This document shows, piece by piece, positions 1 through 37,471 of a DNA stretch of 37,471 nt (position 1 is its first letter; every line of letters starts with the position of its first letter). Position numbers and translations under genes: made by a program. The notes under the pieces were generated by a model. It searched no databases and was not told where the DNA came from. It saw nothing but the letters and a program-made list of their open reading frames with translations. Origin of the DNA: Methylotenera sp. (GTDB lineage Bacteria > Pseudomonadota > Gammaproteobacteria > Burkholderiales > Methylophilaceae); NCBI GenBank assembly GCA_005777825.1, contig SXLB01000083.1, positions 1 to 37,471 of the forward strand, in the 5' to 3' direction.

Positions 1-638
1 GCCTCATCGATGATGATGGTGTCGTAAGCATTGAGGAATTTATCCCCTTGCGTTTCTGCCAGCAAAATGCCGTCCGTCATTAATTTAACGTAGCTGGATT
101 CACTTAGCTTATCGTTAAAGCGCACTTTGTAGCCTACCGCCTCACCCAACGGGCTTTGCAATTCTTGGGCAATGCGACTGGCAACCGAGCGAGCGGCGAT
201 ACGCCGCGGCTGGGTGTGCCCTATTAGGCCAGCCACGCCCCTACCCAATTCCAAACAAATTTTAGGCAGTTGGGTGGTTTTACCGGAACCGGTTTCACCG
301 CAAACGATGACCACTTGGTGCTGCAGAATAGCAGCGGCAATCTGTTCTTTTTTGCCACTGACCGGCAATTCCATAGGGTAGCTGGGCTTGGGCAGATTGG
401 CTAATCTGGCGTTATATTTCTGTTGCGATGACCCTATCTTTTGCTTGATTTCAGCCAACAAGCGTTGCGTTTTCGCCTTGCCCCCAGCCTCCGCTGGGTG
501 CTTAGCTAAAGCCGTGGCCTTGCGAAACTTCCTACGTAGGGCATGCCTATCTTGCAGCATGCAAGTGGCCATGGCCGCCTCAAAAGGGCTAAGGCTTAAA
601 TCAGCGGGTATGGCATTAGCCGGGGAATTTGCACTCAT
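1..638 (-). CDS. hrpA: ATP-dependent RNA helicase HrpA (N-terminal part, cut by left edge)
   Basis: The gene reads from ATG at 638 leftwards with no stop before the window edge, giving the first 212 residues. The translated protein has a Walker A motif [12 protein letters not shown], then [11 protein letters not shown] (motif Ia) and ends in IIIDEA, the start of the DEAH box, which runs off the edge. This order and the N-terminal region of roughly 90 residues before the helicase core fit HrpA, a DEAH-box RNA helicase of about 1,300 residues in Proteobacteria that acts on mRNA and stalled ribosomes. No strong Shine-Dalgarno sequence is visible; a TAAAAT hexamer lies just upstream. A related DEAH helicase such as HrpB is less likely, because HrpB lacks the long N-terminal region. 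About 1,000 residues must lie outside the window. Confidence 0.93.
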
Positions 639-724
639 AAGTGTGCATTTTAACATGCCTGACCGCCGCACTGGCTTATGTTGAGCCGGCTAGTTTATCT
701 GATTACAGAGCGATGCAAGCAAAG

Positions 725-3445
725 TTATGGGCTGAGGAACACCTGCTGCCAGAGTGCTGTCACGGACGATGCATGTTCACTGACCGAGCTTAATGGCACG
801 TGCAAAGCCTGCAAACCTTGCAGTTTCATAAGGTGTTGGCTGTGGCGGTAATTACGGTAAGCCAACACCACTTTTTCTGCGGCAGCATCGTCTATGATGC
901 CCAGCTTCGCAAGCAGTTTTAACAGTGCAATGTTACCAATATTTTGACTTAATACTGGTTGGTCTTTGGTGTGCGCCAGCAGCAGATACTGCACCAAAAA
1001 CTCCACATCGATAATGCCACCTGGGCTGTGTTTCAAGTCAAACAGATCGGGCGCGATGTGTTGCGTGGCACGCATTTTTTCACGCATGGCCAGCACCGAT
1101 TGCTTTAAGGCCTCGCGTTCACGGGGCATGGTCATCACCGCTAAACGCGTCGATTCAAAATGCGCAGCCAGCGGCTTGTTGCCTGCCACAAAACGGGCGC
1201 GGGTAATGGCTTGGTGCTCCCAGACCCAGGCCTTGTTCAATTGGTAATCCTGGAACGCAGCCACACTGCTAACCAACAAGCCGCTGTTACCGTCCGGACG
1301 CAATTGCAAATCGGTCTCGTACAAAAGCCCGGCCGAGGTCAGGCTATTAAACCAATTGTTAATGCGTTGGGCCAAACGCGCATACACTTCGCCGGCCTCA
1401 GGCGCATCGTCATCGTAGAGAAAAATAATGTCCAAATCCGAAGCATAACCCAGCTCTTTACTGCCCAATTTACCGTAGCCTATGACGGCAAATTTCGCAT
1501 CCGGCCTATGCCGCGTTTTGAGCTGAGCCCAAATAAAGGGCAAGCTGACGTCCAGTATCAAATCGGCTAAGTCACTTAAGTAATCGGACACCACTTCCGG
1601 GCTCAATTCGCCGTTGATGTCCTGCACGGCAAACCTAAACACATGGCCATGCTTGAAATGGCGCAAGCTGTCCATTTGTTGTTCCACGTCACCGTCCAGC
1701 TCAGTTAAGCGTTGCTGCAATTGCTTACGCATGCCGGCAAAATCCGGCGGCGCATACAGGGTGCGGGTGTCTAACAACTCATCCAATAAAATGGGGTGTT
1801 GCAACAAGTAATTGCTCAACCACGGGCTGCTGCTACACAATTTAACGACCAACTGCATGGCTTGCGGGTGCTCGGCCAACAGGGCCAAATAGCTGGCACG
1901 GCGGCAGATGCTTTCCAACAAATCACTGACGCGCAGCAAGGTCGTGTCCGGGTTGGGCATGCCTGCCGACAACTGAATGGCCAGTGGCATCAAGCCATCA
2001 AAACGCAAACGGCTGGACTCAGGCAATTGCACATAGCGGCTGCTGTGGCGCATGGCCTGCAACCTGCTGCGGCTTAGCGGCGCATCCTGGTAACGTAATT
2101 TTTGCAAAGTTGCCAGCGCCTCTTGTTCGCCTAAGCCGTCCTGCCACAAAGCGATTTCATTTGCCAGTGCACTGCTGTCCGCGCTGGCATCGCTAAAAGT
2201 GGCATCAAAATGTTGCTGCACCTGCGCACGGTAGCCGTTTAATACCGCTAAAAAGCTAGGCCAATCGCTAAAATTCATCGCTTTAGCGATGCGCGCTTGC
2301 GCCTCATCGTTATTCGGTAGCGCCTGGGTTTGCGCGTCTTCCACGTACATTAAGCGGTGCTCTAAGTTGCGTAAAAAAACATAAGCTGCTTTCAATTCCG
2401 CCACGGTCTGACTGGGCAGCAAGGTTTTTTCAGCCAACAGATCGAGCACCTGCAATGTGGGTTTAATTTGCAAACTGGGGTCTTGCCCACCGCGTATCAA
2501 TTGAAACACTTGGGCAATGAACTCAATTTCTCGTATGCCGCCGCGGCCCAATTTAATGTTGTCTTGCATGCCCTTGCTGTTCACGTCGCGATGTATCTGC
2601 TGCTTTAAATCGCGCATGCTGGCGAAGGCGCCAAAATCCAAGTATTTCCTAAAAACAAAGGGCTTCAATAAGCGCGTCACTTCTTGGCCACCGGTCACTT
2701 CGCGGCCTTTTATCCAAGCATAGCGCTCCCATTCGCGGCCGTTATTCTGGTAGTACTCTTCCAAGGCGTCTAAATTCGACACCAAGGCCCCTTCGCTACC
2801 AAACGGCCGCAAGCGCATGTCCACCCTAAACACAAAGCCGTCTTCGGTGATGTCATCTATGGCAGCGATTAATTGCTTGGCCAAACGGGTAAAGAATTGT
2901 TGGTGACTAATCGGAGTGGCACCGGTGGTTTCGCCGTCGCTTGCATAGGCAAAGATTAAATCAATGTCGGATGAGACATTGAGCTCGCCGCCGCCTAGCT
3001 TACCCATGCCGATTACCACCATGTGTTGCGTCTGCCCCTCGGTATCTAACGCTGGACCATGCATGGCCTCCAAGGCCGGGTGTAAAAACGCCAAGGCGCT
3101 GTTGATGGTGTATTCGGCCAAGTGCGTGGTGGTTTGCATGACCTCGGCCACATCGGCCAAACCGTTTAAATCGCGGACTATCATTCTGGCCATGACTGCT
3201 TGGCGTAATGCGCGCAAGGCTTTTTTTAAACTGCCTTCATCAAAAATAGTTTGCCCAGCCAAAAAATTTTGCATGTCGGCTAATTGATAGGCTAGCTCAT
3301 GATTTTCTAGCAAATCCTGCACTAAGCCGGCATGTTTTGTGCAGAGTCTAGCGAGAAATGGACTGCACGAAATAGCATGCCGCAATTTTTGCTCAGCGCT
3401 AGACTTGGCGGGGCTTGCAGATAATAAATTATCGAGTGTTAGCAT
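725..3445 (-). CDS. glnE: Bifunctional glutamine synthetase adenylyltransferase / adenylyl-removing enzyme
   Basis: This enzyme attaches AMP to glutamine synthetase and removes it, tuning ammonia assimilation to nitrogen supply under control of PII protein. At 906 residues it has the family's usual length. Two nucleotidyltransferase domains are visible: GMGKLGGGELNVSSDIDL at residues 146-163 (N-terminal, deadenylylating half) and GYGKLGSKELGYASDLD with SDLD at 669-672 (C-terminal, adenylylating half). Both keep the paired acidic metal ligands (SDID, SDLD). It starts at ATG 3445 and is divergent from acs, sharing a 96-bp AT-rich spacer. A weak promoter TTGTAA-17-TATTAC can be read on the minus strand of that spacer. 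hrpA follows downstream on the same strand after 86 bases. No damage is seen. Confidence 0.97.
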   Translation of the reverse strand: MLTLDNLLSASPAKSSAEQKLRHAISCSPFLARLCTKHAGLVQDLLENHELAYQLADMQNFLAGQTIFDEGSLKKALRALRQAVMARMIVRDLNGLADVAEVMQTTTHLAEYTINSALAFLHPALEAMHGPALDTEGQTQHMVVIGMGKLGGGELNVSSDIDLIFAYASDGETTGATPISHQQFFTRLAKQLIAAIDDITEDGFVFRVDMRLRPFGSEGALVSNLDALEEYYQNNGREWERYAWIKGREVTGGQEVTRLLKPFVFRKYLDFGAFASMRDLKQQIHRDVNSKGMQDNIKLGRGGIREIEFIAQVFQLIRGGQDPSLQIKPTLQVLDLLAEKTLLPSQTVAELKAAYVFLRNLEHRLMYVEDAQTQALPNNDEAQARIAKAMNFSDWPSFLAVLNGYRAQVQQHFDATFSDASADSSALANEIALWQDGLGEQEALATLQKLRYQDAPLSRSRLQAMRHSSRYVQLPESSRLRFDGLMPLAIQLSAGMPNPDTTLLRVSDLLESICRRASYLALLAEHPQAMQLVVKLCSSSPWLSNYLLQHPILLDELLDTRTLYAPPDFAGMRKQLQQRLTELDGDVEQQMDSLRHFKHGHVFRFAVQDINGELSPEVVSDYLSDLADLILDVSLPFIWAQLKTRHRPDAKFAVIGYGKLGSKELGYASDLDIIFLYDDDAPEAGEVYARLAQRINNWFNSLTSAGLLYETDLQLRPDGNSGLLVSSVAAFQDYQLNKAWVWEHQAITRARFVAGNKPLAAHFESTRLAVMTMPREREALKQSVLAMREKMRATQHIAPDLFDLKHSPGGIIDVEFLVQYLLLAHTKDQPVLSQNIGNIALLKLLAKLGIIDDAAAEKVVLAYRNYRHSQHLMKLQGLQALHVPLSSVSEHASSVTALWQQVFLSP

Positions 3446-3541
3446 AAGTTTTTTAATGTAATATGACGTTTACAATTGCGTTACAAAATGTTTTTTAGTG
3501 CAAAAAATATAAATTAGCATTATCTCAAGGAGATTTTTAGC

Positions 3542-5518
3542 ATGTCCATCAACTCAGTGCTTCATGAAAACCGCGTATTTGAACCGAGTGCCGATTTTGT
3601 TAAATCGGCCACCGTGTCCGGTATGTCAGCCTACAATGCTTTGTGTCAGCAAGCAACCGACGATTACGAGGGTTTTTGGGCAAAGTTAGCACGCGAGTTA
3701 TTGGTTTGGCACAAACCTTTTAGCAAGACACTGAATCAAGACAATGCGCCCTTCTACAAATGGTTTGAAGACGGCGAACTCAATGTTTCCGCCAACTGCT
3801 TAGACAAGCACCTCAACACCATCCCAAATAAAGTGGCGATCATTTTTGAGGCCGATGACGGCAGCAGCTCGCAAGTCACTTTCAAAGAATTACACCAACG
3901 CGTTTGCCAATTCGCTAACGGCTTAAAAAAATTAGGCATCGTTGCCGGCGACCGCGTGCTGATTTATTTGCCCATGGGCATAGAAGCCGTGGTGGCCATG
4001 CAAGCCTGCGCGCGCTTGGGTGTCACGCACTCAGTGGTATTTGGCGGCTTTTCAGCCAAAAGCATTAACGAGCGCATCATCGATGCCGGTGCGGTGGCCA
4101 TCATCACCGCGGATGGCCAATTTCGTGGTGGCAAATCCATGCCACTAAAAAATGCCGTGGACGAAGCCATTGCCATGGGCGGTTGCGAATCGATCAAAAA
4201 CATCGTGGTCTACAAAAAAACCGGCACGCCCATCGTTACACAAGCCTATGAAATTTGGTGGCACGATTTAATCGCTGACGTGAGCGACGACTGCCCACCG
4301 GTCATGATGAATGCCGAGCACCCGTTATTTTTACTCTACACCTCAGGCAGTACCGGCAAACCCAAGGGCGTACAACACGCGGCAGCAGGTTACTTGCTGC
4401 ATGCCATGAATACGATGCGCTGGACCTTTGACATTAAAGACAAGGATATTTTTTGGTGTACTGCTGACGTGGGCTGGATTACCGGCCACACTTATGTGGC
4501 ATACGGCCCATTGGCCATGGGCGTCACCCAAGTGGTGTTTGAAGGCATCCCCACTTACCCGGATGCCAGCCGTTTTTGGCGCATGATAGAAAAACACAAG
4601 GTGACGATTTTCTACACCGCCCCGACCGCCATACGCTCGCTCATCAAAGCGGCTGACACGGTAGAAAGCACCCATCCTAAAAACTTTGACTTAAGCAGCC
4701 TACGCCTCTTGGGCTCGGTCGGCGAACCAATTAATCCGGAAGCCTGGATGTGGTACTACGAGAACGTAGGCGGCAGCCGCTGCCCCATCGTTGACACTTT
4801 CTGGCAAACCGAGACCGGTGGCCACGCCATCACCCCATTACCAGGCGCCACGGCTTTGGTGCCCGGTTCCTGCACGCTGCCCTTCCCTGGCATAGACATC
4901 GCTGTGGTGGATGAAACGGGTAAAGACGTGCCTTGGGGCACAGGCGGCTTGTTGGTCATTAAAAAACCGTGGCCGTCCATGATACGCACCATTTACAACG
5001 ACCCAGAACGCTATAAATCCAGCTACTACCCGATAGACTTAGGTGGCACCACCTACTTAGCTGGCGATGGCGCCATACGCGATGCCAAAACCGGCTTCTT
5101 TACCATCATGGGTCGCATAGACGACGTGTTAAACGTGTCTGGCCATCGCTTAGGCACCATGGAAATTGAATCGGCCCTGGTATCCAATCCACTGGTGGCA
5201 GAAGCCGCTGTGGTCGGCAAACCGCACGACATCAAGGGTGAATCGGTGGTGGCTTACGTGGTGCTAAAAGGCGCTCGTCCCGAGGGCGAAGCGGCCAAAC
5301 AAATTGTGGCGCAATTGCGTGATTGGGTGGGTAAAGAAATTGGCCCAATTGCCAAGCCCGATGAAATTCGCTTTGGTGACAATTTACCTAAGACTCGCTC
5401 CGGTAAAATCATGCGTCGGTTATTGCGCAACTTGGCTAAGGGTGAGGAAATCACCTCCGATTTGTCCACCCTAGAAAACCCAGCGATTTTGGAACAACTC
5501 AAAGAAGTCATTCGTTAA
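3542..5518 (+). CDS. acs: Acetyl-CoA synthetase (AMP-forming)
   Basis: The enzyme converts acetate, ATP and CoA to acetyl-CoA through acetyl-AMP. At 658 residues it has the usual length. The adenylate-forming motif [11 protein letters not shown] is at residues 266-276, followed by [12 protein letters not shown], the substrate-binding [11 protein letters not shown], the hinge region with SGHRLGT, and the C-terminal [13 protein letters not shown], whose lysine 622 corresponds to the lysine acetylated by Pat-type acetyltransferases in Salmonella Acs (Lys609). The start at 3542 is fixed by a strong ribosome binding site (AAGGAG, 3527-3532). A TATAAA hexamer at 3508-3513 could be the -10 element, but I find no convincing -35. 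The gene stands alone between divergent glnE and a convergent aldolase gene. Confidence 0.97.
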
Positions 5519-5528
5519 TCAATTTAAA

Positions 5529-5555
5529 TCTGGCTGCCATGCACGGGTGGCCAGA
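5529..5555. terminator. Possible bidirectional hairpin between convergent acs and aldolase genes
   Basis: TCTGGCTGCC (5529-5538) pairs with GGTGGCCAGA (5546-5555), giving a 10-bp stem with two wobble pairs and a 7-base loop. It lies in the 48-bp gap between two convergent genes and is followed on the plus strand only by a weak T-rich stretch (CTCTTTCAG). Position and stem suggest a terminator, but the poor T-tract keeps confidence low. Confidence 0.35.
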
Positions 5556-5566
5556 CTCTTTCAGCT

Positions 5567-6214
5567 TTAATCCCAGTTAGCGTAGCCTTTAAATTGCGCG
5601 TAAACCGCTTGCATTTCACTAGCGCTCAACAAAGTCGGCTCGCCTATTTGCAAGGCCAGGGCATACTGCTCGGCTAAATTCTCCACCTCCAAAGCCACGG
5701 ACACGGCATGCGGCAAATCACGGCCGACGGCTATCATGCCATGGTTGGCTAGCAAACAGGCTTTGCGTTTGCCTAAGGCCAGCAGCGCCTTGTCCGAAAG
5801 CGCTTGGCTGCCAAATAAAGCATAATCCGCGCACTCTATGCTGTCGCCACCGGCAATGGCAATCATGTAATGGAAAGCCGGTATGCGCTTACGCAAACAG
5901 GCCAAGGTGGTGGCAAACGTGCTGTGAGTATGCACCACCGCGTTAACATCCGGTTTGGCCTGCAAGATATCTCGATGAAAGCGCCATTCGCTGCTGGGTC
6001 GCTGGCCGGCCTCACAGGACCCATCAAACTGCATGTGCACCATGCTCATGGCATCCATGGCCTCCACAGGCATGCCCGATGGGGTCACTAAAAAGCCCGA
6101 GTCGGTGCGCACGCTGAGATTACCGGATGTGCCTTTATTAAGGCCTAAGGCGGCTAATTGTTGGCTGCTGGCCAATAGCTGGTCACGCTTGGCCATTTCC
6201 CTTGCTATTGCCAT
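5567..6214 (-). CDS. Class II aldolase, fuculose-phosphate-aldolase-like; probable 5-methylthioribulose-1-P or 5-deoxyribulose-1-P aldolase
   Basis: A 215-residue class II (zinc) aldolase. Visible residues match the FucA pattern: catalytic glutamate E76 in PSSEWRFH, zinc ligands H95 and H97 in VVHTHS, and H158 in ANHG; RIPAFHYMIAIAGG closely resembles the FucA segment. It shares one base with mtnA (TAATG), so the two are almost surely translated together. In the known DHAP shunt (Rhodospirillum rubrum, some E. coli) MtnA and such an aldolase convert 5-methylthioribose-1-phosphate to DHAP and methylthioacetaldehyde; related enzymes do the same with 5-deoxyribulose-1-phosphate. The alternative, MtnB dehydratase, belongs to the same fold family but the motifs here look more FucA-like. 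The family is certain; the substrate is inferred from context. Confidence 0.88.
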   Translation of the reverse strand: MAIAREMAKRDQLLASSQQLAALGLNKGTSGNLSVRTDSGFLVTPSGMPVEAMDAMSMVHMQFDGSCEAGQRPSSEWRFHRDILQAKPDVNAVVHTHSTFATTLACLRKRIPAFHYMIAIAGGDSIECADYALFGSQALSDKALLALGKRKACLLANHGMIAVGRDLPHAVSVALEVENLAEQYALALQIGEPTLLSASEMQAVYAQFKGYANWD

Positions 6215-7332
6215 TAGTTGGCCCCCATGGATACTTTGCTTAGTCGCATGCTGACTAAGTCGGCCGGACTAAATACCCCGCGTTCAGTAATGATGCCGGT
6301 CACCAACCTGGCCGGGGTGACATCAAATGCCGGGTTAGCAGTGTTGGATCCAGTGGGGATCAAACGCACGCTGTGCATTTCGCCATTTGCAGCCAGGCCT
6401 TGCATGTAAGCCACTTCGTCACCGTGACGTTGCTCAATTTCAATTTCGGCCAGGGCATCCTTAATCGACCAATCTATGGTCGGGCTAGGCACGGCGGCAT
6501 AAAAAGGCACGCCGTTATCAAACGCCGCCAAGGCTTTTAAATAGGTGCCTATCTTATTGCAGACGTCGCCGACACTGCTGACACGGTCTGCACCAACCAA
6601 GACCATGTCCACCAAGCCTTGTTGCATAAGATGGCCGCCGGCATTATCGCTGATGACGGTATGCGCTATGCCATGCTGGCCTAACTCCCAGGCGGTCAAA
6701 CTGGCGCCTTGATTACGCGGCCTAGTTTCATCCACCCAAACATGAACCTTTATGCCGGCTTCATGCGCCGCGTATATCGGCGCCAGCGCGGTGCCGACAT
6801 CGACCGTTGCCAACCAACCCGCATTGCAATGGGTGAGCACATGGTAGATATGGGCATTTTTTGGTCTAGTCTGCTGCATGAGCACCAATCCGTGCTGGCC
6901 TATGGCTTGATTTTGTAAAACGTCTTCATCACAAATCTTTTCTGCCTCGGCCCAGGCAATTTGCGCACGCGCGGCTTGTGGCTGCGACAACATTAAGTCC
7001 AGCATGCGACTCACGGCCCAATTCAAATTCACCGCGGTGGGCCGACTTAGGCGTAAAGACGAGGCGGCGGCTTGTAAAGCGCCGTCTGTGGCGTCTTCTT
7101 GCGCGGCCAAGGCCATGCCATAGGCGGCGGCGGCCCCTATCAAGGGTGCACCCCGCACTTGCATACTTTTGATGGCATGCACCATTTGCGGCAAATTGCT
7201 TAGGCTCAACACCTCAAACGCATGCGGCAATTTGGTTTGATCAACGATGGCGACAGAGCTTGACCCATTAGTCAAAATGCGCTCCGACCAAATGGTTCGA
7301 TAATGCTGATTGTTCACTAACATAAAACCCAT
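6214..7332 (-). CDS. mtnA: S-methyl-5-thioribose-1-phosphate isomerase
   Basis: This enzyme isomerises 5-methylthioribose-1-phosphate (derived from methylthioadenosine, a by-product of polyamine synthesis) to the ribulose form. At 372 residues it has family length. Family motifs include VRGAPLIGAAAAYG (59-72), THCNAG with the catalytic cysteine C169, DETRPRNQGA, and VGADRV with the catalytic aspartate D249. ATG at 7332 has AGGA four bases upstream; an in-frame ATG at 7323 is also possible. Upstream is a 256-bp AT-rich gap, so the gene probably has its own promoter rather than relying on tatD. It is translationally coupled to the downstream aldolase. A ribose-1,5-bisphosphate isomerase or eIF2B-like paralogue is unlikely given the full set of MtnA motifs. 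Confidence 0.95.
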   Translation of the reverse strand: MGFMLVNNQHYRTIWSERILTNGSSSVAIVDQTKLPHAFEVLSLSNLPQMVHAIKSMQVRGAPLIGAAAAYGMALAAQEDATDGALQAAASSLRLSRPTAVNLNWAVSRMLDLMLSQPQAARAQIAWAEAEKICDEDVLQNQAIGQHGLVLMQQTRPKNAHIYHVLTHCNAGWLATVDVGTALAPIYAAHEAGIKVHVWVDETRPRNQGASLTAWELGQHGIAHTVISDNAGGHLMQQGLVDMVLVGADRVSSVGDVCNKIGTYLKALAAFDNGVPFYAAVPSPTIDWSIKDALAEIEIEQRHGDEVAYMQGLAANGEMHSVRLIPTGSNTANPAFDVTPARLVTGIITERGVFSPADLVSMRLSKVSMGAN

Positions 7333-7588
7333 GTTTTCCTAGAAAAAAAACCGGCTAAATTACGCTAAAAATCAATGATAAAAAAATTGACTTTTAAAAA
7401 GTTCAATGGTTTTGAAAATACTCTCCACATTATCTGTGGATAACTTTGTGAATAACTGTGACTTGAAAATGTAACATGCCAATTTATAAGGCTTTTTTCA
7501 AATCGCTTACTTTTTATACTATTATTTTATCTATAAAAATCAATAACTTAAAATACAGCCTTTGATTGGTAAGGGTTTTTTGCCCAAG
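7333..7588. other. AT-rich intergenic region between tatD and mtnA
   Basis: This 256-bp gap is the longest in the window and clearly richer in A and T than its surroundings. It must hold the end of the tatD transcript and the mtnA promoter (both minus strand). I see no coding potential and no GC-rich terminator hairpin. It contains a DnaA-box cluster (7421-7455) and an imperfect palindrome at 7387-7406 (TTGACTTTTAAAAAGTTCAA), whose arms match except for one bulged base. No unambiguous sigma-70 promoter stands out; several TATAAA-like words are present. Confidence 0.7.
7421..7455. promoter_or_regulatory. Cluster of DnaA-box-like sites
   Basis: On the minus strand TTATCCACA (7435-7443) is a perfect match to the consensus DnaA box, and TTATTCACA (7447-7455) matches the relaxed consensus TTATNCACA in the same orientation, 12 bp away. 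A third, opposite-facing site at 7421-7429 (CTCTCCACA) matches at 7 of 9 positions, so that TCCACA and TGTGGA form an inverted repeat around 5 bases. The motif is seen directly; DnaA binding is inferred. Confidence 0.5.
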
Positions 7589-8410
7589 TTAAAGTAGCAC
7601 TTGAGGTGATGTGCATAAGTTGACCAATTTTGGCAAAATTTGCCGCGCATTGGCACTAGTAATATCAAGCACTTGCGACAACTTTACTTGCCTCAAATCA
7701 GCCAAAACTTGGGCTATTTTTGCTAACTCCTTGGGGCTGTTTTTTTGCCCTGCCGCTAACCACGACGGCGGCATATCCGGCGCATCGGTTTCAAGCACTA
7801 TGCTCTCTAAGGGCAGGCTCTTGGCTAAATCGCGTAACTTAGTCGCCCGCTGGTAGGTCATGGCGCCCCCAAAGCCCAATTTAAAACCCATGCCGATGAA
7901 TTGCTCAGCCTGCTGCAGGCTGCCATTAAAGGCGTGAGCAATCCCACCAGGCACAGCGTGACGGCGCAAATGCATTAACACCTCATCTATGGCTTGGCGC
8001 ACGTGCAATATCACCGGCAAATCAAATTGCTTGGCCAGCTTTAATTGCTCGCTAAAAAAAAGGCTTTGCCGCTGACGGTTTGCCAGCGGATCGCTATGAG
8101 CGACAAAATAATCCAAACCAATTTCCCCTACGGCCACCACGGCTGGATGGCGCAACTTTTCTTGCAAGGCATCCAGGTCAGCTAAAGCTGCGCCATCGAC
8201 GTACATAGGGTGCACCCCTAGCGCACAGGCGCAGTGTTTATGCTGTTGGCAAAGATCCAGTACGGCAGAGAAGTTTTCGCGCGCCACAGCGGGAATAACC
8301 ATGTTAGTCACGCCGGCCTCTAAGGCGAGTGCTACTTGTTGTTGCCTATCCGTGGAAAATTCAGCGGCGTCCAGATGGCAATGGGTATCGATCAAGCCGG
8401 CCAACTGCAT
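7589..8410 (-). CDS. TatD-family metal-dependent hydrolase/DNase
   Basis: A 273-residue TIM-barrel hydrolase of the TatD/YcfH/YjjV family. Metal-binding residues are all in place: DTHCHLD (H10, H12), VGEIGLDY (E96), ILHVR (H136), AHAFNG (H159) and ETDAPD (D209). Members are magnesium-dependent nucleases or related hydrolases in the cytoplasm, and some have exonuclease or D-aminoacyl-tRNA deacylase activity. It starts at ATG 8410, six bases after the ribD stop, and is probably the last gene of the glyA-nrdR-ribD transcript. Which of the several TatD paralogues it is cannot be told from the sequence alone, so no gene symbol is given. Confidence 0.93.
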   Translation of the reverse strand: MQLAGLIDTHCHLDAAEFSTDRQQQVALALEAGVTNMVIPAVARENFSAVLDLCQQHKHCACALGVHPMYVDGAALADLDALQEKLRHPAVVAVGEIGLDYFVAHSDPLANRQRQSLFFSEQLKLAKQFDLPVILHVRQAIDEVLMHLRRHAVPGGIAHAFNGSLQQAEQFIGMGFKLGFGGAMTYQRATKLRDLAKSLPLESIVLETDAPDMPPSWLAAGQKNSPKELAKIAQVLADLRQVKLSQVLDITSANARQILPKLVNLCTSPQVLL

Positions 8411-8416
8411 GATTAA

Positions 8417-9538
8417 TTAGGCGGGCACCGGCTTGGCGCGCAAGCGCAAATCCGCACCCAATTGCCTAACGTCTATAATCTGCATGGCTTGTGCTTGTGA
8501 CATGGTCTCATAGGCCGGCATGGCAAACATGGGTTGAGCCGTGCCACCCATCAGTTTGGCGGCATAGTAAAAAATGCATTCATCGATTAATTGCGCTTGC
8601 AAGAAAGCGCCATTTAAAGCCGAACCGGCTTCCAGTAAGACCTCATTCACCCCTAGCGTAGCCAAGTGGGTCATCAAGGCCGGCAAATCAACTTGGCCGT
8701 GCTTGTTAGGCATGGCTATTAAGCTTAAACCAGGGCGCTGTATTGCTTGTAGCTGGGCGGCATCGGCTTTGGCGTAGGCAATCAATACCGGGCCTGTTTG
8801 CAGGCTGGCTGCAGAGAGCATTTGGCAATCATGCGGCGTGCGCAATCGGCTGTCTACAATCACGCGTAGCGGTTGACGCGACAAGGCCGCCTTGACTATC
8901 TCAGGTGCGCGCACGGTCATACTGGGGTTATCTTGCAAGACCGTGCCTATACCGGTCACAATGGCGCAAGCCAAACCACGCCAATGCTGCACATCGGCCC
9001 TGGCTGCTTCCGCTGTGATCCACTGACTCAATCCGTTGGCTAAAGCCGTGCGGCCATCTAAACTGGCGGCCAGTTTAGTGCGCAAATACGGTCTATGCCG
9101 AGTCATACGCGAGACGAAACCGGGGTTTAAGGCTTGCGCTTGCGCCTCCAACAATCCCAGCTCAACGTCTATGCCCGCCGCCCGTAAACGCTGCATGCCC
9201 TGCCCGGCCACCAAAGGGTTGGGGTCTTGCATGGCCACCACCACACGCTTTACCCCGGCTTTTAGTAAGGCATCCACGCAAGGTGGCGTTCGACCAACGT
9301 GGTTGCATGGTTCCAGGGTAACGTAGACATCGGCACCGACTGCGGCCTCGCCTGCTTGATTTAATGCCAGCACTTCGGCGTGCGCTTGACCGGCTTTGAG
9401 GTGGGCTGCTTGACCCAGTATTTGATTGTTTTTCACCACCACGCAAGCGACCCTAGGGTTGGGTGCAGTGCTGTAATTACCCTGCTCTGCTAACTGCAGC
9501 GCAAGGGCCATGTAGGTGTGGTCAGCGATGGAAAACAC
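8417..9538 (-). CDS. ribD: Bifunctional riboflavin biosynthesis deaminase/reductase RibD
   Basis: RibD carries out the second and third steps of riboflavin synthesis: deamination and then NADPH-dependent reduction of the pyrimidine intermediate. At 373 residues it has the standard two-domain length. The deaminase zinc site is HAE at residues 53-55 with PCNHVGRTPPC (C78 and C87); the reductase domain begins near residue 150 with RTKLAASLDGRTA. The start is GTG at 9538, which gives the expected N-terminus close to DHTYMALAL; ATG codon 10 would remove conserved residues. No clear Shine-Dalgarno sequence precedes it. It lies 28 bases after the small membrane protein gene and 6 bases before tatD. 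ribE is not adjacent, unlike in many bacteria. Confidence 0.96.
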   Translation of the reverse strand: MFSIADHTYMALALQLAEQGNYSTAPNPRVACVVVKNNQILGQAAHLKAGQAHAEVLALNQAGEAAVGADVYVTLEPCNHVGRTPPCVDALLKAGVKRVVVAMQDPNPLVAGQGMQRLRAAGIDVELGLLEAQAQALNPGFVSRMTRHRPYLRTKLAASLDGRTALANGLSQWITAEAARADVQHWRGLACAIVTGIGTVLQDNPSMTVRAPEIVKAALSRQPLRVIVDSRLRTPHDCQMLSAASLQTGPVLIAYAKADAAQLQAIQRPGLSLIAMPNKHGQVDLPALMTHLATLGVNEVLLEAGSALNGAFLQAQLIDECIFYYAAKLMGGTAQPMFAMPAYETMSQAQAMQIIDVRQLGADLRLRAKPVPA

Positions 9539-9566
9539 GGTGCAAAACTAGCGAGATTGGCCGGGC

Positions 9567-9944
9567 TTAATGTGAGGAGATGCGACTGTTGATTAGGTTG
9601 TTGTTTTCATCAAAATAAATCAACAAGCCGTGGTAGACATGCATGCACTTACCCAAATCGTATTCCACGTGTCTGTCCGCATCGTAGCTGGGCCTACCAA
9701 GCAATATGGCCACCGCTTCTTTAGGCGTACCTTTGACTAAAATATTTTGCTGCAAATCGTAAGCCATGTCGCCGCGCTTGCAATCATTTTGTACATTGGC
9801 TGCCGCCTGCATCCATTTGATTTGGTCGAATTTCTCGCTGCCAAACATGAGGCTGTCCTTCATGGCCCACCAGCCAAAAAACACCAAGGTCAAGACCACG
9901 GTAAACACACTTAAGGCTATCGAGGCCCATTTAATGACTCGCAT
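9567..9944 (-). CDS. Small membrane-anchored protein of unknown function, possibly BamE/SmpA-like fold
   Basis: I do not recognise the family with certainty. The 125-residue protein has one N-terminal membrane segment (about residues 6-28, WASIALSVFTVVLTLVFFGW), so most of it should face the periplasm. The soluble part has a GTPKEAVAILLGRPS segment followed by EYDLGKC and GLLIYFDENNNLINS; this order of helix, LG-x-P turn and terminal beta strands resembles BamE/SmpA-type domains. Two cysteines (in NDCKRG and LGKCMH) could form a disulfide. I chose ATG at 9944 rather than the upstream TTG at 9950 because GGAG sits seven bases before the ATG. It lies 15 bases after nrdR and 28 before ribD, in the same transcript. 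Confidence 0.75.
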   Translation of the reverse strand: MRVIKWASIALSVFTVVLTLVFFGWWAMKDSLMFGSEKFDQIKWMQAAANVQNDCKRGDMAYDLQQNILVKGTPKEAVAILLGRPSYDADRHVEYDLGKCMHVYHGLLIYFDENNNLINSRISSH

Positions 9945-9959
9945 AATCAATCTCCATTG

Positions 9960-10403
9960 TTATAGCTCACGGATGGCTTCATTAAAGTCATCCACATCTG
10001 AAAAGCTACGGTAAACCGAAGCAAAACGGATGTAAGCCACTTTATCCATCAATTTCAATTCATGCATCACGCTTTCACCCAGCTCCCTAGCGGGGATTTC
10101 ACGTTCACCCAAACTAAGCAATTTTTGCGTAATCCTGTCCAAGGCGCGGTCCACGTATTCGGTAGGCACCGGGCGTTTGTGCAAGGCCCGAGTGAAGGAC
10201 AGACGCAGCTTTTCTCTATCAAATGCCACCCGCGTGCCGTTGGTTTTAACCACTTGCGGCATAATCAATTCCGCCGTTTCGTAAGTGGTAAAACGCTTAT
10301 CGCAAACGCCGCATTTGCGGCGACGGCGTATGGAATTGCCCTCGTCGTTGACACGAGAATCGATTACCTGGGTATCGGCATCACCGCAAAAAGGGCATTT
10401 CAT
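9960..10403 (-). CDS. nrdR: Transcriptional repressor NrdR
   Basis: NrdR represses ribonucleotide reductase genes in response to ATP and dATP. The 147-residue protein has the N-terminal zinc ribbon with MKCPFCG and KCGVCDKRF (C3, C6, C31, C34) and an ATP-cone domain starting at about residue 50 with [16 protein letters not shown]. Length and sequence are fully typical, and glyA-nrdR-ribD is a common neighbourhood in Betaproteobacteria. It starts at ATG 10403, 26 bases after the glyA stop. Confidence 0.98.
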
Positions 10404-10429
10404 AGTAAGCGCATTGGGCCTGAGACTGA

Positions 10430-11704
10430 CTAGCCTTGGTAGACTGGAAAGCGCGCGGTCAAGGCGTGGACTTTGGCTTTGGTGGCGGCTATGACGCTCT
10501 CATCCGTTGGGTTGTCCAACACATCAGCAATCAAATTGGCCACCAACTTGGCTTCTTCTTCTTTAAAACCACGCGTGGTGATTGCCGGCGCCCCTATGCG
10601 TATGCCTGAGGTCACGAACGGGCTTTCTGGGTCATTCGGAATGGCATTCTTATTAACGGTTATGTGCGCCAAACCCAATGCCGCATCGGCCGCTTTACCG
10701 GTTAAGCCTTTAGGACGCAAATCAACTAAAAACATGTGTGACTCGGTGCGGCCAGAAATAATGCGCAAACCTCTAGCAGCTAACGCTGCAGCCATGGCTT
10801 GGGCATTTTTCACCACTTGGCTTTGATAGGTTTTAAAAGCCGGTTGCGACGCTTCCAAGAAGGCCGTGGCTTTTGCTGCAATCACGTGCATCAAAGGGCC
10901 GCCTTGCAAACCAGGGAAGACGCTAGAGTTCAAGGATTTTTCAAATTCGGCTTTAGCCAAAATAATACCACCGCGTGGGCCACGCAAAGTTTTATGCGTG
11001 GTAGAGGTGACAAAATCAGCATGCGGCACCGGATTAGGGTAAACGCCCGCCGCGATCAAGCCAGAGTAATGCGCCATGTCCACCATGAAATACGCCCCTA
11101 CTTTTTTCGCGATCTCGGCCATGCGTGCCCAATCAAAACGCAAGGCATAAGCCGATGCGCCGCCTATCAACAACTTGGGCTTGCACTCGACGGCGATGCG
11201 CTCCATCTCGTCGTAATCGATTTCTTCTTTATCGTTTAAGCCGTAAGGCACGATGTTAAATAATTTACCGGACAAATTGGCAGGCGAACCATGCGTGAGA
11301 TGACCACCGTGACCCAAGTTCATGCCCATGACCGTGTCACCTGGCTTCAAGATAGAGAAATACACGGCTTGGTTGGCTTGCGAACCTGAATGGGGCTGCA
11401 CGTTGGCGTACTCTGCGCCGTACAGGGCTTTCAAACGGTCTATGGCCAACTGCTCAATTTCATCCACGTACTCACAGCCGCCGTAGAAACGTCTGCCTGG
11501 GTAGCCTTCGGCGTACTTATTGGTTAACTGCGAACCTTGCGCTTGCATCACCGCTGGACTGGTGTAATTTTCCGACGCTATGAGCTCAATGTGCTCATGC
11601 TGACGCACCACTTCGTGCGACATCATGCCCCACAAAGCCGCGTCTGCTTTATCCAAAGTAAGATCGTAAGTAAAGGGCGCCTGATTAGTTGGGGCTAGTG
11701 ACAT
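10430..11704 (-). CDS. glyA: Serine hydroxymethyltransferase
   Basis: This PLP enzyme interconverts serine and glycine while passing a one-carbon unit to tetrahydrofolate. The 424-residue protein carries [12 protein letters not shown] near the N-terminus, [22 protein letters not shown] and [12 protein letters not shown], in which K238 is the PLP lysine. Length is standard. It heads the minus-strand run glyA-nrdR-membrane protein-ribD-tatD and is divergent from iscX. A plausible promoter (TTAACC-17-TAAAAT) lies upstream. No unusual features. Confidence 0.98.
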
Positions 11705-11755
11705 AGTATTTCGCTTTCCAATTACGGTTTAAGTTTGAGTGAATAATAAGGCGCT

Positions 11756-11784
11756 ATTTTAACACGGCCTAGGCTGAAGGTTAA
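11756..11784 (-). promoter_or_regulatory. Candidate sigma-70 promoter for glyA
   Basis: Read on the minus strand, TTAACC (11784-11779) and TAAAAT (11761-11756) are 17 bases apart; they match the -35 and -10 consensus at 4 and 5 of 6 positions. The -10 lies about 50 bases upstream of the glyA ATG. This is a pattern match only. Confidence 0.4.
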
Positions 11785-11833
11785 AACCTTAATATGCATG
11801 CTAGGCGGTCTTTGTATTTAAGTTTTGGCTTTT

Positions 11834-11862
11834 TTGTTGCCGGCTTGAGACCACGCTATAAT
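11834..11862 (+). promoter_or_regulatory. Candidate sigma-70 promoter for iscX
   Basis: A perfect -10 TATAAT (11857-11862) is preceded at 17 bases by TTGTTG (11834-11839). Transcription would begin near 11869, giving a leader of about 40 bases before the iscX ATG. The perfect -10 and correct spacing make this one of the better promoter candidates in the window. Confidence 0.6.
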
Positions 11863-11910
11863 CGACTAAGTTTAAGATCAATTAACTTTATTATTAGTGA
11901 GAGCAGCGCC

Positions 11911-12105
11911 ATGAAATGGACAGACAGTTTACGCATCGCCGAAGCCTTATGCGATCAATACCCAGACACCGACCCCAGCACGGTGCGCTTTACCGATTTA
12001 ATGACATGGGTCATGGCGCTAGACGGGTTCGATGACGATCCGAATAAATGCGGTGAACGCATCTTGGAAGCCATCCAACTGGCTTGGATAGACGAAGCCG
12101 ACTGA
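11911..12105 (+). CDS. iscX: Fe-S cluster assembly protein IscX
   Basis: A 64-residue acidic protein beginning [13 protein letters not shown] and including [16 protein letters not shown] and AWIDEAD, all hallmarks of IscX (YfhJ), which binds the cysteine desulfurase IscS and modulates iron-sulfur cluster assembly. Longer in-frame starts exist upstream, but ATG 11911 matches the known family N-terminus and lies after the promoter. The gene is normally at the end of the isc operon; here it stands alone, with its own promoter and terminator, divergent from glyA and convergent with pgm only one base away. Confidence 0.95.
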
Positions 12106-12106
12106 A

Positions 12107-13798
<1,692 letters not shown>

Positions 13799-13888
13799 TT
13801 ATGGCTAATATCATACACGACGATTGCAGACTGTTTGCTGGTTTAAGCTGCTAAAAAATCCGGCGTCCATGTTAGAATTATTTCGAAA

Positions 13889-13908
13889 AACACCGCCCAG
13901 TCGGTGTT
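13889..13908 (+). other. Hairpin in the potF leader
   Basis: AACACCG (13889-13895) and CGGTGTT (13902-13908) form a perfect 7-bp stem with a 6-base loop; a T-rich stretch ending in TTTTT follows (13915-13919). It lies 40 bases before the potF start. On this strand there is no gene upstream to terminate, so it could be an attenuator, an mRNA-stabilising hairpin or an operator. A TAGAAT -10-like word lies at 13873-13878 but without a good -35. Confidence 0.45.
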
Positions 13909-13947
13909 GCTTACTTTTTCCATTGATTGCATTTTAGAAAGGCCGAC

Positions 13948-15081
13948 ATGCGTGCGCCATCCAAGCCCAGCTTAACTTACAGCTTATTCCTTAGCTGTCT
14001 AGGCTTTATGCTACTCAGCCTTAGCGCCATCACCAGCGCCGCCGTGAATGAAGAAAAAATACTGAATATTTACAACTGGTCGGACTACCTTGCGCCTGAC
14101 ACCATCCCGAATTTTGAAAAAGAAACCGGCATCAAAGTGCGCTACGATATTTTTGATAGCAACGAAATATTGCACGCCAAATTAATTGCCAGAAAAACCG
14201 GCTACGACATCGTGGTGCCTTCCTCAAACTGGGCAAAATTGCAGATTGAAGGCGGTTTATACCAAAAACTAGACAAAGCCAAGCTGTCCAATTGGAAAAA
14301 TCTCGACCCAGCCATATTGAAACAAATGCAGGCGTTTGACCCAGGAAACGCCTACTTGGTGGATTGGCTATGGAGCTACACCACAGTCGGCATCAATGTC
14401 GACAAGGTCAAGTTCGCTTTAGGCAATACACCCATGCCAGATAACGCTTGGGATTTGGTGTTCAATCCTATCTACACCAACAAATTAAAGTCTTGCGGCA
14501 TCACCTTATTGGATACCTCGTCCGAGGTCTTCCCTATCGCCTTGCATTACCTAGGCCGCGACCCCTACAGCAAAAATGCCGCCGATTACCAAGCCGCTTT
14601 TGCCATGTTGAAAAAAGTACGGCCCGACATCAAGCGCTTTAATTCTGGCGGCCAAATTGAAGATTTAGCCAGCGGCCAAGTCTGCGTGGCGCTGGGCTGG
14701 GCGGGTGATTTTAACTTGGCTAGAAAACGCGCCCTGGAAAATAATTTGGCGCAAAACATCGTGGCCTTGCTGCCTAAAACGGGCGGATTGATGTTCATGG
14801 ACACCATGGCCATTCCGGCCGATGCGCCACACCCAAACAACGCCCATCTGTTCATCAACTACATACTACGCGCGCAAGTGCATGCCAGCTTAACCAACGC
14901 CTTATCCTTTGCTAATCCCAATCAAGCCGCCAGCGCGTTTGTCGACGCATCCATTAAGCGTAACCCCAGCATTTTTTTAGCTCCCAGCGACGTGGCTAGG
15001 CTTATTCCACCTGGCACGGTGGACAATGGCACCAGGCGCATCATGACCCGTTTATTCACTCGCTTTAAAACAGGATTGTAA
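13948..15081 (+). CDS. potF: Polyamine (putrescine-type) ABC transporter, periplasmic binding protein
   Basis: This periplasmic protein captures putrescine or a related polyamine and delivers it to the PotHI channel. I chose ATG 13948 (377 residues) over an upstream TTG at 13927 because AAAGG lies just before it and because it places a normal signal peptide at the N-terminus (hydrophobic stretch about residues 10-30, cleavage likely near A32). The mature part begins with LNIYNWSDYL; the WSDY ligand-binding residues are at 44-47. Later come SSEVFP, GWAGDF and FMDTMAIPADA, matching the glutamate, tryptophan-aspartate and aspartate ligands of E. coli PotF. The complete set of four transporter genes follows in order. 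Spermidine or another diamine is possible as substrate. Confidence 0.94.
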   Translation: MRAPSKPSLTYSLFLSCLGFMLLSLSAITSAAVNEEKILNIYNWSDYLAPDTIPNFEKETGIKVRYDIFDSNEILHAKLIARKTGYDIVVPSSNWAKLQIEGGLYQKLDKAKLSNWKNLDPAILKQMQAFDPGNAYLVDWLWSYTTVGINVDKVKFALGNTPMPDNAWDLVFNPIYTNKLKSCGITLLDTSSEVFPIALHYLGRDPYSKNAADYQAAFAMLKKVRPDIKRFNSGGQIEDLASGQVCVALGWAGDFNLARKRALENNLAQNIVALLPKTGGLMFMDTMAIPADAPHPNNAHLFINYILRAQVHASLTNALSFANPNQAASAFVDASIKRNPSIFLAPSDVARLIPPGTVDNGTRRIMTRLFTRFKTGL

Positions 15082-15083
15082 GG

Positions 15084-16199
15084 ATGGAAAACGCTAGCAA
15101 ATCCCCATTAGCCAACGAGCCTTTATTGCGCATAGAAGGCGTCAGTAAAATCTACGACGGTCACATCAAGGCGGTGGATCAAGTCACGCTGAACGTGGCC
15201 AGCGGGGAAATTTTCGCCTTATTGGGTGGCTCAGGTTGCGGCAAATCCACCTTATTGCGCATGCTGGCAGGCTTTGAGACGCCAAGCCAAGGCCGAATTT
15301 ACTTAGGCGGGACAGACATCACGGAGTTGCCTGCTTACCAACGGCCCATCAACATGATGTTTCAGTCCTATGCACTGTTCCCGCATTTAAGCGTCAGCGA
15401 CAACATCGCTTTTGGCTTGCGGCGTGACGGCATGGCTAAAGAGTCCATTGCCGAGCGGGTGGAGGCCATGTTGAAACTGGTGCAACTAAGCCAGTACGGC
15501 AAACGCAAACCTCATCAGCTATCGGGCGGTCAGCAGCAACGGGTGGCCTTAGCCCGCAGCATAGCTAAACAACCCAAGCTGTTATTACTGGATGAACCCT
15601 TGGGTGCCTTAGATAAAAAATTACGTGTCAGCACACAAATAGAATTAGTCAACATCATAGAAGAAGTGGGCGTGACCTGCGTGTTGGTGACCCACGATCA
15701 AGAAGAAGCCATGACCATGGCGACGCGCATGGCCGTCATGAGTGCAGGCTCGTTTTTACAAGTAGGTTCGCCCAAGGACATTTACCAACAGCCTAACAGC
15801 CGACAAGTGGCGGATTTTATTGGTAGCGTGAACATTTTTGACGGCCTAGTCAAAGAAAACCACACCGATTACGTCCTAGTGCAATGCGCCGATGCCTTGC
15901 TGCGCGCCCCATCCAACCAAGCCTGTCATTTAGGCATGGCGGTGGGCGTGGCCATACGGCCAGAAAAAATGGCGCTCAGCCGCAAAAAACCCACGGCTAA
16001 AGTCAACCATGTGGCCGGCGTGGTGGTGGAGATGGCCTACTTTGGCGCACACACTAGCTACCATGTAAAACTGGCCAGTGGCAAAGTGCTGCAAGTGCAA
16101 GTGCAAAGTCAGGCCGATGAAGATAATGCCGATTTAAGCTGGGGCGATGCGGTTTACGCCAGCTGGGGCGACAGTGCGATGGTGCTGTTGACGCAATAA
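15084..16199 (+). CDS. potG: Polyamine ABC transporter, ATP-binding protein
   Basis: The ATPase subunit of the importer. Walker A GGSGCGKS is at residues 48-55, the ABC signature LSGGQ at 145-149, Walker B LLLLDE at 165-170, and the switch histidine in VTHDQEEAM. A C-terminal TOBE-type region of about 130 residues follows, as in PotA, PotG and MalK-type proteins. The 371-residue length is typical. It starts two bases after the potF stop and its stop overlaps the potH start by one base (TAATG), indicating translational coupling. I call it PotG rather than PotA because it is encoded in a PotFGHI arrangement. Confidence 0.95.
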   Translation: MENASKSPLANEPLLRIEGVSKIYDGHIKAVDQVTLNVASGEIFALLGGSGCGKSTLLRMLAGFETPSQGRIYLGGTDITELPAYQRPINMMFQSYALFPHLSVSDNIAFGLRRDGMAKESIAERVEAMLKLVQLSQYGKRKPHQLSGGQQQRVALARSIAKQPKLLLLDEPLGALDKKLRVSTQIELVNIIEEVGVTCVLVTHDQEEAMTMATRMAVMSAGSFLQVGSPKDIYQQPNSRQVADFIGSVNIFDGLVKENHTDYVLVQCADALLRAPSNQACHLGMAVGVAIRPEKMALSRKKPTAKVNHVAGVVVEMAYFGAHTSYHVKLASGKVLQVQVQSQADEDNADLSWGDAVYASWGDSAMVLLTQ

Positions 16200-17107
16200 T
16201 GGCCAGCCTCATGCAATCATTGAAAGGTAGCACGCCCGCCTGGCTAACTGGGCGCCGCTTGGTCATAGGCTTGCCGTATGCTTGGTTCTTGATCTTGGCT
16301 TTATTGCCAGTATTAATCGTGCTGAAAATCAGCTTATCGGAAATGCAAACGACGGCGGTATCGGGCATGGTTAGCTGGCAAGGTGCCTGGCCCCAGATCA
16401 AAATAGATGTTAGCAGCTACTTGTTTCTGGCCTTCGACGAACTGTATTTGCTCACGTATTTATCCTCCATTCAATACGCCTTTTACACCACAGTGATTTG
16501 CTTAGGCCTAGGTTACCCGTTTGCCTACTTCATGGCGCGCGCACCCAAACACTGGCAAGCGCTATTGCTCATGCTGATCATGTTGCCGTTTTGGACCTCG
16601 TTTTTACTGCGTATTTACGCCTGGAAAACCCTCTTGGTTAACAACGGTTTAATCAATAGCGCTTTGCTGGCGCTAGGCTGGATAGACAGCCCTATCGAGA
16701 TGCTCAATACGCCCTTCTCCTTGATGCTAGGCATGGTCTACTCGTATTTACCTTTCATGATATTGCCGCTGTATGCCAACCTGTCCAAACTGGATGGCCG
16801 CTACCTAGAAGCGGCAGCAGACTTAGGCTGCCACCCGTTTAAAACCTTTTGGCTAATTACCGTGCCCCTATCTAAAGCCGGCATAGTGGCCGGTTGCATG
16901 CTGGTGTTCATCCCCGCGGTTGGCGAATACGTGATCCCCGAACTGCTAGGCGGCCCCAACACCTTAATGATAGGTCGCGTATTGTGGGACGAGTTTTTTA
17001 GCAACAACGACTGGCCCATGGCATCGGCCGTGACCATCGTCATGCTGCTACTCATCATGTTGCCGCTGACTATTTACAACAAACTGCAATCCGAGGGGCG
17101 CGCATAA
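16199..17107 (+). CDS. potH: Polyamine ABC transporter, permease PotH
   Basis: An inner-membrane permease of 302 residues with about six hydrophobic segments. The EAA loop that docks onto the ATPase is seen as EAAADLGCHPFKTFWLITVP. Typical PotH segments such as LPFWTSFLLRIYAWK and PAVGEYVIPELLGG are present. It pairs with PotI to form the channel. It overlaps potG by one base and ends 3 bases before potI. Confidence 0.96.
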   Translation: MASLMQSLKGSTPAWLTGRRLVIGLPYAWFLILALLPVLIVLKISLSEMQTTAVSGMVSWQGAWPQIKIDVSSYLFLAFDELYLLTYLSSIQYAFYTTVICLGLGYPFAYFMARAPKHWQALLLMLIMLPFWTSFLLRIYAWKTLLVNNGLINSALLALGWIDSPIEMLNTPFSLMLGMVYSYLPFMILPLYANLSKLDGRYLEAAADLGCHPFKTFWLITVPLSKAGIVAGCMLVFIPAVGEYVIPELLGGPNTLMIGRVLWDEFFSNNDWPMASAVTIVMLLLIMLPLTIYNKLQSEGRA

Positions 17108-17110
17108 AAC

Positions 17111-17941
17111 ATGAACAGCACCGCGCTTAAATGGTTTGGCCGCAGCTGGATGCTGCTGGTCTATGCATTTTTATTTCTGCCCATCTTTACCCTGGTCGCC
17201 TACTCGTTTAATGACTCGCAGTTGGTCACGGTATGGAGCCATGCCAGCTTGCGTTGGTATAAAGCCTTAATGCATGACAGCGACTTGATCGCCGCCGTCA
17301 TGTTATCCTTTAAAATTGCTTTCTTATCGGCTTTGGTCTCGGTATTCTTTGGGCTGTTCAGCGCGTTTGCCTTACACCGTTATCGGCGCTTCACTGGCCG
17401 CGGCCTGCTGTCCTCCTTGGCCAGCACGCCTTTGGTGATGCCAGACGTGATTGTTGGCCTGTCCTTATTACTGATGCTGGTGTCCGCGCAACAAGCCCTG
17501 GGCTACCCTGAGCGCGGCTTATTAACCATATTGCTAGGCCACACATTACTTGGCACGGCTTACGCCACGGTAGTGGTGCGTTCGCGCTTAACGGAAATGG
17601 ACAGCAAACTGGAGGAAGCCGCCATGGATTTAGGCTGCCGGCCGTGGCAAGTATTCACCTTGGTGACCTTGCCTCTGCTCATGCCGGCCTTGCTATCTGC
17701 CTTCTTACTCACCTTCACCTTGTCTTTTGATGACGTGGTCTTATCGTCCTTCTTGTCTGGGCCAGGCTACTCGACCATGCCCATGGTGATTTTTTCCCGC
17801 GCGCGCTTAGGCTTAAACCCCAGCATCAATGCCCTGGCTACCGTCACCATCGTCGTCGTCTCAGTGGTCGTCATCGCCTCCACACTTTACAGTCTGCGAC
17901 AGGAACGCCAGCGTAAACGCGACATGGCCTATCGCGACTAG
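17111..17941 (+). CDS. potI: Polyamine ABC transporter, permease PotI
   Basis: The second channel subunit, 276 residues with six predicted membrane segments. The EAA loop reads EEAAMDLGCRPWQVF, and LSFDDVVLSSFLSGPG is characteristic of PotI/PotC permeases. It is the last gene of the potFGHI operon. No terminator hairpin is visible after its stop; the next gene, prfC, lies 70 bases downstream and may have its own promoter. Confidence 0.96.
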   Translation: MNSTALKWFGRSWMLLVYAFLFLPIFTLVAYSFNDSQLVTVWSHASLRWYKALMHDSDLIAAVMLSFKIAFLSALVSVFFGLFSAFALHRYRRFTGRGLLSSLASTPLVMPDVIVGLSLLLMLVSAQQALGYPERGLLTILLGHTLLGTAYATVVVRSRLTEMDSKLEEAAMDLGCRPWQVFTLVTLPLLMPALLSAFLLTFTLSFDDVVLSSFLSGPGYSTMPMVIFSRARLGLNPSINALATVTIVVVSVVVIASTLYSLRQERQRKRDMAYRD

Positions 17942-17947
17942 CCATGA

Positions 17948-17975
17948 TTGGTTAGCTGCGAATTTAAGGTAAAAT
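17948..17975 (+). promoter_or_regulatory. Candidate promoter for prfC
   Basis: TTGGTT (17948-17953) and TAAAAT (17970-17975) are 16 bases apart, 36 bases before the prfC start. This is a pattern match of moderate quality; read-through from the pot operon is equally possible. Confidence 0.35.
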
Positions 17976-18011
17976 GGCGCCCTTGCCTTAAATCAAAGAT
18001 CCGCTTAACCC

Positions 18012-19601
18012 ATGTCCACACCCGCGCCTACCGCCTTGCAAGGTGAAATAAAACGCCGCCGCACCTTTGCCATCATTTCGCATCCGGATGCGGGTAAGAC
18101 CACATTAACTGAAAAGTTATTGTGGTTTGGTGGCGCCATACAAGTGGCCGGCGAAGTGCGTGGCCGCAAGGCATCACGCCATGCCACGTCGGACTGGATG
18201 GAATTGGAAAAGCAACGCGGCATCTCCGTGACCTCATCGGTCATGCAGTTTCCCTACCGCGAACACATGATCAACCTACTGGACACCCCAGGCCATGACG
18301 ACTTCTCTGAAGACACTTACCGCACCCTAACCGCGGTGGATTCGGCGGTCATGGTGATTGATGCGGTGAATGGCGTGGAAGCGCAAACCATCAAACTATT
18401 AAATGTGTGCCGCATGCGCGACACCCCCATCGTCACTTTCATCAACAAACTGGACCGCGAAAGCCGTGAACCCATAGAGTTGCTGGACGAGATAGAAACC
18501 ACACTGGGTATGGAATGCGCGCCCATGACATGGCCTATAGGCATGGGCAAAAGCTTTAGGGGCGTGTACAACCTCTACACCGACAGCATCGCCTTTTTTG
18601 ACCCGCGCGCTGAGAAAGGCACCTCGGAAATCATCCAAGGCCTGGACAACCCACGCTTGGATGAGGTGCTGGGGCCAGTGGCGGAGGAATTGCGTATCAA
18701 CGTGGAATTGGTCCGCGGCGCATCGCACAGCTTTGATGCCGAACGCTATTTAAGCGGCAAGCAAACACCGGTCTACTTTGGTTCAGCCATCAACAACTTT
18801 GGCGTGCAATCGCTATTGGATGCGGTGGTCGATTTGTCGCCTGCGCCACTTGCACGGAATGCGGCCAGTCGCAGCGTGGCGCCGGATGAGAATAAATTTT
18901 CTGGCTTTGTGTTTAAAATTCAAGCCAATATGGACCCCAAGCACCGCGATCGCATTGCCTTCTTAAGGGTGTGTTCCGGTCGCTTTGAGCGTGGCATGAA
19001 AATCAAACAAGTTAGCACCGGCAAGTTGATGGCGGTCAACAATGCCATCACCTTTATGGCACAAGACCGCACCACCATGGACGAAGCTTACTCCGGTGAC
19101 ATCATAGGCATACCCAACCACGGCACCATCAAAGTGGGCGATACTTTTAGTGAAAATGAAAACCTAAAATTCACTGGCTTACCCTCTTTTGCCCCGGAAT
19201 TTTTCCGTAAAGCACGATTAAAAAATCCGTTAAAAATGAAGCAGTTGCAAAAGGGTCTTCAACAACTAGCTGAAGAAGGGGCGTCGCAATTATTCAGGCC
19301 CATACTCAGCAATGATTTGATTTTGGGTGCGGTCGGCATGCTGCAATTTGAAGTGGTGGCGCATCGCTTAGAGCACGAATACGGCGTGGACATCGTGTTT
19401 GAAAATTACGATTGTTACACCGCGCGTTGGTTGCGCGGTAAAGACAGCGACTTAAGCGCGATTGCCGATAAATACGGGTTCAATGTGGCAATGGACGGGG
19501 CAAATGAATATGTCTACTTAGCGCCAAACCGCGTGAACCTACAAATGGCCCAAGAGCGCTACCCGGACATAGAATTTTTAGAAACGCGTGAGCTCACCTA
19601 A
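18012..19601 (+). CDS. prfC: Peptide chain release factor 3
   Basis: RF3 is a GTPase that removes RF1 and RF2 from the ribosome after peptide release. The 529-residue protein has G1 HPDAGKT (24-30), the switch II motif DTPGH (91-95) and G4 NKLD (145-148), and the RF3-typical stretch [18 protein letters not shown] is present here with a serine ([10 protein letters not shown]). The C-terminal domains are complete. No strong ribosome binding site is seen before ATG 18012. The end overlaps the possible GTG start of ychJ by 14 bases. Confidence 0.97.
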
Positions 19602-20007
19602 GCCCTCAAGCAAACAAACGGCTATGCCAGCCTGCCCCTGCGACAGCGGCTTAAACTATCACGATTGCTGTCAGCCCTACCATCAAGGCCAGCCTGCACC
19701 CTATGCGCTGGCTTTGATGCGCTCTCGTTACAGCGCTTACGCCTTAGCATTGCCTGAGTATTTATTGGCAACCTGGCACACCGAGACCAGGCCAAGCAAG
19801 CTGGATCTCAGCGAGGACCCCGCCATAAAATGGCTAGGCCTTGCCATCAAACTGGCCACGCCAGAGCAAGACAACAAGGCCACAGTGGAATTTGTCGCGC
19901 GATACAAAGTGGCAGGCAAAGCCTACCGCCTGCACGAGCGCAGTGACTTCATCAAACTAAATCAGCGCTGGTATTACCTATCCGGCAGCCAGCCAGACGA
20001 GCATTAA
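19588..20007 (+). CDS. ychJ: YchJ-family SEC-C motif protein (UPF0225)
   Basis: A small protein with an N-terminal zinc-binding SEC-C type motif [13 protein letters not shown] (C16, C18, C27, C28) followed by the YchJ body: [37 protein letters not shown] and [19 protein letters not shown]. This matches E. coli YchJ, whose function is unknown. The listed GTG start at 19588 overlaps prfC; ATG at 19624 (codon 13) is an alternative that begins right before the cysteine motif, and neither has a clear ribosome binding site. It is convergent with and overlaps the next gene by 4 bases. Confidence 0.88.
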
Positions 20008-20570
20008 GCGTTATTAAACGCCTCGCACAACTGGCTTAATAACTGACCAAATATAGGCGTGATTTCAGCCACGCTGTGCGGGCTTTCGTCATCGGTACCG
20101 GCAATCACAAAGGCTACCGTTAGCTTATCTAAATTTTCTCTGAACTCAGACCAATGCGCCGCTTCGGCGTCGCCTATCAACTGGAATTTATGAAATCCCG
20201 ACTCTATGATTTCGATCAACTCGGCATCCGGCAAACCGGCAAACAAGGTTTTAGCAATGGTGATCTGCGCCACGCCTAAATTGGGCGCAATGTCTTCTTG
20301 CGCCAACGGCGTGGTAAAAAACGCGTAGGCTAGCAAGGCGTAGGCTTGGTAAACACTGAGCATGTCAAAATTTTCACTGCGTTCGGCTAAAGGCGAGCGC
20401 TCCGCCGCTTGTATGGCTTTAAAGGTGACGTAACAACTTAAATAATCGGCGGCGGCCAGCGCATCGTAATCGTTTAAATCGGCATTCGGTTTTTGCTCAC
20501 CGTCACGCTGGGTTTCCGCCAAACATAAGGCGTGCATCAGTTTAATGCGTTTTGAGTATTGAATTTCCAT
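20004..20570 (-). CDS. Conserved-looking hypothetical protein, helical
   Basis: I do not recognise this 188-residue protein. It is acidic, without signal peptide or membrane segments, and appears largely alpha-helical with many alanine-, leucine- and glutamate-rich stretches (for example YQAYALLAYAFF and LIEIIESGFHKFQLIGDAEAAHWSEF). It looks like a real gene: AAGGA lies 7 bases before ATG 20570, codon use resembles its neighbours, and no other long frame covers it. It follows yheS on the same strand after 65 bases and may be cotranscribed with it. It overlaps the ychJ stop by 4 bases. No function is offered. Confidence 0.75.
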   Translation of the reverse strand: MEIQYSKRIKLMHALCLAETQRDGEQKPNADLNDYDALAAADYLSCYVTFKAIQAAERSPLAERSENFDMLSVYQAYALLAYAFFTTPLAQEDIAPNLGVAQITIAKTLFAGLPDAELIEIIESGFHKFQLIGDAEAAHWSEFRENLDKLTVAFVIAGTDDESPHSVAEITPIFGQLLSQLCEAFNNA

Positions 20571-20635
20571 AGTGTGTCCTTGTCCGTCTTAATGGTTTTT
20601 TATAACGCCCTTTCAGGCAACTTCATTCATGTGGC

Positions 20636-22540
20636 CTAATCCAGCGCTGGCAGTTCCTCTAAGCGCTCATGCAAATCCAACCAACGCTCTTCGGCCTGCT
20701 CAATCTGTTTAATGAGCTCGGCCTGCTTTTTCAGTAAATCCTGCAAGGCGGTTTTATCCGCGGCGCTGTACAAGTCGTTGTCATTTAAGCGCGCGTCGCA
20801 TGCCAGCTTTTCTTCCTGCCAGGCCGCGATGCGACCATCCAAATCCGCCACTTCTTTAAGCAAAGGCCGGCGCTCGGCAATTCTGGCTTGGCGCTCGGCC
20901 TTGTTCATGGCCCGATCTTGCTTAGCCGGTTTGACTTCCAGCGTCGCTTGCAGGTTTTGTTTTTCTTTTAAGCGCTGCTCATTTAACCATAAACTATACG
21001 CTTCCAAGTCGCCATCAAAAGGCACAGCCTGGCCGTCGGCCACCAACACAAATTCATCGCAACTGGCGCGCAGCAAAGCCCTATCATGCGAGACCAACAC
21101 CACCCCGCCTTGGTAGTCTTGCAAGGCCATGGTCAAGGCATGACGCATTTCCAAATCCAAATGGTTGGTCGGCTCATCGAGCAGCAACAAATTCGGCCGC
21201 GTCCAGATCAACAAGGCCAAGGCTAAACGTGACTTCTCACCACCGGAGAAATTCAAGCACGGCGATCTTGCCATGTCGCCTTTAAAGTCAAAGCCGCCTA
21301 AAAAATTCAAATGCTCTTGCTCGCGCGTCAACGGGTCCAACTTCATCATGTGCTGCAACGGCGACTCATCCAGACGCAGTTGCTCTAATTGGTGCTGCGC
21401 AAAGTAGCCTATGTTCAGATCCTTGCCTTCCACGCGCTTACCACTTAATGGCGCCAACTCTTTAGCCAATAACTTTATTAAGGTAGTCTTACCGGCGCCG
21501 TTGCGGCCCAATAAGCCTATGCGCTCACCCGGCCTGATGGCTAAGACGATGTCCTTAATTAATGCGACACCTTGGTAACCCACCGCCATCTCATCCAACA
21601 CCAAGAGTGGATCGGGCGCGGCCAAGGGCGCTCTAAATTCAAAATTGAATTGGCTGTCCACGTGCGCCGCTGAAATCATTTCCATGCGCTCCAAGGCCTT
21701 GATGCGGCTCTGCGCTTGCCGCGCCTTAGTCGCCTGCACCCGGAAGCGATCTATGTAGCTTTGCAAATGGCTGACTTTACGCTGTTGCTTCTCGAACAAG
21801 GCTTGTTGCAAAGCCAGTTTTTCCGCCCGTTGCCGCTCAAAATCCGAGTAGCCGCCACGGTATAAAGTCAGGGTTTGCTGTTCTATGTGCGCGATGTGAT
21901 TGACGATGGCGTCTAAAAAATCCCTATCATGCGAAATCAATATCAAGGTGCCGCGGTAAGATTGCAGCCAACCCTCTAACCAAATCACCGCATCCAAATC
22001 CAAATGGTTAGTCGGCTCATCGAGCAACAATAAATCGGAGCGGCACATTAAGGCCCGCGCCAGATTCAAACGCACTCGCCAACCACCGGAAAAAGTAGAC
22101 ACCGCTTGTTGCAAATTAGCCTGACTAAAGCCCAAACCACTTAGCAACTCGGCCGCCCGCGCTTTAGCAGCGTAACCTTCTATATCGAGTAAGCGGTGAT
22201 GCAATTCCGCGATTAACTCGCCCTGCTGGGACGCTTCAGCCGCGGCCAAGGCCGCCTCGATTTGACGCAACTCGGCATCGCCATCCAAGACAAACTCAAT
22301 CGCCGGCATGGCCAGCGCTGGCGTCTCTTGGGCGACATGGGCAATCACCCAACTGGCCGGCAGGTCCAAATCGCCGGCTTCCAATTGCATTTCACCGCGT
22401 AGCAAGGCAAATAAAGAAGATTTGCCGGCGCCGTTAGCGCCGGTTAAGCCCACTTTGTGGCCGGGGTGCAGTTGCAATGTCGCCCCTTGAATCAGGGTTT
22501 TTAAACCACGAACTAAAGTGAGTTGTTTGAATTGAATCAA
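20636..22540 (-). CDS. yheS: ABC-F family ATPase, YheS type
   Basis: A cytosolic protein with two ABC ATPase domains and no membrane part. The first domain has GANGAGKSS (34-42), FSGGWRVRLNLARAL and LLLLDEPTNHLDLDAVIW; the second has GRNGAGKTTL, FSGGEKSRLALALL and LLLLDEPTNHLDLEMRH. The linker with LQSYIDRFRVQATKARQAQS and a charged coiled-coil C-terminus follow the E. coli YheS plan (637 residues there, 634 here). ABC-F proteins bind the ribosomal E site and relieve stalling. The start is TTG at 22540; this aligns with the YheS N-terminus and no nearby ATG would do so. It is divergent from yhdP across 195 bases. Confidence 0.94.
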   Translation of the reverse strand: MIQFKQLTLVRGLKTLIQGATLQLHPGHKVGLTGANGAGKSSLFALLRGEMQLEAGDLDLPASWVIAHVAQETPALAMPAIEFVLDGDAELRQIEAALAAAEASQQGELIAELHHRLLDIEGYAAKARAAELLSGLGFSQANLQQAVSTFSGGWRVRLNLARALMCRSDLLLLDEPTNHLDLDAVIWLEGWLQSYRGTLILISHDRDFLDAIVNHIAHIEQQTLTLYRGGYSDFERQRAEKLALQQALFEKQQRKVSHLQSYIDRFRVQATKARQAQSRIKALERMEMISAAHVDSQFNFEFRAPLAAPDPLLVLDEMAVGYQGVALIKDIVLAIRPGERIGLLGRNGAGKTTLIKLLAKELAPLSGKRVEGKDLNIGYFAQHQLEQLRLDESPLQHMMKLDPLTREQEHLNFLGGFDFKGDMARSPCLNFSGGEKSRLALALLIWTRPNLLLLDEPTNHLDLEMRHALTMALQDYQGGVVLVSHDRALLRASCDEFVLVADGQAVPFDGDLEAYSLWLNEQRLKEKQNLQATLEVKPAKQDRAMNKAERQARIAERRPLLKEVADLDGRIAAWQEEKLACDARLNDNDLYSAADKTALQDLLKKQAELIKQIEQAEERWLDLHERLEELPALD

Positions 22541-22735
22541 GAGATCAGCGCTTAAATTAGGTGGGCGTCAGGGTATCCGAGCCAGGCGACATTCTAAAGG
22601 ACAAAGGCACTATTTTAAAATAATTTCACTTCACAGCCGACGGCTATTAAACACCCGGCAATTTGTTTGTTATGATGGCTATTGCAGTAGAATGCATGCT
22701 GCAACTTAATTCAATTAAAGCCCAAGCTAGTTTAT

Positions 22736-25700
22736 ATGGTCAAAAAGTCCCTGCTGTTGATTTACCGCCTAGCCTTTTGGCTGATCAGCAGCATTGCCGT
22801 CGTTTTAATTGCCGCCGCCTTGTGCATTGAGTTTTGGCTTTTTCCCAACATCAACCTCTACAAAAATGACATCGCGCAATTCGCCAGCAAGCTGGCTCAG
22901 CAGAAAATAGTCATAGGCCAAATTCAAGTCGGTTGGCAAGGCGTTAACCCACACTTTGTTGTATCAGACATTGATTTATACGACGCGCAAAATCGCCCTG
23001 CCCTGCAACTTAAAAATACCGATTTAAGCTTATCCTGGCTCAGTCTACCCTTGCTAGAACCGCGCTTAGCTAACCTAAACTTGCGCTCACCCGAACTCAC
23101 CATTAGGCGTAACGCCCAAGGTGAGCTTTTTGTGGCGGGCATCAGCATGCAGGGACCGGCTAAACCGGAATTGGCCAATTGGCTACTGCGCCAAAGCGCG
23201 TTGAATGTCAGCGACGCCAAGGTGATCTGGATAGACGAACTGCGCGGCGCCCCGGCGTTGAGTTTAGATAAACTCAACTTATCGGTGCAAAGTCCGCCAT
23301 GGAAGCGCTTGCTGCAAAGCCATCAAATCAAGCTCAGCGCCCTGCCTTCTAGCGGCACCAGCACGCCTATTTACTTGCACGCTCGCCTCTATGGCAGCGA
23401 CGTTAGTAAGCTAGCCGATTGGTCCGGCCAACTGGAGTTGAGCATTAAAAATGTAGACTTAATGGCATACCAAGCTTGGGTCGATTACCGCTTACTCAGC
23501 CCTAGCGTGGCGCTAAAAAATGGCCACGGTGACATTAAACTGGCCATGCTGTTTGAAAACCAACAATGGCATAGCATCAACAGTACACTGGCCTTAAGCG
23601 ACCTGCAGTTGGATCTGCCCGCCCAAAATGCTGGCTTAATCATGCGCAGCGTAAGCGGTGAACTGGCTTGGGCTAAAACCGATACGGATGAAACTTATAG
23701 CGCCAAGCGTTTAAGTGTGCAAAGCAACTTGGGCTTCAGTTTGCAAGATGCCACGGTGCATTACCTTAAAAGCAAATCGGCGAATGACACGCTTAAAGTG
23801 CAATTGGCTAAATTGGATTTGGCTATGCTAGAGGCTCACGCAGCCCAACTACCCATCCCGCAGGCATGGCAAGACAAGATTAAGCAGCTCCATCCCAGCG
23901 GGCAGCTCAGTGGACTCAAGCTAAACTGGCAAACCCGCTTAGGCAAAACCAGTGGCTACCAAGTGCAGTCCGAGTTTCAAAATTTAAATCTGGCTGCGCA
24001 TGAAAAAATCCCAGGCTTCACCAACCTAAGCGGCAGCATCAGCGCCAATCAAAATGCCGGCAAACTGCAATTAAGCACCAGTAACGCCAAGTTGGATCTA
24101 ATGTCCATATTGCGCTACCCCACATTGCTGGACAGCCTTAACGGCAGCATCAGTTGGAGCCACAAGGAGTTGGCCACCCATGTCCACATCGACCAATTAA
24201 GCTTAAGCAACCCGCATTTGTCTGCGACAGTCAACGCAGACTACGTGATGGACAATGCTAAAGGCGATTATTTGGATTTAACAGCCCACTTAGCCAAAGC
24301 CGATGCCAAATACGCATTGCACTACTACCCTAAAGCCCTAGGCGAAACCACCCTGCATTGGTTGGACACGTCCATACTGAGCGGCCAAATAGAAGACGTC
24401 AACGTGGTCATCAAAGGCCGTTTGGCGGACTTTCCTTTTGTCGACAAACAAAATAAACCGCTAGCCCATCTGGGCCAATTTCGCGTTACGGGCAAATTGA
24501 GCCACTCCCTGATGGAATACGGCACGGGCTGGCCGGTCATAGAGGACCTAGGTTTAGACATGCTGTTTGAGGGCAAACGCATGGAGTTGAATGCCTTTTC
24601 TGGCCACTTATTTGGTAATCAAATCATCAAAAGCAAAGTGGTCATACCGCAGTTGGATGCCGCCGAACCCATGTTGCACATAGACAGCACCTACAAAGGC
24701 CCGGTCGCCGAAGGCGTCAAGTTCGTCAATAAAAGCCCAGTGCTGGAATCCACCCAAGGCTTTACCGAAGACCTCGTCACCAGCGGTCAGGGTAAATTAG
24801 ACCTCAAGCTCATTATCCCCATGAACGATTTAGACGCAGCCAAATACCAAGGCAGTTACCTCATAAGCAATGGCAGCATGGACGAGGTGAGCATACCTAA
24901 ACTCACCGCCATCAATGGCGTACTCGAATTTACCGATAGCAGCTTAACGGCAAAAAACATCAATGCCAGCGCATTTGGTTCACCGTTTAGCTTCAACTTA
25001 AGCTCGGGTAAAGACAAAATCATACGCATCAATGCCAAAGGCAAAATGAACGACGCGGCGATACGGCAAGTGCTCATCAATCAAAATCCCAAAGGCAATT
25101 TATCCAAAGCGGCCGGCTATTTGTCTGGCAGCGCCAATTGGCAAAGCGACATCACCATCCAAAAACCGCTGGTAAACATCGTCATACGCAGCGATTTGCT
25201 CGGCTTAAGTTCACGCTTACCGGTTCCCTTTAACAAAGCCAGCAACGAGCGCTTAATGTTAAGGGTAGATAAAAACCAAGCCTTAAACAACGATGCCTTG
25301 AGCGTGGCATTGGGCCGCAAATTATTTGCTCAAGTAGTTCGCACTAAAGAAAACGGCCGCCTCAAATTTGACCGGGCTAACGTGCGCTTTAATAACGGAC
25401 CGGCCAGCAACGATGAGCTCAACCCAAAATACGATTTAATCAAAGTCAAAGGGCTGCAATTAAGCGGTAGCTTAGACTATTTGGACGCCGATGCCTGGCG
25501 CCGCGTCATGCAAGAATTCAGTGGGGAATTAGGCTCAGGCAGTGCCCCGCCCATCCAAAAAATAGCGCTTAAAATTAACACCTTGGATATATTTGAGCGG
25601 CGCATCCACCAACTCAAAGTCATCAACAACCCGACTAAAGCCGGCTTAAGCATCACCGTGCAAAGCCGCGAACTGAGCGGCGACCTGAATTATACAAACG

Positions 25701-26617
25701 ACAACAAGCTAAGCGCGCGCTTAAGCCATTTATCCATTCCTGAGGACAGCCCGAATAAGAGCAAAACGGCCAGCAAGGACGTGGGCTTAAGCACCTACCC
25801 CGCCTTGGACATCGCCGCCGATAGCTTTGAATGGGATAACAAAAACTTAGGCGCCTTGGAATTGATCGCCTACCCACAAAACAACAACTGGGCCATACAA
25901 AAACTCAAACTCAGCAACCCCGAGAGCACCATCAGCGCGGACGGGCAATGGAACAATTGGCAAAAAAACCCCAGCACCTATTTAAACGTCACATGGGACA
26001 TTCGAAATTTAGGTGAAACACTAAAAAACATAGGCCACCCCAACACCGTCAAAAGAGGCGAAGGCAGCTTGAATGGCCAATTGCAATGGGCAGGCAACCC
26101 CTACGACTTTAACCCCATCGAAATCAATGGCAATTTGCAGCTGGAAATGAAAAAAGGCCAAATCCTGCAGGTGCAACCGGGCGTGGGCCGACTATTAGGC
26201 TTGCTCAGCTTGCAAAGCTTACCGCGACGCTTGTCCTTGGATTTCAGAGACCTGTTTAGCAATGGCTTCGCCTTTGATAAAATTAAAGCCAGCGCAAAAA
26301 TTAATGCCGGCGTGATTTACAGCGATGACTTTGTCATGTCAGGGCCAGCGGCAGACGTGTCAATTAAAGGTGAAACCAATTTACAAAAAGAAACGCAGCA
26401 CTTATACGTAAAAGTATTGCCTCACGTCAGTGACAGCTTATCGCTGGCTGCGCTTGCCGGTGGACCATTGGTCGGCGCTGTGGCATTCTTAGCACAGAAA
26501 ATATTAAAAGACCCTTTGAATAAAATTTCATCCACTGAATACGAGATCATAGGGACATGGGATAACCCACAAGAAGTAAAAAACAACAAAGAAGAAACTG
26601 AAGCACCTGCAAATTGA
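22736..26617 (+). CDS. yhdP: YhdP family AsmA-like envelope protein
   Basis: A very large protein of 1,293 residues with one N-terminal membrane segment (about residues 10-30, RLAFWLISSIAVVLIAAALC) and a long periplasmic part made of repeating beta-rich segments, as in AsmA-like proteins. The C-terminal region (GVGRLLGLLSLQSLPRRLSL, DDFVMSGPAADVSIKG, SLAALAGGPLVGAVAFL) is the conserved YhdP signature. In E. coli YhdP, with TamB and YdbH, carries phospholipids from inner to outer membrane. It begins the run yhdP-nitrilase-tldD on the plus strand, a common betaproteobacterial order. No clear ribosome binding site precedes ATG 22736. Confidence 0.94.
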   Translation: MVKKSLLLIYRLAFWLISSIAVVLIAAALCIEFWLFPNINLYKNDIAQFASKLAQQKIVIGQIQVGWQGVNPHFVVSDIDLYDAQNRPALQLKNTDLSLSWLSLPLLEPRLANLNLRSPELTIRRNAQGELFVAGISMQGPAKPELANWLLRQSALNVSDAKVIWIDELRGAPALSLDKLNLSVQSPPWKRLLQSHQIKLSALPSSGTSTPIYLHARLYGSDVSKLADWSGQLELSIKNVDLMAYQAWVDYRLLSPSVALKNGHGDIKLAMLFENQQWHSINSTLALSDLQLDLPAQNAGLIMRSVSGELAWAKTDTDETYSAKRLSVQSNLGFSLQDATVHYLKSKSANDTLKVQLAKLDLAMLEAHAAQLPIPQAWQDKIKQLHPSGQLSGLKLNWQTRLGKTSGYQVQSEFQNLNLAAHEKIPGFTNLSGSISANQNAGKLQLSTSNAKLDLMSILRYPTLLDSLNGSISWSHKELATHVHIDQLSLSNPHLSATVNADYVMDNAKGDYLDLTAHLAKADAKYALHYYPKALGETTLHWLDTSILSGQIEDVNVVIKGRLADFPFVDKQNKPLAHLGQFRVTGKLSHSLMEYGTGWPVIEDLGLDMLFEGKRMELNAFSGHLFGNQIIKSKVVIPQLDAAEPMLHIDSTYKGPVAEGVKFVNKSPVLESTQGFTEDLVTSGQGKLDLKLIIPMNDLDAAKYQGSYLISNGSMDEVSIPKLTAINGVLEFTDSSLTAKNINASAFGSPFSFNLSSGKDKIIRINAKGKMNDAAIRQVLINQNPKGNLSKAAGYLSGSANWQSDITIQKPLVNIVIRSDLLGLSSRLPVPFNKASNERLMLRVDKNQALNNDALSVALGRKLFAQVVRTKENGRLKFDRANVRFNNGPASNDELNPKYDLIKVKGLQLSGSLDYLDADAWRRVMQEFSGELGSGSAPPIQKIALKINTLDIFERRIHQLKVINNPTKAGLSITVQSRELSGDLNYTNDNKLSARLSHLSIPEDSPNKSKTASKDVGLSTYPALDIAADSFEWDNKNLGALELIAYPQNNNWAIQKLKLSNPESTISADGQWNNWQKNPSTYLNVTWDIRNLGETLKNIGHPNTVKRGEGSLNGQLQWAGNPYDFNPIEINGNLQLEMKKGQILQVQPGVGRLLGLLSLQSLPRRLSLDFRDLFSNGFAFDKIKASAKINAGVIYSDDFVMSGPAADVSIKGETNLQKETQHLYVKVLPHVSDSLSLAALAGGPLVGAVAFLAQKILKDPLNKISSTEYEIIGTWDNPQEVKNNKEETEAPAN

Positions 26618-26647
26618 TTAAAACACTAACCATTATTTGGATTTAAC

Positions 26648-27517
26648 ATGGCCATCACTTCACGCGTAAAAACCACTAAAGCCACCCTCAGTCAAAAAAA
26701 CTCTACAGACATCATTAAAATAGCCGCCATACAAATGGCTTCTGGCCCCTATGTGACGGCCAACTTAAGCGAGGCCGAACGCTTAATTGAGGTGGCGGCC
26801 AATCAAGGCGCAAAACTGGTGGCCTTGCCTGAGTATTTTGCGCAGATGGGTTTTAAAGAGACCGACAAAGTCGCTGCGCGTGAAGAAGAAGGCAAAGGGC
26901 CGATACAGCAATTCTTAAAAAGCATGGCCAAAAAACATAAAATTTGGCTAATAGGCGGCTCGGTGCCTTTGGTCAGCAACTTCCCCAACAAAGTACGCAA
27001 CAGTTGCTTGGTCTACGACGACCAAGGTGAGCAAGTGGCGCGTTACGACAAGATCCATTTGTTTGGGCTCAACCTCGGTAACGAGCAATACCACGAAGAG
27101 AAAACCATAGAATCCGGTGACGTGATTAAAGTGGTCGACACGCCTTTTGGCAAGATAGGCCTGTCCATCTGTTACGACTTGCGTTTCCCTGAACTCTATC
27201 GCGCCATGAAAGACGTCAACATCATCGTCGTGCCATCGGCCTTCACCGACACCACCGGTAAAGCCCATTGGGAAACCTTAGTCCGCGCGCGTGCCATAGA
27301 AAACTTGAGTTACGTCATGGCTCCTGCGCAAGGTGGCTACCACTTATCCGGCCGTGAAACGCACGGCAACAGCATGATAGTCGACCCTTGGGGTGTGGTG
27401 CTAGATAGGCTGCCGCGCGGATCAGGCGTGGTCATTGCCACCATGAACCCAAAATACCAAGCCAGCCTGCGAGCCAGCTTGCCTGCCCTTAAACACCGCA
27501 ACATTACTGAAATTTAA
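26648..27517 (+). CDS. Carbon-nitrogen hydrolase (Nit-type, possible deaminated-glutathione amidase)
   Basis: A 289-residue nitrilase-superfamily amidase with the complete catalytic triad: E62 in LPEYFAQ, K135 in YDKIHLF and C175 in SICYDLRFPE. The Nit1-like sequence suggests hydrolysis of deaminated glutathione, a metabolite-repair reaction, but this substrate is inferred from family resemblance. About 22 residues precede the first beta strand (IIKIAAIQM), longer than usual; a later start is not supported by a better site. It follows yhdP by 30 bases and its stop is directly followed by the tldD start. Confidence 0.93.
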   Translation: MAITSRVKTTKATLSQKNSTDIIKIAAIQMASGPYVTANLSEAERLIEVAANQGAKLVALPEYFAQMGFKETDKVAAREEEGKGPIQQFLKSMAKKHKIWLIGGSVPLVSNFPNKVRNSCLVYDDQGEQVARYDKIHLFGLNLGNEQYHEEKTIESGDVIKVVDTPFGKIGLSICYDLRFPELYRAMKDVNIIVVPSAFTDTTGKAHWETLVRARAIENLSYVMAPAQGGYHLSGRETHGNSMIVDPWGVVLDRLPRGSGVVIATMNPKYQASLRASLPALKHRNITEI

Positions 27518-28993
27518 ATGACATCCACCAGCACGCCGACTGACGGCAAGCAGCAACTGGGCAACCACTTTGACCTAGCTAAAGACCACTTACTGGCACC
27601 GGCTAATCTAGATCTAGCGCAACTGCAAAGCGTATTGGGCGACATGATGTCGCACAAAATTGACTACGCCGACTTGTATTTTCAATACAGCCGTAGCGAA
27701 AGCTGGGGCTTAGAAGAAGGCCAAGTTAAATCCGGCAATTTTGCTATAGACCAAGGCGTGGGCGTGCGTGCGGTGAGCGGTGAAAAAACCGCCTTTGCTT
27801 ATTCCGACGACATCAGCTTAAGTGCCTTGCATGCCGCGGCCAAAGCCAGTAAAGCCATTGCCAGCCAAGGCGGCGAGCAGTCGGCCAGCAGCTTAATCGC
27901 CCGAGCCAGCGCCCCGCTTTACTTAGGCCAAGACCCCATCGCTTCTTTGTCTGCCGACAAAAAAGTAAAGCTACTAGAACGCTTGGAGGCCTACGCCAGA
28001 CAAATAGACTCGCGCGTCAAACAAGTCACAGCCTCCATCGCCGGCGAATACGAAGTGGTCATGGTGGCACGTCACGATGGCGTGATGGCGGCCGACGTGC
28101 GCCCCTTGGTGCGTTTATCCATCAATGTCATAGCCGAGCACAACGGTCGCCGTGAACAAGGTTCCAGCGGTGGCGGTGGACGCTTTGATTACAGCTACTT
28201 CACCGACGAGGTCTTGCAAGATTACGCGCAAAAAGCCGTGCACCAAGCCTTGGTGAATCTGGATGCACGTCCCGCTCCTGCCGGCAGCATGACCGTGGTA
28301 TTGGGCGCCGGTTGGCCCGGCATTTTATTGCACGAAGCCATAGGCCATGGTTTAGAAGGCGACTTCAATCGCAAAGGCAGCTCGGCATTCAGCAATAAAA
28401 TTGGTCAACAAGTGGCAGCGCGCGGCATCACCATTGTTGATGACGGCACCTTGGCTAACCGACGTGGCTCTTTAAGCATGGACGATGAAGGCAACCCAAC
28501 TAACCGTACCGTGCTGATCGAAGACGGCATCTTGCGTGGCTACATCCAAGACACCTTAAACGCCCGCCTAATGAAGATGCCGATTACCGGCAACGCCAGA
28601 CGCGAAAGTTATGCGCACATTCCCATGCCGCGCATGACCAACACCTATATGTTAAATGGCACAGCAGCGCCCGAAGAAATCATCAAATCGGTGAAACGCG
28701 GTTTGTATGCCGCCAACTTTGCCGGCGGCCAAGTCGACATCACCAGCGGCAAATTCGTTTTCAGCGCCGCCGAAGCCTACATGATAGAAGACGGCAAAAT
28801 CACTTACCCGGTTAAAGGCGCCACCTTGATAGGCAATGGCCCAGACGTATTAAAACGGGTGTCCATGATAGGCAACGACATGGCCTTGGACAGCGGCGTC
28901 GGCACCTGCGGCAAAGAAGGCCAAAGCGTGCCAGTGGGGGTGGGTCAACCCACCTTAAAAATTGATGCGCTGACCGTGGGTGGCACAGCCTAG
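27518..28993 (+). CDS. tldD: Metalloprotease TldD
   Basis: TldD with its partner TldE (PmbA) forms a zinc protease that processes modified peptides and CcdA-type antitoxins. The 491-residue protein carries the zinc motif HEAIGH with H272, E273 and H277 followed by GLEGDF, and the C-terminal stretch [17 protein letters not shown] typical of TldD. The start codon follows the nitrilase stop without a gap, so the two are surely in one transcript. pmbA is not in this window. Confidence 0.97.
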
Positions 28994-29035
28994 CTTGCCC
29001 ACTCAATCCCAACCCATACCTATTGAAATCCGTAC

Positions 29036-32000
29036 ATGAGCCCTAGCGCATTACCCATCCCCAAACTCGGCCAGGCCACACGCGTGACCTTGAGCCATCT
29101 AGGTCAAGACGGCCATGCCTTGGCAGAACTGGCGCTGCAACTTAAACGCGCCGCGACGCCGCAAACCTTGGTCATCATCAGTGCCAACGGTTTTGATGCG
29201 CAGCGCTTGCTAGAGGAACTGCCCTACTTCGCGCCCGACTTAACGGTCAATTTATTGCCCGATTGGGAAACCCTGCCTTACGATCAGTTTTCGCCGCACC
29301 CGGATTTGATCTCCGAGCGTTTAACCACGCTATACCAAATCACGCAAAATGCCTGCGACGTCATCATTGTGCCGCTATCCACGGCCTTGATTCGCATTAG
29401 CCCGAAAGCTTATTTGAGTGCCAACACCTTTATGCTGAAAAAAGGCCAAAGGCTGGATACCGATGCGCTGCGTTTGCAATGCGCCGAAGCCGGTTACCAC
29501 CACGTCAGCCAAGTCATCAGCCATGGCGAATTCAGCGTGCGCGGGGGGTTGGTGGATTTATTCCCCATGGGTTCAGCCCTGCCTTACCGCTTGGACCTGT
29601 TTGACGATGAAATAGAAAGCATACGCACCTTTGATGTGGACACCCAGCGCAGCCTTTTCCCGGTGCCCGAGATACGCTTGCTGCCTGCTAGGGAGTTTCC
29701 GCTAGACGAAGCCGGCATCGCCTTGTTCCGTGGCCAGTTCCGCGAAACCTTTGAGGGCGACCCGCAACGCGCCAAAATCTATAAAGACGTCAGCAAAGGC
29801 ATCGCCAGTGGCGGCATAGAATGGTATTTGCCCTTATTTTTTGAGCACACCGCCTGCCTATTGGATTACCTTAATAGCCAGAGCGTGCTTTGCCTGCACG
29901 GTGACCTAGATCAAAGCGCGCAACAATTTTGGCGCGAGGCGCAAGCACGCTACAAAACCTTAGCACACGATGCCGAGCGCCCCTTACTGCCGCCAGAAAG
30001 CTTGCTGTTCAAAGCCGAGGACTTCTTTGCTAGCACCCATGCTTTTGCCCGCATCGCATTGAGCATAGACAGCCCATCCAACGGCTTGCCGGCTTTAGAT
30101 ATCGAACGCCGTGCCGAGCAGCCGTTACACAAACTGCAAGCCTACCTGGCCAACTTTACTGGGCGCGTATTAATCACCGCTGAAAGCTTAGGACGGCGTG
30201 AAACCATAGACCAACTGTTTAAGGAACAGGGCTTAAATCCTGCCTTGATAACAAGTTTTGCTGAATTTAGCGCTTCTAAAGAAAAATTCATGTTGGGCGT
30301 CAGCCCACTGCATCATGGCTACGTCATAACTAACCATGCTGCCCAAGCAGCTCAGTCGGTCGCCATAACCGCAGGGGGCATGTCCGACCGAATGGCCGCT
30401 AAAGCGGCTCAGTCGGTCGCCATTATTACCGAAGCGGAGCTGTATGCCGCCACCGTACGCCAACAGCGGCGACGTGAAAAAGAAAAAGCGCGCAGTACCG
30501 AGGGCATGCTAAAAGACCTATCGGAACTGCGCATGGACGACCCGGTGGTGCACGAACAACACGGCGTCGGCCGTTACAAGGGTTTGGTGAACATCGACTT
30601 TGGTGAAGGCGAAACAGAACTCTTGCTATTGGAATACTTTGGTGACGACAAATTGTACGTACCGGTTTCGCAATTATTCTTAATCTCGCGCTATTCAGGT
30701 GGACCGCCGGAATCGGCACCCCTGCATCGACTAGGCAGCGGCAATTGGGAAAAAGCCAAGAAAAAAGCCCTCAAGCAAATACGCGACACTGCCGCCGAAT
30801 TGCTCAATCTGTATGCGCAACGCGCGGCCCGACGAGGCCATGCCTTTACCTTAAGCTTGCAGGACTACGAAGCGTTCTGCGAGGGCTTTCCGTTTGAAGA
30901 AACCCCGGATCAATTGGAAGCGATTGAAAACGTCATCAAAGACATGCACTCCGTTCGCCCCCTGGACCGCTGGGTCTGTGGTGTCGTGGGTTTGGGTACA
31001 ACCGAAGTGGCCCTGCGCGCGGCTTTTGTGGCCGTCATGGGCGGCCGCCAAGTGGCAGTATTGGTGCCCACCACCTTGCTGGCCGAACAGCATTTTAATA
31101 ACTTCAAAGACCGCTTCAGCGCATGGCCCATCAAGATAGCCGAGATTTCCCGCTTTAGAACCGCTAAAGAACAAAAAGAAGCCTTAGCCGGCTTAGAGGC
31201 CGGTCAGATAGACATCATTATCGGCACCCACCGCTTGATACAAAAAGACGTCAAGTTTAAAAACCTAGGCTTGGTGATTTTGGATGAAGAGCACCGCTTT
31301 GGTGTGCGGCAAAAAGAACAACTCAAGGCCTTGCGGGCCGAGGTCGATGTCTTGACCCTGACGGCCACGCCCATTCCGCGCACCTTAAGCATGGCCATGG
31401 AAGGCTTGCGTGAGTTTTCCATCATCAGCACGCCGCCGCAAAAGCGCTTGAGCATCAAGACCTTCCATACCGATTATTCAGAGGGCATCATACGCGAAGC
31501 CGCCACACGGGAATTTAAACGCGGCGGCCAAGTGTATTTTCTGCACAACGAAGTGGACACCATCCATTCCATGCGGGAAAAACTCGAGCGCATCTTGCCC
31601 GATGCGCGCATTGCGGTAGCGCACGGTCAACTGCGCGAGCGCGAGCTGGAACACGTCATGCGTGACTTCTACAACCAGCGCTACAATTTATTGCTGTGCA
31701 CCACCATCATAGAAACCGGCATAGACGTGCCAACCGCTAACACCATCATATTGAATAAAGCCGATATGTTTGGCTTGGCACAAATGCACCAATTGCGCGG
31801 CCGTGTTGGCAGATCACACCATCAGGCTTACGCTTATTTGCTGACCGATCCCGACCGTAAAATCACCAGCCAAGCACAGAAACGCTTGGATGCCATCCAA
31901 CTGATGGAAGATTTGGGTGCCGGCTTCCATTTAGCCATGCACGATTTGGAAATTCGCGGCGCCGGTGAATTGTTAGGCGACAGCCAAAGTGGCGAAATGC

Positions 32001-32527
32001 AAGAGATCGGTTTTCACCTGTATTCCGACATGTTGAATCACGCCGTCAAGCAACTCAAAGCCGGCAAAGAACCGGATTTAAATGCACCCTTAGGCGTCAC
32101 CACGGAAATCAACCTGCACACGCCGGCCTTGCTGACCAACCAATATTGCCCAGATGTGCACGAGCGCTTGGTGATCTACAAGCGTTTAGCCAATTGTGAA
32201 AACGACGACGATTTGGATAGCATGCAAGAAGAACTGATAGACCGCTTTGGTTTGCTGCCTGAACAAGGCGAAGCGCTGATCGCTTGCCACCGCTTGCGTA
32301 TTGCGGCCAAGGCCATAGGCATCATTAAAATCGACGCCAGCAGTGAGGTCATACAACTGCAATTTAATCCCAAGGCCGACATCGACCCAACTAAGCTCAT
32401 AGACTTATTGCAAAGAGACAGGCGCTGCCGCATGAATGGGCCGGATAAATTGCGCGTGACATTGGCCTTGGCTGACATTACTCTACGCACTGATTTTGTA
32501 AAAAACCTCTTAAAGACCTTTAGATAG
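29036..32527 (+). CDS. mfd: Transcription-repair coupling factor Mfd, with altered Walker A motif and an in-frame insertion
   Basis: Mfd is a DNA translocase that removes stalled RNA polymerase and recruits UvrA to lesions. The 1,163-residue frame covers the whole family: UvrB-like N-terminus, RNA-polymerase-interacting domain (PVVHEQHGVGRY and KLYVPVSQL), RecG-like translocase motifs (VLVPTTLLAEQH, DEEHRFG, LTATPIPRTL, TTIIETGIDVP, RGRVGRSHHQAYAYLL) and the C-terminal domain. The Walker A motif, normally GDVGFGKT, is GVVGLGTT: residue 650 is V not D, 653 is L not F, and 655 is T in place of the ATP-binding lysine. About 25 extra residues with a repeated AAQSVAI lie near residues 435-463, just before the RNA-polymerase domain. 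Identity is certain; ATPase activity is doubtful. Confidence 0.97.
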   Translation: MSPSALPIPKLGQATRVTLSHLGQDGHALAELALQLKRAATPQTLVIISANGFDAQRLLEELPYFAPDLTVNLLPDWETLPYDQFSPHPDLISERLTTLYQITQNACDVIIVPLSTALIRISPKAYLSANTFMLKKGQRLDTDALRLQCAEAGYHHVSQVISHGEFSVRGGLVDLFPMGSALPYRLDLFDDEIESIRTFDVDTQRSLFPVPEIRLLPAREFPLDEAGIALFRGQFRETFEGDPQRAKIYKDVSKGIASGGIEWYLPLFFEHTACLLDYLNSQSVLCLHGDLDQSAQQFWREAQARYKTLAHDAERPLLPPESLLFKAEDFFASTHAFARIALSIDSPSNGLPALDIERRAEQPLHKLQAYLANFTGRVLITAESLGRRETIDQLFKEQGLNPALITSFAEFSASKEKFMLGVSPLHHGYVITNHAAQAAQSVAITAGGMSDRMAAKAAQSVAIITEAELYAATVRQQRRREKEKARSTEGMLKDLSELRMDDPVVHEQHGVGRYKGLVNIDFGEGETELLLLEYFGDDKLYVPVSQLFLISRYSGGPPESAPLHRLGSGNWEKAKKKALKQIRDTAAELLNLYAQRAARRGHAFTLSLQDYEAFCEGFPFEETPDQLEAIENVIKDMHSVRPLDRWVCGVVGLGTTEVALRAAFVAVMGGRQVAVLVPTTLLAEQHFNNFKDRFSAWPIKIAEISRFRTAKEQKEALAGLEAGQIDIIIGTHRLIQKDVKFKNLGLVILDEEHRFGVRQKEQLKALRAEVDVLTLTATPIPRTLSMAMEGLREFSIISTPPQKRLSIKTFHTDYSEGIIREAATREFKRGGQVYFLHNEVDTIHSMREKLERILPDARIAVAHGQLRERELEHVMRDFYNQRYNLLLCTTIIETGIDVPTANTIILNKADMFGLAQMHQLRGRVGRSHHQAYAYLLTDPDRKITSQAQKRLDAIQLMEDLGAGFHLAMHDLEIRGAGELLGDSQSGEMQEIGFHLYSDMLNHAVKQLKAGKEPDLNAPLGVTTEINLHTPALLTNQYCPDVHERLVIYKRLANCENDDDLDSMQEELIDRFGLLPEQGEALIACHRLRIAAKAIGIIKIDASSEVIQLQFNPKADIDPTKLIDLLQRDRRCRMNGPDKLRVTLALADITLRTDFVKNLLKTFR
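30345..30423. repeat. Direct repeat and imperfect palindrome inserted in frame within mfd
   Basis: Two copies of AAGCRGCTCAGTCGGTCGCC plus AT lie at 30345-30366 and 30402-30423, 57 bases (19 codons) apart, differing at one base. Between them 30380-30400 is an imperfect inverted copy of 30403-30423: GCCGCT pairs with AGCGGC, and CGACCGA (30385-30391) with TCGGTCG (30413-30419), with a small internal loop. The segment encodes the repeated AAQSVAI peptide, which has no counterpart in E. coli Mfd as I recall it. Confidence 0.8.
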
Positions 32528-32535
32528 GATAGACC

Positions 32536-33144
32536 GTGTTAGCCAAACTGATCACCTTAGTCGCCGCTTGGATCATGGGCGTTATTTCCTCCATGGGCTA
32601 TGCCGGCATCGTGTTGTTGATGGCGATAGAATCGGCCTGTATTCCCCTGCCCTCGGAAATCATCATGCCGTTCGCCGGCTTCTTGGTGTTTAAGGGTGAA
32701 ATGACCTTGCTCATGGTTGCCTTAGCGGGTGCCATAGGCTGCGTAGTGGGTTCCATTCCGGCTTATTACGTGGGCATGTTCGGTGGGCGCCCTTTGGCAG
32801 AAAAATACGGCAAGTACATCTTACTGTCCAAAAAGGATTTGGATTTAGCCGATCGCTTGTTTGAAAAACACGGCGAAATCATCATCTTTATTGCACGCAT
32901 GCTACCGGCCGTGCGTACCTTTATCGCCTTCCCGGCTGGGGTAGTGCGCATGAACATGAGCGTGTTTATCGTCTACACCTTCATAGGCTCATTCATCTGG
33001 TGCTGGTTGTTGGCTTACGCCGGCATGAAATTTGGCGAGAACTGGGCTAGCTTGGAAGTGTATTTCCACCAGTTCCATTATTTGATCGTGGCCGCCGGCC
33101 TGGTCTTTGTGTTTTGGTACGTGCGTCGCCACCTAAAACACTAA
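32536..33144 (+). CDS. DedA family membrane protein
   Basis: A 202-residue inner-membrane protein of the DedA (SNARE-associated/VTT) superfamily, whose members are thought to flip phospholipids or undecaprenyl phosphate. The family's membrane-embedded motifs are present: ESACIPLPSEIIMPFAGF near residues 30-48 and ARMLPAVRTFIAFPAG in the second half. About four or five hydrophobic segments are visible. The start is GTG 32536, with AGGATAG a few bases upstream. It follows mfd by only 8 bases and is probably cotranscribed; it ends 3 bases before the convergent addA stop. Which DedA paralogue it is cannot be decided here. Confidence 0.93.
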   Translation: MLAKLITLVAAWIMGVISSMGYAGIVLLMAIESACIPLPSEIIMPFAGFLVFKGEMTLLMVALAGAIGCVVGSIPAYYVGMFGGRPLAEKYGKYILLSKKDLDLADRLFEKHGEIIIFIARMLPAVRTFIAFPAGVVRMNMSVFIVYTFIGSFIWCWLLAYAGMKFGENWASLEVYFHQFHYLIVAAGLVFVFWYVRRHLKH

Positions 33145-33147
33145 GAT

Positions 33148-36100
33148 TTACAGTTCGACCAGGCGCCCTGTGCTCAAAAACAACACCGCGGTTTTAATCG
33201 GCAAGCCGGCATCGGCAAACAAACTGGCGTAACGGGCTAATTGTGGCCGGTGGGCATCGGCCGCCGCCGCATTGCTTTCGGCCTCATCGCCTAAGCCCAG
33301 CTTGTAATCTATGATCCAGCGCGTGCCTTGTTCAATAAAGGTGCGGTCTATCACGTGGTTTTTAGCGACGCTGTCGCCTGCCTGCATCAGACTTAACTCA
33401 CTGGCCGCTTGATCGTGAGCCTGCAATACCCACTGCCCTGCTTGGCTGGCCAAGGTGGTTTGCAAGGCCACCATAACGATATCCGCGCCCTGCTTAGCTG
33501 CGCTATCGCTGTGACCCAAGCCCATTAACCAGCGCCGCATAGGCTGTTGCCATGCCGATACTGCCGAACTGGCGAAACCGGTGCGTTGCGCCAACAGCTC
33601 CATGTAAGCGTGCGCCAGCGTGCCGCAATCTTTGTATAAATTCCCTTGAGCAAGCGGGCTGCTGACTGGGGTCACTGCGTTGCCAGCATCAACCTGGATC
33701 GCAGACAATGGTGTTTGCAATGGGCTTAAGCCCACGCTGGCCTGCGCGTACGCCGCACTGGGTAGGCGTTGCAATTGTGCTTTAAATTGACGCGGGTCTA
33801 AGACTTTGCTTGTCGCGGCTAGCGGCGCCTGCTCTGGCGTCTCTGTAAACACTTTGGCCACAGCCGGCCACAAAGCCGCTAACAAACTATTGGCCACCGG
33901 TTTTAATTCGCCGTCATTGTTTTTTTGCATGCTAGCAATCAAGTGTAATTGGCGCTGACTTCGGGTCACCGCCACGTAAAGCAAGCGCACCACCTCATTG
34001 TTGCTGCGTATTCTTTCTAGGTTCTTAATGTAATCGTAAAGATTAGGCAGACCTTTGTTTTTGCTGCCTCTGCTGTGCACAGGTGCTGCAATCAAATGCC
34101 TTTCATGCTCCACCTCGACCTCTTCCCAGAGCAACAAGTCGTTGTCGTCGGCACGGGATTTGCGGTTCAAAGCCGGCAAGATAACGCTATCAAACTCCAA
34201 GCCCTTGGCCTTGTGTATGGTTAAAAACTGCACGCTGCCATCGGCTTGGCTATCCGGTTTGGCGTAGAGTTTTTTCATGGCGGCTTCCAAGCTAGCCAAG
34301 TCTAGCTGGCCACTGCGATCGTGTTTCTCCAACAAATCAAAGAACACCTGCACATCCCGGTTATCGCCGGCCTCGACCAAACACTGCGCGCCGCCCAATT
34401 GCAACCAAGTGCGCTCCAACCAACGGCGCAATGGCAATCGCCCCTGGCAGTCAAAGGCGGTAGCTAACGCCCCTCTGGCATGCTGCAAACGCATGCGGCT
34501 ATCATCGCTTAATAGCCTTAAGCGCGCCTCGTCGTGCATGGCTGCCCAAATACTATCGCGTTGTCCGTTGCCGGCCAAAGCATGCAAATCGGCCAAATTC
34601 AAACCACACCATGGGGCACGTAACACATTCAACCAATGGGTGCGGTCGGCCCTGTGCATTAAGGCACACAACAAGGACCAAGCGTCCTGCACGGTTTGCC
34701 GCTCGTTTAAGGGTTCTATCTCCAGCGCCTGGAAGTGCAAGTCTTGATGATGGCGGCGTATCTCCGTCACCAAGGCCTGCAAGTGATTGCGACTGCGCAC
34801 CAACACCGCTATCTTTTGTGGCGGATTAAGTTGGCTTTTTAGCTGCTCAATTAACTTGGCCACGTAAGCCGCTTCCAGCTGATAGAGATCAGGGTTGCCG
34901 TCGTCTTCAGCTTCGGCCTCTTGACCTGCATTGGATGCAGGCCAAATCAAGGGGTGCAATCTCACGCCCTCACCGTCTACACTGCCTAGGCTAGCGGTAA
35001 ACGGGCTGTAGCGTATGGCCCCATGATTCTTGGCATCCTCATTTGGAAACACCTGCGTAAACGCGCCATTAATCCAATCAATCACTTTAGGGTGCGAACG
35101 GTAGTTTAATGCCAACTGCAAGGGCGCTAATTTAAAGCCGTTGATGCCCTCGTTTTGTGCTTCTAAGAATAAGCTGACGTCGGCTTTACGAAAGCGGTAG
35201 ATGGACTGCATGGGATCGCCCACGCAAAACAGCGTGCGCTCCTCGTGCGCCTGCCAACCCGCAAGCAATTGCTCGATTAATTTCATTTGCACCGGGCTGG
35301 TGTCTTGAAATTCGTCTATCAATAAATGGCTGATCTTGTAATCCAGCTTCAAGGCCAAATCGGTGGCGCCGTGCTCGTCCTCCAAGGCCCAACTGGCCTG
35401 TTGGGCGATGGCTACAAAATCCACCTCGCCGGCTTTTTGAAAAACCACCCATAAATGCGCATTGGCTTGCTGCAACAAGCGCGATAAGGCGCGTATCACC
35501 GGCTGACTGTATTGCAAGGTGGCTAAGGGCGGCAAGCTTAAAATATTGGCTACTACTTCGGCTTGGCTTAACTGGGCCAAAATAGCCAAGCATTGCTCTT
35601 TCTTGGGCTTGTGTTCGGCGTCGTTAGGAAAGCCGTTGGTTTTAGTGAGGACTTTACGGTAGGTCTTATCTTTGGTCAGCAAAAAGCTGGCCATTGCGCG
35701 CCACAACGCTAAGTCTTCTAGACAGGGACTTAAGCTGGCCTGCCTATCCAATAAGGGCGCAATCTCTGAATCCGCCGCCAAATGGCTGGCAGCAAAGCGT
35801 ATCAAGGGCAACAAAGCCTGCTGCACCTGATCGGTCAACACGCTGCTGACCAGCGTTAATTCCTCGACGAATAAATGCTGCAACACCCGCTCCATGCTAG
35901 CCAGCGATTCGGTGTCTGGCTGACCATGCAATTCATGGGCTTTTTTGATCCACTGATCACGCTTGGCCAACATATTGGCTAACAAGGCCGTCAACTTCTC
36001 CGCGTCGTTGTCCATGTAAGTTAAGGCCAAGCTCACCGTGTCATCGGTCTGGCTTTCATCCACAATGTCGGCCAAGGTCAGGCGCGCGGCTTCCAAATAG

Positions 36101-36552
36101 TGGCGATCGGCATCGTCACTGACTGCCGGCTGACCACCAAAGCGACTGAGCAATGGCATTTGCCGGGTTAGACTGCTGCACAAGGCATCCATGGTGAGGA
36201 TGCGCAAACGACTAGGCTGCTTGATCAATTGCCAATCTTTTCGGGCCGATTGCTGCAAGGCTAGCTCAGCGAGTTGCCTGGTTTTTAATTTGTGCGGCGC
36301 CGTTTCCGGCTGGGCTTGCTCGGCCTGTTCCAAGCTCAAGAGTATGCGGTTACGCATTTCCGTGGCGGCTTTATTGGTAAAGGTCAGGGCAATGATTTCT
36401 TCTGGCTCGTCCACCGTTGCCAGCAAACTTAAATAGCGCTGCGTGAGCAATTCGGTTTTGCCGGCTCCGGCAGGCGCCTGCACGATAAATGAACGCCACT
36501 CTAAAGCCTGTTCGCGAGCAGCGGCATCCGATGCCATTAGCGCTTCACTCAT
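33148..36552 (-). CDS. addA: AddA/RecB-type double-strand-break repair helicase-nuclease
   Basis: A UvrD-like superfamily 1 helicase fused to a RecB-type nuclease, 1,134 residues. Helicase motifs are complete: APAGAGKTELL (26-36), LTFTNKAATEM, LLIDEFQDTS, VGDPMQSIYRFR, LALNYRSH, TIHKAKGLEFD and LLYVAVTRSQRQL. The C-terminal nuclease domain shows HVIDRTF, WIIDYKLG and QLARYASLF, which fit the D, D-x-K and Q-x3-Y pattern. Such proteins work with an AddB-like partner to resect broken DNA ends for RecA. Its start overlaps the stop of the upstream AddB-like gene by 4 bases (ATGA), so the two form an operon. Naming between AddA and RecB-like is by partner; recC/recD genes are not seen. Confidence 0.92.
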   Translation of the reverse strand: MSEALMASDAAAREQALEWRSFIVQAPAGAGKTELLTQRYLSLLATVDEPEEIIALTFTNKAATEMRNRILLSLEQAEQAQPETAPHKLKTRQLAELALQQSARKDWQLIKQPSRLRILTMDALCSSLTRQMPLLSRFGGQPAVSDDADRHYLEAARLTLADIVDESQTDDTVSLALTYMDNDAEKLTALLANMLAKRDQWIKKAHELHGQPDTESLASMERVLQHLFVEELTLVSSVLTDQVQQALLPLIRFAASHLAADSEIAPLLDRQASLSPCLEDLALWRAMASFLLTKDKTYRKVLTKTNGFPNDAEHKPKKEQCLAILAQLSQAEVVANILSLPPLATLQYSQPVIRALSRLLQQANAHLWVVFQKAGEVDFVAIAQQASWALEDEHGATDLALKLDYKISHLLIDEFQDTSPVQMKLIEQLLAGWQAHEERTLFCVGDPMQSIYRFRKADVSLFLEAQNEGINGFKLAPLQLALNYRSHPKVIDWINGAFTQVFPNEDAKNHGAIRYSPFTASLGSVDGEGVRLHPLIWPASNAGQEAEAEDDGNPDLYQLEAAYVAKLIEQLKSQLNPPQKIAVLVRSRNHLQALVTEIRRHHQDLHFQALEIEPLNERQTVQDAWSLLCALMHRADRTHWLNVLRAPWCGLNLADLHALAGNGQRDSIWAAMHDEARLRLLSDDSRMRLQHARGALATAFDCQGRLPLRRWLERTWLQLGGAQCLVEAGDNRDVQVFFDLLEKHDRSGQLDLASLEAAMKKLYAKPDSQADGSVQFLTIHKAKGLEFDSVILPALNRKSRADDNDLLLWEEVEVEHERHLIAAPVHSRGSKNKGLPNLYDYIKNLERIRSNNEVVRLLYVAVTRSQRQLHLIASMQKNNDGELKPVANSLLAALWPAVAKVFTETPEQAPLAATSKVLDPRQFKAQLQRLPSAAYAQASVGLSPLQTPLSAIQVDAGNAVTPVSSPLAQGNLYKDCGTLAHAYMELLAQRTGFASSAVSAWQQPMRRWLMGLGHSDSAAKQGADIVMVALQTTLASQAGQWVLQAHDQAASELSLMQAGDSVAKNHVIDRTFIEQGTRWIIDYKLGLGDEAESNAAAADAHRPQLARYASLFADAGLPIKTAVLFLSTGRLVEL

Positions 36553-37471
36553 GCGCTAGCCTCCGTTATAACCGCTTGCGCGCGCTCAAACTGCACGCTG
36601 CGTTCAGCTAAGCGCAGCAAGGGCAACACATCGCAATAAACAAAATCGCTTTCTTTATTGACCAGCACGCTGGCCTCGCCAGCTTTAATTTCGGCGGCGA
36701 TGGCTTTTAAACTGGCCTGCCAATGGTCTAACAGAGCGGCCCAATCAGCGAAATCATTAAACACTTTATTGCTGCGCTTCTCTGTGATGTCCCATACCTT
36801 AGGCAACAAGCCGGCTTCGGCCGCCAGACCGGCAAATCGGGTTTCGTCACTGCGCACTTTAGCAAAGCATACCGCCGCCACGTCCTGTTCAGTCAAGGCC
36901 AGCACCGCATAAATAGGCAGTTGCGGCTCGGCAATGCGCGCGTCAGCCCAGCTCTTGTAATCAAGCCGGTTGCCGGTTTTGTAATCAATTACCACCAAGC
37001 GGCCATCGGCTAAACGGTCTATGCGATCCACGCTGATAGTCAAGGGCAAGCCCTCTAGGTTTAGATTGAATTTCTTCTCGCAATCTTGCACGCTAAAATC
37101 AGCGCGCTGGCACTCCAAATTCAAGCTATCGTTAAGCAGTTGGTGCAAGCGCTTATGCTCTATCTGCAGCACTTGAGGCGGCAGGTATAAATGCGCCTCA
37201 AGGCGACTGGCCTCAATCGCCTTACCAATAGCGGTATCTATCGCTTGCCAGCGCTGCGCTGCCGTCATGGCTAATAAGCGGCTTAGACTCTGGCATTCTT
37301 GCCAGAAAAACTGCAAGACTTGATGCAATAAACTGCCGCGCGTCATGCTATCCAAGCCGTCCACCGGCGTTTGCAATTTGCCGGCACCCAAGCGGTATTG
37401 ATAAAAAGCCCAAGCTGGGCAAACGGCTTGCGTCGCCAATAGCTTGACCCCGCCGCTTATTTTTTCATCCA
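36549..37471 (-). CDS. AddB-like PD-(D/E)XK nuclease repair protein (C-terminal part, cut by right edge)
   Basis: The reading frame stays open to the right edge of the window, so the TTG near 37439 is not a real start; residues DEKISGGVKLLATQAVCP precede and include it. The visible part begins with the conserved block CPAWAFYQYRLGA and TRGSLLHQVLQFFW, then the nuclease core ISVDRIDRL, VVIDYKTG and PQLPIYAVL. This matches the C-terminus of the proteobacterial AddB-like repair proteins found next to AddA helicases. In these proteins four cysteines usually hold an Fe-S cluster; here the first (VCPAW) is present but the C-terminal group appears as FVYCDVLPLLR, with only one cysteine. The N-terminal helicase-like part lies outside the window. 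Confidence 0.88.
   Translation of the reverse strand, partial: DEKISGGVKLLATQAVCPAWAFYQYRLGAGKLQTPVDGLDSMTRGSLLHQVLQFFWQECQSLSRLLAMTAAQRWQAIDTAIGKAIEASRLEAHLYLPPQVLQIEHKRLHQLLNDSLNLECQRADFSVQDCEKKFNLNLEGLPLTISVDRIDRLADGRLVVIDYKTGNRLDYKSWADARIAEPQLPIYAVLALTEQDVAAVCFAKVRSDETRFAGLAAEAGLLPKVWDITEKRSNKVFNDFADWAALLDHWQASLKAIAAEIKAGEASVLVNKESDFVYCDVLPLLRLAERSVQFERAQAVITEASA

Follow-up and report, generated by a model that had tools for sequence, protein, structure and literature searches.

Mfd proteins of E. coli mutated at K634, the lysine of the Walker A motif GDVGFGKT, are inactive. K634 is not mentioned in the body of either PMC7864632 or PMC3025350, although a literature index counts one occurrence for the former, and in the open-licence literature, as far as its papers were accessible in part, we found no description of a natural Mfd with a dead motor site. 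There is a precedent of a kind within the same protein family. According to the sections of PMC3084762 available to us, a degenerate Walker A is found in the N-terminal UvrB-like module of Mfd from M. tuberculosis, B. subtilis and E. coli, and in this natural replacement of a Walker lysine those proteins resemble the one described here as it is assembled. They differ in the place of the change, at least on the available text of that paper: the degenerate site belongs to the N-terminal module, whereas the motor site considered here, in the C-terminal half, does not vary among the 109 other loci with which we compared it (these include the best 80 of at least 592).

The gene occupies positions 29036-32527 on the forward strand of a 37,471-base window, which is the whole of contig C79 of its draft genome (G000; 1.36 Mb in 89 contigs, 83% complete). 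It is a full frame of 1163 amino acids with an ATG start, and its product belongs to the Mfd family by NCBIfam and Pfam matches alike: the curated equivalog cut-offs are passed for both TIGR00580 (1009.7 bits, cut-off 800) and NF007966 (1336.9 bits, cut-off 1329), and the domains UvrB_inter, MFD_D3, CarD_TRCF_RID, DEAD, Helicase_C and TRCF follow one another in the expected order. Genes with YhdP, CN_hydrolase and PmbA/TldD domains lie upstream, and a gene with a VTT domain lies downstream. In domain order, length, the motifs outside Walker A and, as far as the draft goes, single copy, this Mfd is the same as those of E. coli and of its own genus. The departure is that they have GDVGFGKT where the assembled gene has GVVGLGTT, together with four differing residues just before it.

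That departure was the subject of a preliminary description of the sequence, and its factual core has held up. Codon translation gives GVVGLGTT at 30980-31003 on the forward strand, within an otherwise intact frame; the changed lysine, residue 655 here, is K634 of E. coli Mfd by alignment to PDB chain 6x26_A, where the row with GDVGFGKTEV ends at residue 637, which is that V. The lysine of GDVGxGKT, a marker of the active translocase, is therefore absent as assembled. The remaining SF2 motifs (PTTLLAEQH, DEEHRFG, TATPIPRTL, TTIIETGIDVPTANT and QLRGRVGRS) were read by eye in the translation, and partly in the 6x26_A alignment, and are intact, as is DEEH (Walker B, or motif II) at 31283-31294 on the forward strand in sequence, translation and alignment. 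A second intact mfd, which had been raised as something that would make the change irrelevant, was not found in the draft genome, where a copy in the missing part is possible at 83% completeness. The Mfd of the window is the sole match above the TIGR00580 cut-off in this draft, and the remaining matches to an Mfd query are short and weak, at 33 and 25.5 bits; we take the weak matches on contigs C71 and C15 to be putative PriA-like (C71) and UvrB-like (C15) sequences.

Two other protein families may be mentioned in passing. UvrA is represented in the draft by an N-terminal fragment (C36:3127-3783, 361.7 bits) reaching the end of its contig, which is 3,785 bases long, and besides this fragment no match of the family above 34 bits was found in the draft genome. 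The draft also has no RecG-like match, and at least 47 of the 51 other genomes of the genus have one at 34-37% identity; the gene may simply lie in the missing 17% of the genome.

How unusual the assembled Walker A is becomes clear from the other Mfd loci. Among the 51 other genomes of the genus that were searched, the 29 best-matching ones were read at the site (the rest include fragments and genomes without an Mfd-level match), and all 29 have GDVGFGKT. A sister genome with the intact motif had been named in advance as evidence against a real variant, and at the level of species all 29 genomes read supply it. The comparison was extended to a set made of these 29 loci and the best 80 of at least 592 confirmed stretches; some of the latter are probably the genus assemblies already read, so that the resulting 109 counts loci and not independent genomes. 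Beyond the two best matches to the Mfd locus, the next ones listed are from Methylopumilus, Methylotenera and Methylobacillus, at 72-78% identity, and from these names the source is probably a methylotroph of the Methylophilaceae. There were 112 loci in the alignment, of which two weak matches, L002 and L003, do not reach the Walker A site. GDVGFGKT is found in 109 of the 109 other loci that cover it.

The Walker loop is only part of what has changed. Codon by codon, the gene was compared with those of three relatives, G005 (96% protein identity), G007 and G016, and of a more distant congener, L007. The comparison reveals a patch at 30949-30999 on the forward strand with seven differences in 51 bp, at positions 30949, 30954, 30962, 30972, 30984, 30994 and 30999. 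Every one of the seven is a single-base transversion, is nonsynonymous and is private to this gene against the four relatives. They alter residues 638, 640, 643, 646, 650, 653 and 655, the first four of which lie shortly before GVVGLGTT, and they bring in no stop or indel, so the frame stays intact. Six of the seven are A/C or G/T swaps and five change A:T to C:G. Five of these positions (residues 643, 646, 650, 653 and 655) never vary among the 109 other loci, whereas residue 638 is variable and at residue 640 Gly is found in 98 loci. Not one of these 109 loci, which again include the best 80 of at least 592, has any of the seven residues of the patch. Silent differences shared with at least one relative persist inside the patch, at bases 30955, 30961, 30979 and 30991, which indicates that the template was the strain's own gene and no imported piece. 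The patch is thus private among the genomes read, made of transversions only, amino-acid-changing and mostly at invariant sites, and it is laid over ordinary silent variation.

One could also suppose that the patch was copied from a different P-loop sequence or from a repeat close by, through gene conversion or a templated switch. Apart from the clustering of the changes nothing speaks for this. The bases between the changes agree with the mfd of the relatives, and when the 28 patch words of 13 bases that contain at least two changes were compared with 1.85 Mb of G000 and G005 stretches, a search that covered about half of G000, two overlapping words matched at one place, where 1.5 matches were expected by chance. 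We regard such copying as very improbable.

The changes are unusually concentrated. The helicase part of the gene has 669 codons that are also present in G005, G007 and G016. Of the 18 that fall in the patch, 7 are private and nonsynonymous, as against 5 of the other 651 (Fisher 2e-9, an optimistic value because the patch was picked after being seen); in the three relatives, taken in the order just given, the corresponding totals over all 669 are 0, 1 and 5. Densities over the window were judged from about position 13,590 on, where at least two relatives are aligned, the first 13.6 kb being aligned to G005 only. From there on, there are 322 private transitions and 144 private transversions. 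Transversions account for 7 of the 8 private differences in the patch and for 137 of the 458 outside (chance 0.001), and no other run of private transversions is as dense as the patch, which has 7 within 60 bp where the next separate run has 5. The share of A/C and G/T swaps, 6 of 7 in the patch and 72 of 137 among the other private transversions of the window, is an excess that is not significant (P 0.08).

These counts change the meaning given to the locus in the preliminary description. The three base differences reported there are present, yet they are only part of the seven private transversions. Their packing had been taken to make a single error unlikely; it points rather to a single bad read or read tail, since the low-quality parts of reads can contain clusters of miscalls, as described in the portions of PMC3334598 that we could consult, and of the three options then offered an error is now the favoured one. 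The beginning of gene decay predicts scattered changes, and the 5 of 651 codons outside the patch do not fit it. A binding-only Mfd would need a single change, whereas here there are seven, some of them outside the Walker loop. Selection on the protein is an unlikely cause: a single substitution would be enough to abolish the ATPase, and decay would leave its marks along the whole gene.

If a binding-only Mfd had been selected, ATP hydrolysis would have been given up in favour of a regulatory function on RNA polymerase or UvrA. The domains that contact these two partners, CarD_TRCF_RID and UvrB_inter, are present, and an N-terminal fragment of UvrA is there at the end of contig C36. The changes at residues 643, 646 and 653 would, however, have been needless, the seven residues are absent from the 109 other loci (best 80 of at least 592 included), and the other translocation motifs were read intact, although later drift would be expected to have reached them. 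We consider a selected loss of this kind hardly credible.

Most probably, the patch is one run of bad base calls that was carried into the consensus. This reading rests mainly on the clustering, the privacy, the transversion-only spectrum with its chance of 0.001 and the indifference to constraint; a patch that is private, clustered (7 in 51 bp) and blind to the function of its codons has the look of an error patch. There are parallels for it in the accessible text of PMC3334598, where A/C swaps (29.2%) and G/T swaps (26.8%) are the most frequent substitutions of HiSeq data, and where a region dense in errors vanishes after low-quality tails are trimmed. The clusters in such Illumina tails are like the mfd patch, as far as that text describes them, in being substitutions only, tightly packed and mostly A/C and G/T. 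Unlike them, the mfd patch sits in an assembled consensus. A GG motif, which according to the part of PMC4787001 available to us is frequent before Illumina errors and not required for them, is mostly absent here: it fits 1 of the 14 contexts of the patch, that is, seven sites on two strands. It also counts against an error that the draft genome does not look generally error-ridden, that the frame has stayed open and that the excess of A/C and G/T swaps falls short of significance. We picture a single low-quality read, or the tail of one, that would have become the consensus at a thinly covered spot; both the origin in sequencing or assembly and the thin coverage are inferred. The real Mfd of the cell would then be a normal ATP-driven translocase, one that strips stalled RNA polymerase and recruits UvrA. 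On the sequence comparisons made here, the biological claim of a disabled Mfd is not supported, and a local sequence error is the likely explanation. If so, the locus is a warning not to conclude from a draft consensus that a catalytic residue has been lost, and it suggests a useful test for errors: are the private changes clustered, are they all transversions, and do they ignore codon constraint?

The most serious rival is a real patch, left by one local burst of mutation, such as error-prone synthesis over a short gap or damage by oxidised bases, that produced seven transversions and an ATPase-dead Mfd with its frame intact. Such an Mfd could at most bind RNA polymerase or UvrA, with no translocation, and in this small genome the gene would only just have begun to decay. 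Oxidised dGTP gives A:T to C:G changes, and five of the seven changes are of this type. The frame is indeed intact and the protein otherwise conserved, and the genome is small, at 1.36 Mb and 83% completeness, when many congeners have 2.5-3.3 Mb. Two of the 51 other genomes of the genus, G025 (80% complete) and G040 (95% complete), have no Mfd-level match and instead a weaker helicase-type match at 35% identity, which we take to be RecG; mfd may thus have been lost in parts of the genus, and it is possible that it is dispensable here. On the other side, it would take an unusual event to make seven changes at once, five of which hit invariant sites, and the result would also have had to become dominant in the sampled population, and the close flanks have no private nonsynonymous codons. 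We think a burst improbable, if less so than the copying and the selected loss discussed above. A real burst would provide a natural counterpart of the laboratory Walker A mutants, with an ATPase-dead Mfd motor, and would be a case of such mutation caught fresh.

The genome was searched for other patches by comparing 61 stretches of G000 (686,173 bases) with 62 of G005, which gave 477,667 aligned positions. N bases make up 5,423 of the 686,173, which are two whole contigs. There are 110 open frames with at least four codons carrying nonsynonymous transversions within 60 bp, among which mfd comes third when they are ordered by a rough score, the size of the cluster minus the changes in its flanks. 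Judging 14 of these 110 candidates, we saw over the 477,667 positions no other patch of this kind that lay in a conserved frame and had quiet flanks, and that nothing alike turned up in these 478 kb weighs against a burst and against an error alike. The two frames above mfd were set aside: L248 has stops in the relative, and the cluster of L262 falls within the opening 64 bp of a stop-to-stop frame and was judged to precede the real start. Altogether, the 13 other candidates were judged to be near the end of a frame, in a frame that is itself doubtful, or flanked by many changes. One look-alike, L232 at 8734-8775, is probably upstream of the real start as well, since most of the listed matches to its frame begin near residue 43, past the cluster.

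Two smaller features of the gene are worth pointing out. The linker between the D3 and RID domains varies strongly in length among the 29 genus loci that were read. In the window, positions 30338-30423 of this linker form an in-frame stretch shared with G005, and within it the window has the 17-mer GCTCAGTCGGTCGCCAT twice, 57 bp apart; G007 is without a 19-residue piece of it, and the linker of G016 is shorter and different. The 17-mer was considered as a dispersed element, but with up to 2 mismatches it has only two occurrences in the draft genome, both of them in mfd, so that the word appears to have been duplicated locally. Further upstream, at 29543-29548, a run of G is extended by private silent changes to G, one in each of two adjacent glycine codons; these changes are possibly another small miscall, harmless to the protein.
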